Shown: one piece after another, positions 1 to 64,000 of the stretch | Layout of the letters: every line of letters starts with the position of its first letter | Numbering within the stretch: the stretch's first letter is position 1 | Assembly (NCBI RefSeq): GCF_000744835.1 | Contig: NZ_JQMS01000001.1 | Coordinates: 1,364,001-1,428,000 of the forward strand | Direction of reading: 5' to 3' | Source of the DNA: Flavobacterium sp. 83 | GTDB lineage: Bacteria > Bacteroidota > Bacteroidia > Flavobacteriales > Flavobacteriaceae | DNA length: 64,000 nucleotides | The notes under the pieces: model-generated | Database searches by the model: none | Told to the model about the DNA's origin: nothing | Seen by the model: only the letters and a program-made list of their open reading frames with translations | Position numbers and translations under genes: made by a program

Positions 1-14
1 TTGTGTTAACCTAA

Positions 15-1703
15 TTATTTAATATCTCTTAATCGTAATTGTAAACTGATATTTCCTTTCCATTCGTTTTCATCAATAGAATAAACGATTTCAAAAGGTT
101 GTCCGTTTTTAGTAGTTTCTAATTTTTTGCCTAAGCCAAAACCAATTGCAGCAATGCCATCGGAATTATTTTGTTTTACAAACAGTTTTAAATGTTCGTC
201 TTCTTGTCCCATTGGCTTTCCGTAACCGGTATCTTTTACATTTTTGGTCAGGAAAACGGGTGTCATATTTTGCGGTCCAAAAGGTTCAAATTGTTTTAGA
301 ATCCGAGTCAGTTTTGGAGTAATATCGGCAAAATTAATTTCTGCGTCAACTGAAATTTCAGGAGTTAACATATCCGGATGGATGGTTTTTTCTACTTCTT
401 TTTCGAAAGCATCTTTGAAAAGTTGGTAATTTTCTTCCTTCAAAGTCATTCCGGCAGCATACATATGACCACCAAATTGTTCTAAATGTTCCGCACAGGC
501 TTCCAATGCATTATAAACATCAAATCCTTTCACAGAACGTGCTGAAGCGGCATATTTATCGCCGCTTTTAGTAAAAACCAAGGTTGGCCGATAATAGGTT
601 TCTATCAATCGGGACGCTACAATCCCAATAACTCCTTTGTGCCAATCTTCTTGAAAAACAACGGATGTAAACCGCTCTTTTTCCTGATTGTCTTCAATTT
701 GTGAAAGCGCTTCTTTAGTAATTTGTTTGTCTAATTCTTTCCGGTCTGAATTGTATTTTTCTATTTCAGAGGCAAATTGTTGCGCTTGCTCAAAATCAAA
801 TTCGGTTAACAATTCCACCGCATGATTGCCGTGTTTAATGCGTCCCGCAGCATTTATTCGTGGTGCGATGATGAAAACAACATCGGTAATATCTAAAATT
901 TGTTTTTTTACTTGATGGATTAACGCTTTTATTCCGGGTCTTGGTTGTGAGTTGATAACTTGCAATCCAAAATATGCCAACACTCTATTTTCCCCAGTCA
1001 TCGGTACAATATCAGCCGCAATGGCTGCCGCAACCAAATCCAAATAGGGGAATAAGTCTTCAATAGTTTCCTCTCGATTTTGCCCTAAAGCCTGAATTAA
1101 TTTGAAACCAATTCCGCAACCGCATAATTCGTCATACGGATAGTTGCAATCGTCCCGTTTTGGGTCGAGAACTGCAACTGCTTTCGGTAAATTTTTACCA
1201 GGTCTGTGGTGATCACAAATGATAAAATCAATGTTTCGCTCTTTGGCGTAAGCCACATGATCGATGGATTTTATACCACAATCCAAAGCAATGATGAGCG
1301 AAAATCCATTGTCATCCGCAAAGTCAATTCCTTTAAACGAAACGCCATAACCTTCGTCATAACGATCCGGAATGTAGGTCGCCACGTTTGGATAATAGGT
1401 CTTTAAATAGGAAGAAACGAGTGAAACTGCTGTGGTTCCATCGACATCATAATCGCCAAAAACGAGAATATTTTCCTCATTTTCAATCGCTTTTTCGATT
1501 CGGGCAACTGCTTTTTCCATATCTTTCATCAAATATGGATCGTGTAAATCATCTAAACTGGGACGAAAAAATCGTTTGGCATCTTCAAAAGTTTCAATAC
1601 CGCGTTGCACTAATAAGGTTGCCACAAAATCTTCCACATTCAGAGATTGAGCGAGATGTTTTATCTTTTCTTCAGAAGGTTTTGATTTAATGGTCCAACG
1701 CAT
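15..1703 (-). CDS. recJ: Single-stranded-DNA-specific 5'-3' exonuclease RecJ
   Basis: Cytoplasmic DHH-family nuclease that degrades single-stranded DNA 5' to 3' in RecF-pathway recombination and in base-excision and mismatch repair. The 562-residue product carries the first DHH-family motif DYDVDG at residues 84-89 and the DHH signature at 164-166, which bind the catalytic metal ions. A glycine-rich GGHMYAAGM segment of the DHHA1 domain lies near residue 415, followed by the C-terminal OB-like region. The length is typical of the family and the ATG at 1703 begins the conserved N-terminal region. The gene lies at the window edge; the next gene upstream has the same orientation but is separated by a palindromic repeat, so co-transcription is uncertain. 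The family assignment is secure. Confidence 0.97.
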   Translation of the reverse strand: MRWTIKSKPSEEKIKHLAQSLNVEDFVATLLVQRGIETFEDAKRFFRPSLDDLHDPYLMKDMEKAVARIEKAIENEENILVFGDYDVDGTTAVSLVSSYLKTYYPNVATYIPDRYDEGYGVSFKGIDFADDNGFSLIIALDCGIKSIDHVAYAKERNIDFIICDHHRPGKNLPKAVAVLDPKRDDCNYPYDELCGCGIGFKLIQALGQNREETIEDLFPYLDLVAAAIAADIVPMTGENRVLAYFGLQVINSQPRPGIKALIHQVKKQILDITDVVFIIAPRINAAGRIKHGNHAVELLTEFDFEQAQQFASEIEKYNSDRKELDKQITKEALSQIEDNQEKERFTSVVFQEDWHKGVIGIVASRLIETYYRPTLVFTKSGDKYAASARSVKGFDVYNALEACAEHLEQFGGHMYAAGMTLKEENYQLFKDAFEKEVEKTIHPDMLTPEISVDAEINFADITPKLTRILKQFEPFGPQNMTPVFLTKNVKDTGYGKPMGQEDEHLKLFVKQNNSDGIAAIGFGLGKKLETTKNGQPFEIVYSIDENEWKGNISLQLRLRDIK

Positions 1704-1738
1704 ATTGATTTGGTATTATAAAATTGTGTTAGGAATTT

Positions 1739-1796
1739 TGTCAGGTCGAGCGCAGTCGAGACCAACCGATGTGTCTCGACTGCGCTCGACCTGACA
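1739..1796. repeat. Perfect palindromic repeat containing GAGCGCAGTCGAG
   Basis: Two 24-nt arms, 1739-1762 and 1773-1796, are exact reverse complements around a 10-nt loop. The core GAGCGCAGTCGAG (1748-1760, and in reverse at 1775-1787) recurs twice inside leuS. It is GC-rich against AT-rich surroundings and there is no T-run typical of a terminator. It could still end the HopJ-gene transcript, but a mobile REP-like element is the better reading. Confidence 0.9.
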
Positions 1797-1810
1797 GCGA
1801 ATTTTAATTT

Positions 1811-2155
1811 TTATTTCAACACTAAAGCACTTCCATAAAACGCAATTCCATTCCAGTCGGTTTTCATAAAATTACGAATGTTTTGGTGATCTGTTCCGTT
1901 TGGGTTTTTCAAAACATCATCGTAGTAATACGCTCCAAAACAAGCCAGTGTAGCTGCTTTTGATAAGTTATGAATTTCGCCGAAAGCAAATAATTTGCAA
2001 GATCCTGAATTTTCTCCTGCTGCATTGTGTTGCAAACCGTTCTCGAATGCTGTTGGTGTAAAGTCGTAGTTTTCTTCGATAGTTGCAATGGTCTCCGAAA
2101 ATGCTATTGATTCAGGAGTTTGTGTTAATTTTTCTAAAAAAGCGGCTATAGTCAT
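1811..2155 (-). CDS. HopJ-family protein
   Basis: A 114-residue protein matching the HopJ family, named after a Pseudomonas type III effector but widespread in bacteria that have no type III secretion. Recognisable segments are the N-terminal helical part (FLEKLTQTPESIAF), the FENGLQHNAAGENSGSC segment around residues 37-53 and the FGAYYYDDVL segment near residue 73. It has no signal peptide or membrane segment, so it is probably cytoplasmic. It is the last gene of a tight run with the oxidoreductase (15 bp upstream) and rsmI. Its biochemical function is unknown; nothing here suggests secretion into a host, and a housekeeping role is more likely. Confidence 0.85.
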   Translation of the reverse strand: MTIAAFLEKLTQTPESIAFSETIATIEENYDFTPTAFENGLQHNAAGENSGSCKLFAFGEIHNLSKAATLACFGAYYYDDVLKNPNGTDHQNIRNFMKTDWNGIAFYGSALVLK

Positions 2156-2170
2156 ATTGATTTTAATTGT

Positions 2171-3223
2171 TTAAAATTGTGAAGCGATTGTTTTCGCGGC
2201 AAAAATAGCGCCATCCATGTAACCAGGGTTTTGAGTAGCGGTTTCGGCCCCGGAAATATATAGTTTATCTGTTAATAATGGGGTTTTAAAGAGTAAATGT
2301 CCGTTATTTTGGTGCGGTAATACGAGTTGCTCGTACGGATGAAATGCTAAAGGTTCTTCCCTCCAAACGTTTTCATAATAGCATACATAATCGGTAGCTT
2401 CTGACCCAAAGAAAGTCGTTAATTGTGCAATCACTTTCTCTTTACGTTCCTCCAAGGAAAGAACTGCGGTTCCACCATTTAGGAATCCTTTCAGCGCAAA
2501 ACCGGAATTGTCGGCGGTGCTGTGGTCGTACATTTCCTGAATGATACTGGCTTGGCTGAATAACGTTCCAGAGTAGTTATTCTTTTTCCAAAATGGAGTT
2601 TTATATTCCACAGCGAATTTTATGGATTCGCCCATCCAAGTATGGGTTTTCTTGGCTAGTTGTGTGAAATTTTCGGGTAATTTAGGTTCGAAAATCACCG
2701 AGTTTACCAGTAAATTAGGCGGAATAGTACTAATCACTTTATCAGCTGAATAACTATTACCACTTGAATCAGTTACGATTAATTGGTTGTTTTCCTCTTT
2801 TATTCCCGTTATTATGGTTTGTGTTTTAATATGCTGCATGTCAATCTCAGATGCTAATTTCTCAATTAGTGTTGCTGTTCCGCCCTCAATGCGAAAAGAA
2901 GGTTCTTCGGAATCTGAGATTTTAAATTTTTGTGGCGGTACAAAAGACATCGTTTCAAATAATGAAATACCTTTTGTATGTTGTCTAAAATAGGGTAATT
3001 TTAAAGTGTGGAGTACTTCCAAAAGATGTTGATGTTGGTTTCCAAACCAAGTCGCACCCATTTCCATCGTGACACCTGTTATGCCCGTTATGGTTTTTAT
3101 GCGACCTCCAATTCTGGTATTAGCCTCCAATATTAGAACTTCTATTCCTTTTTTTTGAAGTAAAAAAGCGGTGTAAAGTCCGCAAAGTCCCGCACCGATT
3201 ACAATAACTTTTTCCTTTTTCAT
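2171..3223 (-). CDS. FAD-dependent amine oxidase-like oxidoreductase
   Basis: A flavoprotein of the amine oxidase/protoporphyrinogen oxidase fold, 350 residues. It starts with the FAD-binding Rossmann motif GAGLCG (residues 10-15), followed by the acidic ribose-binding residue in LILEANTRIGGRI around residue 35, and ends with the second FAD contact ISGAETATQNPGYMDGAI near the C-terminus. The family oxidises amines or similar substrates with oxygen as acceptor; the substrate cannot be read from sequence. It has no signal peptide. It lies 2 bp downstream of rsmI and 15 bp upstream of the HopJ gene, which implies co-transcription but does not reveal the pathway. At 350 residues it is shorter than typical monoamine oxidases (about 450). 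Confidence 0.85.
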   Translation of the reverse strand: MKKEKVIVIGAGLCGLYTAFLLQKKGIEVLILEANTRIGGRIKTITGITGVTMEMGATWFGNQHQHLLEVLHTLKLPYFRQHTKGISLFETMSFVPPQKFKISDSEEPSFRIEGGTATLIEKLASEIDMQHIKTQTIITGIKEENNQLIVTDSSGNSYSADKVISTIPPNLLVNSVIFEPKLPENFTQLAKKTHTWMGESIKFAVEYKTPFWKKNNYSGTLFSQASIIQEMYDHSTADNSGFALKGFLNGGTAVLSLEERKEKVIAQLTTFFGSEATDYVCYYENVWREEPLAFHPYEQLVLPHQNNGHLLFKTPLLTDKLYISGAETATQNPGYMDGAIFAAKTIASQF

Positions 3224-3225
3224 GA

Positions 3226-3939
3226 TTATTCTTCAGCTGAGAATTTAGATTTTTTAGGTTCTTTTGTTATTGGTTTTCCGCCCACAACCACAACAATTTC
3301 TCCTCTAGGAGCTGTTTTTTCAAAATGAGTTAAAACTTCTCGTACTGTTCCTCGAATATTTTCTTCGTGCAGTTTGGATAGTTCCCTAGAAACTGATATT
3401 TGACGGTCTTCGCCAAAATAAGTAATGAATTCGGCTAAAGTCTTCACTAATTTGTGCGGTGAAACATATAAAATCATTGTACGGGTTTCTTCGGCTAAAG
3501 CTAAATAACGGGTTTGTTTCCCTTTTTTATCAGGCAAGAATCCTTCAAAAACAAACTTGTCATTGGGTAAACCGCTGTTTACTAATGCAGGGACAAATGC
3601 CGTTGCACCAGGCAAACATTCTACTTCAACTCCATTTTCGACACAAGCGCGGGTTAATAAAAAGCCTGGATCAGAAATGGCCGGCGTTCCCGCATCCGAA
3701 ATTAAGGCGATATTTTCTCCAGCTTTTAATCTAGAAATTAAATTTTCGATAGTTTTGTGTTCATTGTGCATGTGATGGCTGTACATGTGTGTGCCAATTT
3801 CAAAATGCTTCAACAATTTCCCGCTGGTTCGCGTGTCTTCGGCTAGAATCAAATCGACTTCTTTAAGAATCCGAATTGCTCGGAAAGTCATGTCTTCGAG
3901 ATTGCCGATAGGCGTGGGAACGATATATAATTTTGACAT
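3226..3939 (-). CDS. rsmI: 16S rRNA (cytidine1402-2'-O)-methyltransferase RsmI
   Basis: SAM-dependent enzyme that 2'-O-methylates C1402 in the decoding centre of 16S rRNA. The 237-residue product has the tetrapyrrole-methylase fold: the N-terminal motif VPTPIGNLEDMT (residues 7-18), AEDTRTSG near residue 35, and the SDAGTPAISDPG loop near residue 81 that binds SAM. It is shorter than the E. coli protein (286 residues) because the C-terminal extension is absent, which is usual in this phylum. It is first in an operon with the oxidoreductase and HopJ genes. The assignment is secure. Confidence 0.96.
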   Translation of the reverse strand: MSKLYIVPTPIGNLEDMTFRAIRILKEVDLILAEDTRTSGKLLKHFEIGTHMYSHHMHNEHKTIENLISRLKAGENIALISDAGTPAISDPGFLLTRACVENGVEVECLPGATAFVPALVNSGLPNDKFVFEGFLPDKKGKQTRYLALAEETRTMILYVSPHKLVKTLAEFITYFGEDRQISVSRELSKLHEENIRGTVREVLTHFEKTAPRGEIVVVVGGKPITKEPKKSKFSAEE

Positions 3940-3983
3940 AAATTAAAAAATTAAACGCATCCCGAATTTTCGAGATAAGAAGT

Positions 3984-4024
3984 AAAACGGAATGAATTTT
4001 AAAACTTAAAATCCATTCCGTTTT
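3984..4024 (-). terminator. Hairpin downstream of the acidic-protein gene
   Basis: The arms 3984-3994 and 4014-4024 (AAAACGGAATG and its complement) are perfect inverted repeats between the end of the gene at 4073 and the start of rsmI at 3939. A T-rich stretch follows on both strands. It probably ends the upstream minus-strand transcript, which makes rsmI the first gene of its own unit. Confidence 0.6.
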
Positions 4025-4072
4025 TTATTATTTTGTTGTTTTTTAAAGGAACTTAGAACAATTCAAATGGAA

Positions 4073-5032
4073 TTACAAGAATTTTTTCTCGATAATATCC
4101 ATAAAACGTTCCTCGTAATCTTGTTTGCCTTCCCAGTTATTGTAATCTGGTTTCACCATTTCCTGAATAAAGTCTCTAGTTTCGTAGAAAGTGTCAAACG
4201 TGATTAATTGATTTAAAACACGGTTGTAATCCTCGCTGCTGTTGCCAAAAAGGTGTTTTGTAAAGGCAATGCGATCATTCAAATCGATATTGATATTTTT
4301 GGCTAATTTTTCGTTTAGGGAAGCTATTTTTGGTTCTACCGGTTCCGCTTTTACTTCTTCAATGGTGTCCAGTTGTTTTTCTTCAAAATCAATGGCAATG
4401 GCGGTAGGAATATTTTCAAGCGGATGTACTTTTACAAACTGAGTATCGCTGTAATTACCACCTAATAAATCTTCAAAAGAAATTTGGACTGCTTCCATTT
4501 TCTTTGGTGTTTCAATTTCAGCTACTTTTTCTTCTTCAACTTCTTCAACTTCTTCTTCTGATAATTCGAAAGCTGGTACGAATGGAGCGGTTTCTGGCGC
4601 AGATATTTCTTCTTTAATTTCAGCGTCCGCAACTATCTCTTCTTCAATTTCAGGTTCTTTCTCGGTAACTGTTTCTTCTTTTTCCTCTAACGGATTTTCC
4701 TCGGTTTCCTCAGAAATTATTTCTTCTGGAACAATAGTCGCAGTTGGTTGAAATAATCCAGTTTTTTCTGTTGTAATGTCTTCAATAGCTACTTTCGTTT
4801 CAGGTTTAGTAGTTTCTTGTTGTTCAAAAACTTCCGTAATTTTTTTCTCTATTTCGGTAATTCCAATAGTTGGTTTTGCGTCACTAAAATGCTCGTCTAC
4901 AAATCGCAAGACAGAAAGTTTTTCATACAGTTTCTGAGTTTCCAAATATAATTGATTGATATCAGATTTATTTTTTAGTTGTAATATTCTGTGTGCAATG
5001 CTGATTAAATCGGCTTCCAATTTTTTTTTCAT
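4073..5032 (-). CDS. Hypothetical acidic protein with a long Glu-rich linker
   Basis: A 319-residue protein that I do not recognise. The N-terminal 60 residues look helical, with heptad-like leucines (ISIAHRILQL, ETQKLYEKLSVLR). Residues about 65-185 form a low-complexity linker rich in Glu, Thr, Pro and Val, and the C-terminal 110 residues (from about IASLNEKLAKNINIDLNDRIAFTKHLF) look folded, with conserved-looking aromatic residues (YNRVLNQLITFDTFYETRDF). There is no signal peptide or membrane span, so it is probably cytoplasmic. It has its own downstream hairpin and diverges from tdk. A scaffold or adaptor joining two small domains is a guess from architecture only. Confidence 0.75.
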   Translation of the reverse strand: MKKKLEADLISIAHRILQLKNKSDINQLYLETQKLYEKLSVLRFVDEHFSDAKPTIGITEIEKKITEVFEQQETTKPETKVAIEDITTEKTGLFQPTATIVPEEIISEETEENPLEEKEETVTEKEPEIEEEIVADAEIKEEISAPETAPFVPAFELSEEEVEEVEEEKVAEIETPKKMEAVQISFEDLLGGNYSDTQFVKVHPLENIPTAIAIDFEEKQLDTIEEVKAEPVEPKIASLNEKLAKNINIDLNDRIAFTKHLFGNSSEDYNRVLNQLITFDTFYETRDFIQEMVKPDYNNWEGKQDYEERFMDIIEKKFL

Positions 5033-5131
5033 AACTTAGAAATTATAGTGTGTTAGGCGGGTCTTTTTCAATAAATTCCTTCCTGAGTTTTATTTAGCCT
5101 TAGGAAGAAGTAACCTTTAATAAAAATGTTA

Positions 5132-5139
5132 TACTTTTG
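5132..5139 (+). promoter_or_regulatory. Candidate -7 element TAnnTTTG of tdk
   Basis: TACTTTTG fits the Bacteroidota -7 consensus TAnnTTTG and lies about 90 bp before the preferred tdk start. It overlaps an alternative TTG start at 5137, which argues against that longer reading. No clear -33 TTG is visible. Confidence 0.45.
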
Positions 5140-5229
5140 AAACGACGTAAAAGTATAAAATTTTTAAGTCGGTTTTATCCGTTACAAAGTAATAAAAACT
5201 ATTCATTTTTTAAGTCAGAAAAATACAAA

Positions 5230-5820
5230 ATGTTTCTCGAAAATACAGTAAATCATAAAGAACAATTTGGTTGGATTGAAGTCATTTGTGGCTCTATGTT
5301 TTCGGGTAAAACCGAGGAACTCATTCGTCGTTTGAAAAGAGCGCAATTTGCCAAACAAAAAGTTGAAATTTTCAAACCGGAAATAGATACACGCTATCAT
5401 GACGATATGGTAGTTTCGCATGATGCTAACGAAATTCGTTCCACGCCCGTTCCCGCTGCTGCAAATATTGCTATTTTGGCGCAAGGTTGTGATGTGGTGG
5501 GAATTGACGAAGCTCAGTTTTTTGATGATGAAATTGTCAAAATTTGTAATGATTTGGCAAACCAGGGAATCCGTGTAATTGTTGCCGGATTGGATATGGA
5601 TTTTAAGGGAAATCCTTTTGGCCCGATGCCCGCATTAATGGCTACTGCCGAATATGTTACTAAAGTTCATGCTGTATGCACTCGCACCGGAAATCTGGCG
5701 AATTACAGTTTCCGTAAAACAGATAATGACAAACTAGTCATGCTGGGGGAAACGGAAGAGTACGAGCCATTGAGTCGTGCTGCGTATTATCACGCAATGC
5801 GCAAAGATCAGGATAAATAG
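5230..5820 (+). CDS. tdk: Thymidine kinase (type II, TK1-like)
   Basis: Cytoplasmic salvage enzyme that phosphorylates thymidine to dTMP with ATP. The P-loop GSMFSGKT lies at residues 21-28 and the Walker B-like DEAQFFDDE near residue 91. I chose the ATG at 5230, giving 196 residues, because an in-frame TTG at 5137 would add 31 basic residues unlike the family and overlaps a likely promoter. Oddity: family members usually carry four zinc-binding cysteines near the C-terminus, but here only one remains (HAVCTRTG) and the CxxC end is replaced by SRAAYYHA. The gene diverges from the acidic-protein gene and converges on rpoN across a shared terminator. Confidence 0.95.
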
Positions 5821-5839
5821 ATATTTGGAAATATAATTT

Positions 5840-5879
5840 AAAAAAGGGGAAATTTGTTTCAAACAAACTTCCCCTTTTT
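5840..5879. terminator. Bidirectional terminator between tdk and rpoN
   Basis: A-rich flank, AAAAGGGGAA and its complement TTCCCCTTTT, with an inner TTTGTTT/AAACAAA pairing, form a long stem followed by T-runs on both strands. It lies between the convergent tdk and rpoN genes. Confidence 0.85.
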
Positions 5880-5898
5880 AGTATTTTTAATTTTCCGT

Positions 5899-7365
5899 TT
5901 ACATCTTCTTTCTCATTCTCGCCACTGGAATATCCAGTTGTTCTCTGTATTTTGCAATCGTTCTTCTCGCAATTGGATAGCCTTTTTCTTTAAGGATTTC
6001 GGCTAATTGATCGTCTGGAAGCGGTTTGAGTTTGTCCTCTTCATCAATAACATCTTTTAGGATTTTCTTGATTTCAAGGGTGGAAACTTCCTCACCTTGG
6101 TCGTTAGTCATCGCTTCCGAGAAGAATTCTTTTATCAATTTAGTGCCATAAGGCGTTTCTACGTATTTGCTGTTGGCTACACGGGAAACAGTCGAAATGT
6201 CAAGACCTACCATATCCGCAATGTCTTTTAGAATCATCGGTTTTAGCTTAGTTTCATCACCGTCGAGGAAATATTCTTCCTGATAATGCATAATAGCATT
6301 CATGGTGACAAAAAGCGTTTCTTGGCGTTGGCGTATCGCATCGATAAACCATTTAGCCGAATCGAGTTTTTGCTTGATGAACTGCACGGCATCTTTTTGC
6401 TGCGCTGATTTATCACGGGAATCCTTATAGGTTTGCATCATTTCCTGATAATCTTTGGAAACGTGCAGGGAAGGAGCATTTCGTCCGTTTAAGGTCAGTT
6501 CCAGCTCGCCGTCCACAATTCGTATAGCAAAATCAGGAACTACATTTTCAGTTACTTTGTTATTTCCGGTGAAAGATCCTCCTGGTTTTGGATTCAGTTT
6601 TTCTATTTCGTGAATGGCTTTTTTAAGCTGCTCATTCGAAACGTTGTATTTTTGAATTAATTTATCGTAATGTTTTTTGGTAAATGCATCAAACTGATTT
6701 TCGATAATATCAGTGGCTAATTCAACTGATTCCGTTGGTGTTTTGTGTTTCAATTGCAACAACAAACATTCCTGCAAATCTCGTGCTCCCACGCCTGAAG
6801 GTTCCAGTTCATGAATGACCTGCAACATTTTTTCTACCATTTTCTCATCAGTATAAATACCTTGAGTAAATGCCATATCGTCTACCATATCAGGTACACT
6901 GCGACGAATGTAGCCCATATCGTCAATACTTCCTACTAGAAATTCGGCAATTTCACGCTCTTCATCATTCAGAATGAACGTATTCAACTGATTGATTAAA
7001 TCCTGATGAAAACTTACTGGAGCCGCAAAAGGAGTTTCGCGATCATCGTCATCGTCACTGTAATTGTTGGCTTGAGTTTTGTAATCGGGTGTTTCGTCGT
7101 TACTTAAATATTCGTCGATGTTAATGTCTTCGGCTTCAATTCTGTCTGATTCCGAATCATCATAATCGTCATAATCTTCATTTTCGAACTCGTCTTTTTC
7201 GTAATCCTCTTCTTCTTTTCCAGTTTCCAGCGCTGGATTTTCGTTCATTTCTTCCAATAAACGTTGTTCAAAAGCTTGCGTTGGCAATTGAATTAACTTC
7301 ATCAACTGTATTTGTTGAGGAGATAATTTCTGTGATAATTTTAAATTTAAGAATTGCTTTAGCAT
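5899..7365 (-). CDS. rpoN: RNA polymerase sigma-54 factor
   Basis: Alternative sigma factor that directs RNA polymerase to -24/-12 promoters and needs AAA+ activators to open them. In the 488-residue product, region I (residues 1-50, rich in Gln and Leu) contacts activators; residues about 52-115 are a strongly acidic region II; the core-binding and HTH regions follow (DISTVSRVANSKYVETPYG). The RpoN box ARRTIAKYR at residues 466-474 is intact and reads the -24 element. It lies downstream of asnS with about 75 bp between; a weak inverted repeat (TTTAAAGT with its complement) lies in that gap. None of its AAA+ activators is encoded in the window. Confidence 0.97.
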   Translation of the reverse strand: MLKQFLNLKLSQKLSPQQIQLMKLIQLPTQAFEQRLLEEMNENPALETGKEEEDYEKDEFENEDYDDYDDSESDRIEAEDINIDEYLSNDETPDYKTQANNYSDDDDDRETPFAAPVSFHQDLINQLNTFILNDEEREIAEFLVGSIDDMGYIRRSVPDMVDDMAFTQGIYTDEKMVEKMLQVIHELEPSGVGARDLQECLLLQLKHKTPTESVELATDIIENQFDAFTKKHYDKLIQKYNVSNEQLKKAIHEIEKLNPKPGGSFTGNNKVTENVVPDFAIRIVDGELELTLNGRNAPSLHVSKDYQEMMQTYKDSRDKSAQQKDAVQFIKQKLDSAKWFIDAIRQRQETLFVTMNAIMHYQEEYFLDGDETKLKPMILKDIADMVGLDISTVSRVANSKYVETPYGTKLIKEFFSEAMTNDQGEEVSTLEIKKILKDVIDEEDKLKPLPDDQLAEILKEKGYPIARRTIAKYREQLDIPVARMRKKM

Positions 7366-7442
7366 TTTATATTTTGTTGTTTTTGTTTAAGGTTTAAAGT
7401 TTCAGGTTGTTGAACTTGACACTTTAAACGGGAAACAAATTT

Positions 7443-8879
7443 TTAAAATTCCGCATTCAATGGTGTTCTTGGAAAAGGAATTACATCACGTATGTTGGTC
7501 ATTCCTGTTACAAATAATACCAATCTTTCGAATCCAAGACCAAAACCTGAGTGAACTGCTGAACCGAATCGTCGGGTATCAAGGTACCACCACAATTCTT
7601 CTTCATTAATTCCTAAGGCTTTCATTTTTTCAACCAAAACATCAAAACGTTCTTCTCTTTGAGAACCTCCTACGATTTCTCCAATTCCAGGGAAAAGGAT
7701 ATCCATGGCGCGAACTGTTTTTCCGTCTTCGTTCAAACGCATATAAAATGCTTTGATATTTGCCGGGTAATCAAACAAGATTACAGGACATTTAAAGTGT
7801 TTTTCTACCAAATAACGTTCGTGCTCTGACTGTAAATCAGCACCCCATTCGTTGAGAATATAGTTGAATTTTTTCTTTTTATTTGGTGTACAATCTCTTA
7901 AAATGTCAATGGCTTCCGTATACGAAACACGTTTGAAATTGTTTTCCAAAACAAAGTTTAATTTTTCTAAAAGAGGCATTTCGCTTCTGTCTGCCGCTGG
8001 TTTAGATTTCTCTTCGTCCAATAATCTTCCTTCAAGGAATTTCAAATCCTCCGGACATTTGTCCATAGCATATTTGATTACATATTGAATGAAATCTTCA
8101 GCCAAATCCATGTTGTCATTCAAATCATTGAAAGCCACTTCCGGCTCAATCATCCAAAATTCCGCAAGGTGACGCGAAGTATTCGAGTTTTCGGCTCTAA
8201 AAGTTGGTCCAAAAGTATAAATTTGACCCAAAGCCATGGCGAAAGTTTCTCCTTCCAGTTGCCCCGAAACCGTTAGGTTCGTTTCTTTTCCGAAGAAATC
8301 TTCCTTGTAATTCACTTTTCCGTCTTCATTTCTTGGTGTTCCGTCAAATGGCAAAGCGGTAACTTTAAACATTTCACCGGCACCTTCAGCATCCGAACCT
8401 GTAATGATTGGCGTATTCACATACACAAAACCTTTCTCTTGAAAATAACTGTGAACCGCATACGACAATACCGAACGTACTCTCATTATGGCTCCAAATA
8501 TATTCGTACGCACTCTTAAATGCGCATTTTCACGCAAGAAATCCAAGCTTGGTTTGTTTTTTGGCTGTATCGGGAATTTCTCTGCATCTGAATCTCCAAG
8601 AATTTCTAGTTTTGCCACTTGAATTTCAAATTTCTGTCCGGCACCTTTACTTTCTACCAAAGTTCCCGTTACAGATATTGCTGCTCCAGTCGTAATTCTC
8701 CTTAAAGTCTCATCAGGAGTATTCTCAAAATCGACAACACATTGTATATTATCAATGGTTGAACCATCGTTTAAGGCAATAAATTGATTGTTTCTAAAAG
8801 TTCTCACCCATCCTTTTGCATTTACTTCATGAAGCGTCATGGCGCTGTTTAGTAAGTCTTTAACTTTTGTATGTCTCAT
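7443..8879 (-). CDS. asnS: Asparaginyl-tRNA synthetase
   Basis: Class IIb synthetase that charges tRNA-Asn. The N-terminal OB-fold anticodon domain spans about residues 1-110 ([13 protein letters not shown] start, QCVVDFEN); the catalytic domain carries motif 2 ([21 protein letters not shown] region) and motif 3 ([15 protein letters not shown]) near the C-terminus. I chose the ATG at 8879, giving 478 residues. An in-frame start at 8954 would add 25 hydrophobic residues that do not belong to the family. The usual family length is about 465-480. A gene-free, repeat-rich stretch lies upstream. Confidence 0.96.
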
Positions 8880-8973
8880 TTTAAGTATATAATTGATATT
8901 AAAAAACATCGTGTATCCGAACTGCAAATATAAAGGATTTGTTTTAAAAGTCATTGCGACAAATAGGGTAATC

Positions 8974-9052
8974 AGGAGCTATTTCCCGCTATTCGCTGTA
9001 TCGTTGTGTTTTTAAAGAAAAAACACAAAGGATGCCGCTTCTATCGGGGCTA
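8974..9052 (+). repeat. AGGAGCTA-type intergenic repeat, copy 1
   Basis: Starts AGGAGCTATTTCCCGCTATT and ends CTTCTATCGGGGCTA. In its middle lies a perfect 10-bp hairpin (9004-9013 with 9019-9028, TTGTGTTTTT, 5-nt loop). The ends align with copy 2 on the other strand. From memory, similar elements are scattered through Flavobacterium genomes. Confidence 0.75.
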
Positions 9053-9256
9053 AACGAATGGGAATAGTTAGAAATTTTTCGTTTCTATTGTCATTGCTTC
9101 GCCAGTCCGGATGTTACCCTCGTGTTTGACCGAGGAGGAATGATAAGTTAGCAAGTGAAGTTTTGAATAAAGATGTTTTTAGTTTACTGCAATTACCTAG
9201 CCCCCAATTACTTCACTTAGCTATAATTTTTATAGGAGTTTAGTGAACTATGTTTG

Positions 9257-9328
9257 CAGTGAAAATCCTTTTTTCTCGTTTTTTAGAACGAGAAAAAAGA
9301 TTGAAACGAATAGCATGAACTAGCTCCT
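9257..9328 (-). repeat. AGGAGCTA-type intergenic repeat, copy 2
   Basis: Read on the minus strand it begins AGGAGCTAGTTCATGCTATT, close to copy 1. It carries a different hairpin in the same place: 12-bp arms 9269-9280 and 9287-9298 (TTTTTTCTCGTT and its complement), followed by AAAGGAT as in copy 1. Flanks are conserved while stem sequences differ but keep pairing, which suggests selection on structure. Confidence 0.7.
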
Positions 9329-9335
9329 AAAAAAC

Positions 9336-11702
9336 TTAATTAAGTTCTTCAATAAGTTCTTCTTTTTTAGCTTTTTTCTTTTCAAAAGTCAATACTAGTG
9401 CAGGTAAAACCAATAAGTTTGCAAACATGGCAAACAGTAATGTACAAGAAATCAAACCGCCAAGCGCAATCGTACCGCTAAAGCTGGAAAGAGTGAAAGT
9501 TGCAAATCCTAGAATCAATACCACCGAAGTGTAAAATGTACTAATTCCTGTTTCTCTCAGTGAACTGAATACTGATTTTTTTACTTTCCCTTTGTTTTGC
9601 TGTAAGTCAAGGCGGTATTTTGCCATAAACTGAATCGCATTATCCACCGAAATTCCAAAAGCAATACTGAAAACCAAAATCGTTGATGGCTTCAGCGGAA
9701 TCCCAAAATAACCCATTAATCCTGAGGTGATGCAAAGCGGCAAAACATTAGTAATTACGGATGCCATTACCATTTTACCTGATCTAAATAAATAGGCCAT
9801 TAATAATGCAATAAGAAAAATAGCGAAAATCAAGGATTCAATAAGGTTGTCAATTAAGTAGGAAGTTCCTTTTTGAAATACCAACGCTTTTCCGGTAAGG
9901 GTCACTTCGTAACGGTCTTTAGGAAAAACTTTGTCAATTTTTTGTCGCAGTTGATTTTCTACTCTTGCCATTTCTACGGTCCCTATGTCTTTCATGAAAG
10001 TAGTGATTCTGGCATATTGTCCAGTAGAATCTACATAACTTTTCATCAAGTTTTCTTTGGTGTTTTTAGTAGCATTTTTGGCATACGAAAGAATGAAGGC
10101 CTGTTCTTGTGATGTTGGTAATTCGTAATATTCCGGATTACCGTTGTAATACGCTTGTTTGGAATATTTAACCAAATTTACAATAGAAATAGGTTTCGAT
10201 AATTCTGGAATTGTAGCAATGGTTTCTTGCAATTCGTCCATTTTTTTCATTGTGGATAATTTCATAACTCCTTTTTTGCGTTTGGTGTTAATCATGATTT
10301 CCAGAGGCATAACGCCGTTGAATTCCTTTTCGAAAAAAACAATGTCTTTAAAGAAAGAAGCACTTTTTGGCATTTCGCCAATTAAACTTCCCGAAACTTT
10401 CATCTGTGAAACCCCAATTACACTGAATATAAGCAATAAAGCGTAGATGATATAAATCGTTTTTCGTTTGTATTTTACAATATTCTCCACCCAATCCAAC
10501 AAGGTCGAAATGTATGTTTTACTCAGGTGATACAAGTGTTTTTCCTTTGGCAAAGGCATAAAACTATAAATAATTGGTACAACAACCAGTGTCAATAGAT
10601 ATACGGAGATTACGTTGATAGAAGTCACTAATCCAAACTCAAAAAGTAAGTCGTTACCCGTAATCATAAACGTTGCAAAACCGGCAGCTGTTGTTAAATT
10701 CGTCATTAGGGTTGAAACCCCAATTTTTGAAATGACACGTTGCAAGGCTTTCGCTTGATTATTATGCAGTTTTATTTCCTGCTGGTATTTGTTAATCAGG
10801 AAAATACAGTTTGTAATTCCAATGACAATAATTAGTGGCGGAATAATAGCCGTTAAAATTGTGATTTTGTAATGGAATAACCCCAATGTTCCAAAAGACC
10901 ACATTACTCCAAAAAGCAAAATACAAATGGATATAAATGTCGCTCGAAAGGAACGGAAGAATAAAAAGAATATTAATGAAGTAATTAACAAAGCCGCACC
11001 AATGAAAAGGCCAATTTCCCCTTTCATATTTTCGGCATTTATGGTTCGGATGTAAGGCATTCCTGAAACGCGAAGGTCGATTCCGGTAGTTTTTTCAAAT
11101 TTTTCAATTTTTGGAACCAGATTCTCAATAATAAAAGTTTTTCTTCCTGCAGTATTTACAATTTTCTTGTTTAAATAAATCGCTGATCGAATACTTCCTG
11201 ATTTTTTATTAAACAATAATCCTTCGTAAAAAGGCAAATTATTGAAGAGTTCGTTCTTTATTTTCTGTAAGTATCCTGGATTTACTGTTTGAGTTTGGTC
11301 GATAAGTGGTACCAATTCAAATTTTTCTTCTGCTTCGTTTTTTTCTAATTTTTTTAAATCGTTCAATGAAACAACCAGCTCTACTTCTTTGGAGTTTTTT
11401 AAACCAGTCATTAATTCATTCCAGGCAGCAAAAGCTTTTGGTGTGAAAAAAGTATTGTCTTTGAAACCTATAACAATCAAATTGCCTTCTTCACCGAATT
11501 TATTTAAGAAATCTTCATATTGTCGATTTACAATGTGTTTTTTAGGAAGTAGATTGGCTTCGGTATAGGTCATACCAAGATTTTTCCATTGAAATGCCAA
11601 AAAAACGGTTAGGGCAAGAATAACTCCTAGTATTACGATTCTATTTTTAAGCACAATTCGGGCGATTAATTCCCAAAATCCTACTGTTATTTTCTTTTTC
11701 AT
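9336..11702 (-). CDS. RND-superfamily (MMPL-type) exporter
   Basis: A large inner-membrane transporter of the RND superfamily, 788 residues. The topology is two repeats of one helix, a large periplasmic loop and five helices: TM1 near residues 20-42, loop to about 225, a helix bundle to about 385, TM7 near 420-440, second loop, and a final bundle about 635-775. The segment around residues 195-215 (IDLRVSGMPYIRTINAENM) and its counterpart near 600 (YEVTLTGKALVFQKGT) match the MMPL/hopanoid-exporter type. Such proteins export lipids or hydrophobic compounds using the proton gradient. It stands alone, with no membrane-fusion or outer-membrane partner nearby, so drug efflux of the AcrAB kind is less likely than lipid transport. 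The substrate is unknown. Confidence 0.88.
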   Translation of the reverse strand: MKKKITVGFWELIARIVLKNRIVILGVILALTVFLAFQWKNLGMTYTEANLLPKKHIVNRQYEDFLNKFGEEGNLIVIGFKDNTFFTPKAFAAWNELMTGLKNSKEVELVVSLNDLKKLEKNEAEEKFELVPLIDQTQTVNPGYLQKIKNELFNNLPFYEGLLFNKKSGSIRSAIYLNKKIVNTAGRKTFIIENLVPKIEKFEKTTGIDLRVSGMPYIRTINAENMKGEIGLFIGAALLITSLIFFLFFRSFRATFISICILLFGVMWSFGTLGLFHYKITILTAIIPPLIIVIGITNCIFLINKYQQEIKLHNNQAKALQRVISKIGVSTLMTNLTTAAGFATFMITGNDLLFEFGLVTSINVISVYLLTLVVVPIIYSFMPLPKEKHLYHLSKTYISTLLDWVENIVKYKRKTIYIIYALLLIFSVIGVSQMKVSGSLIGEMPKSASFFKDIVFFEKEFNGVMPLEIMINTKRKKGVMKLSTMKKMDELQETIATIPELSKPISIVNLVKYSKQAYYNGNPEYYELPTSQEQAFILSYAKNATKNTKENLMKSYVDSTGQYARITTFMKDIGTVEMARVENQLRQKIDKVFPKDRYEVTLTGKALVFQKGTSYLIDNLIESLIFAIFLIALLMAYLFRSGKMVMASVITNVLPLCITSGLMGYFGIPLKPSTILVFSIAFGISVDNAIQFMAKYRLDLQQNKGKVKKSVFSSLRETGISTFYTSVVLILGFATFTLSSFSGTIALGGLISCTLLFAMFANLLVLPALVLTFEKKKAKKEELIEELN

Positions 11703-11898
11703 AGCTGTTTTAAAAATGCATGCAAATGTAATGAAAACCGTTACAAATCATGAAGTTTAAAGCAAACTTTTTGTATTGGCGCTAGGATGGTTCTTAGTTT
11801 TTATTTTACATTAAGATAATTTATGAGATATAAATTATATATTTGGTTTTCTCATCTTTGCTTTTTTTAGAGATGAGTAAGTCTATTCAAAAATAAAT

Positions 11899-14166
11899 AT
11901 GAAAAATTATAAAAATGCAATATTTTATTTCGGTGTAACTGGTGGTTTCACCGCTTTAATGTACTGGATTATTAAAAAAGGAAAGCATTTAGAAGTAAGC
12001 AAAAAAGTTACCCTTGCTACAATTGAAAATGGTTCTTGGAATGATTTTATAGCTTCCATGCAACATAGCTTTCAAGATCCTTTAGCGATACTTTTAGCCC
12101 AAATTATAACGATAATACTTGTAGCCCGATTTTTTGGTTGGGTTTTTAAAAAAATTGGACAACCCTCAGTAATAGGGGAGATTATTGCCGGTATTGTTTT
12201 AGGTCCATCCTTATTAGGGATGTATTTTCCTGAATTTTCAGCGGCATTGTTTCCAGTGGAATCGTTAGGGAATTTAAAGTTTTTAAGTCAAATAGGGTTG
12301 ATACTGTTCATGTTCGTTATAGGCATGGAACTCGATTTGAAAGTATTAAAAAATAAAGCCAATGAAGCCGTAGTGATTAGTCACGCCAGTATTGTAATTC
12401 CTTTTACGCTAGGCATTGGATTGGCTTACTTTGTTTACAATAGATTTGCTCCAGAAGGAGTCAAATTTCTTTCTTTTAGTTTGTTTATGGGAATAGCCAT
12501 GAGTATAACTGCTTTTCCAGTTTTGGCAAGAATCGTTCAGGAAAGAGGAATTCATAAAACTAAATTAGGTGCTATTGTCATTACCTGTGCCGCAGCTGAT
12601 GATATTACTGCTTGGTGTATACTGGCAGTTGTAATTGCAATTGTAAAAGCTGGAACTTTTGTCAGTTCGTTATACATCATTTCACTAGCTATAATTTATG
12701 TTCTATTGATGATTTTTATTGTAAAGCCTTTTTTGAAAAGAATAGGTGATTTATATGGAAGTAAGGATAGTATTATAAAACCGGTTGTTGCCATCTTTTT
12801 TCTTGTTCTTATACTTTCTTCTTATGCTACTGAAGTGATTGGTATTCATGCGCTTTTTGGTGCTTTTATGGCAGGGGCTATCATGCCTGATGTTCCAAAA
12901 TTCAGATCTATATTTATTGAGAAAGTAGAAGATGTTGCCTTGATACTTTTATTGCCTTTATTTTTCGTTTTTACTGGTTTAAAAACGGAGATTGGACTTA
13001 TCAATGATCCTTACTTATGGAAAGTAACGGGATTTATTATTCTGGTTGCGGTTGTCGGGAAGTTTTTAGGGAGTGCTTTAGCTGCTAAATTTGTAGGTCA
13101 GAGTTGGCGCGATAGTTTAACTATTGGTGCCTTGATGAATACTAGAGGTTTAATGGAATTAATTGTGTTGAACATTGGATTAGAACTTAAAGTATTGACT
13201 CCCGAAGTTTTTACAATGATGGTTATCATGGCGTTAGTGACTACTTTTATGACTGGCCCAGCTTTGGATTTAATTAATTACATTTTTAAGACGAAAGACA
13301 ATATTGACAATGAGGAAGTGTCAAATAATAAATTCCGAATTTTAATCTCCTTTGGTAATAACGAAAAAGGGAAATCCCTTTTACGATTGGCCAACAGTTT
13401 AATCAAGAAAACAAAAGAAACAGCATCAGTTACGGTTATGCATTTGTCATTGAGTGATGAAATGCATCAATTTAATATGGAAGACAAAGAGAAAAATAGT
13501 TTTATTCCAATTGTTGAAGAATCTAGAATACTAAAACAAGAAATTACCACTATTTTTAAAGCAACAATCGATATTGAAACCGACATTGCTGATATTGCAA
13601 ATCAAGGAGATTTCGACTTACTGCTTATTGGTTTAGGGAAATCAATTTTTGAAGGAACCATTCTCGGAAAAGTAATTGGTTTCACCACGAGAATAATCAA
13701 TCCGGACCGACTGATTGATAAGTTTACCGGAAAAGAAGGATTGTTTGAAAATTCTCCTTTTGATGAAAGAACTAGACAAATTATTTCTAAAACCAAGATG
13801 CCGATTGGGATTTTGATTGACAAAGATTTGCAAAATGTAAATGAAATTTTTCTTCCTATTTTTTGTCAAGAAGATTCATTTTTGATTGAATATGTTCAAA
13901 AATTAATTTATAATAACAATTCCAAAATAATGATTTTGGATGTAAATGGTCATATTGATTCTAATTTTGTAATTAAGAGTGCGATAAATTCATTGGAACA
14001 AAAATACCCAAACAACATAGGTATAATCACGGATAGAATTGTGAAAAAGGAATTTTTAGCTAAACAGGATTTAATGCTAATTAGTCTCGAAAGTTGGAAA
14101 ACATTGGTGGATTCCAGAAGTGTTTGGTTGAGTGGTGTTCCATCGGTATTGATATTGAAACATTAA
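11899..14166 (+). CDS. CPA2-family cation/proton antiporter with cytoplasmic C-terminal domain (copy 1)
   Basis: A 755-residue integral membrane antiporter. After a first helix (residues about 8-26), the CPA2 core spans about 55-440 with typical segments: GQPSVIGEIIAGIVLGPSLLG, FMFVIGMELDLKVLK and the ion-binding region AADDITAWCILA, whose paired aspartates are the expected cation/proton site. Residues about 470-755 form a soluble domain resembling the nucleotide-binding/universal-stress-like tails of such antiporters (IANQGDFDLLLIGLGKSIFEGT). Exchanged ions (Na+ or K+ for H+) cannot be told apart by sequence. It is closely similar throughout to the gene at 16126, from which it is separated by an SMR gene and a LytS/LytTR pair. 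The SMR gene begins 2 bp after its stop, so they are co-transcribed. Confidence 0.92.
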   Translation: MKNYKNAIFYFGVTGGFTALMYWIIKKGKHLEVSKKVTLATIENGSWNDFIASMQHSFQDPLAILLAQIITIILVARFFGWVFKKIGQPSVIGEIIAGIVLGPSLLGMYFPEFSAALFPVESLGNLKFLSQIGLILFMFVIGMELDLKVLKNKANEAVVISHASIVIPFTLGIGLAYFVYNRFAPEGVKFLSFSLFMGIAMSITAFPVLARIVQERGIHKTKLGAIVITCAAADDITAWCILAVVIAIVKAGTFVSSLYIISLAIIYVLLMIFIVKPFLKRIGDLYGSKDSIIKPVVAIFFLVLILSSYATEVIGIHALFGAFMAGAIMPDVPKFRSIFIEKVEDVALILLLPLFFVFTGLKTEIGLINDPYLWKVTGFIILVAVVGKFLGSALAAKFVGQSWRDSLTIGALMNTRGLMELIVLNIGLELKVLTPEVFTMMVIMALVTTFMTGPALDLINYIFKTKDNIDNEEVSNNKFRILISFGNNEKGKSLLRLANSLIKKTKETASVTVMHLSLSDEMHQFNMEDKEKNSFIPIVEESRILKQEITTIFKATIDIETDIADIANQGDFDLLLIGLGKSIFEGTILGKVIGFTTRIINPDRLIDKFTGKEGLFENSPFDERTRQIISKTKMPIGILIDKDLQNVNEIFLPIFCQEDSFLIEYVQKLIYNNNSKIMILDVNGHIDSNFVIKSAINSLEQKYPNNIGIITDRIVKKEFLAKQDLMLISLESWKTLVDSRSVWLSGVPSVLILKH

Positions 14167-14168
14167 TA

Positions 14169-14498
14169 ATGAACTGGATTTTATTGATTATCGGAGGCCT
14201 TTTTGAAGTGGGTTTTGCCACTTGTTTAGGCAAAGCCAAAGAGAGTTCAGGTGTTGCCGCTACACTATGGCTGGGTGGGTTTTTACTTTGTTTGACTATC
14301 AGTATGCTATTACTTTATAAAGCCACACAAACATTACCTATAGGAACTGCTTATGCGGTTTGGACTGGTATAGGTGCTGTAGGAACCGTTTTAGTGGGAA
14401 TTTTTGTTTTTAAAGAACCAGCTGATTTTTGGAGGGTTTTCTTTATCACTACTTTAATAGCTTCGATTATTGGACTAAAATTTGTGTCGAGTCATTAA
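14169..14498 (+). CDS. Small multidrug resistance (SMR) transporter, SugE/Gdx-like
   Basis: A 109-residue, four-helix inner-membrane exporter that works as an antiparallel dimer and exchanges cationic substrates for protons. The essential membrane glutamate is Glu13 (GGLFEVGFA) and the family signature PIGTAYAVWTGIGAVGTV is intact around residues 58-75. That signature is closest to the SugE/Gdx subgroup, known for guanidinium or quaternary ammonium export, although the Trp usually found three residues after the glutamate is Phe here. I chose ATG 14169; a longer in-frame reading from 14094 overlaps the antiporter. It begins 2 bp after the antiporter stop, so the two are translationally close and probably one transcript. 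Confidence 0.93.
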   Translation: MNWILLIIGGLFEVGFATCLGKAKESSGVAATLWLGGFLLCLTISMLLLYKATQTLPIGTAYAVWTGIGAVGTVLVGIFVFKEPADFWRVFFITTLIASIIGLKFVSSH

Positions 14499-14548
14499 AT
14501 GAAATGCGAAAATGATTTTTACTTTCTAAAGTATTTTAAACATAAAAT

Positions 14549-15319
14549 ATGAATCAAATTCAAGAAAATAATGGTGTGATTTATATGTTTCTGGCTATTA
14601 TTTTAATCCTGATAATTGCCCTTTGCTATGTTATTTATCGATTAATCCAATCTGGAAGAGCCAAAGAAAGCGTAGAGGAAAAGTTTCATTTACTGGAAAT
14701 GAAAGTAAATAATTTACAGTTGGAAACATTAGAATCAAAGCTTAATCCCCATCTTTTTAAAAATATTCTCAATTCCATTCAGTCACATGCATACCAAACC
14801 TATTTTGCGTTAGATAAATTAGCGAATGTGCTGGATTACATTTTATACGAAAGCCAGAAAAAATTTGTTTCACCAAAAGAAGAAATCGAGTTTGCACTGA
14901 ATCTGATAGAAATCAATAAAATTAAAGTCAGTCCACTTTTTGAATTGAAGGTAAAAACCAAAATTAACGAAGGTGAAATGCTTTATGAACAGCGACTTTT
15001 AGCACCTTTAATTTCGATAGATTTAATTGAAAATGCTTTTAAACATGCTGATTTGCAAAGTGCGGATGCTTTTATTTCGGTGTTGTTTGAATTTAAAGAC
15101 AATTGTTTCTATTTGACGGTTTCGAATAAAATTTCAGATAAAAAGATATTGAAAAAAGAACGAAGCGGTATTGGAGCCACCGCATTGGAACAACGATTGA
15201 AAATTATATACAAAAATCAGTTTAAACTGGATAAATTTGTAGAAAATGACATTTATATTGCGCACTTAAAAATCAATCTTCTTGAATACAAAACTCAAAT
15301 GCTTACTGCTGGACGATGA
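14549..15319 (+). CDS. LytS-type sensor histidine kinase
   Basis: Membrane histidine kinase of the His_kinase (LytS/YpdA) type, 256 residues. One N-terminal transmembrane helix (residues about 11-33) is followed by a short coiled coil and the phospho-accepting motif SKLNPHLFKNILNSI with His68. The ATP-binding domain contains the N-box LIENAFKHA (159-167) and a GIGATALEQRL G-box-like end. It has no periplasmic sensor domain, so any signal would be sensed within or next to the membrane. Its last 38 bp overlap the response regulator, which shows translational coupling. The neighbouring antiporters and SMR gene are candidate targets, by position only. Confidence 0.92.
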   Translation: MNQIQENNGVIYMFLAIILILIIALCYVIYRLIQSGRAKESVEEKFHLLEMKVNNLQLETLESKLNPHLFKNILNSIQSHAYQTYFALDKLANVLDYILYESQKKFVSPKEEIEFALNLIEINKIKVSPLFELKVKTKINEGEMLYEQRLLAPLISIDLIENAFKHADLQSADAFISVLFEFKDNCFYLTVSNKISDKKILKKERSGIGATALEQRLKIIYKNQFKLDKFVENDIYIAHLKINLLEYKTQMLTAGR

Positions 15320-16001
15320 ATTACCTGGATTGACGTACCTGAAGATGCTTTGTGAGCAAATTCCAGAATTAGAAATCGTAAAAGCATTCGACAATCCTGA
15401 AAGATTACTGGCTGAAATTCCAAAACTCGATTTTGATTTATGTATTTCAGATATCGAAATGCCAGGAATTGATGGCTTGAGTCTGGCGGGTTTATTACAA
15501 AATAAATTAGTCATTTTTACCACTGCCTATAAAAACTACGCTGCCGAAGCATTTGATATTGATGCCGTTGATTACATCACAAAACCGGTTACAAAAGAGC
15601 GTTTGCAAAAAGCAGTCACAAAGGCTTTGGAACGATTTAATAAACCTGAGATTACTAAAAAATTCATCCATTTAAATACGGATAAAGGGAAAGCATTATT
15701 GTATTTCCATCAGATTCATTATGTAAAAACTGCAGTGACTGACAGTAGAGATAAAGAAGTATTTCTTACTGACGGCAGTTCTCTGATTTTAAAAAACATT
15801 AATTTCGATTCCCTTTTAAGTCAGCTTCCTGAAACTGATTTTTGCAGGGTGAATAAAAAAGAAATCATTGCGATGAAGGCCGTGAAATTTTTCAATCACA
15901 ATGAAATTACGCTAAGCCATCAAGAACAAAACGGAAAATTCACCACGCTAATTTTAAGTGAAACTTATCGTTTTGATTTTTTAATCAAAGTCAAAATCTA
16001 A
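15282..16001 (+). CDS. LytTR-family response regulator
   Basis: A 239-residue DNA-binding response regulator. The receiver domain (residues 1-120) has the acidic pair Asp11-Asp12 (LLLDDE), phospho-acceptor Asp57 (CISDIEMPGIDG) and the conserved lysine in DYITKPV near residue 107. A LytTR DNA-binding domain follows at about 140-237 (HYVKTAVTDSRDKEVFLTDGSSLILK, DFCRVNKKEIIAMKAV). The start is a TTG at 15282, 38 bp inside the kinase gene, because no suitable ATG precedes the receiver core. It is the cognate partner of the upstream LytS-type kinase. Targets are unknown; the paired antiporter genes are the obvious candidates. Confidence 0.92.
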   Translation: MNTKLKCLLLDDELPGLTYLKMLCEQIPELEIVKAFDNPERLLAEIPKLDFDLCISDIEMPGIDGLSLAGLLQNKLVIFTTAYKNYAAEAFDIDAVDYITKPVTKERLQKAVTKALERFNKPEITKKFIHLNTDKGKALLYFHQIHYVKTAVTDSRDKEVFLTDGSSLILKNINFDSLLSQLPETDFCRVNKKEIIAMKAVKFFNHNEITLSHQEQNGKFTTLILSETYRFDFLIKVKI

Positions 16002-16125
16002 CTTATTACAAAGTTTTCCAATCTTGTTACATTCGGAAGAAATTACCTTGTGCTTTCCTTTATTTCTCAAAAATCACTTCCCATATTTGCATCGTAAAGC
16101 ATTGCTAATTAAAAAAACAGGTTGT

Positions 16126-18396
16126 ATGAGAAGTTTTAAAAATTCACTTTTTTATTTGATAATTATAGGCGGATTTTCTGCCTTGATGTATTGGATTGTC
16201 CTAAAAGGGAAAACCCTCGAAATAGGACAAAACATTGTTCATCACCAAATAGAAAACGGACATTGGAATGATTTTTTAGCATCGATGAACCATAATTTGC
16301 AACATCCACTGGCCATTCTTCTGGCGCAAATTGTCACTATTATTTTAGTCGCTCGATTTTTTGGATGGGTTTGCAGAAGAATTGGGCAGCCAACTGTAAT
16401 AGGGGAGATGATTGCGGGGATAGTTTTAGGACCTTCTTTAATCGGGATGTATTTTCCTGAATTTTCGGCAATGTTGTTTCCAAAAGATTCGTTAGGCAAC
16501 CTGCAGTTTTTGAGCCAAATTGGATTAATTCTTTTCATGTTTGTTATTGGGATGGAATTGGATTTAAAAGTGCTTAAAAATAAAGCGCACGATGCTGTTG
16601 TTATTAGTCACGCCAGTATTATTATTCCGTTTACTTTAGGGTTAGGATTGGCTTATTTTATATACCATTCTTTTGCGCCTCCCGGAGTTGAATTTCTTTC
16701 TTTTGGATTGTTCCTGGGAATTGCCATGAGTATTACGGCTTTTCCAGTTTTGGCGGGTATCGTTAGGGAACGCGGAATTCATAAGACTAAATTAGGCGCA
16801 ATTGTAATTACCTGTGCCGCCGCCGATGATATTACGGCATGGTGTATTCTTGCAGCAGTAATTGCAATTGTAAAAGCAGGATCTTTTATGAGCTCTTTGT
16901 ATGTTATTGCACTCGCAATACTTTATGTAATTGTAATGCTGAATGTAGTTAGACCTTTCTTAAAAAGAGTAGGGGATTTGAATTCCACAAGAGAAAGTCT
17001 TAACAAACCGGTTGTGGCTATTTTCTTTTTGACATTGTTATTGTCTTCTTATGCGTCTGAGTTGATAGGGATTCACGCTTTATTTGGAGCATTTTTGGCG
17101 GGGGTAATCATGCCGGAAAATAATAAATTCCGCACTATTTTTATCGAAAAAGTAGAAGACGTTTCCGTTGTAATATTACTCCCTTTATTCTTTGTTTTTA
17201 CAGGTTTACGAACCCAAATAGGATTGATTGACGATCCTCATTTATGGAAAATTACAGGCTTGATTATTTTGGTTGCTGTGGTTGGTAAGTTTTTTGGTAG
17301 CGCGCTTGCGGCAAAGTTCGTAGGACATAGCTGGAAAGACAGTCTGTCTATTGGTACCTTAATGAATACGAGAGGTTTGATGGAGTTGGTTGTGCTAAAT
17401 ATTGGATATGATTTAGGGGTTTTATCAACCGAAATTTTTACCATGATGGTTATTATGGCATTGGCGACGACCTTTATGACGGGTCCGGCTTTGGATTTAA
17501 TAAATTATCTTTTCAAAACAAAAGACAGTATTATCCCGGAAGAGATCAGTAATAAAAGTAAATATAAAGTGCTGATTTCTTTTGCCACACCCGAAAAAGG
17601 AAAAACATTATTGAAAGTAGCTAATAGTTTAGTCAAAAAGCAAAGTGGAAATACGGTGATTACCGCAATGCATTTATCGTTAAGTTCAGAGCTGCATTCT
17701 TTTGATATGAAAGATTATGAACGAGATATGTTTTTGCCGGTTATCTCGGAATCAGAAAGTCTGAATCAAAAAATAATTACCCTTTTCAAAGCGTCAAATG
17801 ATATTGATTCAGATATAACGGATACGGCTAATCAAGGCGAATACGATTTACTGTTAGTAGGTTTAGGACAATCTATTTTCGAAGGAACGTTACTGGGTAA
17901 AGTACTTGGTTTTACGACAAGAATTATTAATCCGGATCGTTTGATTGATAAATTTACTGGAAAAGAAGGCTTGTTTGAAAATTCGCCTTTTGATGAAAGA
18001 ACGAGGCAAATTATTGCTAAAAGCAAAATGTCAGTTGGAATTCTTGTGGATAAAGAATTAGAGGAGATTAATCAGGTCTTTATGCCCATTTTTAGTGATG
18101 AAGATGTTTTTTTGATTGAATTTGCCCAAAAATTGATTCGCAATAACGGTTCTCAAATTACCGTTTTGGATGCTGTTGGACACATTAGAAACAATAGAAA
18201 AATCCAAGAAGGAATTCGTTCGATAGAACAAATAGCTCCTAATCATATTATGGTGATGCAGGAAAGGACAATTAAAAAAGAGTTTTTAGAGCAACAGGAT
18301 TTGATGATTATCAGTTTAGAAAGCTGGAAAAAACTGCTGGATTCTCATAGTATTTGGCTCAATAATACACCATCAGTGTTGATTATTAAACCTTAA
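16126..18396 (+). CDS. CPA2-family cation/proton antiporter with cytoplasmic C-terminal domain (copy 2)
   Basis: Close paralogue of the antiporter at 11899 over its full length (756 against 755 residues). It shares the N-terminal helix, the GQPTVIGEMIAGIVLGPSLIG segment, the AADDITAWCILA ion-binding motif and the soluble C-terminal domain (TANQGEYDLLLVGLGQSIFEG). I chose the ATG at 16126 since it matches the start of copy 1 exactly; an in-frame codon at 16024 would add 34 residues with no counterpart. A CATATTTG sequence at 16082-16089 could be its own -7 element. A terminator-like hairpin follows at 18424. Sequence divergence spread over the whole length points to an old duplication rather than a recent one. 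Confidence 0.92.
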   Translation: MRSFKNSLFYLIIIGGFSALMYWIVLKGKTLEIGQNIVHHQIENGHWNDFLASMNHNLQHPLAILLAQIVTIILVARFFGWVCRRIGQPTVIGEMIAGIVLGPSLIGMYFPEFSAMLFPKDSLGNLQFLSQIGLILFMFVIGMELDLKVLKNKAHDAVVISHASIIIPFTLGLGLAYFIYHSFAPPGVEFLSFGLFLGIAMSITAFPVLAGIVRERGIHKTKLGAIVITCAAADDITAWCILAAVIAIVKAGSFMSSLYVIALAILYVIVMLNVVRPFLKRVGDLNSTRESLNKPVVAIFFLTLLLSSYASELIGIHALFGAFLAGVIMPENNKFRTIFIEKVEDVSVVILLPLFFVFTGLRTQIGLIDDPHLWKITGLIILVAVVGKFFGSALAAKFVGHSWKDSLSIGTLMNTRGLMELVVLNIGYDLGVLSTEIFTMMVIMALATTFMTGPALDLINYLFKTKDSIIPEEISNKSKYKVLISFATPEKGKTLLKVANSLVKKQSGNTVITAMHLSLSSELHSFDMKDYERDMFLPVISESESLNQKIITLFKASNDIDSDITDTANQGEYDLLLVGLGQSIFEGTLLGKVLGFTTRIINPDRLIDKFTGKEGLFENSPFDERTRQIIAKSKMSVGILVDKELEEINQVFMPIFSDEDVFLIEFAQKLIRNNGSQITVLDAVGHIRNNRKIQEGIRSIEQIAPNHIMVMQERTIKKEFLEQQDLMIISLESWKKLLDSHSIWLNNTPSVLIIKP

Positions 18397-18423
18397 AATA
18401 TTTTAAATTAAAATAAATAAAGT

Positions 18424-18463
18424 TCTGCTTTTCTATAAAAAAGTCAGGACTTTGTTTTTTAGT
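18424..18463. terminator. Terminator between antiporter copy 2 and the DUF5686 gene
   Basis: An imperfect stem (AAGTTCTG-CTTTT pairing with AAAAGTCAGGACTT, one G-U pair and one bulge) followed by TTTTTT, between convergent genes. It probably serves both strands. Confidence 0.7.
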
Positions 18464-20962
18464 TTAAAGGCCTAAATTAAGTACGTAGTTTATTTTTACA
18501 GCAATATTATCTTCAAATTTAGGAAGTTGATTCGGGCCGTAACGGTAAAATGCGCTTATTCCCAAGCCTTTAAAAATTTGGTTGAGTTCTATTCCTGATT
18601 CAAAAAAACCTTTATTTAAAGTTTTGTAATCGACACCAACATGTTGTTCTGGTTTTTTCATGTTTCCCCAAGCCATTCGGGATACAAGGACTAAGGAAGG
18701 TTTTATTTTTTTGAATATAGTAACCCGACTAAAGCTGTGCTTGAATTGAAAAAAAGCAAATTCACTGGAGAAAAATTCATTAAAATACATGGTTTCAAAG
18801 CTGTTTTTTCCTGCAAAAGTAATTCTTTGAATTATTGTTTCTTTATTTAAGTTGTTAGGGGAAGTATTGTACAAATGGGTCAATGGAATGTCGCCAAAAG
18901 CATATCCCGCTTCAAAAATCAAACTCGTTTTTTGACCATTTAAATACTTTTTTTCATATTCTGTTTTGAAGTCAATTTTACTGAAGACAAAATTATTTTG
19001 CCATATTTTTGGTAGTGATTGCGTGTATTGAAAGGTAAATTTCGGAAAACGTTTTTCTACTTCGATTCTTCCTGTTGGTGTTTGCATATAATCACTGAAA
19101 GGATTCCATCGCAACGAAACCATAGCTGTTGTCATCGTATAATTAGAATATAATTTTCCATTCAGATTATAAATATAATTGAATTTGGGTTCAACAACAG
19201 AATGGGATAGTTCCCATATACTTTCTGTTTTAGGGATGATTTTAGTTTCTATAAATGTTTTCCAACTCACATATTTGTAAAATGTACTGATGTTTATAGG
19301 TCTTGGATCATAGAGTTTAAAAATTCTTTTATCTATTGCGTAGGAAGTACTGGCAATTTCCCGAACATCATCAGTGTAGGAAGCACCAATCCAGGAATTA
19401 GAGAATTTCCCCACCCGAGTTGCCGTTCCTAAATTATACTTGAAATTGCCATCCTTTGTACCATATGCAGAATAGCCTTCAATTCTATATTTTTTTGAAA
19501 AATCTTCGTTTGTGATACCGCCTATTCCCAGTCGGAAGCCTTCGTAATTATTGTAGCTGAATAATTTTCGAAGATCTAAGTCAAACTTTCCTATCGGCAA
19601 ATAACCATTGATGATTTTTCTACCAAAACGGATGCGACTTTCGATTCTTTTTTTTACGGAAATGCTATCAAGTGCCAAATAGGTATTATGGCTTCGACTG
19701 TCTAGGCTGTCTTTTCTGTAAGTATTCCAAAAATTTTCAGGTTTGTTAATAGCATCATCTTTAATCTCGATGTAAATGGATGCTTTTTTAATTTCTATTG
19801 GAGTATTATAATGAATATCAAAATTATTGCTTTGCGATAACAAGTAAGTATAATCTGAGGCTTCTTTTTTTCGTCGTTTAAAATCTTTTTCGACATCACC
19901 ATCAAATTGAATGGTTCCCCCCAGAATTTTTAGGTCGTCATCATTTTTGCCTTTTACTATTTTAAAAGTTTTATCAGATGGGAACCATAAGTTCTCACTG
20001 GGAATGTATTTAAAATTATGTGTTCCGCTAATGTCAAGTACGCCTTTTATGCGCATAATGGCTTTGGCGACAGCAAAATTATTTTGATCAATATAAAGTA
20101 CGCCTTCCAGTCCGGATGCTTTTCTTTTCTTCTTGTTCTTGAAATAAATCATATAGGTATTCCTACCATCTATTGTCAAAGAATCGAGTATTTTGTAGTT
20201 GTAGTCTTTTAAAGCATCATTAGCAATTGGACTATTGTATTTGGTTTCAAAAAGTTCATAACTCGAATCATAAATCGAGAAAGATTGCAAATTAAAAGCG
20301 AGGATTTCATAAATAGGTTGTTTGAAACCAGCCATTTTAGTACCTAAAATCGTTTCCTTTAATTTCGAATTATGGAATTGGTATTGCGACACTTTTTCGG
20401 TTTGAAACAAATGTTGTTTTCGAATAATTTCTTTAAACTTATAATCCGAGGAATCAATTTTGGAGAATTTTTTCCCAATGGATTTCTGTATGAAAACTGA
20501 ATCAATTCTACCATCAATAGAGTCAGGATTAGCAGTTACAATTAATTTATTGTAGGATTTAAACTCAAAACTGCGTAGTTTTTTTTGGGGATTATTGTTG
20601 TTTTTGTTTTCAATTACTTTCTTTATAATTAGCAAAGCCGGATTCTCTTTTGGAATAACCACCTCGTTGAGGTCGTGCAATTTTTGAGAAAGCACTACGA
20701 TATAATAGTTTTTGTTTTTTTGAATAAAAACAGTCGCTTTGGTGAAACCAATATAAGAAACATCAAAAGTTGAAAAGGGAATTGAAGATAAAATACTGAA
20801 TTTACCATCAACATCAGTGATGGTATTAGTACCGTTATTTACAGTAATGCTGGCAAAAGGAAGTGGTTTATTTGTGGAGGCTTCTTTTACAATCCCATTT
20901 GCCTGAAATTGCGCATGTAGCGAAATCGTAAATAAAAAGAACAACAAACACAATTGCTTCAT
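18464..20962 (-). CDS. DUF5686 outer-membrane protein with carboxypeptidase-like regulatory domain
   Basis: An 832-residue exported protein. A signal peptide (residues 1-18, ending LHAQ) is followed by a carboxypeptidase-regulatory-like beta sandwich (about 20-95: GIVKEASTNKPLPFASITV, TDVDGKFSI), then a DUF5686 region and a C-terminal beta-barrel ending in alternating hydrophobic residues (VKINYVLNLGL). The domain order resembles TonB-dependent transporters of this phylum, but there is no plug domain, so it is not a classical TonB receptor. Function is unknown; outer-membrane location is inferred. It forms a single-gene unit, with the frr terminator just upstream. Confidence 0.82.
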   Translation of the reverse strand: MKQLCLLFFLFTISLHAQFQANGIVKEASTNKPLPFASITVNNGTNTITDVDGKFSILSSIPFSTFDVSYIGFTKATVFIQKNKNYYIVVLSQKLHDLNEVVIPKENPALLIIKKVIENKNNNNPQKKLRSFEFKSYNKLIVTANPDSIDGRIDSVFIQKSIGKKFSKIDSSDYKFKEIIRKQHLFQTEKVSQYQFHNSKLKETILGTKMAGFKQPIYEILAFNLQSFSIYDSSYELFETKYNSPIANDALKDYNYKILDSLTIDGRNTYMIYFKNKKKRKASGLEGVLYIDQNNFAVAKAIMRIKGVLDISGTHNFKYIPSENLWFPSDKTFKIVKGKNDDDLKILGGTIQFDGDVEKDFKRRKKEASDYTYLLSQSNNFDIHYNTPIEIKKASIYIEIKDDAINKPENFWNTYRKDSLDSRSHNTYLALDSISVKKRIESRIRFGRKIINGYLPIGKFDLDLRKLFSYNNYEGFRLGIGGITNEDFSKKYRIEGYSAYGTKDGNFKYNLGTATRVGKFSNSWIGASYTDDVREIASTSYAIDKRIFKLYDPRPINISTFYKYVSWKTFIETKIIPKTESIWELSHSVVEPKFNYIYNLNGKLYSNYTMTTAMVSLRWNPFSDYMQTPTGRIEVEKRFPKFTFQYTQSLPKIWQNNFVFSKIDFKTEYEKKYLNGQKTSLIFEAGYAFGDIPLTHLYNTSPNNLNKETIIQRITFAGKNSFETMYFNEFFSSEFAFFQFKHSFSRVTIFKKIKPSLVLVSRMAWGNMKKPEQHVGVDYKTLNKGFFESGIELNQIFKGLGISAFYRYGPNQLPKFEDNIAVKINYVLNLGL

Positions 20963-21021
20963 AAATACATTTTATTACAAAACGGGTACAACCTCATTTT
21001 GTTATAGTAAAAATAAGAATA

Positions 21022-21058
21022 AAAAATCCGTCTCGTAATTTTGACGGGACGGATTTTT
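21022..21058 (-). terminator. Terminator of the pyrH-frr unit
   Basis: Arms 21022-21036 and 21044-21058 (AAAAATCCGTCTCGT; one G-U pair) with flanking A and T runs form a strong hairpin directly downstream of frr on the minus strand. Confidence 0.85.
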
Positions 21059-21078
21059 AATATTGATTGATAGAGAAC

Positions 21079-21642
21079 TTAAACCTTCATAATCTCAGCT
21101 TCTTTCAGTACTAGAAGTTCATCTATTTTTCTGATAAAACCATTGGTTAAGTTTTGAACTTCTTCTTCGGCACTTTTGCAAATGTCTTCGGATGTTCCCT
21201 CTTTTTCTAGTTTTTTAATCTCAGTATTGGCGTCTTTTCTTGCGTTACGAATACCAATTTTTGCATCTTCGGCTTCTACTTTTGCTTGTTTGGCAAGTTC
21301 ACGTCTTCTTTCTTCAGTTAATGCAGGAACGCTTATGATTATTACATCACCGTTGTTCATTGGATTAAAACCAATGTTTGCTATCATAATCGCTTTTTCG
21401 ATTGCTTGTAGCATGTTTTTTTCAAATGGCTGCAAAGTGATCGTTCTTGCATCAGGAACACTGATTTTAGATACTTGTGAAAGAGGTGTTGCTGAGCCAT
21501 AATAATCTACAAAAACACTTCCTAACATTGCAGGAGATGCTTTTCCGGCACGAATATTTAAAAATTCTTTTTCTAAATGAGCAATAGAACCAGTCATCGA
21601 TTCTTTAGTGCTATCTAATATAAATTCAATTTCTTCAGTCAT
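21079..21642 (-). CDS. frr: Ribosome recycling factor
   Basis: A cytoplasmic 187-residue tRNA-shaped protein that, with EF-G, splits post-termination ribosomes. The family signature is intact: LEKEFLNIRAGKASPAMLGSV (residues about 23-43), TPLSQVSKISVPDARTITLQPF, and the helical C-terminal part ERRRELAKQAKVEAEDAKIGIRNARKDAN. Length matches E. coli RRF (185). It lies 49 bp downstream of pyrH in the same orientation, the usual bacterial order, and a strong terminator follows. The assignment is secure. Confidence 0.98.
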   Translation of the reverse strand: MTEEIEFILDSTKESMTGSIAHLEKEFLNIRAGKASPAMLGSVFVDYYGSATPLSQVSKISVPDARTITLQPFEKNMLQAIEKAIMIANIGFNPMNNGDVIIISVPALTEERRRELAKQAKVEAEDAKIGIRNARKDANTEIKKLEKEGTSEDICKSAEEEVQNLTNGFIRKIDELLVLKEAEIMKV

Positions 21643-21691
21643 AATTTTAGATTTCTTAGATTTTTAGATTTAGGACTATCTAACCATCTAT

Positions 21692-22399
21692 TTATATATT
21701 TACTACTGTTCCTATGTTTTCTCCTGAGCAAATTTTCAATAGATTTCCTAATTTGTTCATGTCAAAAACTACAATGGGTAGTTTGTTTTCCTGGCTTAAT
21801 GTGAATGCTGTGGTGTCCATTACGTTCAGTCCTTTTTTAAGGACATCATCAAAAGAAATAAAGTCAAATTTCACAGCGGAAGCATTTTTCTCAGGATCAC
21901 AATCATAAACACCATCAACACGAGTTCCTTTTAGTATTACATCAGAGTCAATTTCTACACCACGCAAAACAGCAGCGGTATCAGTTGTAAAATAAGGGTT
22001 TCCTGTTCCTGCACCAAAAATCACAATTCTTCCTTTTTCAAGATGACGAACGGCTCTTCTTTTGATATAAGGCTCGGCGATTGATTCCATTTTTAAGGCG
22101 GTCTGCAAACGAGTTTTCATTCCTTTATCCTCTAATGCGCCTTGCAAAGCCATTCCGTTAATTACTGTAGCTAACATTCCCATATAATCTCCTTGCACTC
22201 TGTCCATTCCTGCACTTGCTCCGGCAACTCCTCTAAAAATATTTCCACCACCTATTACAATGGCTATTTCTACTCCTTTATCATGAATTTGCTTAATTTC
22301 GTCAGCATATTCAGCTAATCTTTTTGGGTCAATTCCGTAGTGCATATCGCCCATTAAAGCTTCGCCACTTAGTTTTAGAAGAATTCTTTTATATTTCAT
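21692..22399 (-). CDS. pyrH: UMP kinase
   Basis: Cytoplasmic enzyme of the amino-acid-kinase fold that phosphorylates UMP to UDP; bacterial forms are hexameric, activated by GTP and inhibited by UTP. The 235-residue product has the N-terminal [11 protein letters not shown] (residues 6-16), the [13 protein letters not shown] loop near residue 49 and the [15 protein letters not shown] segment near residue 138. It heads the pyrH-frr unit. The patatin gene 68 bp upstream is in the same orientation and could be part of the same transcript. The assignment is secure. Confidence 0.98.
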
Positions 22400-22467
22400 T
22401 TTTGTGTTGCGTTGATTGGTGCAAATATATGCATATTCTGTTTTTTAAAAAAAGCGTTCCCTAAATT

Positions 22468-23247
22468 TTATAAATTAAGTTTTTCATAGGATTTTTTTGT
22501 GGCTTCATAGCCAATATTGAAAATAGCATCCATTTTTATTTTATTTGTTTCAAAAGTGCTGTAAAGGCACAAATCCTTTGGCTCAATAACCCAATCGCAA
22601 ACGTTGAATTTATGCATATTTGAATTTGCCGAAAGGATATCAAAAGCACGGGTGGTTACAGCTTTTATGGAACTCAAGTCTTTAGCTTCAATTTTTTGAA
22701 TTGGACTTACATAAACACCAATGACGGTTTCACATTGTCCTTGAAGGATATCTGTGGGGAAATGATTTAAGATACCACCGTCACTATACAGTTTTCCTTT
22801 GATTTCGTACGGAGACAAAATTCCGGGGAATGCTGATGAGGCTAAAATAGCATCAATAATGGTTGTTTCAGAACCAAATATTTTTAGTCTCCCTCTAACC
22901 ATATCAGTTGCTGTAATGTGAATTGGAATCTTTAAGTCCGCTAGCAAGGCATCTTTGAAAATAGCATGAAAATAGCTTTTGAATGATTCCGAATCAATCA
23001 GACCGGCTTTTGTGAAGGTAAAATGTTTCCAATGAAAAAGGTAGATAGACTTAAAAAATTCCAGGATTTCATCCGGTGTTTTCCCCCACGCATACAAGGC
23101 GCCAACAATTGAACCAGCACTTGTTCCAGCAATTCGAGAAGGGAAAATGTTTTTTTCTTCCAAGAATTTAATGGCTCCTGCGTGTGCGATGCCTTTTGAT
23201 CCTCCGCCAGATAATACCAGTCCTATTGATTTCGTTTTTAAATCCAT
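22468..23247 (-). CDS. Patatin-like phospholipase (RssA-type)
   Basis: A 259-residue serine hydrolase of the patatin family. The oxyanion loop GGGSKGIAHAG lies at residues 14-24, the nucleophile in GTSAGS is Ser43, and the catalytic aspartate of the Ser-Asp dyad is Asp156 in SDGG. There is no signal peptide or barrel, so this is a cytoplasmic RssA/YlbK-like form rather than a secreted toxin. It is expected to hydrolyse acyl esters; the substrate is not known. It diverges from the thioredoxin-like gene and lies upstream of pyrH. Confidence 0.9.
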   Translation of the reverse strand: MDLKTKSIGLVLSGGGSKGIAHAGAIKFLEEKNIFPSRIAGTSAGSIVGALYAWGKTPDEILEFFKSIYLFHWKHFTFTKAGLIDSESFKSYFHAIFKDALLADLKIPIHITATDMVRGRLKIFGSETTIIDAILASSAFPGILSPYEIKGKLYSDGGILNHFPTDILQGQCETVIGVYVSPIQKIEAKDLSSIKAVTTRAFDILSANSNMHKFNVCDWVIEPKDLCLYSTFETNKIKMDAIFNIGYEATKKSYEKLNL

Positions 23248-23353
23248 TCTTACATATTTATTATAAAATTACTCTTTTTGTGGAATTGTAACTGATATAA
23301 GTCATATTTAAACCCCGTTTTTATGGTAACTTTGTGTGAATAAAGATTTTATC

Positions 23354-23956
23354 ATGAAAGCAACTATAGCTAAAGCATTATTTCACAGTCATTCGTATTC
23401 TGAATATAGAAAATTGGTTTCTGATTTATTATTGGAAGGGAAATCAACAGGGAATGAACAATCCGAAAATTTGACACATTACAGTTCTTTGAATGAAACG
23501 CGCATGGATCGTTTGGATAAAACAATAAGAATTCCAGATGAGAATATCTTGAAATTAAAAAACTTAGAAAATCATTACATTTGGTTGGTTATTTCCGAAG
23601 GCTGGTGTGGAGATACAGCGCAAATAGTGCCTGTTCTTAATAAAATGGTCATCGCTTCCGAAGATAAAATTGAAATGAGAATTGTTTTGCGTGATGAAAA
23701 CGAGGAGTTGATGGACTTATTTTTGACGAATAAAAAGAAAGCGATTCCGAAATTAATCATAATTGATAAAGCAACAGGAAGTCTGATTGGCAGTTGGGGG
23801 CCAAGACCAAAAGGTGCAACGGATTTGATAAATGATTACAAAAATAAATTTGGGGTTATTGATGAAAAAGTTAAAATAGAATTACAATTGTGGTATTTAA
23901 AAGATAAAGGTCTAAGAACGCAAAACGAAGTGATTGACTTGATACAGAATATTTAA
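23354..23956 (+). CDS. Thioredoxin-fold protein (Thioredoxin_9-like) with a single active-site Cys
   Basis: A 200-residue protein with a thioredoxin-like fold. The active-site position reads SEGWCGDTAQIVPVLNKM around residues 81-98, with Cys85 but no second cysteine (CGD in place of CxxC), so it is not a classical disulphide reductase. The cis-Pro region is KKAIPKLIIID. It has no signal peptide, so it is cytoplasmic. I chose ATG 23354 because the upstream GTG at 23336 adds only six residues. Role unknown; a single-Cys site could act in mixed-disulphide or peroxide handling. It stands alone, diverging from the patatin gene. Confidence 0.85.
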   Translation: MKATIAKALFHSHSYSEYRKLVSDLLLEGKSTGNEQSENLTHYSSLNETRMDRLDKTIRIPDENILKLKNLENHYIWLVISEGWCGDTAQIVPVLNKMVIASEDKIEMRIVLRDENEELMDLFLTNKKKAIPKLIIIDKATGSLIGSWGPRPKGATDLINDYKNKFGVIDEKVKIELQLWYLKDKGLRTQNEVIDLIQNI

Positions 23957-24324
23957 AGGTAAAAAATAGGTTTAGTGATGTGTGTTTTTTCTATATCAAA
24001 AAAATGTTTTTATTTTTTGTTGAATCAAAAAAAAATCGTAATTTAGTAACAGCCAACCAGATTTACTATTTTATTTACGCTTTGCTTTTTTTATAGGTGT
24101 TTAAATATTGTTTCAATTTTAAAAAACATCATTATGAAAAAACTATTTGAAAGGTTTTATGATTATTTATCGCGTTTACTATTTGGAGGTAAAAACTTAA
24201 CTCATTATTAAAACCAACGGCGTAGCCCAGTAAACAAAAAAGTATGGATTAAAACTACTTTAACTTTTTAGAAAAGACACATCGCAAGTTCAATTTTGTA
24301 TTTGTCATGTGTTTTTGCTTTTGA
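23957..24324. other. Gene-poor stretch with a possible small transcript
   Basis: Between the thioredoxin-like gene and truB. It holds a TTTG at 24081-24084, 17 bp before a TAAATATTG at 24102-24110 (a near fit to a Bacteroidota promoter), then a 25-codon ORF (24134-24211) and a loose inverted repeat ending in TTTTT (arms near 24272-24282 and 24307-24316). I see nothing else in it. Confidence 0.45.
24134..24211 (+). CDS. Possible 25-residue peptide
   Basis: A short ORF beginning MKKLFERFYDYL and ending in NLTHY. It has a basic start, four aromatic residues in the first twelve and an amphipathic helical pattern. It is placed about 20 bp after a plausible -7 element and before a loose terminator-like repeat. 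I do not recognise it. It may be a membrane-associated peptide, a leader or a chance ORF, and nothing in its neighbours assigns a role. Confidence 0.35.
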   Translation: MKKLFERFYDYLSRLLFGGKNLTHY

Positions 24325-25023
24325 TTACAATTGAGGAGCTAAACTTTGTTCAAATACCTCAACATTTATTCCGTTAGTTACATTGTAATCTCCGATTTTT
24401 GTGCGGCGTAAAGCGGTTAAATGCGAACCTGAATTCATGGCCTTTCCAAAATCGAAAGCCAGTGAACGAATGTAGGTTCCCTTGCTGCAAACTACTCTGA
24501 AATCGACTTCAGGAAGTTCAATTCTTGTAATTTCAAATTCGTGTATAGTTGTTTTTCTAGTTGCAATTTCTACTGTTTCTCCTGCTCTGGCATGCTCGTA
24601 CAAGCGAACGCCGTCTTTTTTTATAGCAGAGTAAATAGGTGGTTTCTGGTCGATTTCCCCCAAAAATTGTTTTACGGTTTCCGTGATTAAAGCCTCGTTA
24701 ATATGTTCAATTGGAAATGTTTGGTCAATTTCGGTTTCTAAATCGTACGAAGGAGTAGTCGCTCCAATATGAAAAGTCCCTGTGTATTCTTTGGCTTGAC
24801 CTTGAAGTTCCGTAATTCTTTTTGTAAATTTTCCCGTGCATACTAAAAGCAATCCCGTTGCCAAAGGATCTAAAGTTCCAGCATGACCAATCTTAAATTT
24901 TTTTGGAAGTCCCATTTTGGTTATCAAAGCCCATTTCATTTTATTCACTGCCTGGAAAGAAGTCCAATTCAAAGGTTTGTCAATGAGTATAATCTGTCCT
25001 TCTAAAAAATCTTCGGTTGTCAT
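24325..25023 (-). CDS. truB: tRNA pseudouridine(55) synthase
   Basis: Cytoplasmic enzyme that converts U55 of tRNA to pseudouridine in the T-loop. The catalytic Asp52 lies in GHAGTLDPLATGLL, and the second family motif is KPPIYSAIKKDGVRLYEHAR near residue 132. The 232-residue product lacks the C-terminal PUA domain, common in this phylum. Its start overlaps the stop of uppP (TAATG-type overlap), so the two are translationally coupled. It is last in the ftsX-DUF3098-uppP-truB unit. Confidence 0.97.
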   Translation of the reverse strand: MTTEDFLEGQIILIDKPLNWTSFQAVNKMKWALITKMGLPKKFKIGHAGTLDPLATGLLLVCTGKFTKRITELQGQAKEYTGTFHIGATTPSYDLETEIDQTFPIEHINEALITETVKQFLGEIDQKPPIYSAIKKDGVRLYEHARAGETVEIATRKTTIHEFEITRIELPEVDFRVVCSKGTYIRSLAFDFGKAMNSGSHLTALRRTKIGDYNVTNGINVEVFEQSLAPQL

Positions 25024-25823
25024 TAAATAATAGTCAATGGATGAATGAAAAAGTGGATTATTAACAGTATAATTCCAGCTATAATTCTGTAATAACCAAA
25101 AATCTTAAATCCTTTTCGGCTTAAAAAACCTATGAATGATTTTATTGCTAAAAGTGCGACAATAAATGCCACCACATTGCCAATGATAAGAAAGTTGATT
25201 TGCTCGTGCGTCAATACATATCCGTCTTTGTAATAGTCGTAACATTTTTTTGCGGTAGCACCTAACATGGTAGGAACGGCAAGGAAAAAGGAGAATTCTG
25301 CGGCAGTAGTTCGAGATAGTTTCTGAGACATTCCGCCTACGATACTAGCACCACTTCGTGAAACACCCGGAATCATGGCAAGACATTGAAACATTCCAAT
25401 TTTAAATGCTTGCAGGTAAGTAATTTCCTTACTTACTGGATATCCAACTTCTGGAACTGCAAACCAATCATCTACTTTTAGTAAAATGATTCCTCCTATC
25501 AAAAGAGAAACGGCAACAGTAACCGGACTTTCCAGTAAAGCGTCTATTTTTTTGCTGAAAAGCAATCCAAAAACAACTGCGGGAATAAAAGCAACCAGTA
25601 ATTTGAAATAAAAATCAAAGGATTGAAAGAATCTTTTAAAATATAAAACGACAACCGAAAGAATAGCCCCCAATTGAATAACAATAGTAAAAAGTTTCGT
25701 AAAATCATCATGTGCAATTCCAAAAAAAGAAGATGCGATAATCATGTGACCGGTAGAAGAAACAGGTAGAAATTCAGTGATTCCTTCAATAATGGCAAGA
25801 ATAATTGCTTGTAAAGTATTCAT
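25023..25823 (-). CDS. uppP: Undecaprenyl-diphosphatase UppP (BacA)
   Basis: Integral inner-membrane phosphatase that converts undecaprenyl diphosphate to undecaprenyl phosphate, recycling the lipid carrier for peptidoglycan and other polymers; overproduction is known to confer bacitracin resistance. The 266-residue product has about eight helices and both active-site motifs: [15 protein letters not shown] (residues 13-27) and PGVSRSGAS near residue 147. It lies directly after the DUF3098 gene and overlaps truB by one base. Confidence 0.97.
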
Positions 25824-26066
25824 TTATGCTTTTTTTGGGTTTTTAAGAATGGCATAAACGGTGATTCCAAAACCGATTAAAACAGTTGTTGGAGCAAGAC
25901 GAATTCTTCTGAAATCGAAGATTGCTTCGCTAAACACTTTTGGATCATTACTTCCACCACCTGACATTAGAATAAATCCTAAAGCAATTACTCCAATCCC
26001 AATTAATAGGATTTTATAATTTATTTTATCAAAAAGGAATTCTTGTTTTTGATTGTTATCTTTCAT
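25824..26066 (-). CDS. DUF3098 membrane protein
   Basis: An 80-residue protein with a charged N-terminus and two predicted transmembrane helices (residues about 18-36 and 55-74) separated by a SGGGSNDPKVFSEAIFDFRRI loop, which is the mark of DUF3098. It is a small inner-membrane protein of unknown function. It is sandwiched between ftsX and uppP, an arrangement that recurs in Bacteroidota, so a role in cell division or envelope growth is inferred from context only. Confidence 0.9.
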   Translation of the reverse strand: MKDNNQKQEFLFDKINYKILLIGIGVIALGFILMSGGGSNDPKVFSEAIFDFRRIRLAPTTVLIGFGITVYAILKNPKKA

Positions 26067-26112
26067 TTATGCTGAATTATAATGCTGTTTTTTTTATATC
26101 TGTAATCTTAAA

Positions 26113-26988
26113 TTAATAAAGATCGTCCGTTCTTAAGTTTAAAAATCGTTGTGTTGCAAAATATGTACTTAGCCAAGTAATTACAATACCAATGCCTAAA
26201 ACACCTAATAAAACTAAGCTAACTAATAATTTGTCGTCAAGAATACCAAGGTCGGGAAAATTAGTTTGAACGTAAACCAAAACGCCAATCAATGCTAAAA
26301 TGGCTAAACCTGCACCAATCATCCCCAGTTTTATGCTTCGCATCACAAATGGCTTTCTGATAAATGCTTTTGTAGCTCCTACCATTTGCATGGTTTTGAT
26401 GATAAATCGATTCGAATGTATGGATAAACGTAAAGAGCTGTTGATTAATAAAACGGCAATAACGGTGAAAAATCCGCTAATAATTAAAATCCACATACTC
26501 ACTTTTTTGATATTATCATTGACAAGATTTACTAATTGTTTGTCATAAACAATATCCGAAATCATAGCGTTTTTGCGTAAACGAGTTTCTATTTTTGCAA
26601 TACTATCCTTGATTACATAATCTGCTTTTAAGTGAATATCGTAGGAGTTTTGCAAAGGGTTTTCGCCAAGAAATTCCATAAAATCCTCACCTATAATATC
26701 AGTATGTTGCTTTGCAGCAGCTTCTTTGGTAACGTAAACAGATGATTTTGCAAAAGGAGCTGTTTTTAATTCAGTTCCAAAAGCTTTCAGGATACTGTCA
26801 TTAGCATCGTTTTTGAAAAACACTGTCATGGCAATTTTTTCCTTGAAATCATCGGCCAGTTTTTTAGAATTTATAATGAAAAACCCTAACATTCCTAATA
26901 GGAATAGCACTAAGAATACACTTAATACTACTGAAAAATAAGAAGAAATTAACCTGCGTTTTTGAAATTTATCAAAGGAAGAACTCAT
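26113..26988 (-). CDS. ftsX: Cell division protein FtsX
   Basis: Inner-membrane component of the FtsEX complex, which in other bacteria activates peptidoglycan hydrolases at the septum. The 291-residue product has TM1 at about residues 18-38, a periplasmic domain of about 130 residues (KKLADDFKEKIAMTVFF onwards) and three further helices at about 168-190, 215-240 and 262-284, the standard FtsX topology. The partner ftsE is not in this window. It heads the ftsX-DUF3098-uppP-truB unit and diverges from leuS. Confidence 0.95.
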   Translation of the reverse strand: MSSSFDKFQKRRLISSYFSVVLSVFLVLFLLGMLGFFIINSKKLADDFKEKIAMTVFFKNDANDSILKAFGTELKTAPFAKSSVYVTKEAAAKQHTDIIGEDFMEFLGENPLQNSYDIHLKADYVIKDSIAKIETRLRKNAMISDIVYDKQLVNLVNDNIKKVSMWILIISGFFTVIAVLLINSSLRLSIHSNRFIIKTMQMVGATKAFIRKPFVMRSIKLGMIGAGLAILALIGVLVYVQTNFPDLGILDDKLLVSLVLLGVLGIGIVITWLSTYFATQRFLNLRTDDLY

Positions 26989-27078
26989 AGTTTATTTAAA
27001 TTATGGGGTAAAAATAATAAAGAATTTCTTTATTTAAAGTTAATAACGCTCAAAGTTTTAACTTTCGTACAATAAACG

Positions 27079-27086
27079 TAAATTTG
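27079..27086 (+). promoter_or_regulatory. Candidate -7 element of leuS
   Basis: TAAATTTG is a perfect fit to TAnnTTTG. It lies about 125 bp before the leuS start, leaving a leader with an AGTTACTC direct repeat near 27127-27144. No clear -33 motif is visible. Confidence 0.45.
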
Positions 27087-27210
27087 GCACCTGAAAATAG
27101 TCATCGCAATAAAACTTAGAACCTTAGTTACTCAGTTACTCACAACCTTAAAAAAATGACTTGAGTATGCGATAGCATGAATCCATTAAAAGAACAATTA
27201 AGAAAGTAGA

Positions 27211-30102
27211 ATGAAATACAATCCGAACGAAATAGAGGCCAAATGGCAGAAATATTGGTTAGATAACGCAACTTTTAAAGCTGAAAACAACTCAACAAAA
27301 CCTAAATATTATGTCCTAGATATGTTTCCTTATCCATCTGGAGCGGGATTGCACGTAGGACATCCGCTGGGATACATCGCTTCCGATGTGTATTCCAGAT
27401 ACAAAAGACACCAAGGTTTTAATGTCTTACACCCAATGGGCTACGACAGTTTTGGTTTGCCTGCGGAACAATACGCTATTCAAACGGGACAACGTCCGGA
27501 AGATACGACTTCGGTAAATATTGACGGAGGAACAGATAAAGAAGGAAATAAAATTGCGGGTTACAGAAAGCAATTGGACAAAATTGGATTCTCTTTCGAT
27601 TGGAGCAGAGAAGTCCGTACCTCAAATCCGGATTATTACAAACACACCCAATGGATTTTCATCCAATTATTCAATTCTTGGTACAATAAAAACAGCGATA
27701 AAGCCGAAGATATTTCGACTTTGGTTTCCATTTTTTCAACAGAAGGAAATGCAAATGTCAATGCGGTTTGCGATGAAAATATTGAAGCATTTTCTGCCAA
27801 TAAATGGAACGCTTTCGCAAAAGAACAGCAGGAGAGAATTTTGTTGCAATACAGATTGACGTATTTAGCCGAGACTGAGGTGAATTGGTGTCCGGGATTA
27901 GGAACGGTTTTGGCAAATGACGAAATTGTAAATGGCGTTTCGGAGCGTGGCGGTTTTACGGTGGTGCGCAAGAAAATGACGCAATGGAGCATGAGAATTT
28001 CGGCTTATGCAGAACGTTTGTTGCAAGGTTTGAACGTTATTGATTGGAGCGAAAGCATCAAAGAAAGTCAAAGAAACTGGATTGGTAAATCCGTTGGGGC
28101 TACTGTAGAATTCAATGTCATCCCGAGCGCAGTCGAGGGAACTTCTCCTAAAATTGCGGTTTTCACGACAAGACCTGATACTATTTTTGGGGTTACGTTT
28201 ATGACTTTGGCTCCAGAACATGAATTGGTTTCACAAATTACAACTGCAGAACAAAAAGCGGATGTAGAAGCTTATATAGAAAAAACATCAAAACGTTCCG
28301 AAAGAGAGCGTATGGCTGATGTGAAAACCATTTCGGGAGTATTCACCGGAGCGTATGCAGAACATCCGTTTACGAAAGAACCAATTCCGGTTTGGATTGG
28401 GGATTATGTTTTGGCAGGTTACGGAACAGGCGCTGTTATGGCGGTTCCTTGTGGTGACGAAAGAGATTATGCGTTTGCGAATTTCTTCAAAGGGCAAAAC
28501 GGAATGCAGGAAATCAAGAACATTTTTGACAAAGATATATCTGAGGCTGCTTTTGGAGCCAAAGAAGGTTTTCAACTGGTAGATTCTGATTTCCTAAATG
28601 GATTAGATTATAAAAAAGGAACTCAAAAAGTAATTGAAGAATTAGAAAAAATAAACCAAGGAAAAGGAAAAACGAATTACCGTTTGCGTGATGCTGTTTT
28701 CTCTCGTCAGCGTTATTGGGGAGAACCGTTTCCGGTATATTATGTGAATGGCTTGCCGCAAATGATTGATGCGAAACATTTGCCAATCATCTTGCCAGAA
28801 GTAGAGAAGTATTTGCCAACTGAAGATGGTTTGCCACCTTTAGGAAATGCTTTGGTCTGGGCTTGGGACAGTGTAAAAAACAAAGTTGTTTCTACCGATC
28901 TTGTCAACTCGAGCGCAGTCGAGGGTCAAACGATATTTGCTTTAGAATTGAACACGATGCCGGGTTGGGCAGGAAGTTCTTGGTATTGGATGCGTTATAT
29001 GGATGCACACGATGAAAATGAATTTGCGAGTAAAGACGCGCTTGCGTATTGGGAAAGCGTAGATTTATACATTGGCGGAAGCGAACACGCAACAGGTCAC
29101 TTATTGTATTCCCGTTTTTGGAACAAATTCCTAAAAGACAAAGGTTTTGCACCAACGGAAGAACCGTTCAAAAAACTGATTAATCAGGGAATGATTTTGG
29201 GAATGAGTGCTTTTGTGTATAGATTAGACGGAACAAATGCGTATGTTTCTAAAAATAAAATCGATGGACAAAAAGTGCAGCCTATTCATGTTGATGTTTC
29301 AATGGTAAATTCATCTGATGAATTAGATATTGCAAGATTCAAAAGTTGGAGAGAGGATTATGCTGATGCAGAATTCATCACCGAAGAAAACGGAAAATAC
29401 ATTGTAGGTCGCGAAATCGAAAAAATGTCAAAATCCAAATACAATGTGGTTACTCCAGATGATATTTGTAATGAATATGGAGCGGATACGTTGCGTTTGT
29501 ATGAAATGTTCTTAGGACCATTGGAGCAAGCAAAACCTTGGAACACTGCAGGAATTTCGGGAGTTTTTGGTTTCTTGAAAAAACTGTGTCGTTTGTATTT
29601 TGATGATAATGGTTTGATTGTGAATAATGAAGCGCCTACGAAAGACAACTTGAAATCATTGCACAAAACCATCAAAAAAGTAGCGGAAGATATCGAGGGT
29701 TTCTCTTTTAATACATCGGTTTCTCAGTTTATGATTTGTGTGAATGAATTGTCCACTCAAAACTGTCATTCTCGTGCAATTTTGGAACCATTGGCAATTG
29801 TGATTTCGCCCTATGCGCCACACATCGCTGAAGAGTTATGGTCGTTGTTAGGGAATTCAGGTTCGATTGCAACAGTTGCTTTTCCAGTATTCGATGCACA
29901 GCATTTGGTAGAAAGTAGCAAGGAATATCCGGTTTCTTTCAACGGAAAAATGCGTTTCACGATGGTTTTACCTTTGGATTTAACCAAGGAAGAAATCGAG
30001 GAAATCGTAATGAAAGATGAAAGAACCATCAAGCAATTAGAAGGAAGAACGCCAAATAAGGTGATTATTGTTCCAGGAAAAATAATCAATTTGGTGGGGT
30101 AA
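27211..30102 (+). CDS. leuS: Leucyl-tRNA synthetase with two SAVEG repeat insertions
   Basis: Class I synthetase that charges tRNA-Leu and edits mischarged products in its CP1 domain. The HIGH-type motif is in PSGAGLHVGHP near residue 45 and KMSKS lies at residues 738-742. The 963-residue length is in the range for this phylum. The CP1 region begins near residue 293 (WIGKSVGATVEF). Two loops carry the same unusual peptide SAVEG, at residues 306-310 (28126-28140) and 568-572 (28912-28926), each encoded by the dispersed repeat GAGCGCAGTCGAG in the same frame. The gene is intact, so the insertions are presumably tolerated in surface loops. It diverges from ftsX and ends at a strong terminator. 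Confidence 0.98.
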   Translation: MKYNPNEIEAKWQKYWLDNATFKAENNSTKPKYYVLDMFPYPSGAGLHVGHPLGYIASDVYSRYKRHQGFNVLHPMGYDSFGLPAEQYAIQTGQRPEDTTSVNIDGGTDKEGNKIAGYRKQLDKIGFSFDWSREVRTSNPDYYKHTQWIFIQLFNSWYNKNSDKAEDISTLVSIFSTEGNANVNAVCDENIEAFSANKWNAFAKEQQERILLQYRLTYLAETEVNWCPGLGTVLANDEIVNGVSERGGFTVVRKKMTQWSMRISAYAERLLQGLNVIDWSESIKESQRNWIGKSVGATVEFNVIPSAVEGTSPKIAVFTTRPDTIFGVTFMTLAPEHELVSQITTAEQKADVEAYIEKTSKRSERERMADVKTISGVFTGAYAEHPFTKEPIPVWIGDYVLAGYGTGAVMAVPCGDERDYAFANFFKGQNGMQEIKNIFDKDISEAAFGAKEGFQLVDSDFLNGLDYKKGTQKVIEELEKINQGKGKTNYRLRDAVFSRQRYWGEPFPVYYVNGLPQMIDAKHLPIILPEVEKYLPTEDGLPPLGNALVWAWDSVKNKVVSTDLVNSSAVEGQTIFALELNTMPGWAGSSWYWMRYMDAHDENEFASKDALAYWESVDLYIGGSEHATGHLLYSRFWNKFLKDKGFAPTEEPFKKLINQGMILGMSAFVYRLDGTNAYVSKNKIDGQKVQPIHVDVSMVNSSDELDIARFKSWREDYADAEFITEENGKYIVGREIEKMSKSKYNVVTPDDICNEYGADTLRLYEMFLGPLEQAKPWNTAGISGVFGFLKKLCRLYFDDNGLIVNNEAPTKDNLKSLHKTIKKVAEDIEGFSFNTSVSQFMICVNELSTQNCHSRAILEPLAIVISPYAPHIAEELWSLLGNSGSIATVAFPVFDAQHLVESSKEYPVSFNGKMRFTMVLPLDLTKEEIEEIVMKDERTIKQLEGRTPNKVIIVPGKIINLVG
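28117..28140 (+). repeat. In-frame dispersed-repeat insertion in leuS, site 1
   Basis: Contains the core GAGCGCAGTCGAG at 28125-28137, identical to the core of the palindrome near 1750. It encodes VIPSAVEG at residues 303-310, at the start of the CP1 editing domain. Confidence 0.8.
28903..28926 (+). repeat. In-frame dispersed-repeat insertion in leuS, site 2
   Basis: Contains the same core at 28911-28923. It encodes VNSSAVEG at residues 565-572, just before the conserved LNTMPGWAGSSWYW segment. The reading frame is the same as at site 1. Confidence 0.8.
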
Positions 30103-30124
30103 TACCTTCTTCAATAAATATATT

Positions 30125-30166
30125 AAAATCCAAATTCCAAAATCATTTTTGGAATTTGGATTTTTT
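30125..30166 (+). terminator. Terminator of leuS
   Basis: Perfect 18-bp arms (30125-30142 and 30147-30164) around a TCAT loop, followed by T residues. Confidence 0.85.
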
Positions 30167-30297
30167 GTTTCAATTCATAAAATCCTTGCAAATCCATTTT
30201 ATCCGCGTTCCATTTTTCCAATGCCAAATTGACACTGTAAATAATTGGTTCAAAATTTGATGTTTTATTTTAAACATTTAAAAAAATAAACAAAAAT

Positions 30298-30987
30298 ATG
30301 GGAATGAGTTATTTGATTCTTGCTGGAGCAATTATGCTATTTAGCTGGTTAGTTAGTTCAAGACTGAAAAGCAAATTTGAACATTATTCTAAATTACAAT
30401 TACAAAACGGAATGAGCGGAGCTGAAATCGCCGAAAAAATGCTTGCTGATAATGGAATTCGCGATGTGAGAGTAATTTCGGTTGCGGGACAATTAACGGA
30501 TCATTACAATCCAGTTGATAAAACGGTGAATTTAAGTGAAGCGGTTTACAACCAACGAAATGCTGCTGCTGCTGCTGTTGCTGCTCACGAATGTGGTCAC
30601 GCGGTGCAACATGCTGTAGGATATCAATGGTTGACGATGCGATCGCAATTAGTTCCAATCGTAAATGTGGCTTCAACATACATGCAGTGGATTTTGCTCG
30701 CAGGAATCTTAATGATGAAAACTTTTCCTCAATTGTTATTAGTGGGAATCGTGATTTTTGCCGCAACAACTTTGTTTTCGATTGTTACTTTACCGGTAGA
30801 ATATGATGCGAGCAATCGTGCATTGGCTTGGTTAGAAAATAAAAGAATGTTGACACCACAAGAGCAGGCAGGAGCAAAAGATTCGCTTAAATGGGCAGCG
30901 AGAACCTATGTAGTGGCTGCTTTAGGGTCAATTGCTACGTTGCTGTACTATGTTTCTATTTATATGGGAGGAAACAGAAGAAATTAA
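30298..30987 (+). CDS. Zinc-dependent membrane metallopeptidase (YugP family)
   Basis: A 229-residue membrane protein with the zinc motif HECGH (residues 97-101, HExxH type), the signature of YugP/neutral zinc metallopeptidases. TM helices lie at about 5-22, 125-165 and 203-223. NPVDKTVNLSEAVYN before the motif and the downstream YDASNRALAWLE segment, which should supply the third zinc ligand region, are typical. The substrate is unknown; a membrane protein quality-control role is plausible but unproved. It forms a single-gene unit between the leuS terminator and a bidirectional terminator. Confidence 0.92.
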   Translation: MGMSYLILAGAIMLFSWLVSSRLKSKFEHYSKLQLQNGMSGAEIAEKMLADNGIRDVRVISVAGQLTDHYNPVDKTVNLSEAVYNQRNAAAAAVAAHECGHAVQHAVGYQWLTMRSQLVPIVNVASTYMQWILLAGILMMKTFPQLLLVGIVIFAATTLFSIVTLPVEYDASNRALAWLENKRMLTPQEQAGAKDSLKWAARTYVVAALGSIATLLYYVSIYMGGNRRN

Positions 30988-30990
30988 AAA

Positions 30991-31018
30991 AAAAATCCGT
31001 CTATTTAGACGGATTTTT
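30991..31018. terminator. Bidirectional terminator between the peptidase and the monoheme lipoprotein
   Basis: AAAAATCCGTCTA and its exact complement (30991-31003 and 31006-31018) with flanking A and T runs, between convergent genes. Confidence 0.85.
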
Positions 31019-31028
31019 TAGAAAAGTA

Positions 31029-31385
31029 TTATTCAGGCATATTTTGTTGCTGCCATTTTACTAAAACTGCAATTAGACTGTCATTTAATGCTGGTTTTTT
31101 ATTTCTAGGAGGCATAAATTTTCGATCTTCTTGAGGCAATTTAACACGGTCAATTATTGCCCCGATATTTTCCTTCACATGGATATAGTTTTCTAAAGGT
31201 TCTTTTCTTCCTTGAGGAGGAATATGACATGGTGTACAACTAGTTTCGATAATTGGTTTGATATCCTTATTGTAGCTTAATTCTTTTTGTACTGCGGTAT
31301 ATTCAGTTCCTTTTTTTGTGGAGTTGCAGTTCATTAAAACAATAGCGAAAGGAAGTATTACAAGGGTAAGTTTTATTTTTCTCAT
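31029..31385 (-). CDS. Monoheme cytochrome c-like lipoprotein
   Basis: A 118-residue exported protein. A lipoprotein signal peptide ends in LMNC with Cys20 as the lipid-attached residue. The heme-binding motif CTPCH (Cys50, Cys53, His54) follows, with Met91 in KFMPP as the likely distal ligand, which makes it a c-type monoheme domain anchored to a membrane. It could carry electrons in the periplasm or act in signalling; no partner oxidase or dehydrogenase lies nearby. It is a single-gene unit, converging on the metallopeptidase. Confidence 0.85.
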   Translation of the reverse strand: MRKIKLTLVILPFAIVLMNCNSTKKGTEYTAVQKELSYNKDIKPIIETSCTPCHIPPQGRKEPLENYIHVKENIGAIIDRVKLPQEDRKFMPPRNKKPALNDSLIAVLVKWQQQNMPE

Positions 31386-31425
31386 ACGGTTTTATTTTTT
31401 TTGCTTTTAAAGTTAAGTTTTTCTT

Positions 31426-31809
31426 TCAATTTGTTTTGTCTAAGGATATGGAGGTTTCTGTTCTGGAAATACCTTTATAGCCTTGATTTTGGTATTTAGT
31501 AAATGTATTAATGTTTGCGTCGTCGAGGCAAATGATTTTGATTAAAATAAACCAGTTTTCCGTGTGTAATGGCATTTCAATACTTTGTAAATTTTCTATA
31601 ATTCCCTTACTACTTCTGGATTTCATCCAGCTTTATCTAAGAAAATCCCAACATAAGTAATCGTGTCATAACCTAAAAAGTAAACTTTGATCCCGAAACT
31701 CCTATTTTGGTTGCGATTTGAAGAATTGACTTTCCGGTATCGTTCAATAGGTTTCTGAAAATTCTTTATCGATGCCGTCTGTTTTTACTAAGAGGGAATT
31801 TATTTTCAT
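31426..31809 (-). pseudogene. Decayed Lrp/AsnC-family transcriptional regulator
   Basis: Read on the minus strand from ATG 31809, fragments of an Lrp/AsnC regulator appear in order but in different frames: MKINSLLVKTDGIDKEF then a stop; in a shifted frame SILQIATKIGVSGS, the start of the HTH, followed directly by KFTF, so about 18 codons of the recognition helix are missing; in a further frame LGYDTITYVGIFLDKAG, stop, NPEVVREL, stop, VLKCHYT; and finally ENWFILIKIICLD and GISRTETSISLD, the end of the ligand-binding RAM domain. Several frameshifts, at least two in-frame stops and a deletion make it non-functional. The last fragment alone (31426-31626) looks like a 66-codon ORF but is only the tail of this gene. 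Confidence 0.85.
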
Positions 31810-31923
31810 GAGTTATTATTTGAACTAAAATGTAGTATTTAGTTTTAATTCTAAATCAAATTTAAGTAAAAAGCGATTAGTAAAATGAGTGTAGTGGTAT
31901 TTTTCTAATTGTTAGAAATAAAA

Positions 31924-31950
31924 AAAGCCATTCGGATTGCGAATGGCTTT
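31924..31950 (-). terminator. Terminator of hemD
   Basis: AAAGCCATTCG (31924-31934) and its exact complement (31940-31950) around a 5-nt loop, directly downstream of hemD on the minus strand and followed by a T-run. Confidence 0.85.
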
Positions 31951-31975
31951 GTAGTTTTATCTAAAAAGTACTATT

Positions 31976-32725
31976 TTATTTTCCTTTATTAGCTTCGATA
32001 ATGTATTTTTCTAAAGCCATTGTCATCGATGGTGTTGCTGGCGTTGGTGCTAGAATATCCACTCTAAGCCCATGATCCAATGCTTCTTTTTGTGTAGTAC
32101 TTCCAAAAACGGCAATACGAGTGTTGTTTTGCTTGAAGTCAGGGAAGTTTTTAAACAATGATTTTATCCCGGTTGGACTAAAGAAAGCCAGAACATCATA
32201 ATAGACATCAGCTAAGTCAGACAGGTCACTCATCACCGTTTTATAAAACACGGCTGGTGTCCAGTCTACCTTCAAAGCATTCAGCGTTATTGGCGCATCG
32301 GCATTCAATTGATCTGAAGCTGGTAATAAGAATTTTTCGTCTTTGTATTTTTTTATCAATGGTGATAAATCAGCAAAATCTTTAGGTCCTACGTAAATTT
32401 TACGTTTTCTATACACAACGTATTTTTGCAGGTAAAATGCAATTGCTTCTGACTGGCAGAAATATTTCAGTCCTTCAGGAACTTTAAACCGCATTTCATC
32501 AGCAACTCTAAAGAAATGATCTACAGCATTTTTGCTTGTCAAAATAATTGCTGTGTAATGATTGAGATCGATTTTTTGAAGTCTAATCTCTTTTGCATTA
32601 ACGCCTTCTACATGAATAAAAGGTCTGAAATCAATTTTAACTTTATGCTTTTGTTGAAGCTCAAAATAAGGGGAATTTTCCACTTTAGGTTCGGGCTGTG
32701 ACACCAAAATTGTTTTCACTTTCAT
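31976..32725 (-). CDS. hemD: Uroporphyrinogen-III synthase
   Basis: Cytoplasmic enzyme that cyclises and inverts ring D of hydroxymethylbilane to uroporphyrinogen III in heme and siroheme synthesis. The 249-residue product has the weakly conserved two-domain HemD fold, recognisable from ILTSKNAVDHFF near residue 60, and DVLAFFSPTGIKSLFKNF and NTRIAVFGSTTQKEAL in the second half. The gene lies 13 bp downstream of the DUF4271 gene, so the two are co-transcribed. Other heme genes are not nearby. Confidence 0.92.
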   Translation of the reverse strand: MKVKTILVSQPEPKVENSPYFELQQKHKVKIDFRPFIHVEGVNAKEIRLQKIDLNHYTAIILTSKNAVDHFFRVADEMRFKVPEGLKYFCQSEAIAFYLQKYVVYRKRKIYVGPKDFADLSPLIKKYKDEKFLLPASDQLNADAPITLNALKVDWTPAVFYKTVMSDLSDLADVYYDVLAFFSPTGIKSLFKNFPDFKQNNTRIAVFGSTTQKEALDHGLRVDILAPTPATPSMTMALEKYIIEANKGK

Positions 32726-32738
32726 ATTTTAACATTTT

Positions 32739-33410
32739 CTACGCACTCCCTTTTGTGAGCCAATAATACATAAAATAATAGGGGGCTATTTCAAGAGCGC
32801 AAAGATATAAAATAAAATAAAACAACTTACCGAATATTAAGTTTTGATAGTTTTTTATTGAAATTGAATATGTTAAAACATTTATTATCAATACAGTAGC
32901 GATAATAAATAATGGAATATTTCTTGATATTGTGTCGTAATAGAACAGAATAATATTGATTGGTAGTATAAATAATCCAATATAGGTTCTGTAAGTTACT
33001 TTTTGGAGGTTAAATTGTTCTACAAATTCCTCCATATTGAATGCTGTACCGATAATTTTTTCTATGAGATATTTCGATAAAATAAAAAAGATAAGAAATG
33101 TGATTATTTGAATATATAAAATCCAATCTGTTTTTGTAGCATATCCAAACTGACTTAATGAAATCTGAATGAAAAATGCAAATGAAACAACTTGAACAAA
33201 AAACAATGCAATGGTAAAGCCACTTTTAAGATGGCTGCTGTCTTTATAAATTTTAGTGTATTTATCTGAAAAAATTAATTTGGAGAAATCGCCAAAACGG
33301 TTTTCAAAAACTGATTTAGTAATAGCAATAATAGCTAAAGACAACACAAATAAAAGTGTAGCCCAATCTTTATTTCCGATTATCCTTGGATGAAGTACGT
33401 GTTCAATCAT
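32739..33410 (-). CDS. DUF4271 integral membrane protein
   Basis: A 223-residue protein with about six hydrophobic helices (near residues 18-32, 65-85, 95-112, 143-158, 165-180 and 195-215), matching DUF4271, a family confined largely to Bacteroidota. It is expected in the inner membrane. Function is unknown. It lies 13 bp upstream of hemD, an association I recall from other flavobacteria, and diverges from the mannosyltransferase gene. Confidence 0.88.
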   Translation of the reverse strand: MIEHVLHPRIIGNKDWATLLFVLSLAIIAITKSVFENRFGDFSKLIFSDKYTKIYKDSSHLKSGFTIALFFVQVVSFAFFIQISLSQFGYATKTDWILYIQIITFLIFFILSKYLIEKIIGTAFNMEEFVEQFNLQKVTYRTYIGLFILPINIILFYYDTISRNIPLFIIATVLIINVLTYSISIKNYQNLIFGKLFYFILYLCALEIAPYYFMYYWLTKGSA

Positions 33411-33488
33411 AGCGACGCAAAATTACTATTTTTTTGCATCATTCTTTTTTATTATAAATTTATTATGAATCAAATGGCATAAAAAGTT

Positions 33489-33496
33489 TACTTTTG
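33489..33496 (+). promoter_or_regulatory. Candidate -7 element of the mannosyltransferase operon
   Basis: TACTTTTG fits TAnnTTTG and lies 19 bp before the ATG at 33516, a normal leader length for this phylum. Confidence 0.55.
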
Positions 33497-33515
33497 CGTT
33501 GAAATTACTCAAAAG

Positions 33516-34241
33516 ATGAACGATTGTATTGTTATAATTCCTACCTATAACGAAATTGAAAATATCGAAAGCATTATCAGAACAGTGCTTTCTCAACACA
33601 AGCTTTTTCATGTTCTTATTATTGATGATAATTCGCCTGATGGTACTGCGGATAGAGTAGTTATGCTTCAGTCTGAATTTAAAGGCAGGTTGTTTTTGGA
33701 AAAAAGAGCAAAAAAAGCAGGATTAGGAACTGCGTATGTACATGGTTTTAAATGGGCTTTAGAGCGTAAATATGATTTTATTTTTGAAATGGATGCGGAT
33801 TTCTCACATAATCCAAGTGATTTAGAGAAATTGTATAATGCCTGTCATTTAGGAGATGCTGATTTAGCAATTGGTTCCAGGTATGTAACAGGTGTAAATG
33901 TAGTGAACTGGCCTTTGAGTCGTGTTTTACTATCCTATTTTGCCTCTGTTTATGTACGCTTTATAACTGGAATGAAAATTCATGATGCAACTGCAGGTTT
34001 TGTTTGTTACAAAAGACAAGTATTGGAAAGCATTGATTTAAATAAAATAAAATTTGTAGGGTATGCTTTTCAAATTGAAATGAAATACAGAACCTACTGT
34101 AAAAAATTTCAAATTGTTGAGGTACCTATCATTTTTACGGATAGGACTAAAGGGCAATCCAAAATGAGTAATTTAATTATTAAAGAAGCAATTTTGGGAG
34201 TTATTTCACTTAGATTAAAAAAATTAGTCAACACATTATAA
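33516..34241 (+). CDS. Polyprenol-phosphate mannosyltransferase (Dpm1-like GT2)
   Basis: A 241-residue GT2 glycosyltransferase of the dolichyl-phosphate mannose synthase type, which transfers a sugar (mannose in characterised members) from a nucleotide sugar to a polyprenyl phosphate at the inner face of the membrane. The nucleotide-binding start VIIPTYNEIENIESII (residues about 5-20) is followed by DDNSPDGTAD and the metal-binding EMDADFSHNP near residue 90. There are no transmembrane helices, the single-domain class. It heads a run with the dihydroorotase (12 bp gap) and the DUF4296 lipoprotein (11 bp gap). Confidence 0.92.
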   Translation: MNDCIVIIPTYNEIENIESIIRTVLSQHKLFHVLIIDDNSPDGTADRVVMLQSEFKGRLFLEKRAKKAGLGTAYVHGFKWALERKYDFIFEMDADFSHNPSDLEKLYNACHLGDADLAIGSRYVTGVNVVNWPLSRVLLSYFASVYVRFITGMKIHDATAGFVCYKRQVLESIDLNKIKFVGYAFQIEMKYRTYCKKFQIVEVPIIFTDRTKGQSKMSNLIIKEAILGVISLRLKKLVNTL

Positions 34242-34253
34242 GAAGAAGATACG

Positions 34254-35594
34254 ATGAATAGGATTTTAATTAAGAATGCCAAAATAGTAAATGAAGGAAC
34301 GATTTTTGAAGGCGATGTATTAATTGAAGATGACTTAATTGTTGAAATTGCGGAAAGCATTAGCGCTAAATCTTCTCAATGTAAAATAATCGATGCCGAA
34401 GGAAATTACTTAATTCCTGGAGCGATTGATGATCAAGTTCATTTTAGAGAGCCAGGTCTAACCTACAAAGGAGATATTGAATCAGAATCTAAAGCTGCAG
34501 TTGCTGGAGGAATTACATCTTACATTGAGCAGCCAAACACGGTTCCAAACGCGGTAACCCAAGAAATTTTAGAAGAAAAATATCAAATCGCTGCCGAGAA
34601 ATCCTATGCGAACTATTCTTTTATGATGGGTGCTACAAATGATAATTTAGAAGAAGTTCTAAAAACAAATCCAAAGAATGTTGCAGGAATAAAAATATTT
34701 TTAGGTTCATCAACCGGAAATATGTTGGTCGATAACGAAGCTACTTTAGAGAAAATATTCTCCAGCACGCCTATGCTTATCGCTGTTCATTGTGAGGACG
34801 AAACGACCATCAAAAATAATCTTGAAAAGTACAAAGAAGAGTTTGGAGAAGATGTTCCTGTAACGGTTCATCACCTGATCAGAAGCGAAGAAGCGTGCTA
34901 TATTTCCTCTTCAAAAGCAATTGCTTTGGCTAAGAAAACCGGCGCACGTTTGCATATATTTCATCTTTCGACTGCTAAAGAAATGGATTTGTTTACCAAT
35001 AAAATTCCATTGGAAGACAAGAAAATCACTGCTGAAGTTTGTGTTCATCATTTATGGTTTACCAATGATGATTATGCAACCAAAGGCAATTTAATCAAAT
35101 GGAATCCAGCCGTAAAAACTGCTAATGATAGAAAAGTGCTTTGGGAAGCATTGCTTGACGACCGTATTGATGTGGTTGCCACTGATCACGCTCCGCATAC
35201 ACTAGAAGAGAAAAAGCTACCCTATCTAAAGGCTCCTTCAGGCGGTCCATTAGTTCAGCATGCTGTTGTGGCTATGTTTGAAGCGCATCACCAAGGTAAA
35301 ATCAGCATTGAGAAAATTGTTGAAAAAATGTGCCATAATCCGGCTAAGATTTTCAAAATTGAAAAACGTGGTTTTATAAAAGAAGGCTATTATGCGGATT
35401 TGGTTATTATCAATTCAGGTTTGCCGTGGAGTGTAAAGAAAGAAAATATTCTTGCTAAATGTGGATGGTCTCCATTTGAAGGATTTACGTTTAAATCAAG
35501 AATAACGCATACTTTTGTAAACGGACAATTAGTGTATACCGCTTTCAAAGTAAAAGAAATTCGTGCCGGAAAACGATTGTTGTTTGATAGGTAA
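34254..35594 (+). CDS. Dihydroorotase-family amidohydrolase
   Basis: A 446-residue amidohydrolase of the dihydroorotase superfamily, annotated in this phylum as a pyrimidine enzyme that interconverts carbamoyl aspartate and dihydroorotate. Visible metal-site segments are AVHCEDE near residue 178, RLHIFHLSTAKE near 230 and VVATDHAPHT near 305, with Asp307 as the usual catalytic acid. Oddity: the N-terminal HxH metal motif reads DDQVHFREPG, so the first histidine is Gln61 while His63 remains. Activity could be altered or the protein could have another role. The position between a polyprenol glycosyltransferase and a lipoprotein gives no pathway clue. Confidence 0.85.
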   Translation: MNRILIKNAKIVNEGTIFEGDVLIEDDLIVEIAESISAKSSQCKIIDAEGNYLIPGAIDDQVHFREPGLTYKGDIESESKAAVAGGITSYIEQPNTVPNAVTQEILEEKYQIAAEKSYANYSFMMGATNDNLEEVLKTNPKNVAGIKIFLGSSTGNMLVDNEATLEKIFSSTPMLIAVHCEDETTIKNNLEKYKEEFGEDVPVTVHHLIRSEEACYISSSKAIALAKKTGARLHIFHLSTAKEMDLFTNKIPLEDKKITAEVCVHHLWFTNDDYATKGNLIKWNPAVKTANDRKVLWEALLDDRIDVVATDHAPHTLEEKKLPYLKAPSGGPLVQHAVVAMFEAHHQGKISIEKIVEKMCHNPAKIFKIEKRGFIKEGYYADLVIINSGLPWSVKKENILAKCGWSPFEGFTFKSRITHTFVNGQLVYTAFKVKEIRAGKRLLFDR

Positions 35595-35605
35595 ATAAGG
35601 AGTAT

Positions 35606-36052
35606 ATGAAGAAAGTAATAGCATTTTTAGTGATTGTTGCAGTTCTTGTAAGCTGTAAGGATGCGGTTTTAAAAAAACCAAGTCGACTTATAGAAAAAGA
35701 CAAAATGATTGATATTATGTATGATTTATCACTTTTAGAAGCTATAAAATACCAAAATCCTATTTCTTTAGATACTTTTAAAATAAATCCTAAAGTATAT
35801 ATTTATAAAAAATATAAGATTGACAGTCTACAATTTTCTAAAAGCAATACGTATTATGCTTCTAATTATGAAGAGTATTCAGGTATTGTAGGTCAAGTTA
35901 ATGATAGGTTGACTAAAAATAAAATTGCTGTTAATGCCACAATTAAGGCTGAAGAGAAAAAGAAAAAGAAGAAAAATTCAGTTGTAAAGACAGTTTCGCC
36001 TACTAGTAAAATGATAGATTCTTTAGAGATACAACAAAGAAAAAGGCTTTAA
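35606..36052 (+). CDS. DUF4296 lipoprotein
   Basis: A 148-residue exported lipoprotein: signal peptide of about 16 residues ending VLVSC with Cys17 as the lipidated residue. A DUF4296 domain follows (MIDIMYDLSLLEAIKYQNP near residues 33-51), then a lysine-rich tail (EEKKKKKKNSVVK near 115-127). It is probably anchored in the outer or inner membrane; function is unknown. It follows the dihydroorotase-like gene by 11 bp and its stop overlaps the end of the convergent epimerase gene by 4 bp. Confidence 0.88.
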   Translation: MKKVIAFLVIVAVLVSCKDAVLKKPSRLIEKDKMIDIMYDLSLLEAIKYQNPISLDTFKINPKVYIYKKYKIDSLQFSKSNTYYASNYEEYSGIVGQVNDRLTKNKIAVNATIKAEEKKKKKKNSVVKTVSPTSKMIDSLEIQQRKRL

Positions 36053-37044
36053 TTATATAAAGTTGAAATTTCTCTAATGTATTGATGGATTTCTAAAAAA
36101 TCTGTTTTTAAAATAGCTGTGATTTTTTCATTGGAATACTTGTTTGTAGAATATGATGCTTCTGCAGTTGAGCTAGGCAATTTTCTCTTTTGCATAAAAA
36201 TATTTGATAGAACCCAGTCTATTCGACAAAAAACATTTATAAAAAACGGGTTTATATGAATGTTAGGTCTTTTTACAAGTAGCGAATCAGCAATACTGTT
36301 CAAGACTTCTCGGAAAACGATGTTTTTTGCAATTAATGTAAATCGTTCATTGTGAATTTCGCTTTTCATTAATTGAGCTGCAATTCGGACTACATCTGTC
36401 ACGGCGACAAACCCAGAACTTCCCAAGGTGTAAAATGATAATCCTTTTTTTACTTTCGTAAAAAGTTGACCGCTTCCCTGTTCCCAAAAACCAGGACCAA
36501 TAATAACACCGGGATTTACAATTATAACTTGCAATCCTTCCTGTTGTCCACGCCAAATCTCCATTTCGGCGCCATATTTAGAAATAGCATAATCGCTGTG
36601 CGGCTTTTCGGGATTCCATTCAGTTTCTTCCGTAATTAGATTTTCATGGGCTGCTAAATCTCCAAGCGCAGCAATAGAGCTTACAAAACACAATTTTTTT
36701 ATAGTATTGGCAATACAAAAATTGACAATATTTGCAGTTCCCTCAATATTAGTTTTCCGAATTAAATTTTCGTCTTTTGGATCGAAAGATATCAAAGCTG
36801 CACAATGATAAACATAATCGATTCCCACGAATGCAATTTCTAATGTAGGAATGTCTGTTATGTCTGATTGAATCCACTCGATAGTATCAAACAAGTTCGA
36901 TTTTTTGTATAAATGAAATAGATTTTTAGTCTTTTCTATACTTCTTGTAGTGCGATAAATGGCACGTACATTTTCTCCATTTTCAATTAAATGAAGCAAT
37001 ACATGCGCACCTACTAAACCTGTTCCTCCTGTGACTAAAATCAT
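36049..37044 (-). CDS. NAD-dependent epimerase/dehydratase family protein
   Basis: A 331-residue extended short-chain dehydrogenase. The cofactor motif TGGTGLVGAHV begins at residue 5, the adenine-binding acidic residue follows in SDITD near 59, and the catalytic YAISK motif (Tyr and Lys) is near residue 151. The architecture resembles dihydroflavonol reductase/3-beta-HSD-like members that reduce ketones or act on nucleotide sugars. The substrate is not identifiable. It is a single-gene unit that diverges from tyrS and converges on the DUF4296 gene with a 4-bp overlap. Confidence 0.9.
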   Translation of the reverse strand: MILVTGGTGLVGAHVLLHLIENGENVRAIYRTTRSIEKTKNLFHLYKKSNLFDTIEWIQSDITDIPTLEIAFVGIDYVYHCAALISFDPKDENLIRKTNIEGTANIVNFCIANTIKKLCFVSSIAALGDLAAHENLITEETEWNPEKPHSDYAISKYGAEMEIWRGQQEGLQVIIVNPGVIIGPGFWEQGSGQLFTKVKKGLSFYTLGSSGFVAVTDVVRIAAQLMKSEIHNERFTLIAKNIVFREVLNSIADSLLVKRPNIHINPFFINVFCRIDWVLSNIFMQKRKLPSSTAEASYSTNKYSNEKITAILKTDFLEIHQYIREISTLYN

Positions 37045-37107
37045 TTGGTAAAGATAATAGATTGTTCGATTTTATATAGATAGATTTTCAAATTATGCAA
37101 TTAAAAC

Positions 37108-37115
37108 TATCTTTG
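37108..37115 (+). promoter_or_regulatory. Candidate -7 element of tyrS
   Basis: TATCTTTG is an excellent TAnnTTTG match. It ends on a GTG that could be read as an upstream start, which supports the ATG at 37136 as the real start and gives a leader of about 15 nt. Confidence 0.6.
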
Positions 37116-37135
37116 TGCAAATTGATTTTTATAAA

Positions 37136-38434
37136 ATGAAAAATATTATTTCCGAATTACAATGGCGTGGTTTAGTTCATGACATTATGCCTGGGACCGA
37201 AGAGCAACTTCTAAAAGAAATGACGACTACTTATATAGGATTTGATCCAACATCTGATTCCTTACATATTGGAAGTTTGGTTCCTATAATTCTTTTGGTT
37301 CATTTGAAAAATTTTGGTCACAAACCTATTGCATTGGTTGGTGGAGCTACAGGAATGATCGGGGATCCATCCGGTAAATCTGATGAGAGAAATCTTTTGG
37401 ATGAAGCTACTTTGAATCATAATGTAGATGGGATAAAAAGTGTTTTATCTCGTTTTTTAGATTTTAATTCGAATGAAATAAACGCGGCAGTTCTGGTAAA
37501 TAATTATGATTGGATGAAGAATTTGTCATTCATTAATTTCGCTCGTGACGTGGGTAAAAGAATCACCGTAAATTATATGATGGCCAAAGATTCTGTAAAG
37601 AAAAGATTGTCAGGCGAAGGTGAAGGGATGTCATTTACAGAGTTTACGTACCAATTAATTCAAGGATATGATTTTTACCATTTGCATAAAGAATACAACT
37701 GTTTGTTGCAAATGGGAGGTTCTGACCAATGGGGAAATATTACTACTGGAACTGAATTAGTTCGTCGTATGAATGTAGGTGAAGAGGCTAAAGCATTCGC
37801 GATGACTTGTCCTTTAATAACAAAAGCGGATGGTTCTAAATTTGGTAAATCAGAAGGAGGGAATGTTTGGTTAACTGCTGATAAAACTTCGGTTTATAAA
37901 TTTTACCAGTTTTGGTTGAATACTACTGATGTTGATGCAGAGAAATACATTAAGATTTTTACTTTTTTAGACAAAGAGACAATAGATAAACTTATTGAAG
38001 AACATAAAACGGCTCCGCATTTAAGAGTTTTACAAAGAAGACTGGCCGAAGAGTTAACGGTTTTTGTTCATTCAAAAGAAGATTTAGAAAAAGCTATTAA
38101 AGCTTCTAATATTTTGTTTGGAAATGCAACTGCCGATGATTTGAAACAATTAGACGAGGCTACTTTCCTAGAAGTTTTTGAAGGTGTTCCTCAAGCTGAA
38201 ATTGCCAGAAATGAAATCGAAGTCGGACTTGATATTGTAACCGTTTTGAATGAAAAAACAGCGTTTATGAAGTCAAATGGTGAGGCAAGACGTGCTTTGA
38301 CTGCAAATTCAATATCTGTCAATAAAGAAAAAGTTACAGAAGAATTTGTGCTTTCGACCAAAGATTTGATTAACAACCAATTTGTGTTGTTGCAAAGCGG
38401 AAAGAAAAATTATTTTGTAGTAAGAATTGTTTAA
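37136..38434 (+). CDS. tyrS: Tyrosyl-tRNA synthetase
   Basis: Class Ic synthetase that charges tRNA-Tyr. The 432-residue product has the HIGH-type motif HIGSL at residues 44-48, the tyrosine-pocket segment [13 protein letters not shown] near 180, and the KMSKS-type motif KFGKS at 235-239. A C-terminal S4-like RNA-binding domain follows ([19 protein letters not shown] near residue 385). The start was set at ATG 37136 since the GTG at 37115 lies inside the -7 element. It is a single-gene unit, divergent from the epimerase. Confidence 0.97.
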
Positions 38435-38491
38435 CAGCTTAATTGGTTATTTGTTTAATCAATACTAATTAAACAAATCAACGATTAAACT

Positions 38492-39487
38492 TTATAAAAC
38501 CATCAAGTTACAACCTCGAATATCAGAATTATCAAAACGTCCCAATACCTCGAAAGAGTTGTTGGGATTTTTTTTGCCTAAATCCTGAGTGGCAATAAAA
38601 GAGCAGGAATTGATATTGGCTAAATCAATTACGTTGATGCCCCCCGTTTTTCCGTCTGGAATGTAGGTCAAAGCATCTTCGGTATCACGAATGAGGATTT
38701 GCATCCAAGAAGGGCATTCAAATACGCCATTTCCTAAAGAATACGCTTGTGAAAGTAATTCGGTCATCCCGTATTCTGAATGAATCGCTGAAACGCCAAA
38801 TCCTGCACACAGTTGTTCGTGTAATTCTTCCCGAATCATTTCTTTTCGTTTGCCTTTCATTCCGCCTGTTTCCATGATTATGGTGTTTTGCAGTTTAAAG
38901 TCATGTTTTTCAATCAAATCTAGCAATGCATAAGTGACACCAATCAGAATGACATTTTGACCGGCTTGATCCAGAGCAATTAGTTTCGCTATAAGTTCAT
39001 CATGGTTGTGTAGATAAAAGCCACTTTCTGGATGATTGGAAAGTGTTATCAAATCTTCAACCATATAAATCAAAGAAGAACCTTCTCTTTCCAAATAAGA
39101 AGGCAACAAAGCCAAAACAACATAATCTTCGATGTTGCCATAAAACTGAGAGAATCCTTTGCGGTAACTTTCTTCGTAGATGGAAGCGTCTGTGACTAAA
39201 TGCTTACTAGTAATCATTCCGGTGGTTCCACTGCTGGTGAAGGTTTCTTCAATTGTATCGGTATTAGAAACCACTTCATGGCTCTTAAAGAACTGAATCG
39301 GTAAAAAGGGAATTTGCCCTAAAGATTTTACTTTATGAGGGTCTGTTTTTAAAAAATTGCAAAATTCATGATAGACGGTATTGTTTTCGTATTGGAAACG
39401 AAATACTTTTAAGGCAATTTTCTCAAATTGTTTTTGACTAGAAATAGCAAATATATCGGAGGATGTAATCAAGGATTTTTTTTGCAA
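38492..39487 (-). CDS. LuxE-like acyl transferase / adenylate-forming family protein
   Basis: A 331-residue protein of the acyl-protein synthetase (LuxE)/adenylate-forming fold. The phosphate-binding loop FTSSGTTGM lies at residues 83-91, and later family segments include METGGMKG near 206, HSEYGMTELLSQAYS near 236 and a C-terminal DLGKK-GRFDNSDIRGCNL region. It is shorter than full acyl-CoA ligases (about 500). LuxE proteins activate fatty acids and transfer them to a protein cysteine; here no luciferase or reductase partner is present, so the acyl acceptor and role are unknown. It is a single-gene unit converging on tyrS. Confidence 0.82.
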   Translation of the reverse strand: MQKKSLITSSDIFAISSQKQFEKIALKVFRFQYENNTVYHEFCNFLKTDPHKVKSLGQIPFLPIQFFKSHEVVSNTDTIEETFTSSGTTGMITSKHLVTDASIYEESYRKGFSQFYGNIEDYVVLALLPSYLEREGSSLIYMVEDLITLSNHPESGFYLHNHDELIAKLIALDQAGQNVILIGVTYALLDLIEKHDFKLQNTIIMETGGMKGKRKEMIREELHEQLCAGFGVSAIHSEYGMTELLSQAYSLGNGVFECPSWMQILIRDTEDALTYIPDGKTGGINVIDLANINSCSFIATQDLGKKNPNNSFEVLGRFDNSDIRGCNLMVL

Positions 39488-39575
39488 AAGTAACTAAAAA
39501 AATTATTGGTATTTCATTCACAAAACAGGAATAATATGTTTTTTGGAGGCTATTGCGTTATGATTCTACATAAAA

Positions 39576-39601
39576 AAAGCTCCAAATACTATTGGAGCTT
39601 T
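39576..39601 (-). terminator. Terminator of the T9SS sorting-domain gene
   Basis: AAAGCTCCAA and its exact complement (39576-39585 and 39592-39601), followed by a T-run on the minus strand, directly after the gene at 39620. Confidence 0.8.
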
Positions 39602-39619
39602 AATGTTTAAATTTTGATA

Positions 39620-39958
39620 TTATCGGATAATCAATTTTCTGGTTGCAGTTGCATCATTCTCATTGATTTTAATGATGTAAACGCCAGAAGTAAGATTTGA
39701 AACATTTAGTTCTCTTGAACTCAGCATTGTTTGGAGTACTTTTTTTCCTAAAACATCAAAGATAATTATTTCTTTATCCAAGTCATTTTTTGAAGTAATG
39801 TAAACTTTTCCATTACTCACGGGGTTCGGATACAAGCTTAAGCCTTCTATCGAAGCAGTTTCTTGTGTTCTTGGCTGTTGTTTGTTTTCTTGAGCGGAAA
39901 GGCTCACTGAAAAGAAAAAAACCAATAAGATAGTAATATAAAAGTAGTTTTTCGCCAT
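39620..39958 (-). CDS. Small secreted protein consisting mainly of a T9SS type A sorting domain
   Basis: A 112-residue exported protein. A signal peptide (residues 1-22, ending LSAQ) is followed by only about 17 linker residues and then a complete type A C-terminal sorting domain of the type IX secretion system: LSLYPNPVSNGKVYI near 40-54, IFDVLGKKVL near 66-75, LTSGVYIIKI near 87-96 and the terminal RKLIIR. Such domains normally sit at the end of large cargo proteins; here there is almost no cargo. It may be a remnant of a larger gene, a decoy or an intact mini-protein. A terminator separates it from the upstream lipoprotein gene. Confidence 0.85.
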   Translation of the reverse strand: MAKNYFYITILLVFFFSVSLSAQENKQQPRTQETASIEGLSLYPNPVSNGKVYITSKNDLDKEIIIFDVLGKKVLQTMLSSRELNVSNLTSGVYIIKINENDATATRKLIIR

Positions 39959-40010
39959 GATTTAGATTTGTTACGTAAATATATAAAAAATATTTCAAAT
40001 ATTGTACCAC

Positions 40011-40043
40011 AAAAAAAAACACCTCTCATAAAGAGAAGTGTTC
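40011..40043 (-). terminator. Terminator of the beta-helix lipoprotein gene
   Basis: ACACCTCTC (40019-40027) pairs with GAGAAGTGT (40033-40041, one G-U pair), followed on the minus strand by a long T-run (40018 down to 40011). This is a strong intrinsic terminator. Confidence 0.85.
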
Positions 40044-40076
40044 ATCTTTTATTTATTAGTGTTTTTAGACTAAGAA

Positions 40077-41267
40077 CTACTTGATTAAGCTTGTGCCACC
40101 AACGGTTGCCCAAGCACCAGCAGTTAATGAAGCACCGGTTGCAGTTGTACTTGGTACAAAATTTCCAACTGGGAAATTAACTACAATACTTGAAGTTGCT
40201 CCCACAGGTATAATTTGTGAAGTTGAAGAGATAGTCACATTAGTTAATTTTAATTTTGAACCATTAACTTGATTTGTGTTTGTAGTAGCATCTTGAATTT
40301 TTACCGCAGCACCTTGGTAAACAGTTGTCCCTTCAGTATAGTCTCCGTATCCTGAGATAATGATATTGCTATAATCTCCATTACCTTCTTTTTTGAATTG
40401 GAAAGCATCAACTTGAATATCACCAGCAGTTTCTGGTGTACATCCTGCTTCTCTTTTTAAAGTGATGTTAGTAACTTTTGGAAAGAAGGCATTATTGTTG
40501 TTAGAACATTCAATTTCCATTCCGAAGTTTCCTTTACCCGTTTGGTAAGCATACCAGTTAGAGTTGTTTTGACCTTGCCATCCATCTTGCCAGTCAAAAG
40601 CATCATCGTAGTTACCGTAAGAGATAGCATTTGTCATGCTTACAGTTCCTCCAAAAAATTCATATCCATCATCAGCACCTTTGTAAGAAACTAAGTGGTC
40701 TAATGTTGTTCCTGAACCTACTGAATAAAATGTGAATCCATTATTTTCTTTTGTTCCATCAGCTAATTTTGCTCCAGCATATTCAACTCTTGCATAGGTT
40801 AATGAACCTCCGTTGTGAGTAGCATTTGTTCCTCCATAAGGTAATGCATTCCCATCTTCAGAAGTAGATGTAGTTACACCACCAATTGCTTTTATAGGTG
40901 CATCACCATAGATGATGATTCCTCCCCAAGAACCTGGAGTTGCAGATGCTTCAGTAAATACTACTGGTTTGTCAGCTGTACCGTTAATGTTCAATTTTCC
41001 TCCGTTTAAAACAACTAATGCGTTGTCTCCGGTAGTTTTATTAGCTGTAATTGTAGAACCTGCTTCGAAAGTTACTGTTACTCCTGAAGCAACTTTAACA
41101 ATACCTTTTAAAGTATAATTTCCGTATGCAAAAGTTTTATTTGCAGTTATTGTACCTGTAATTTCGCCTGTTGCCGCTGGTGTAACAGGAGTTGGACTGT
41201 CACTACTTGAGCAAGAATTTAGAAATAACCCTGTAGCAAGTGCTAAAGCAAAAAATTTAGTTTTCAT
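40077..41267 (-). CDS. Secreted right-handed beta-helix-like lipoprotein
   Basis: A 396-residue lipoprotein: signal peptide ending LNSC (Cys19) followed by SSSDSP, a typical sorting context for surface export. The remainder is Gly/Thr/Asn-rich with repeated short beta strands (GIVKVASGVTVTFEAGS, ALVVLNGGKLNINGT, GWGGIIIYG-like), the look of a parallel beta-helix. Later segments ADDGYEFFGGTVSMTNAISYGNYDDAFDWQDG are characteristic of a family often mis-annotated as a transporter. Enzymatic activity is not evident. It follows the TonB receptor in orientation but has its own predicted Pho-type promoter at 41303-41336, so phosphate-regulated expression is inferred. Confidence 0.8.
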   Translation of the reverse strand: MKTKFFALALATGLFLNSCSSSDSPTPVTPAATGEITGTITANKTFAYGNYTLKGIVKVASGVTVTFEAGSTITANKTTGDNALVVLNGGKLNINGTADKPVVFTEASATPGSWGGIIIYGDAPIKAIGGVTTSTSEDGNALPYGGTNATHNGGSLTYARVEYAGAKLADGTKENNGFTFYSVGSGTTLDHLVSYKGADDGYEFFGGTVSMTNAISYGNYDDAFDWQDGWQGQNNSNWYAYQTGKGNFGMEIECSNNNNAFFPKVTNITLKREAGCTPETAGDIQVDAFQFKKEGNGDYSNIIISGYGDYTEGTTVYQGAAVKIQDATTNTNQVNGSKLKLTNVTISSTSQIIPVGATSSIVVNFPVGNFVPSTTATGASLTAGAWATVGGTSLIK

Positions 41268-41302
41268 AGTTTATTGTATTATTTATTGTTTTTTATTTTT
41301 GT

Positions 41303-41336
41303 CAAAATTATGGGATAACTTTACAAAATGTGTTAG
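41303..41336 (-). promoter_or_regulatory. Predicted Pho box and -7 element of the lipoprotein gene
   Basis: On the minus strand CTAACA (41336-41331), 5 bp, TGTAAA (41325-41320), 13 bp, TTTG (41306-41303). The last eight bases before the transcript read TAATTTTG, matching TAnnTTTG. The spacing equals that at the TonB receptor and porin promoters. The second hexamer is the weakest of the three sites. Confidence 0.55.
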
Positions 41337-41420
41337 CTGAACATTACAATAATGTTACTAAAAAAACACTTAAATGTGAAGCGAATGTTAAGGTCATAAC
41401 ATAAGTTTTAAGTATTAAAA

Positions 41421-41442
41421 AAGCCCTAAATGAATAGGGCCT
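41421..41442 (-). terminator. Terminator of the TonB receptor gene
   Basis: AAGCCCTA pairs with TAGGGCCT across a 6-nt loop (arms about 41421-41428 and 41435-41442), with a T-run on the minus strand, between the receptor and the lipoprotein gene. It makes these separate transcripts. Confidence 0.8.
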
Positions 41443-41466
41443 TTTCAGTGTTTTCTATTGTGTGTG

Positions 41467-44268
41467 TTAAAAAGTGTATCCTAAATTAATTGAGAACCCT
41501 CTTCCTTTTTTATAACTATTCGTTATGTTTGATTGCTCAACAATAGATGAAGTTCCGTTATTTCCTTGTTCGGATTTTCGCATTGGATCAAGTAGATTAT
41601 CAGCGCTGAATTTTAAATCAAAATGATCTGATAATTTGCTGCTCCAAATAAAATCTAATTGTTGAACAGGTAGTTCATAAATATGGTCTAATCCTCCTGT
41701 TCCTACTGCATAAATTCTTTTTCCAAATACTGAATAAACTAACGAAATCGTATTGCTCCAAGATTCACTTAAATCAAATTGGTATTTTAAATCAGAGTTG
41801 ATTAACCATTTTGAAGCTCCCTGAAGTTCTCTGTTTTTAAAAGTTTCAATTGATGTTGTTACGTTTCCGTCACTGTCAGTTGTGGTTGGTTTTACAGCTA
41901 CTTTTGTATGCATTAATGAAGTGTTGAATCCAAAAGAGAAATCAGATAAACTTTTGTTGATTCTTGCAAAGTCAAAGATAAACTCGATTTCAGCTCCGTA
42001 TAAAACGGCATTATCAGAATTCAAATAAGTGGTAATAGTTGAATTTGCGGCATTAGAGATGAATGTTCTTTCGATAGGCTGATCAATTTTTTTACCGAAT
42101 AATCCAAGTACAAAAACTTCTTTTGATGTTGGGAATAATTCATATTTTAAATCAACATTATAATTGTTGCTGTTTTCTAAAAATGGATTTCCTTTTGTTG
42201 AGGTTCCGTCAGCATTGATGTACTCGATAGGATATGATTCCATAACAACAGGTCTTGTGTATGTTTTTCCAGTAGCAAAACGTAGATTCGAATTTTCATT
42301 TAAGCCATATTTCACATTTAAAGCAGGTAAAACATACAAGTTGTCGTATTTTAAAGTTTTGAATGGATCTGAGAATGAACCTTGTGTTCTGTATTTTGTT
42401 TCCCTCATTGTACTTTCTAAACGAATTCCTCCGTTTACTTCCCATTTTTCTCCAAACTTGTAAAGTAAGTTAGCATAACCCGCATTAGCAGTTTCTTTTA
42501 ATTTTGCCTGATAAGTTGCATTAGAACTTTCTCTGAAACTAATAGCATTTGACCCAAGATAACTATTTAATTGAGTGTCCAATGAATTTAATGGTGCTGT
42601 AAAACTGTTCGGAGCACTATTGTTTATCGGGGTAATAAAACGATAAGTTGAATTCATATTAGACATGTTTCCATTATATCCAGCGGTGAAAATGTTATTT
42701 TTTTCGTTTTTACCAAATTTCAAACTGTATTCTCCTAAACCAGAAAAGTAAGAATCACCAGAAATATCCAAATACTGTTTGATGAAATTGTTTCCTGCAA
42801 CAGAAACTAATATATCGTCTGTTCCTGATCTTGTTCCTGAAAAGAACTTTCTGTCCGGTTGCGCATATTTAGTGATTGCATACGAAACGGCTGCTTTTAT
42901 ATTTTGAGTTTTGTCTTCATTCAATGCATATTCTCCCAATAACTGGTTGTTCAAATAATTAGATTCGTCTAATTGATTCGTTCTTATTAAAGTGTTATTG
43001 TTGCTTGAGTTTGAATCAGCTACACCAAATTGATCTTTAACCAAATTTTCAGTAGTTCTAATGAAAAGGGTGTTGTACGAAAGTTTTAATCTATCAGTGG
43101 TGTAATTTAATCCAACTAAAGAAGACAATGATGTTTTATAGCGGTATTCTGTATTGTCAAAATCATTTCTGTAGGTAAAGCCAGAAGGGTTATTTGTAAA
43201 TGTTCTTTCCACTCCGTTTCTAATAGAATAATTATTATCAAAATTGATGGAAAGTAAGTAAGAAAAAGTCTTGTCATCTTTCAGGTTGAATTTCTCTGAA
43301 TGAAGAAAACCTACACTAGTGTTTAAAGGGCTGTTTATTTTTGAAACATCAAATCCACTTTTAAAAGATTTTAAAGATTGATCAGGGGTAAGTGTATAAC
43401 TTGAAGGAGTATTTCCTAAAAGTTTAGGAATTTTTCTGTCGTTTCCAGTCAAGCCAAATAATCCTTTGGTAGAATTAGCATCTTTGGAAATTAAGAAGTC
43501 TTCTAAATTGTTATTCATAGTGTAGCCTAATCCAATATTTAATTTGGTTACGCTTTTTGAACCTTTAGAGGTTTGGATGTTAAAAGTACCTCCAGCAAAA
43601 TCCCCATAAATGTTTGGGTTAAATGTTTTGTATACTTCTATTACACCTACAATGTCAGTAGAAAATAAGTCTAAGGGAATGATTTTTTTGAAAGGATTGT
43701 TAGTTGGAGCAGCAAGGTCATTTATCAATAAGTTATTGTATCGGTCTTCTAATCCACGAACAAATAAACCTCTTGAGCCTACTTTAGTAATTCCTGTTAT
43801 TTTGGTAAGCCCTTCTTCTACATCACTAACTCCTTTACGAGCCATTTCTTGCGCACCAATACTTTGCTTTATTACAACAGCTTTCTTTTGGTCAAGTAAT
43901 AAAACCGTTTCTTTTTCTCTGCTTGTCGTGTTCTTTATTACTACATCTTCCAGTTTGTAGCTTCCTGAACCAATCGCTTGATTTATCGTTGATGTTTCAT
44001 TGGCAACTACTGTTACCGGAACATCTATAGATTCATAACCTACAAAGCTGAATTGAACTATATAGGTTCCAGGTGCAACAGCGATAGTGTATTTACCATC
44101 AATATCAGTATTTGCTCCTACATTAGTTCCTTTTATAAGTACGTTTGCAAAAGGTAATGATTGATTGTTAGCGTCTTTATCAGTAAGGATCCCTGAAATG
44201 GTACCTTTATTCTGTGAAAAAGAAAAACTTGTGATTAATAATGCTATAAACAATATTTTAAATTTCAT
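41467..44268 (-). CDS. TonB-dependent receptor of the CarboxypepD_reg-plug-barrel type
   Basis: A 933-residue outer-membrane transporter. A signal peptide (residues 1-18) is followed by a carboxypeptidase-regulatory-like domain (about 22-110: GTISGILTDKDANNQSLPFANV), a TonB plug (about 125-235: TKITGITKVGSRGLFVRGLEDRYNN) and a beta-barrel ending INLGYTF. There is no SusD partner beside it; instead a surface lipoprotein gene follows. The ligand is not readable from sequence. It lies divergently from the PhoB-like regulator and its promoter carries the same box as the phosphate porin, so uptake of a phosphorus compound is the best inference. Iron or peptide uptake remains possible. Confidence 0.92.
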   Translation of the reverse strand: MKFKILFIALLITSFSFSQNKGTISGILTDKDANNQSLPFANVLIKGTNVGANTDIDGKYTIAVAPGTYIVQFSFVGYESIDVPVTVVANETSTINQAIGSGSYKLEDVVIKNTTSREKETVLLLDQKKAVVIKQSIGAQEMARKGVSDVEEGLTKITGITKVGSRGLFVRGLEDRYNNLLINDLAAPTNNPFKKIIPLDLFSTDIVGVIEVYKTFNPNIYGDFAGGTFNIQTSKGSKSVTKLNIGLGYTMNNNLEDFLISKDANSTKGLFGLTGNDRKIPKLLGNTPSSYTLTPDQSLKSFKSGFDVSKINSPLNTSVGFLHSEKFNLKDDKTFSYLLSINFDNNYSIRNGVERTFTNNPSGFTYRNDFDNTEYRYKTSLSSLVGLNYTTDRLKLSYNTLFIRTTENLVKDQFGVADSNSSNNNTLIRTNQLDESNYLNNQLLGEYALNEDKTQNIKAAVSYAITKYAQPDRKFFSGTRSGTDDILVSVAGNNFIKQYLDISGDSYFSGLGEYSLKFGKNEKNNIFTAGYNGNMSNMNSTYRFITPINNSAPNSFTAPLNSLDTQLNSYLGSNAISFRESSNATYQAKLKETANAGYANLLYKFGEKWEVNGGIRLESTMRETKYRTQGSFSDPFKTLKYDNLYVLPALNVKYGLNENSNLRFATGKTYTRPVVMESYPIEYINADGTSTKGNPFLENSNNYNVDLKYELFPTSKEVFVLGLFGKKIDQPIERTFISNAANSTITTYLNSDNAVLYGAEIEFIFDFARINKSLSDFSFGFNTSLMHTKVAVKPTTTDSDGNVTTSIETFKNRELQGASKWLINSDLKYQFDLSESWSNTISLVYSVFGKRIYAVGTGGLDHIYELPVQQLDFIWSSKLSDHFDLKFSADNLLDPMRKSEQGNNGTSSIVEQSNITNSYKKGRGFSINLGYTF

Positions 44269-44291
44269 TTTTTATCTGTTTTATTTTTATG

Positions 44292-44325
44292 CAAAGTAAT
44301 GGCCGCTTTGTAAATTAAATGTTAG
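44292..44325 (-). promoter_or_regulatory. Predicted Pho box and -7 element of the TonB receptor
   Basis: On the minus strand CTAACA (44325-44320), 5 bp, TTTACA (44314-44309), 13 bp, TTTG (44295-44292). The receptor ATG follows 23 bp later. The hexamers are 11 bp apart, one helical turn, as expected for a PhoB/OmpR-type dimer. Confidence 0.65.
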
Positions 44326-44493
44326 TTAGTTATTACCATTTAGTTTCTTGAATATTAATAAATCGTTAACATATTAAATTACGGTTAATGTGATTTTTAA
44401 ACGATTCTTTTATTGTTATATTTACAATCGGAATTGAATATCACTGAGTATTTCAGGAGTAAATTCCTTTAGAATAATATAATTTTTCTATTT

Positions 44494-45177
44494 ATGAAAA
44501 AAAGAAATACAAAGATTTTACTGGTAGATGACGAGCCGGATATTTTAGAAATAGTGGGGTATAATCTTACCCAGGAAGGGTATCAGATATTTACGGCGGC
44601 CAACGGAAAAGAAGCTATTATAAAGGCCAAAAAAGAGTTGCCTGATCTTATTATAATGGATGTAATGATGCCGGAAATGGATGGAATGGAAGCTTGTGAA
44701 AATATTAGAAAAATACCGGAATTGAATAATGTAATCATCACTTTTCTTACAGCAAGAAGCGAAGATTATTCTCAAGTTGCAGGCTTTGATGCCGGCGCTG
44801 ATGATTATATTACAAAACCAATCAAGCCAAAATTATTAGTAAGTAAAGTTAAAGCATTGCTAAGACGCTTGAAAGAGCAGGAGCAAAATAGTGAAACCCT
44901 TAACGTAGGTGGAATTGAAATCAATCGGGAAGAATATAAAATTAGAAAAGATAATGTAGAGATTGCTTTGCCACGAAAAGAATTTGAATTATTTTATTTG
45001 TTAGCTTCAAAGCCTGGAAAAGTATTTAAACGTGATGAGATTTTAGATAAGGTCTGGGGTAACGAAGTCGTTGTTGGGGGGAGAACCATAGATGTTCATA
45101 TTAGAAAATTACGAGAAAAAATTGGTGAAGATTTATTCAAAACAATAAAAGGAGTAGGGTATAAGTTTGAAGTATAA
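44494..45177 (+). CDS. PhoB-like response regulator (OmpR family)
   Basis: A 227-residue DNA-binding response regulator. The receiver domain has LLVDDEPDILEIV (acidic pair near residues 10-11), phospho-acceptor Asp in LIIMDVMMPEMDG near residue 54 and the conserved lysine in DYITKPIKPK near 106. A winged-helix domain of the OmpR/PhoB type follows (about 130-227), with GGRTIDVHIRKLREKIG and KGVGYKFE typical of PhoB. The kinase gene follows 60 bp downstream. Position between a predicted phosphate-regulated receptor and the pst cluster supports a phosphate role. The upstream region has a degenerate box-like pair (TTAATG and TTTAAA, 44385-44401), which could allow autoregulation. Confidence 0.9.
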   Translation: MKKRNTKILLVDDEPDILEIVGYNLTQEGYQIFTAANGKEAIIKAKKELPDLIIMDVMMPEMDGMEACENIRKIPELNNVIITFLTARSEDYSQVAGFDAGADDYITKPIKPKLLVSKVKALLRRLKEQEQNSETLNVGGIEINREEYKIRKDNVEIALPRKEFELFYLLASKPGKVFKRDEILDKVWGNEVVVGGRTIDVHIRKLREKIGEDLFKTIKGVGYKFEV

Positions 45178-45246
45178 TTAAACTCACTTTTTTATTAGAA
45201 TAACAAAATGCAAATCAAATCGCTGTAATGGTGAGATGTGAAATCA

Positions 45247-46371
45247 ATGAAAATAAATTTTAAAAAAACCTACAAGTTTGCTATAAAGTCAGCCTTATTC
45301 ATTAGCCTTTTTGCTACTGGATTTGTTATTTTAATGGTGTTATTATTTTTTGATTCCAAAATTAAAAATATACTGCTTTTTGGAATTGTTTGTCTTTTGA
45401 TTATATATATATTCTCTTTTTTGGTTTTGCAATATCGTGTAGAACGATTCATTTATAGACGTGTAAAAAAAATATACGATGACGTTTCGCTATTAGAATC
45501 CAGTACTTTTATAAATCAACCCATTACAACTGATATGGAAACTTTGACACGAGAAGTTAAGAAGTTTGCCACTGATAAAAAATTAGAAATTGAAATGCTG
45601 CAAATTCGTGAAGAATACCGAAGAGAGTTTCTTGGGAATGTTTCACACGAGCTAAAAACGCCTTTGTTTACTGTTCAAGGTTATATTTCTACTTTGCTGG
45701 ATGGAGCAATGGATGATAAAAACATTAGGAAAAAATATTTAAAGCGTGCAGAGAAAGGTGTAGAGCGATTAATTTATATCGTGGAGGATTTAGATATGAT
45801 TACTAAATTAGAATCAGGGGATTTGAATCTAGAGTTTTCAGAATTTGATATTGTGGAATTAATACAAAATGTTTTCGATTTATTGGAAATGAAAGCTGAT
45901 AAAAAGAAAATTACCTTGTCTTTTGAAAATTATCATATACAGCCCATTTTTGTGCAAGGAGACAAAGATAAGATACAGCAAGTTGTTGAGAATCTCATTG
46001 TGAACTCCATAAAATATGGTCGAGAAGGAGGTTTTACGGAAGTAGCCGTCATTAATTTGACTAAAAAAAAGGTTTTGGTTCGAATAACTGATAATGGAGA
46101 AGGAATTGAAAAGCAAAATATTTCAAGACTTTTTGAGCGTTTTTACAGGGTAGATAAAAGCGGTTCTCGTTCTGAAGGAGGGTCAGGTTTAGGGTTAGCA
46201 ATTGTAAAGCACATTATCGAAGCCCATAAAGAGAAAATATATGTGGAAAGTGAATTTGGAATTGGTTCTGAGTTTTCCTTTACGATTGAGAAGGCCGCAT
46301 TAAGAAAAGTGGAATTGGATGCTGAGCAAATTTATAGTAAAAGTCTTAAAATCAATAAATTAAATAAATAA
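45247..46371 (+). CDS. PhoR-like sensor histidine kinase
   Basis: A 374-residue inner-membrane histidine kinase. Two helices near residues 10-32 and 40-62 are separated by only a short loop, so there is no periplasmic sensor domain, as in PhoR, which senses through the Pst-PhoU complex. The dimerisation helix contains REFLGNVSHELKTPLFTV with the phospho-accepting His near 136, and the ATPase domain has the G-boxes DNGEGIEKQN and GGSGLGLAIVKHIIEAH. I prefer ATG 45247 over GTG 45238, which differ by three residues. It follows the PhoB-like regulator and precedes the porin and pst genes. Confidence 0.9.
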   Translation: MKINFKKTYKFAIKSALFISLFATGFVILMVLLFFDSKIKNILLFGIVCLLIIYIFSFLVLQYRVERFIYRRVKKIYDDVSLLESSTFINQPITTDMETLTREVKKFATDKKLEIEMLQIREEYRREFLGNVSHELKTPLFTVQGYISTLLDGAMDDKNIRKKYLKRAEKGVERLIYIVEDLDMITKLESGDLNLEFSEFDIVELIQNVFDLLEMKADKKKITLSFENYHIQPIFVQGDKDKIQQVVENLIVNSIKYGREGGFTEVAVINLTKKKVLVRITDNGEGIEKQNISRLFERFYRVDKSGSRSEGGSGLGLAIVKHIIEAHKEKIYVESEFGIGSEFSFTIEKAALRKVELDAEQIYSKSLKINKLNK

Positions 46372-46431
46372 TAGGTCTAATAGAGAGTATAAGAAAATCC
46401 TATAAAAAAGATTGAAAACATTAAGGAAACA

Positions 46432-46492
46432 CTAACTTATCATCAACATAATATTGTGTTAACATTAGCTTAACATAACTGATTCATCTTTG
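46432..46492 (+). promoter_or_regulatory. Predicted tandem Pho boxes and -7 element of the porin-pst unit
   Basis: TTAACA (46459-46464), 5 bp, TTAACA (46470-46475), 13 bp, TTTG (46489-46492). A second, weaker pair lies upstream: CTAACT (46432-46437), 5 bp, TCAACA (46443-46448). The -7 element reads CATCTTTG, one base from TAnnTTTG; the porin ATG follows 25 bp later. This is the best copy of the motif in the window. Confidence 0.7.
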
Positions 46493-46517
46493 CAAAAAAA
46501 TTAATCAGATAACAACA

Positions 46518-47873
46518 ATGAAAAAAATTTTATTTGCAGTTTTAGTTATGACTTCAGTTTTGGCTAATGCACAAGATATTAAGAGTGATACTATTAAAGC
46601 AGTGCCTGTTGATTCTATAGAAACAACAAGTATTGATTCAGTTAAGACGGTAAGTATAGAATCTTTGAAAGAATCTCTTGATGAGCATACTATGAAATTT
46701 AGTGGTCTTGATGAAAGACTTGCGGCTATGGATAGTGATCTTGGTAAATTAACTAAGATTAAATTTTCAGGTTACTTACAAGCACAATACGAAATGTATA
46801 ATTATCAAGATAATATTGGGCCTGGGCCATCTACTACAGCGGTGCCGATAACAAATACTTTTTTTATCAGAAGAGCTCGTGTTAAATTGACTTATGAGCC
46901 AGTTACTGGTGCGGTATTTGTAATTCAACCGGATTATGCTTTTGATAAAGTTACTTTAAGAGATGCTTATGTTCAGTTAAATGATAAATGGTTGCAAACA
47001 TTTAAATTGTTTTTAGGGCAATTCAACAGAACAAGTTACGAAGTAGAGTTTTCTTCTCGTTCAAGAGAATTATTAGAAAGAAGTAGAATGTCTGGAATTT
47101 TGTATCCGCAAGAAAGAGACTTAGGAGCAAAAATCGAAATGGATTTAGAGACTAAATATGAGATTCCATTTAAATTTCAGTTAGCCGTTTTTAACGGAAA
47201 TTATGGTGAAGGTTCTTTGACAAATAATCTTAGAGACGTCGATAACAAGAAAGATGTTATGGTAAGAGGTGTTTACGCTTTCAAGTTTCCTTCTAAAGGA
47301 TTGGGAATTGATATAGGTGCACATACTTATTTAGGTAACACGGCTGTTTTACAAGCCGGAACTTTCAGTGACGCTAATAATAATAATTTCACAGCTAAAG
47401 TAGGGGACAGTTTCCAAAAAAGATGGTTTGGTGGTGAAATGAGAGTTTATTATGATTTTCTTGGTGGAATGTCTCTTAAAGGAGAATATATTTCGGGAAC
47501 CATATCAGGGGAAAAGTCAACTACAGCATTACCTGTAGCGAATAGCAATCCTAGTTTTAATTTTAATGGGATAAGAGATTTTTCAGGGTATTACGCGACT
47601 TTGGTTAAAAACATTGGAAAGAGTAATCAAATCGCAGTACGATATGATAGTTGGGATCCAAACAGACATTTAGCAGGAAATACAGTGACTATTAAAGAAG
47701 ATTTAAAATATAATAACTGGTCATTCTCATGGCAATATTTTTATGATGATAATGTAAAAATTGTTGCAGGATATAGTTTGCCAATCAATGAAAAAAGTAC
47801 CACAGTAGGGGGTGATTATATAAAAGACAAATTAGATAACACGTTTACAATTAGAATTCAAGCAGGTTTTTAA
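46518..47873 (+). CDS. Phosphate-selective porin (OprO/OprP family)
   Basis: A 451-residue outer-membrane channel. A signal peptide (residues 1-18, ending LANA) is followed by a Ser/Val-rich stretch, a short coiled-coil segment (about 48-78: EHTMKFSGLDERLAAMD) and a beta-barrel of the OprP type starting at FSGYLQAQYEMYNYQD, with TFFIRRARVKLTYEPVTG and KDKLDNTFTIRIQAGF at the end. OprP/OprO channels select phosphate or polyphosphate. It stands at the head of the pst cluster with the strongest predicted Pho box in front, so it probably admits phosphate to the periplasm for PstS. Confidence 0.9.
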   Translation: MKKILFAVLVMTSVLANAQDIKSDTIKAVPVDSIETTSIDSVKTVSIESLKESLDEHTMKFSGLDERLAAMDSDLGKLTKIKFSGYLQAQYEMYNYQDNIGPGPSTTAVPITNTFFIRRARVKLTYEPVTGAVFVIQPDYAFDKVTLRDAYVQLNDKWLQTFKLFLGQFNRTSYEVEFSSRSRELLERSRMSGILYPQERDLGAKIEMDLETKYEIPFKFQLAVFNGNYGEGSLTNNLRDVDNKKDVMVRGVYAFKFPSKGLGIDIGAHTYLGNTAVLQAGTFSDANNNNFTAKVGDSFQKRWFGGEMRVYYDFLGGMSLKGEYISGTISGEKSTTALPVANSNPSFNFNGIRDFSGYYATLVKNIGKSNQIAVRYDSWDPNRHLAGNTVTIKEDLKYNNWSFSWQYFYDDNVKIVAGYSLPINEKSTTVGGDYIKDKLDNTFTIRIQAGF

Positions 47874-47913
47874 TACAATAAATTAGATTTTAATACAATA
47901 ATAAATAAATAAA

Positions 47914-48747
47914 ATGAAAACAACAAAAATTAAATTAGCGGCTATTTTATTAGTTGTTATGGCAGTAGGATTTTCTTTTACTTCATTAAATAAAATAACA
48001 GTTAAAGGTTCTGATACCATGGTTATTTTGTCCCAAAAATGGGCTGAAGTGTACATGCAAAAAAATCCAGGAACAACAATTCAGGTTACTGGTGGTGGGT
48101 CAGGAGTAGGTCTTGCAGCTTTAATAAACGGATCAACTGATATTGCAAATTCAAGCCGTCCTATCAAAGCTACTGAAGTTGAAAAATTAAAAGCAAGATA
48201 TAATACTTTAGGTGTTGAGATTCCTTGTGCAAAAGACGGATTGTCTGTTTATTTAAACAAAGCAAATGGTGTTTCAGAACTTACAGTAAAACAAATTGGT
48301 CAAATCTTTGCTGGGAAAATTACAAACTGGAAAGAAGTTGGTGGTATAGATGCAAATATTAGATTGTATGGTAGAGAAAGTAGCTCAGGGACTTTTGCTT
48401 TTTTTAAAGATAATGTAGTCAAAACAGATTATTCTCCATCTTGTCAAACATTACCAGGAACAGCAGCAATTGTAAATGCAGTTAAGAAAGATAAATTAGG
48501 AATTGGATATGGTGGTGCTGCTTATGCAGAAGGTGTGAAAGATTGTAAAGTAAAAAAAGACGATAAAAGCCCTGGTATTGCTCCAACTGCAGAGACAATA
48601 AAAAATAAAACATATCCTATTACAAGATATTTATACATGTATTTAAAATCAAGACCAACAGGTGAAACAAAAGCTTTTGTTGATTGGATCTTAAGTCCAG
48701 AAGGTCAAAAAATCATTACTTCAGTAGGATACTTTCCTGTAAAATAA
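47914..48747 (+). CDS. pstS: Phosphate-binding protein PstS, soluble copy
   Basis: A 277-residue periplasmic phosphate-binding protein. The signal peptide (residues about 1-24) has no lipobox cysteine, so the mature protein is probably soluble. Phosphate-pocket segments are KGSDTMVILSQKW near 31-43, TGGGSGVG near 61-68, NSSRPI near 81 and GRESSSGTFAFF near 147-158. It lies 40 bp after the porin and is followed by a strong terminator (48758-48792), so a porin-pstS transcript is expected. Its paralogue at 48916 is similar across the whole mature part. Confidence 0.95.
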   Translation: MKTTKIKLAAILLVVMAVGFSFTSLNKITVKGSDTMVILSQKWAEVYMQKNPGTTIQVTGGGSGVGLAALINGSTDIANSSRPIKATEVEKLKARYNTLGVEIPCAKDGLSVYLNKANGVSELTVKQIGQIFAGKITNWKEVGGIDANIRLYGRESSSGTFAFFKDNVVKTDYSPSCQTLPGTAAIVNAVKKDKLGIGYGGAAYAEGVKDCKVKKDDKSPGIAPTAETIKNKTYPITRYLYMYLKSRPTGETKAFVDWILSPEGQKIITSVGYFPVK

Positions 48748-48757
48748 TTATGCTTTT

Positions 48758-48797
48758 AGTATCCCTTATTGGTTTTTCCAATAGGGGATACTTTTTG
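48758..48797 (+). terminator. Terminator between the two pstS genes
   Basis: AGTATCCCTTATTGG (48758-48772) pairs with CCAATAGGGGATACT (48778-48792, one G-U pair), then TTTTTG. It would make the soluble pstS the end of the porin transcript, or allow partial read-through. Confidence 0.85.
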
Positions 48798-48915
48798 TAT
48801 TTAAGTAATATTTGAATTCTTAAATAGATTAATATAAGTTGCCCATTTAAAGGTGATTAAAAGTTAAGGATAAGATAGAAAAGAATATAGGTTTAATATT
48901 TACCGTATTAATATA

Positions 48916-49755
48916 ATGATTATGAAAACAAGTAAGTTAAAAATTGCAGTAATCTTATTAGTTATAATGACAGTAGGATGTAGTTCTAATGAATCGAAAA
49001 AGATTACCGTAAAAGGTTCTGATACTATGGTGATTCTATCTCAAAAGTGGGCAGAAGCATTTATGAAAAAAAATCCTAAAACCACTATTCAGGTGACAGG
49101 AGGAGGTTCAGGTGTAGGTATTGCGGCACTAATCAACGGTTCAACGGATATTGCAAATGCAAGTCGTCCTATGAAACCTTCTGAAATAGATAAATTAAAA
49201 GAAAAATATCAAACAAGTGGGTTAGAAATCGCTTGTGCCAAAGATGGTTTATCCGTTTTTTTAAACAAAGAAAATCCAGTTGCAGAACTTACTTTAGAAC
49301 AATTAAGTAGTATTTTTTCGGGAAAAATAACTAATTGGAAAGAAGTAGGTGGTGATGATGAAAAAATTCAATTGTATGGTAGAGAAAGCAGTTCAGGTAC
49401 TTTTGAGTTTTTTAAAGAACATGTAGTAAAAACCGACTTTTCAAAATCATGTCAGACTTTGCCTGGTACAGCTGCAATTGTAAATGCAGTTAAAAAAGAT
49501 AAATATAGTATTGGATACGGCGGTGCTGCTTATGCAGAAGGTGTAAAAGATTGTAAAATAAAAGTAGATGCTAAAAGTGAAGGGGTTTTGCCGACTGCAG
49601 AGACTATTAAAGATAAAACCTATCCCATTTCAAGATATTTATATATGTACTTGAAATCACAGCCAACTGGAGAAGCCAAAGCTTTTATTGATTGGATTTT
49701 AAGTCAGGAAGGACAAAAAATGATTGAAGAAGTTGGGTATTATCCTTTAAAATAA
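48916..49755 (+). CDS. pstS: Phosphate-binding protein PstS, lipoprotein copy
   Basis: A 279-residue paralogue of the preceding PstS. The signal peptide ends MTVGC with a lipobox cysteine near residue 22, so this copy is membrane-anchored while the first is soluble. Pocket segments match: KGSDTMVILSQKW, TGGGSGVG, NASRPM and GRESSSGTFEFF. It starts the pstS-pstC-pstA-pstB-phoU order. A terminator upstream separates it from the first copy and no clear Pho box is visible before it, so it may have a different, perhaps basal, promoter or depend on read-through. Confidence 0.93.
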   Translation: MIMKTSKLKIAVILLVIMTVGCSSNESKKITVKGSDTMVILSQKWAEAFMKKNPKTTIQVTGGGSGVGIAALINGSTDIANASRPMKPSEIDKLKEKYQTSGLEIACAKDGLSVFLNKENPVAELTLEQLSSIFSGKITNWKEVGGDDEKIQLYGRESSSGTFEFFKEHVVKTDFSKSCQTLPGTAAIVNAVKKDKYSIGYGGAAYAEGVKDCKIKVDAKSEGVLPTAETIKDKTYPISRYLYMYLKSQPTGEAKAFIDWILSQEGQKMIEEVGYYPLK

Positions 49756-49759
49756 TACG

Positions 49760-49767
49760 TATTTTTG
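49760..49767 (+). promoter_or_regulatory. Possible internal -7 element before pstC
   Basis: TATTTTTG fits TAnnTTTG just after the pstS stop. A related TTTTTGCAT sequence is repeated about 18 bp downstream. It could give separate transcription of pstCAB-phoU. It may be a chance match in AT-rich DNA. Confidence 0.3.
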
Positions 49768-49832
49768 CATTGTTCATCGTTTTTGCATGAGCTTTTTTTA
49801 ACAAATAACTTATGAATTCTTAAATAAAATAA

Positions 49833-51050
49833 ATGAATTCCGAATTTCCAAATAAACAAAATTTCACTAAAGAAAGTTTAAAAAAACAATTTAGACTTTC
49901 TGAGTTTCTGGCTGAAAAAATCATCTCATCGGTTGCTTTTTTATCAATAGCTATAATTATCCTTATTTTTGTTTTTGTTTTTAAAGAGTCCCTACCTATT
50001 TTTAATTTTGGTACACTCGAGAAAGCTAAAACAGAAGTTGAGGTTACCTCCAGTTCAGTAGCAAAACCTAAATCTTATGGGGCTGAACCTACAGATGAAT
50101 TGAAACCTGAGACATACGGTTCAGAAGCGGTTGCTAATGAAGACTTAAAGCCTGAAACCTATGGTTCAGAACCTGTCACAAATGAGGGTCTGCAACCGGA
50201 GACTTATGGCGATGTAAAAGCTGAAACTACTATTGCTGACTCTTCAGATGATATGAAAGAAGTTGTTGGGAGTAATAATGAAGGTGCTGATAAAACATGG
50301 AGTACCTTTTTTACTACTGAATGGGTACCTGTATCGGAACATCCCAGATTTGGGTTGTTAGGTTTGCTTATTGGAACTTTGAAAGTGACCATAATAGCAA
50401 TGTTAATCGCAGGACCTATTGCAGTATTAGCAGCAGTTTATACATCTTGTTTCGCATCAAAAAGAACCAAAGAGATTATTAAACCTATCATTGAGATGCT
50501 AGCAGCATTTCCATCAGTAGTTATTGGGTTTTTTGCATTGATGGTTTTAGCTACATTCTTTCAGGATATATTTGGATATGAATCAAGATTAAATGCTTTT
50601 ATTGGTGGTGTTGCTATGGCTTTGGCTGCAATTCCAATCATTTATACAATATCAGAAGATGCACTTTCAGCAATACCTAAAACATTTACTGAGGCAAGTT
50701 TAGCACTAGGTGCTAGTAAGTGGCAAACTGCTTTTTTTGTAATATTACCAGCAGCTACGCCTGGGATTTTTGCTGCTTTACTTTTAGGAGTTGGACGCGT
50801 TTTTGGAGAAACTATGATTGCACTTATGGCAACCGGAAATGCAGCACTATTATCAGCAAATCCTTTTGAGAGTGTGCGTACTTTTGCAGCTACAATTGGT
50901 TCCGAAATGGCGGAAACGGTATTTGGTGAAACGCATTACAGTGTTTTGTTTTTCATAGGATCATTGCTTTTCATTTTTTCATTTGCATTAAATGCCGTTG
51001 CAGAGTTTTATGTTAAAGGTAAATTAATCAAAAAATTTCAAGGTAAATAA
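49833..51050 (+). CDS. pstC: Phosphate ABC transporter permease PstC with a repeat-bearing periplasmic insert
   Basis: Inner-membrane permease of the Pst high-affinity phosphate transporter. The 405-residue product has TM1 at residues about 30-50, then an unusual insert of about 120 residues, then the normal permease core from about residue 168 (HPRFGLLGLLIGTLKVT) with the ABC-binding EAA-like segment EASLALGASKWQTAFFVILPAATPGI. The insert holds repeats of the form KPETYGSE (residues 78-127). E. coli PstC is about 319 residues, so the difference is mainly this insert, which should face the periplasm. It overlaps no neighbour: pstA starts 3 bp after the stop. Confidence 0.95.
   Translation: MNSEFPNKQNFTKESLKKQFRLSEFLAEKIISSVAFLSIAIIILIFVFVFKESLPIFNFGTLEKAKTEVEVTSSSVAKPKSYGAEPTDELKPETYGSEAVANEDLKPETYGSEPVTNEGLQPETYGDVKAETTIADSSDDMKEVVGSNNEGADKTWSTFFTTEWVPVSEHPRFGLLGLLIGTLKVTIIAMLIAGPIAVLAAVYTSCFASKRTKEIIKPIIEMLAAFPSVVIGFFALMVLATFFQDIFGYESRLNAFIGGVAMALAAIPIIYTISEDALSAIPKTFTEASLALGASKWQTAFFVILPAATPGIFAALLLGVGRVFGETMIALMATGNAALLSANPFESVRTFAATIGSEMAETVFGETHYSVLFFIGSLLFIFSFALNAVAEFYVKGKLIKKFQGK
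50064..50213 (+). repeat. Tandem 45-bp coding repeats in pstC
   Basis: Encodes KPKSYGAEPTDEL, KPETYGSEAVANEDL, KPETYGSEPVTNEGL and the partial QPETYGD. The two full 15-residue units differ at only three protein positions but use different codons, so selection rather than very recent duplication is likely. Confidence 0.85.
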
Positions 51051-51053
51051 ATC

Positions 51054-51998
51054 ATGAATACAAGCATTAACGAAACAGAAGACCAGTTTTTTTTAAATAA
51101 AAAAAAGGTTTTAGATTTAAAAGGAAAATTTATTGTTGGAATAACTCAAATTGCAGTTCTGTTAATTATAGCTGTTCTTTTTGTAATATTAGGGATTATT
51201 ATTTATGAAGGGCGTGAAAAGTTTTCATGGGAGTTCATTAGTTCATTTCCTACGAATGGAATGACAGAAGGAGGGATATTTCCTGCTTTAATCGGTACGT
51301 TTATATTGGTTATTGTTATGTCAATAGCAGCCGTTCCTTTTGGCACTATTACGGCTATTTATTTAACAGAATATGCTAAAGAAAATTCAAAAATTGCAGC
51401 CGCAGTTCGATTTTCTATTCGAACATTAGCAGTTGTGCCGTCAATTATTTTTGGTTTATTTGGACTTGGATTTTTTATTCAATTTGTAGGAGGAGGAATT
51501 GATAAAACATTTAATGGCGGACAATTGCATTGGGGACAACCTAATATTATTTGGGCAAGTCTTACTATGGCATTACTTACTTTACCTGTAATTATTGTTT
51601 CAGTTGAAGAAGCCTTGAAAACAATTCCCCGCGAACTGCGCGAAGCAAGTTTAGCTTTAGGTGCAACAAAGTGGCAAACCATTAAAAATGTAGTGCTTCC
51701 TGGATCTATTTCTGGGATTATGACAGGGACAATTCTTGCTGTTAGTAGAGGTGCTGGTGAAGTTGCTCCAATTTTGTTTACAGGAGCAGCATATTATTTA
51801 GCTACTTTACCAGCTTCTTTGAGCGATCAATTTATGAATTTGGGATATCATATTTATATCATGTCAACTCAATCTTCAGATGTTGAAAAAACAATGCCAA
51901 TACAATTTGCTACAACATTAGTATTGTTAATTCTTACTTTATCCTTAAACTTAGTGGCAGTAATTATTAGATCCAGAATTAGAAGAAAAGCAAAATAA
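51054..51998 (+). CDS. pstA: Phosphate ABC transporter permease PstA
   Basis: Second membrane subunit of the Pst transporter, 314 residues with about six helices. The first helix lies at about 25-55, and the permease core has the family segment EALKTIPRELREASLALGATKWQTIKNVVLPGSISGI (the EAA loop that docks PstB) near residues 185-222. No insert like that of PstC is present. It starts 3 bp after pstC and is followed 48 bp later by pstB; the two permeases are co-transcribed. Confidence 0.97.
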   Translation: MNTSINETEDQFFLNKKKVLDLKGKFIVGITQIAVLLIIAVLFVILGIIIYEGREKFSWEFISSFPTNGMTEGGIFPALIGTFILVIVMSIAAVPFGTITAIYLTEYAKENSKIAAAVRFSIRTLAVVPSIIFGLFGLGFFIQFVGGGIDKTFNGGQLHWGQPNIIWASLTMALLTLPVIIVSVEEALKTIPRELREASLALGATKWQTIKNVVLPGSISGIMTGTILAVSRGAGEVAPILFTGAAYYLATLPASLSDQFMNLGYHIYIMSTQSSDVEKTMPIQFATTLVLLILTLSLNLVAVIIRSRIRRKAK

Positions 51999-52046
51999 TT
52001 TTGAAATCTACCTAATAAATTATATTTTAGACATAATAAAAAAGAC

Positions 52047-52805
52047 ATGAAAGACATAAAAATACAAGTAAATGATTTGTCATTGTACTATGGAGAAAAA
52101 AAAGCGTTAAAGGAGATTTCAATGCAAATTCCAGCTAATAAAGTAACGGCTTTAATCGGTCCTTCTGGTTGTGGTAAGTCTACTTTTCTTAGATGTATCA
52201 ATAGAATGAATGACCTTATTCCAGATGTTACAATAACAGGAAATATGCTTGTTGAAGGCGTTGATATTTATAATAAAGATGTTGATGTTGTTAATATCAG
52301 AAAAAAAATTGGAATGGTTTTTCAAAAATCAAACCCATTTCCAAAATCTATTTATGAGAATATTGCTTATGGTCCAAAAATTAATGGGATAAAAGATAAA
52401 ACTCAATTGGACGAAATCGTAGAAACTTCATTAAGACAAGCTGCTATTTGGGAAGAAGTGAAAGATAGATTGGGGGATTCCGCATTAGGGCTTTCAGGAG
52501 GGCAACAACAACGACTTTGTATTGCAAGAACTTTGGCAGTAAGTCCAGACATTATTCTTATGGATGAGCCTGCAAGTGCATTAGATCCAATATCTACGTC
52601 AAAAATAGAAGAGTTAGTTCATGAATTGAAAGAACAGTACACTATAATTATTGTAACCCATAATATGCAGCAAGCAGCAAGAACGAGTGATTATACCGCG
52701 TTCTTTTACATGGGTGAATTGATCGAAATTGGTAAAACTAATGCTATATTTACTAAACCAGAGCAAAAACAAACGGAAGATTATATCACAGGAAGATTTG
52801 GTTAA
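52047..52805 (+). CDS. pstB: Phosphate ABC transporter ATP-binding protein PstB
   Basis: Cytoplasmic ATPase of the Pst complex, 252 residues. The Walker A motif GPSGCGKST lies near residues 35-43, the signature LSGGQQQR near 150, Walker [14 protein letters not shown] near 170-182, and the switch histidine in VTHN near 205. All motifs are intact, so it should power phosphate import through PstCA. It follows pstA and precedes phoU by 81 bp. Confidence 0.98.
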
Positions 52806-52886
52806 AATCAAAAAAAATAAAAGTAGGCATTTAGTCTAGTTTTAGTTTTGTGAATTTTATAAATCTTTAATTTTAAACATAAAAAT

Positions 52887-53564
52887 ATGGCATCACACTT
52901 TGAAATAGAATTAGAAAAACTTAAAAATATTATCCAAAAAATAGGTGTTTTAGCTGAGAGTCAAGTAGGAGAATCAATGAACGCTTTGCTTTCAGGACCT
53001 TTTGTTGAAGCTAAAGAAGTAAAAAAGACAGAAGATAAGATTGATAAATTAGATATAAAAATTGATGAAATTTGCCAAAGCATTTTTGCTTTGCAACAGC
53101 CAGTCGCTTCTGATTTGCGTTTTATTATGTCTGCTATGCAAATTAGTAATGAGATTGAAAGAATAGGAGATTTGGCGATAAGCATTATAAAAAAATCTAA
53201 GAATATTAAAGACAAACATGATTTAATTGTTAAATTTAATATTGCCGATGTATCCAGACATGTTGAGGTTATTACTGTAAAAACGAATGAATGTTTCTTG
53301 ACTCGTAATGAAAGTACGATTGGGGAGATTTTCGTTTTGAACAATACCATAAAAAATGAATGTGATGACGCAATACATGATATAATCAATGAAATGAAGT
53401 CAAATTCTAAGACGGTAGTGTCAGGAACAAATCTTGTGATTGTTTTAAAACATTTAGAACGTATTTCTGAACATTGTACTAATATTGCGGAGTATGTTTA
53501 TTTTATGATTAATGCCAAAATAATCAAACACGAAAAATTTGGTGAGAAAAAATCAGAGGATTAA
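52887..53564 (+). CDS. phoU: Phosphate-signalling protein PhoU
   Basis: Cytoplasmic 225-residue helical protein with two three-helix PhoU repeats (about 15-105 and 115-215). Each has the metal-binding-type sequence, seen as ISNEIERIGDLAISI and KHLERISEHCTNIAEYV. PhoU links the Pst transporter to PhoR and represses the Pho response when phosphate is plentiful. It ends the pst cluster at a strong terminator. Together with the PhoB/PhoR-like pair it completes the sensing circuit. Confidence 0.96.
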   Translation: MASHFEIELEKLKNIIQKIGVLAESQVGESMNALLSGPFVEAKEVKKTEDKIDKLDIKIDEICQSIFALQQPVASDLRFIMSAMQISNEIERIGDLAISIIKKSKNIKDKHDLIVKFNIADVSRHVEVITVKTNECFLTRNESTIGEIFVLNNTIKNECDDAIHDIINEMKSNSKTVVSGTNLVIVLKHLERISEHCTNIAEYVYFMINAKIIKHEKFGEKKSED

Positions 53565-53604
53565 TCTGACGCTGAGAATCTAATTAAGTTATAGATTTTA
53601 CATA

Positions 53605-53649
53605 AACACCCTAATTATATAATTTGAAAGTATATAATTAGGGTGTTTT
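53605..53649 (+). terminator. Terminator of the pst-phoU unit
   Basis: Perfect 17-bp arms (53605-53621 and 53631-53647, AACACCCTAATTATATA) followed by TTTTT. It also serves as the end of the convergent glycosyltransferase gene. Confidence 0.9.
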
Positions 53650-53664
53650 TAGATTTTTAAGACG

Positions 53665-54729
53665 CTATTCAAAAATCTGAAACAATGTTTTCCAGTTTAA
53701 TGCGGTATCTAATTGTGGCAGTCCTTTGTATAGCTTAATCTCTTCGAGGTTTTCTATTTTAAAATCATTTTGGTCAGCATAAGGAACTAACCCTTCTTTT
53801 TTTAGTTTTTTTGCTAAATATTCCTGTTCATATTGACCCGGAGTAGGAATGAAAAAAGCTTTTTTATTGAGTTTAGCTAAATCCATAACGGTTGTATATC
53901 CTGATCTGCATAATACGGTATCACTTTCGTTAAAAGTTTGTTCAAGTTGTCTCGTATTCATGAAATTATAATAGGTAACATGGTCAATTTGTTCCTTAAT
54001 TTGGTCTTTTTCTACAATTCCTTTTATAAAAACTACATTCCCATTATATTTACATACTTCAGTCTTTAATTTTTCTTCCAACATACCCCGTTGTGGTTCT
54101 GGTCCCGATAAAATAACCATCAAATCATATTTTTTTGCAGTTTCGCGTTTATGTAATCGGCTCAGTGGACCAATATATTTTGTGACAAAATCAGCCTTTT
54201 TTATATGTCCTAGTTTACCTGTCAAATTTGAAGTTCCTTCCAAATCCGGAATCCAGCATTCTGCATATTTTTTTATAATATGCTGATGCAGCATACTGGT
54301 AATCCAAGTGGTATTGCCTGTCATCACATTTAATTGATGTGTAATAAACACGGATGGTACTTTTTTACTAAATACGCCAAGCCTATTATCAGATAGTACG
54401 CCATCAATGGAATATTTCTTAACCCACTTTTTCACTAATTTTTTTTCAGCCCAAATTGCTTCAATCATTTTTGGACAATTTTGTAATAATTTCCATTTGA
54501 AATTTTTGCCGTTTTTAGAATATTCTATTTCGTATGAAGGCAATTCCAAAGTTTTTAGATATGGAAATTCTTTTCGTAATAATTCTAGTGCAATCCCATC
54601 AGAAGCTATTATTGGAATGTAATTATTGTCTTGTAGTGCCTTAATGATAGGGATGCAACGCGTAGCATGTCCCAACCCCCAATTTAAAGGCGCAATCAAA
54701 ATAGTTTTATTGTTAGTATTCAAATCCAT
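53665..54729 (-). CDS. GT-B-fold glycosyltransferase (MurG/UGT-like)
   Basis: A 354-residue glycosyltransferase with GT-B architecture. The N-terminal domain starts ILIAPLNWGLGHATRCIPII, the glycine-rich acceptor loop of this group, and the C-terminal donor domain has CRSGYTTVMDLAKLNKKAFFIPTPGQYEQEYLA near residues 273-305, the expected UDP-sugar-binding region. There are no transmembrane helices; peripheral membrane association is likely. The substrate cannot be named: cell-envelope glycolipid is a guess. It is a single-gene unit, convergent with phoU. Confidence 0.85.
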   Translation of the reverse strand: MDLNTNNKTILIAPLNWGLGHATRCIPIIKALQDNNYIPIIASDGIALELLRKEFPYLKTLELPSYEIEYSKNGKNFKWKLLQNCPKMIEAIWAEKKLVKKWVKKYSIDGVLSDNRLGVFSKKVPSVFITHQLNVMTGNTTWITSMLHQHIIKKYAECWIPDLEGTSNLTGKLGHIKKADFVTKYIGPLSRLHKRETAKKYDLMVILSGPEPQRGMLEEKLKTEVCKYNGNVVFIKGIVEKDQIKEQIDHVTYYNFMNTRQLEQTFNESDTVLCRSGYTTVMDLAKLNKKAFFIPTPGQYEQEYLAKKLKKEGLVPYADQNDFKIENLEEIKLYKGLPQLDTALNWKTLFQIFE

Positions 54730-54853
54730 TTGGCGATATACGTTCGTTATTTAAATTTGAAAGTTACTCAATGAAGTGGGTTTTTATATTTCGAGCATAT
54801 TACCAAACTATTAATTTATTATGGTAAATATACTTTACTATTTATTAAATAGA

Positions 54854-54883
54854 AAGAGGCTGTTCAAAAAAGAACAGCCTCTT
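54854..54883 (-). terminator. Terminator of the lysine-rich exported protein gene
   Basis: AAGAGGCTGTTC (54854-54865) and its exact complement (54872-54883) around a 6-nt loop, directly downstream of the gene at 54907. Confidence 0.8.
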
Positions 54884-54906
54884 GTTTTTGTATTAAATGG
54901 AAAATA

Positions 54907-55515
54907 TTACTCTTCAATATAGGTTTTGTTTCCGTTTTTATTGATATAATATTTCCCTCCTCTAGGACCTGTATACACTTTTTTACCGTTGTATTCTCCG
55001 GTAATTTTATCAGCTACTTTAGGTGCTTTTTCATTAGTTTCTTTAACTTTTGAAGCAGCTTTTTTGGTTGCCATTTTTGCTGATGAAGTTTCTTTCTTAG
55101 CCTTTTCTATTTTTTTATCGGTCTCTGTAATTTTGTTTTTAATGTCTTTCTCTGTTTTAGTTGCTTTAGCTTCACTTTTTACTTTAGTGGCTTTGTTTTT
55201 AGCTTCTGTTTCAGTTTTGACCGCTTTGTCTTTAGCATCACTTTTTAATTTAGTAGCTTTATTTTTAGCTTCTGTTTCAGTTTTTGCTGCTTTGTCTTTT
55301 GCATCGTTTTTTACTTTGGCTGCTTTGTCTTTTGCATCTGTTTCGGTTTTAGTTGCTTTAGCTTTAGCCATTTTTTCTTTGGCTTCATTTGTTGCTTTTA
55401 CACCTTTTTCGGTTTTTGTTTTTGCTTTTGCAATTTTCTTTTCAGCTGCAGTTTCTTGCGCATAAAAGGTTCCAGATAGAATAAATACTAAACAGAATAA
55501 CACTAATTTTTTCAT
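54907..55515 (-). CDS. Exported Lys/Ala-rich repeat protein with PBCV-type basic adaptor domain
   Basis: A 202-residue exported protein. A signal peptide (1-20, ending FYAQ) is followed by about 140 residues of Lys, Ala, Thr and Glu with 22-residue repeats (TETEAKNKATKLKSDAKDKA type, residues 57-120), likely helical. The last 28 residues (174-201, YNGKKVYTGPRGGKYYINKN) match the PBCV-specific basic adaptor domain first described in chlorella viruses. The repeats resemble histone H1-like tails, but the signal peptide rules out a chromosomal role; cell-envelope binding is more likely. The complementary strand has a long ORF that is only a shadow of the repeats. Confidence 0.85.
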   Translation of the reverse strand: MKKLVLFCLVFILSGTFYAQETAAEKKIAKAKTKTEKGVKATNEAKEKMAKAKATKTETDAKDKAAKVKNDAKDKAAKTETEAKNKATKLKSDAKDKAVKTETEAKNKATKVKSEAKATKTEKDIKNKITETDKKIEKAKKETSSAKMATKKAASKVKETNEKAPKVADKITGEYNGKKVYTGPRGGKYYINKNGNKTYIEE

Positions 55516-55601
55516 GATGATGTTAATTTAAAGTTTGGATTATTATGAGATAATTTTATAATAAATTTAGTGATTTTATTTCTAATAATTGAGCTAAATC
55601 C

Positions 55602-58600
55602 TTAAAAATAAGCTCTTAATTGTATGTTTCCTGTATGTATGGTCTTGCTTGATTCGCTTTTTCTTCCTTGATAATTTAAGTTTATATCTAAAAATTGTGT
55701 CAGATTTTTTTGCAACAATAATCTCCAAGTCATATTTTGCCCCGTTTGTAGTCCTTCTAACATTTGGAATCCAACCGAAGAAAATTCATTTCCGGTGAAT
55801 TTATTCTGATAAAATGAAACTTCTCCATTTAGTGTCAATTTTTTATCACTTGAGTAAGAAAATGAAGTTCCAAAACGATTTTGTGTCAATTTCTCGAAAA
55901 TCCCAATCTGATTTTCTTTGTTTTGTAATTCATAAAATAAATCCCAGCTAGTATTTTTGGAGAATAAATAACTGATTTTTGGAGCCAATTGGTATCCGTT
56001 AATATTATAATTTTTTTCAGTAAAATTTTCAGATTCAATAGCGGTTTGGATTGTTTTTGCAAAAAAATTGAATAACCAACTTTTCCTGTATAAGTTGGTA
56101 TATTGTAGTTGATGTGAACTGTTTTTTGCTTCTTGTGATCCTATAGACAATAAATTTTTTGTTTTATTTTGTAAATAAGTGTAGGTTACAGAATGTTTTT
56201 GTTTTCCTCGATTATAAAACAAACTATTCCTTAAACTGGAATTTAATCCCAGCACATTTTCTTTAGACGTGCTAAAAGGATTTAATTCAAAATTGTCGCC
56301 TTCATTTTTTATTTTTCGATCCATTATAAATGAAGTCTGATTATAAAAATAGGACAGTAATTTTTTTAATCCAAGTTGGTTTTGCCATTGATTTGGATTT
56401 ATGGTTACTGATTGAGAGAACTTATTTTGGTGTGTTTTTATGTAAATTCGGTTCGGTAAGAATATCCGAATGTATTTTGCCTGGTCGATAAATGGTGCGA
56501 TTTCAAATTCTTGTAATTCCTGAATTCGATTATTATTATAGTCATTCCATGTATAAATTCCTTGGCCAGCCGGAACTTCAAGATAGGTGAATTCCTGTTG
56601 AGAAATACTCCCAGAATTAGTTTCATAAACAGTTGTACTTTGAATTAATTGATTGAAAAAACGATCGGAATACATTATTCTGGAATTCATTGAGGATTCT
56701 TTTTTCTTTGTCACATCAGCAAAATCAAGCACTCTATAATTCACATAAGCGGTTAAGTCACTTTTCTTTGTTTGGATTAGTTTTGATTTTAAGTAATAGG
56801 TTTGTGAGGTATTTACATGCCGAACGAATCCATTTTGTAAACTGTCGTTTGCTCTTTTAAGATAACCTAATTCAACAAAAACTCTGGTGCTGTCTCCTCG
56901 TCCTGTAAAAAAGCCATATTCAGTGAATCTTTGGCTTAAAGCCGAAAATTGATTGGTGCTTTTAAATTTCTCCTGATTATCTTCTAATCGAAGGTGTGTC
57001 CCAATCCAGTTTTTATTAAAATGAAATCTAGCTTGAGTTTGGTTTCTATAAAATTTAGAAGCCGATTCAATTCCATTGCTTTTTAAGAAACTGCCGTGAT
57101 TTTGAATCGACCAATTTTTCAATATAAGTGCTCCATCAATTCTATGCCGGTTTCCCGAAATGCTTTCTGAAAAATCCAATTTTTCAAATTGATAGTTGAA
57201 TAGTGCTTTGTTTTGAGGATTTTCTTTTGGATTTAATTCGAAATGAAGGCCAGAAATTAATAAACTTTGATTTCCTATTGCTGTCGTGTTTAAATTCCAA
57301 TCTCGGTCAAATTCAATGTTATAAAGACGTTCCACAGATTTAAAATTTTTCTGGATAAATTGATAACTGGCAAAAGCATCAATATTCCATTTTTTTGAAA
57401 ATAAGCGTTGTTTAGCATTTATTTTGGCGGCTAATCCACGGTTATCAGCATCGTCTGTTGTGGAGAAAAGATTTTTGTCATTGTTGCTAATTCCTATTTC
57501 ATAATCAAAAGCTGTTTTTTCGGTGGGTTTATATTTTCCTAAAAATGTTGCCACTTGAATTTTTGTTGGAGCAACTAATGGTATAACTGGCTCATAATTT
57601 CCTTGTGGAACAGCATTAATTGGCTGGAGAAACTCATAAATTCGACCATTAGCCGATGTGTTTTTCAAGATGTAATTTCCTTTATTTGTTCCCACTAAAC
57701 TAAAACGAACATTGAAAAGTTCGTCATCTGAATTGTTCGAATATTCGAAAATTTCTGCCGAATTAAATGTTGTTTTTCGGTACAACACTTTGTTATCCGA
57801 ATAGGAATCTGCATAAGCGGAAGGCGCTGTCATCAAATCTGGATTATCTCCGGCATTCACTAAAATCTGGGCTTGTTCTTGAGAAAGATTTTGTTGTAAA
57901 GGCTGATTTTTCAAATCGCTTTCGGAGTACAAATACCCACCAAAACTCCATTTTTCATTCTCGTGTGAAGCTCCGGCATAGGCTACAAATCGAGAGTAAT
58001 TTCTGTCTGAATATTGGTATTCTATAGCGATTCGCATTTCCGAAGTAATGGTGAATAGCGGTGTAAATACAATTTCTCCAGCATTATAATCTATGGTGTA
58101 ATCATTATTTTCTCCTCGTTTCAATAAAACTCCGTTCACATAAACCCGTTCCGAACCTGAAATCACAAGAACATACAATTCACCATTTTGGCCTTTTAAT
58201 TTATAGGGTCCCTGATTGCCTTCCTGACCAACAAAATTACTTTTGGCATATTGTCCTTTCACTAAAGCTACCGATGCAAAAATATTGGTTTTACTGTCTT
58301 CAGTTCCAAAATCGAAATTAGTGGCAAGTCCCTGAACCTTTTTATTGAAGTTGAGAAACTGTGTTTTTTTGTTTTCAAGAAAGACATCGCCGGCTCTAAT
58401 ATTCCATTTGTCACTATAAAGTTCCATAAAAATATTATCAAATTGATCTAACTTTTGAGAATAACCTCCGTCTTGCAACGGAATATTGCTGTCTTGTAAG
58501 GAAGCCCTAAGGCTGACTTTATCAGATAACTTGCCTGTAATTTGTAGATCCAGATTTGAATTTAAAACCGTGTTTTGATTGTTGCCAACAGTAACTCCAC

Positions 58601-59033
58601 GCGTAATACTTCCAGAAGTGTTTAATCCGTCAAAAGGGATATTTTTTTTGACTGGATCGGTTTCAATTTTATATAAATTTCCAGAAGTTGCTTCATTGCT
58701 TACTATGCGGCTTGAATCATAAATATGATATTCTTTGGTTAGAATTTCAGGGAATTTCAGATATTGAATCGTTATGGAATCAGTTGGTTGAGTGAAATTA
58801 TTTTTAAAAATCAAGAAGGCTCTTTGAAAATTTACTTTATAAAAAGTGGTGTCAATAGTATTCTCATTGGCGTCAAGCACTTTGAAGAAACTAGAATTGA
58901 TATTTTCATTTTCAATATGGATAGTGTCACGAGTAGCAGCGATTTTTTTTATTTGATATAACGATTTGATTTCCTGGGCTTGTAGTCCGGAAAAAAACAT
59001 TATTAAAAACAAAAACACTACTTTTTTCAACAT
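55602..59033 (-). CDS. Very large outer-membrane beta-barrel protein of unknown function
   Basis: A 1143-residue exported protein. A signal peptide (1-19, ending LQAQ) is followed by a beta-rich N-terminal part (to about 150), a segment LNTSGSITRGVTVGNNQNTVLNSNLD near 133-158 and then long alternating beta strands to the C-terminus (HTGNIQLRAYF), typical of an outer-membrane barrel. The ITRGxxVGNNQ motif reminded me of the large SprA-type translocon family, but the length is half of SprA and I cannot support that identity. Function is unknown. It is a single-gene unit between the lysine-rich protein and aspartate kinase. Confidence 0.75.
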   Translation of the reverse strand: MLKKVVFLFLIMFFSGLQAQEIKSLYQIKKIAATRDTIHIENENINSSFFKVLDANENTIDTTFYKVNFQRAFLIFKNNFTQPTDSITIQYLKFPEILTKEYHIYDSSRIVSNEATSGNLYKIETDPVKKNIPFDGLNTSGSITRGVTVGNNQNTVLNSNLDLQITGKLSDKVSLRASLQDSNIPLQDGGYSQKLDQFDNIFMELYSDKWNIRAGDVFLENKKTQFLNFNKKVQGLATNFDFGTEDSKTNIFASVALVKGQYAKSNFVGQEGNQGPYKLKGQNGELYVLVISGSERVYVNGVLLKRGENNDYTIDYNAGEIVFTPLFTITSEMRIAIEYQYSDRNYSRFVAYAGASHENEKWSFGGYLYSESDLKNQPLQQNLSQEQAQILVNAGDNPDLMTAPSAYADSYSDNKVLYRKTTFNSAEIFEYSNNSDDELFNVRFSLVGTNKGNYILKNTSANGRIYEFLQPINAVPQGNYEPVIPLVAPTKIQVATFLGKYKPTEKTAFDYEIGISNNDKNLFSTTDDADNRGLAAKINAKQRLFSKKWNIDAFASYQFIQKNFKSVERLYNIEFDRDWNLNTTAIGNQSLLISGLHFELNPKENPQNKALFNYQFEKLDFSESISGNRHRIDGALILKNWSIQNHGSFLKSNGIESASKFYRNQTQARFHFNKNWIGTHLRLEDNQEKFKSTNQFSALSQRFTEYGFFTGRGDSTRVFVELGYLKRANDSLQNGFVRHVNTSQTYYLKSKLIQTKKSDLTAYVNYRVLDFADVTKKKESSMNSRIMYSDRFFNQLIQSTTVYETNSGSISQQEFTYLEVPAGQGIYTWNDYNNNRIQELQEFEIAPFIDQAKYIRIFLPNRIYIKTHQNKFSQSVTINPNQWQNQLGLKKLLSYFYNQTSFIMDRKIKNEGDNFELNPFSTSKENVLGLNSSLRNSLFYNRGKQKHSVTYTYLQNKTKNLLSIGSQEAKNSSHQLQYTNLYRKSWLFNFFAKTIQTAIESENFTEKNYNINGYQLAPKISYLFSKNTSWDLFYELQNKENQIGIFEKLTQNRFGTSFSYSSDKKLTLNGEVSFYQNKFTGNEFSSVGFQMLEGLQTGQNMTWRLLLQKNLTQFLDINLNYQGRKSESSKTIHTGNIQLRAYF

Positions 59034-59117
59034 AGATAGTATAACGTCTATGCATCAAAAGTAGTGTATTCTGTAAAACAATAAGTACAAGTCAGGTCTT
59101 TAGGATGAAAAGATTTT

Positions 59118-60374
59118 CTAATTTTCTTTGGTTACTACCTGCATGGTCTCACGGCTCACTTGTTTCAATAATACGGTTTTGTTTTCCTCAACTGTTGCTG
59201 CTGCTTTATCATTGAAATGTCGAATGGTATATAAGGTGACATTTTCATCAAATTCCACTTTGAATTTTTTCGAAAGAATGGCGTTCAAATCTTTGAAATT
59301 TTCAAATTTATCCTCAACGCAAACAGAAAAACTAATTGCTGAATTTTGAATTAAATTTACTTTTATTTTAAATTGGTGAAACAAAGCAAAAATTTCACTA
59401 ATGTTTTCTTCCATTATAAAAGAGAAATCTATTGACGAAAGCGAAATCAAGAGTTGGTTTCTTTTGACAATAAAACAAGGCAAATACGGTTCTAAATCGG
59501 CTCCTTTTGCAACACGAGTTCCCGGTAGTAAAGGATTAATAAACGATTTTACAAATAAAGGAATCTCCTTTTTTTGCAAAGGCTGTAATGTTTTTGGGTG
59601 TATAACTGTAGCGCCATAAAAAGCTAATTCAATCGCTTCACGGTAGGAAATTTGGTTAAGTAAACTTGCATTTTCGAAATACCTTGGGTCAGCATTCATG
59701 ACACCTGGAACATCTTTCCAGATGGTTACACTTTCGGCATTTAGGCAATAAGCAAAAATTGCAGCAGTATAATCAGAACCTTCACGACCTAAAGTAGTGG
59801 TGAAGTTATTTTCGTCAGAACCTAAAAATCCTTGAGTAATGTTTAATATTTTTCTTTTTACATTTTTGGCAATATTCTTCTGTGTTAATTCCCAGTCAAC
59901 TTCTGCATCTCTATAAGTAGCATCTGTTTTTATATAATTTCGCACATCTAACCATTGTGTTTTTATTCCCATAAAGCTCATAAAATGGCTCAGAATAGTG
60001 GTAGATATCAATTCGCCATAACTTACAATTTGATCGTAAACGAAATTATAATTTGGCGATTTATTATGCGCTAAAAAATATTCTAATTCAGAAAATTGAT
60101 TATTTACCGCAGTAAACACTTCGTGCTTTTCTTCTTCAAACAAATCCATAAGAATTTGATTGTGGTATTTTTTTACTTCTTGAACGGATGAATTTAATTC
60201 AGCCGATTTGTCAAAATAATTTTTTATAACGGTTTCAAGTGCGTTAGTAGTTTTTCCCATTGCAGAAACAACTAATAATACATCCTCATAACCTGCTTTT
60301 TGCAAAACGTCATATACGTTTTTTATTCCTGCAGCATCTTTTACAGAAGCACCACCAAATTTGAATACTCTCAT
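59118..60374 (-). CDS. Aspartate kinase
   Basis: Cytoplasmic enzyme that phosphorylates aspartate, the first step to lysine, threonine and methionine. The 418-residue product starts MRVFKFGGASVKDA (the KFGG signature), has LGREGSDYTAAIFAYCL near residue 195 and DVPGVMNADPRYFENAS near 225, and ends in a regulatory region with ACT-like strands (LISLSSIDFSFI, VNLIQNSAISFSVCV). It is a monofunctional form without a homoserine dehydrogenase domain. Feedback inhibition by an amino acid is likely, but which one cannot be read. It is a single-gene unit. Confidence 0.95.
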   Translation of the reverse strand: MRVFKFGGASVKDAAGIKNVYDVLQKAGYEDVLLVVSAMGKTTNALETVIKNYFDKSAELNSSVQEVKKYHNQILMDLFEEEKHEVFTAVNNQFSELEYFLAHNKSPNYNFVYDQIVSYGELISTTILSHFMSFMGIKTQWLDVRNYIKTDATYRDAEVDWELTQKNIAKNVKRKILNITQGFLGSDENNFTTTLGREGSDYTAAIFAYCLNAESVTIWKDVPGVMNADPRYFENASLLNQISYREAIELAFYGATVIHPKTLQPLQKKEIPLFVKSFINPLLPGTRVAKGADLEPYLPCFIVKRNQLLISLSSIDFSFIMEENISEIFALFHQFKIKVNLIQNSAISFSVCVEDKFENFKDLNAILSKKFKVEFDENVTLYTIRHFNDKAAATVEENKTVLLKQVSRETMQVVTKEN

Positions 60375-60381
60375 TTTAAAA

Positions 60382-60411
60382 TTCAGATTTCAGTTTTTCA
60401 GATTTCAGTTT
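60382..60411. repeat. Exact 15-bp tandem repeat between aspartate kinase and GNAT genes
   Basis: TTCAGATTTCAGTTT occurs twice in direct tandem. A second tandem repeat, TTGTTATTTA twice (60441-60460), follows and overlaps the stop codon of the GNAT gene. Both look like slippage products in AT-rich intergenic DNA. Confidence 0.85.
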
Positions 60412-60453
60412 AAATATTTGAAATTTGAAATTATTATTTATTGTTATTTATTG

Positions 60454-60930
60454 TTATTTATTTTTTTCTAAGAACGCGTCAATTCCTGCTTCATCCATTT
60501 GAACAACATCCCAATCTCTTAATACTTTTGCTCCTGATTTTTCATAAAAATCAACTGCTGGAGTATTCCAGTCAAGGACATGCCAGTCAATTCTTCGGAC
60601 ATTATCTCTTTTACCTTGTTTGATGATTTCAGAATATAAGGCATAGCCTAGTCCGGTTCCGCGCATTTTATCTTTTACCACTAAATCCTCCAGATGAATT
60701 ATTTTTCCTTTCCAGGTAGAATAGCGATAATAATACAAAGCGATACCCACAATTTCCGATTCCACCTCGGCTACAAAAACATGAAATAAAGGAGTTGTGC
60801 CAAAACCATCGCGAACTAAATCATCAACAGTGATAAGAACTGCATCAGGTTCTTTTTCAAAGTCTGCCAATTCTTGAATTAGTCCTAAAACCGCTTCCAT
60901 GTCTTCGTGATTTCCTTTTCTAATATTCAT
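60454..60930 (-). CDS. GNAT-family N-acetyltransferase (diamine-type)
   Basis: A 158-residue acetyl-CoA-dependent transferase. The GNAT core motif A is seen as [20 protein letters not shown] (residues about 84-103), with acetyl-CoA binding through RGTGLG, and motif B is [23 protein letters not shown]. The N-terminal [13 protein letters not shown] and [20 protein letters not shown] match spermidine/spermine-acetyltransferase-like members, so a polyamine or thialysine substrate is possible but unproved. It is a single-gene unit. Confidence 0.9.
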
Positions 60931-61100
60931 ATATTCTTATTTTAAATGATTGAATTGCTCAAAATAAAGCATTTTTCATTCATTATTCAACTATTTTATA
61001 AGCAAATATACAATAGAGCTAAACTAAGTAAATATTATTCAAATCATTTTCACAAAAAGAGCGATATTTGTGACTTCAAATTAACTACAACGATTTCGTA

Positions 61101-62120
61101 ATGGAAAAACTCAACAGAACTTTAGGTGAATTTATCATCGAAAACCAAAATGCTTTTCAATATTCGTCAGGTGAATTATCCCGGATTATTAACTCAATTC
61201 GGTTGGCTGCAAAAGTAGTGAACTACAAAGTAAACAAAGCGGGACTAGTAGACATAATTGGAGCCGCAGGAGAGCAAAATATACAGGGAGAAGACCAACA
61301 AAAACTAGATGTATATGCCAATGACATTTTTATTCAAACTTTAATCAACCGTGAAATTGTATGCGGTATCGCTTCAGAAGAAAATGATGACTTTATTACA
61401 GTGGAAGGTAGTGACAAAAGCCACAACAATAAATATGTGGTTTTGATGGATCCGCTAGATGGATCTTCAAATATTGATGTGAATGTTTCCGTAGGGACAA
61501 TATTCTCTGTGTATAGACGTGTAACTCCAATAGGTACTCCGGTTACAATTGAGGATTTTTTACAGTCAGGAACGAATCAGGTTGCGGCAGGTTATGTAAT
61601 TTATGGAACGTCAACAATGCTGGTTTATACTACAGGTCATGGTGTAAATGGGTTTACTTTAAATCCTGCAATAGGAACTTTTTATTTATCGCATCCCAAT
61701 ATGCAGTTTTCTAAGGATGGAAATATTTATTCCATCAATGAAGGAAACTATGTTCATTTTCCGCAAGGAGTTAAAGACTATATTAAATATTGCCAGCTTG
61801 AAGAGGAAGACAGACCTTATACTTCACGCTATATAGGGAGTTTAGTTTCTGATATTCATAGAAATATGATAAAAGGCGGAATTTATATTTACCCAACTAG
61901 TTCCAAAGCGCCAAAAGGAAAATTACGCCTGTTATATGAATGTAATCCAATGGCATTTATTGTAGAACAAGCAGGAGGTAAGGCCTCTGATGGTTTTGGA
62001 CGTATAATGGAAATTGAGCCTACTGAATTACACCAACGCGTTCCTTTTTTCTGCGGTAGTTATAATATGGTTGAGAAAGCAGAAGATTTCATGTACAAAG
62101 CAAAATTGAGCAAGTACTAA
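61101..62120 (+). CDS. fbp: Class I fructose-1,6-bisphosphatase
   Basis: Cytoplasmic gluconeogenic enzyme that removes the C1 phosphate from fructose 1,6-bisphosphate. The 339-residue product has the metal-binding signature DPLDGSSN at residues 117-124, ASEEND near 91 (the second metal-binding cluster) and the sugar-binding KGGIYIYP and [20 protein letters not shown] segments. The length is normal (E. coli 332). It is a single-gene unit ended by a bidirectional terminator. The assignment is secure. Confidence 0.98.
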
Positions 62121-62133
62121 AAAATAACTATAA

Positions 62134-62160
62134 AAAAAGCTCCCGATTTGGGAGCTTTTT
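62134..62160. terminator. Bidirectional terminator between fbp and the TerB-like gene
   Basis: AAAAAGCTCCC (62134-62144) and its exact complement (62150-62160) around a 5-nt loop, between convergent genes. Confidence 0.9.
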
Positions 62161-62166
62161 ATGATT

Positions 62167-62598
62167 TTATTTATGCATGTTTTGCATTTCGAAAAGGAAA
62201 GTGTCTAAATCTACTTTTTTATCTACTAGTGATAATGCTTTCGAAATAATATAATTCACGTTATCGGAATTAAAACCTAATGCTACTCCAATTTTTCTTA
62301 ACAATAATTCTTGTTTGTCTCCTAAATGATGATCCACATGAACCATTCTGGCTAGATCAAACAAACGTTCTAATCTTTGCTCGTGCAAATAAGGAGCATT
62401 AATAGGATATTTTAATGGGTTTTCTAAAATTTCCGCATATTCTTCTGGAGAAATTTCTAGTCTAACGGCCAGTTTGTCTAAAAATAATTTTTCTTCTGGA
62501 GCAAACTTTTCATCGGCAAGCGCGACACGAACTATGGCTGAAAAATGACCTTTATTTCTTTGTTTGAATTCGCTATCAAATAAATCTGAAAATGACAT
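62167..62598 (-). CDS. TerB-family protein
   Basis: A 143-residue all-helical cytoplasmic protein of the TerB/tellurite-resistance-like fold, seen in AIVRVALADEKFAPEEKLFLDKLAVRL near residues 21-47 and VHVDHHLGDKQELLLRKIGVALGF near 92-115, with acidic residues spaced for metal binding. The name comes from tellurite resistance operons; there is no TerC, TerD or other Ter gene nearby, so a tellurite role is not supported. A stress or metal-related role is the most that can be said. Confidence 0.85.
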   Translation of the reverse strand: MSFSDLFDSEFKQRNKGHFSAIVRVALADEKFAPEEKLFLDKLAVRLEISPEEYAEILENPLKYPINAPYLHEQRLERLFDLARMVHVDHHLGDKQELLLRKIGVALGFNSDNVNYIISKALSLVDKKVDLDTFLFEMQNMHK

Positions 62599-62787
62599 AA
62601 TTATTAATTTTTTATCTTACAAAGATAAATCTATTTTTAAATTATTGATTTTAATTTTATTTAAAATTTTGATTTGTTAATCAAAGTATTTTAAATCCTT
62701 GTTTAAAGAATGATTTATATTTTCAAAACATTCATTTTCAAAATTAATCGTAAGTTTACAACCCCATATCAATTTAATAAATAGCCT

Positions 62788-63381
62788 ATGTCAGATTTTT
62801 GGATTTACTTTCAAATAGGATTAAAGCATGTTTTAGATATTCATGCATATGACCATGTTTTGTTTTTAATAGCATTAGCCGTTCCTTTCTCTTTCAAGGA
62901 TTGGCAGCGGATAGTTCTCTTGATAACGCTATTTACAATTGGACATACTGTGGCTTTAGTACTTTCTGTTTTTGGAATAATTGCAATAAAAGTAAATGTT
63001 GTGGAGTTGTTAATACCAATAACAATATTGATAACGGCGCTGTTTAATCTTTTTACGGCTGGTAAATCCAGTAAAAAAGAAAGTATAAATTTAGTTTTTT
63101 TTATAACACTTTTCTTTGGAATTATTCATGGTTTGGGTTTTTCAAACTATTTTAAATCCATTTTGGGCGGAAGTGCAACCTCTAAATTATTGCCTTTGGG
63201 CGAATTTGCATTAGGAATAGAAGCGGCTCAAATTATTGTTGTTTTTGTAGTGTTGGTATTATCTTATATTGTTCAATCTGTTTTTAGATTTTCTAAACGT
63301 GATTGGACTTTAGTGATGTCAGCATTTATAATAGGAGTAGTTTTGCCAATGATTATTGAAAATGAAATCTGGATTAGATAA
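62788..63381 (+). CDS. HupE/UreJ-like membrane protein
   Basis: A 197-residue inner-membrane protein with about six helices. The start FQIGLKHVLDIHAYDHVLFLIALAV, with a His and Asp in HAYDH, and the later GIIHGLGFS segment near residue 110 are typical of HupE/UreJ, a family linked to nickel or cobalt uptake. No hydrogenase or urease genes are in the window, so the metal role is not confirmed. It has no signal peptide beyond its first helix. The dCMP deaminase gene follows 6 bp downstream. Confidence 0.88.
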   Translation: MSDFWIYFQIGLKHVLDIHAYDHVLFLIALAVPFSFKDWQRIVLLITLFTIGHTVALVLSVFGIIAIKVNVVELLIPITILITALFNLFTAGKSSKKESINLVFFITLFFGIIHGLGFSNYFKSILGGSATSKLLPLGEFALGIEAAQIIVVFVVLVLSYIVQSVFRFSKRDWTLVMSAFIIGVVLPMIIENEIWIR

Positions 63382-63387
63382 AAAATA

Positions 63388-63819
63388 ATGGAATCAAAAA
63401 AATTAAATAAATACGATAAAGCATATCTTAGAATCGCCACTGAATGGGGACTTTTGTCTTATTGTAAAAGAAAACAAGTGGGTGCAATTATTGTAAGAGA
63501 CCGTATGATTATTTCTGACGGGTATAATGGTACACCTTCAGGATTTGAAAACTGCTGTGAAGATGAAGAAGGGTTAACACGTTGGGATGTGTTGCATGCT
63601 GAAGCAAATGCTATTCTAAAAGTAGCTCGATCCACACAGTCTTGTGAAGGAGCTACTTTATATATAACACTTTCGCCTTGTAAAGAATGCAGTAAATTAA
63701 TTCATCAATCCGGGATAAAAAGAGTGGTGTACCACAATGGATATCGCGATGATTCCGGAATTCAGTTTTTGATAAAAGCAGGAGTTGAAGTAGAACATAT
63801 TCCAGTATTAGAAGAATAA
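63388..63819 (+). CDS. dCMP deaminase (ComEB-type)
   Basis: A 143-residue cytidine-deaminase-fold enzyme that converts dCMP to dUMP, feeding dTMP synthesis. The zinc site is complete: His70 and catalytic Glu72 in HAEANAI, with Cys98 and Cys101 in SPCKEC. DGYNGTPSGFENC near residue 44 is the typical substrate-binding loop. It follows the HupE-like gene by 6 bp and precedes the S41 protease by 1 bp, so they form one transcript. It is distinct from the thymidine kinase salvage route at 5230 but serves the same dTMP pool. Confidence 0.95.
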   Translation: MESKKLNKYDKAYLRIATEWGLLSYCKRKQVGAIIVRDRMIISDGYNGTPSGFENCCEDEEGLTRWDVLHAEANAILKVARSTQSCEGATLYITLSPCKECSKLIHQSGIKRVVYHNGYRDDSGIQFLIKAGVEVEHIPVLEE

Positions 63820-63820
63820 A

Positions 63821-64000
63821 ATGAAAATCGATAATAAATACTTGCCTATATTTATCAGTGTAGCTCTTGGTCTGGGAGTTGTTCTGGGCGGGTTGTTGAA
63901 TGCTCCAAATCAAAGCCAATTTTTTGCTAAAAATAGTTCAAAGAATAAACTTAATAAATTAATTGATTTTATTGATGATGAATATGTTGATAATATTAAT
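63821..64000 (+). CDS. S41-family C-terminal processing protease, N-terminal fragment
   Basis: Only the first 60 codons lie in the window; the gene runs off its end. They encode a signal anchor (IFISVALGLGVVLGGLL, residues about 10-26), and a KLNKLIDFIDDEYVDNIN segment typical of the region before the PDZ domain of CtpA/Prc-type proteases, which cut the C-termini of periplasmic proteins. It starts 1 bp after the dCMP deaminase stop. The assignment rests on the N-terminal pattern only and the catalytic part is not visible. Confidence 0.65.
   Translation, partial: MKIDNKYLPIFISVALGLGVVLGGLLNAPNQSQFFAKNSSKNKLNKLIDFIDDEYVDNIN

Follow-up and report, generated by a model that had tools for sequence, protein, structure and literature searches.

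Does the phosphate locus of Flavobacterium sp. 83 carry a Pho box, and if so, where does the box stand in relation to the core promoter? Bacteroidota promoters follow rules of their own, and we know of few operators in this phylum whose distance from the core promoter has been established. The window that we analysed, 64,000 nucleotides of contig NZ_JQMS01000001.1, contains a response regulator gene (44494..45177, plus strand) whose product has a receiver domain (Pfam PF00072) and a Trans_reg_C domain (PF00486), and thus belongs to the OmpR family. This protein is the presumed binder of the boxes described below. Since it scored below the NCBIfam PhoB equivalog cut-offs (219.4 vs 296.2 for TIGR02154 and 208.2 vs 270 for NF053854), we refer to it as PhoB-like. 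On the same strand are a PhoR-like sensor kinase (45238..46371), recognized by Pfam and matched below the cut-offs by the NCBIfam PhoR models, a porin gene (46518..47873), which is the first gene behind its box, and pstS1, pstS2, pstC, pstA, pstB, and phoU (47914..53564), the presumed readout from the porin promoter. The products of pstS1, pstC, pstA, pstB, and phoU scored above the NCBIfam cut-offs. The porin is named by its position only, which is that of OprP (Fjoh_0542) in F. johnsoniae, and it gave no Pfam match, the phosphate-selective porin O/P family (PF07396) included. The minus strand carries a TonB-dependent receptor (41467..44268), equivalent in position to Fjoh_0545, and a beta-helix lipoprotein (40077..41267), equivalent in position to Fjoh_0546 (FII), which matched no Pfam family above the cut-off. 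The gene order in the window is that of Fjoh_0542 to Fjoh_0546. Among 80 phoB loci, a divergent TonB receptor like that of the window was detected at 39 and an FII-type lipoprotein at 36.

According to a preliminary description of this DNA, three promoters of the locus share two TTAACA-like hexamers that are separated by 5 bp and followed by exactly 13 bp (N13) to the TTTG of the -7 element. The three strings were all found where they had been placed: TTAACA-TTAGC-TTAACA-N13-TTTG before the porin (46459-46492, plus), CTAACA-TTTAA-TTTACA-N13-TTTG before the TonB receptor (44325-44292, minus), and CTAACA-CATTT-TGTAAA-N13-TTTG before the lipoprotein (41336-41303, minus).

Positions are given relative to the first T of TTTG. 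The proximal box of the porin (46459..46475, plus) comprises TTAACA at -30 and TTAACA at -19, and a third, weaker half-site, ATAATA, lies at -41 (46448..46453, plus); of the 8 porin promoters that could be anchored, 6 have T[AT]ACA at -41, the window porin having the weaker TAATA. The porin -7 element CATCTTTG (46485..46492, plus) deviates from the sigma-A consensus TAnnTTTG in its first base pair. The proximal box of the TonB receptor (44309..44325, minus) comprises CTAACA at -30 and TTTACA at -19 and is accompanied by GTAATA at -41 (44331..44336, minus). The upstream half-sites TTAATA at -63 and TTAACG at -74 (44353..44369, minus) continue the same 11-bp ladder and are common to an element close to phoB that is described below; the -7 element is TTACTTTG (44292..44299, minus).

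When the pattern YTWACA-N5-TTWACA-N13-TTTG was searched for in the organism's own genome (3.79 Mb), exactly two matches without mismatch were found, namely the porin and TonB receptor promoters, and these two sites are far beyond chance. The lipoprotein site requires two mismatches, a level at which the genome held 80 matches vs 99 for the backward control, so that this site by itself is indistinguishable from chance. The window showed no excess either, with 19 matches at up to three mismatches vs 20.1 expected. Relaxed patterns were rejected as predictors of the regulon in the own genome, the backward controls giving 99, 41, and 14 matches vs 80, 29, and 5. No phosphate promoter was seen at the five one-mismatch matches in the own genome (flanks of all five; frames of L003, L004, L005, and L007), and the organism's own DUF47-pit promoter has no box. 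The possibility exists that the layout is a product of chance in an AT-rich genome, and the counts for the relaxed patterns are what can be said in its favour; the spacing spikes and the gene association reported next speak so clearly against it that we regard it as practically negligible.

A scan of 81 Flavobacterium genomes allowed the distance to TTTGC to vary from 8 to 18 bp; it was 13 in 25 of the 44 matches, and no other spacer occurred more than 5 times. When the spacer between the hexamers was varied from 0 to 12 bp, it was 5 in 25 of the 67 matches, the runner-up spacer having 8 matches. The backward controls, summed over all spacings, yielded 26 matches for the TTTGC spacer (11 spacings in 81 genomes, i.e. 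about 0.03 per genome per spacing) and about 50 for the hexamer spacer. Over the phylum (392 genomes), N13 accounted for 38 of the 111 matches, with 3 to 12 matches at each of the other spacers; as the genomes scanned are related, the matches in all these counts are not independent. Nine of the 38 phylum matches were in the genus Flavobacterium and 29 outside it.

The genes behind the 25 N13 matches of the genus were TonB receptors (10), porins (7), and DUF47-Pit operons (6), the remaining two sites preceding an unnamed 513-aa protein without a Pfam family and no gene, respectively. A scan of the own and related genomes had been proposed as the check on the preliminary description, and its outcome, 23 of 25 sites before a receptor, porin, or DUF47-Pit gene, ties the N13 pattern to phosphate genes. 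With the organism's own two sites set aside, all 23 remaining matches were intergenic, and in 22 of them an ATG followed 17-31 bp after TTTGC. Of the 19 genus matches at other spacers, eight were inside coding sequence, and none of the 13 with a downstream frame resembled a window protein by BLASTP (a protein set that lacks DUF47), the other six having no downstream frame in the stretch examined. We regard TTAACA-N5-TTAACA-N13-TTTG as a genuine arrangement of promoter elements that goes with phosphate genes.

Frames behind the sites were simple longest-ATG calls. Genes were identified by BLASTP against the window proteins, a set without DUF47, which identified 9 receptors and 6 porins outside the own genome; DUF47 was identified by PF01865. 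At the one DUF47 locus that was read onward (L161), the next gene encodes a Pit-type phosphate transporter (PF01384).

Outside the genus, 6 of the 29 N13 sites preceded DUF47 genes, 9 preceded TonB receptor-like genes (seven identified by Pfam, the other two by length and N-terminus), and one preceded a porin. At L352 the box stands before a phosphate-selective porin (PF07396), and a receptor site faces the opposite way. The other 13 sites had no evident link to phosphate or receptors, had no gene, or were inside a frame.

The lipoprotein promoter turned out to be of another kind. An alignment of relatives showed that its conserved half-sites are CTAACA at -30, GTAATG at -41, and GTAACA at -52 (41331..41358, minus), with a further pair on the same ladder, TTCACA at -74 and TTAACA at -85 (41375..41391, minus), upstream of the -7 element TAATTTTG (41303..41310, minus). 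The CTAACA of the preliminary description is real, and TGTAAA (41320..41325, minus), which had been taken for the second half-site, is not conserved and is probably no half-site; the box had been written in the wrong register. We therefore rejected this site as an N13 box, as the FII promoters of relatives share a half-site, TTAAC, approximately 24 bp before TTTG. Because the conserved half-sites of the lipoprotein are at -30, -41, and -52, the constant distance of 13 bp holds for the porin and the TonB receptor only, the lipoprotein having 24 bp (13 + 11). Of the 26 anchored FII promoters, 19 have TAAC at -30, 14 have it at -52, and one has T[AT]ACA at -19.

This second register is also common elsewhere, and 13 bp is accordingly not a single rule. 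When YTAACA-N5-YTAACA was combined with spacers of 14-34 bp to TTTGC in the genus, 22 of the 51 matches had a spacer of 23 and 20 a spacer of 24, each of the others occurring at most three times; N23/24 together thus accounted for 42 of the 51 matches over 21 spacings, the backward control yielding 18 over all spacings. Of these 42 distal sites, 26 were just upstream of DUF47 and 11 before receptor-like genes, some of them Oar-like (six identified by Pfam, the other five by length and N-terminus). The remaining five were before other genes or none, without a phosphate or receptor link. Among 70 DUF47 upstream regions (70 of the 75 matches were used), 21 were proximal, 37 distal, and seven neither, with five lacking an anchor; orthologous operons therefore use either step of the ladder.

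The distal form also precedes a disulphide-isomerase-like gene and moxR. In the best 30 moxR loci, all from Flavobacterium, out of 58 genomes with a match, TAAC occupied -30 in 25 loci and -41 in 25, and in four it stood one base further out, at -31 and -42. In the own genome, an Oar-like receptor (L392) and a moxR-like gene (L391) are each preceded by a distal box; these are two of the five matches of a loose pattern that did not exceed its backward control in frequency. Seven strong PhoX matches had no box of either register, the gene start being doubtful or missing in three of them, and among seven weaker PhoX-family matches, one (L189) had an imperfect box at the start of the gene itself. 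The 30 phytase loci that were scanned showed no box either, and the promoter there may precede another gene.

We also approached the promoters by motif discovery. An EM search in 40 TonB receptor upstream regions returned two strong elements of near-equal likelihood, one being the box with the -7 element and the other the phoB-proximal element. We built a matrix from 21 N13 sites, without L171, which no gene follows, and L173, whose flank was too short; against 1153 other upstream regions, it gave an AUC of 0.93 for 39 receptors and 0.997 for 7 porins. In Flavobacterium these values are not independent, since receptors and porins of the genus are among the training sites. For the 17 receptors of other genera alone, the AUC was 0.85, and the same matrix gave 0.77 for FII and 0.63 for phoB. 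The top-scoring genes among the 'others' included pstS, 431-aa genes in the porin position, and a DUF47-like gene, together with some that have no link to phosphate.

The half-sites form a ladder with 11-bp steps from -19 to -85, the receptor promoters having theirs at -19, -30, -41, -63, and -74. Of the half-sites in receptor promoters, 117 of 137 were on the ladder; the figures were 46 of 73 for FII promoters, 19 of 24 for porin promoters, and 53 of 132 for pit promoters, where 54 more were one base off. Before other genes, the count was 58 of 366, with 8% expected from position alone, a twofold excess in keeping with the pstS and porin genes that this group still contains. Taken together, the boxes consist of direct repeats with an 11-bp period (the hexamer spacer of 5 and the ladder), have a fixed position relative to the core promoter (the N13 and N23/24 peaks), and occur at unlinked phosphate loci (TonB receptor, porin, DUF47-Pit, and pstS).

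In the half-site tally, TTTG was picked irrespective of the half-sites, and identical upstream regions were counted once. The ladder count was anchored by a TTTG located 14-62 bp before the ATG, which was available for 34 of 39 receptor, 25 of 36 FII, 7 of 7 porin, and 65 of 70 pit regions.

The half-sites lie approximately where the -33 element is expected, and it could be argued that they are only an extended core promoter, a variant of the -33 element that is read by sigma-A. This would not account for a ladder that continues to -74 and -85, nor for the rarity of the strict form genome-wide, and other genes have only 0.65 half-sites each upstream vs 4.03 per receptor promoter, a sixfold difference in density. 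We consider it very improbable that a core promoter element explains the repeats.

The second product of the motif search was a conserved element upstream of phoB (44350..44389, plus), probably the operator for phoB autoregulation, the half-sites of which point away from phoB. The element was also found upstream of phoB in relatives, its full form being absent from a good part of the 80 phoB loci. Inverted half-site pairs were present at 13 of 39 phoB genes without a detected divergent receptor and at 16 of 39 with one, vs 8 of 1135 other genes; the corresponding figures for forward-oriented pairs were 0 of 39, 1 of 39, and 25 of 1135. Here, 'without a receptor' means that BLASTP revealed no TonB receptor in the locus examined, and some loci end at contig ends. 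A box-like site in the phoB direction at 44355 (three mismatches) was re-read as part of this element. A possible phoB -7 element is TATATTTA (44417..44424, plus), a similar string being present in relatives, where inspection by eye revealed repeated occurrences of TATnTTTAC some 20-40 bp downstream from the phoB-proximal element. The results suggest that phoB may be autoregulated through an inverted operator, in line with the value of 3.06 for phoB in the low-phosphate expression table of F. johnsoniae (FC column, PMC8115612).

Which regulator would use these sites? Many response regulators bind 11-bp direct repeats, and the boxes might be genuine operators of an OmpR-family regulator other than that at 44494. 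The scores of the window regulator below the NCBIfam PhoB cut-offs would agree with this, as would the distal form at moxR and the disulphide-isomerase-like gene. The boxes, however, cluster around phoBR, pst, and pit genes, and an element made of the same half-sites precedes phoB itself; we find it improbable that another regulator is their owner. A PhoP protein of the phylum has in addition been studied directly: the DAP-seq motif of Riemerella anatipestifer PhoP has TTTAACA as its most conserved bases, and in EMSA this protein shifted upstream fragments of several genes, phoPR, moxR, and a TonB receptor gene among them (PMC9603813). Its peaks were assigned to 764 genes, far beyond a phosphate regulon (PMC9603813).

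The suggestion that the shared layout may be the flavobacterial Pho box thus has strong support from the spacing histograms, the unlinked phosphate genes, the de novo motif, and the Riemerella PhoP motif. We are confident, judging from sequence comparisons, that these are Bacteroidota Pho boxes, i.e. TAACA half-sites that a PhoB-like regulator would bind under phosphate starvation. Most likely, the boxes before phosphate-uptake genes are the landing site of the phosphate-starvation regulator in flavobacteria and some of their relatives.

The following sequence of events is envisaged. Under phosphate starvation, the PhoR-like kinase (45238) would phosphorylate the PhoB-like regulator (44494), which would then bind the TAACA half-sites head-to-tail in 11-bp steps along one face of the helix. 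The half-sites would hold it upstream of the sigma-A -7 element TAnnTTTG, at set distances from it; in F. psychrophilum, this element occupies -12 to -5 relative to the transcription start. At proximal promoters (the TonB receptor, the porin, and many pit operons), the nearest half-site would place it at -19 from TTTG (N13), and at distal promoters (FII, the pit operons of one clade, moxR, and Oar-like receptors) at -29/-30 (N23/24), one turn further up. Contact of the bound regulator with RNA polymerase would then increase transcription.

Activation is in keeping with the low-phosphate response of F. johnsoniae, in which the TonB receptor (8.02 in the FC column) and FII (9.91) rose along with phoB; PhoX was also strongly induced, and the OprP porin was not (-1.3, adjusted p 0.25) (PMC8115612). 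The full low-phosphate table of that study contains 95 transcripts with log2FC > 4. Porins of species related to F. johnsoniae have a box. The same regulator might nevertheless repress some promoters, such as those of pit and moxR, through the same operators, which would be compatible with activation elsewhere. The data on the R. anatipestifer mutants lend some weight to this: among the 50 PhoP-bound genes that were differentially expressed in the phoP mutant, 34 were up and 16 down, and in the phoPR double mutant pstS was up 8-fold, contrary to simple activation. Against it stand the placing of the sites in a fixed helical phase close upstream of the -7 element, as would be the case for an activator, and the rise of the F. 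johnsoniae receptor, FII, and phoB at low phosphate. We consider repression at some of the promoters unlikely.

Extending the activator reading further, we lean slightly towards the view that a Pho box is widely shared in Bacteroidota, an 11-bp ladder phase-locked to TAnnTTTG, from which the activator would work at two steps one turn apart, with pit switching its step by clade and the regulon reaching moxR and orphan TonB receptors. A rule of fixed distances would allow the phosphate regulon to be predicted across much of the phylum. It would also explain the strong induction of the TonB receptor and FII lipoprotein in F. johnsoniae and give the PhoP findings in Riemerella a defined operator. 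The box further provides simple promoter mutants for studying the contacts that an activator makes, from two positions, with the RNA polymerase of Bacteroidota.

TTAACA-like repeats are, we presume, the PhoP box of Bacillus, which the boxes described here would then resemble; the literature that we searched contained no paper confirming a TTAACA consensus for that box. Within the phylum, the F. johnsoniae regulon has the order porin, phoR, phoB, TonB receptor, and FII lipoprotein, as in the window; the work on it concerned expression alone, and 'promoter', 'motif', and 'Pho box' are absent from the main text of the article (PMC8115612). For PhoB of Bacteroides fragilis, likewise a Bacteroidota PhoB, EMSA demonstrated binding to the pstC promoter, and pstC expression at low phosphate depended on this protein; the accessible text of that paper contains neither the word 'motif' nor a box sequence (PMC3547664). 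The PhoP motif of Riemerella, TTTAACA, resembles the Flavobacterium half-site, and both occur at moxR and a TonB receptor; in the accessible text, the motif was likened to that of ArcA, and no repeat ladder, -7 distance, or phosphate regulon rule was given (PMC9603813). One paper mentions, without details in the portion accessible, that Pho boxes were predicted in plcP clusters of marine bacteria. In our searches, which covered few subscription journals and no supplements, we met with no description of the Flavobacterium box or of how far it stands from the -7 element.

The PHO box as a set of 11-bp repeats is already well known, and the 11-bp period to which the preliminary description appealed agrees with what is accessible of a review of PHO boxes (PMC4415409). 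As is the case here, the PHO boxes of E. coli PhoB and of PhoP in Bacillus and other bacteria consist of head-to-tail 11-bp units just upstream of the core promoter and adjoin phosphate genes (PMC4415409). The half-site differs, being TAACA/TTAACA here and CTGTCAT in the known PHO box (PMC4415409). In contrast to the known PHO box, the boxes described here are set to the Bacteroidota -7 element TAnnTTTG and occur in two registers that are one helical turn apart.

A conserved element was found before the gene for the PhoB-like regulator (phoB; window 44494–45177, plus strand), at window 44350–44389, and its half-sites are reversed relative to phoB. This element is probably an autoregulatory operator of phoB, with an unusual orientation.

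The DUF47 gene of Flavobacterium sp. 83 (L257) had no box upstream. One of the two exact boxes in this species stands in front of a complete set of pst genes. Between pstS1 and pstS2, the gap contains a terminator-like hairpin of 15 pairs with a T run (window 48758–48792), and this hairpin may lower the expression of pstS2-pstC-pstA-pstB-phoU in relation to that of porin-pstS1. At four loci (L075, L081, L084, and L117), a distal-type box was located upstream of the gene for a PHO4/Pit-family phosphate transporter of 764–799 aa (PF01384, checked in L075 and L117).

Boxes were also observed at other genes. Distal-type repeats precede a disulphide-isomerase-like gene (PF06491, checked in L311), which has no known phosphate link, in two Flavobacterium genomes (L311 and L314), and a spacer-12 box lies upstream of an FkbM methyltransferase-like gene (PF05050, checked in L348) in three genomes (L348–L350) that belong to a neighbouring family within the order. 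In three genomes of one family (L374–L376), an identical N13 string was located 4 bp upstream of a 141–142-aa gene, for which no phosphate link was evident.

Upstream of the moxR-like genes (L391 of Flavobacterium sp. 83 and L396–L425 of Flavobacterium), we found distal Pho-box-like repeats that were conserved across the 30 loci examined. In Riemerella, the PhoP targets demonstrated by EMSA include moxR (PMC9603813).
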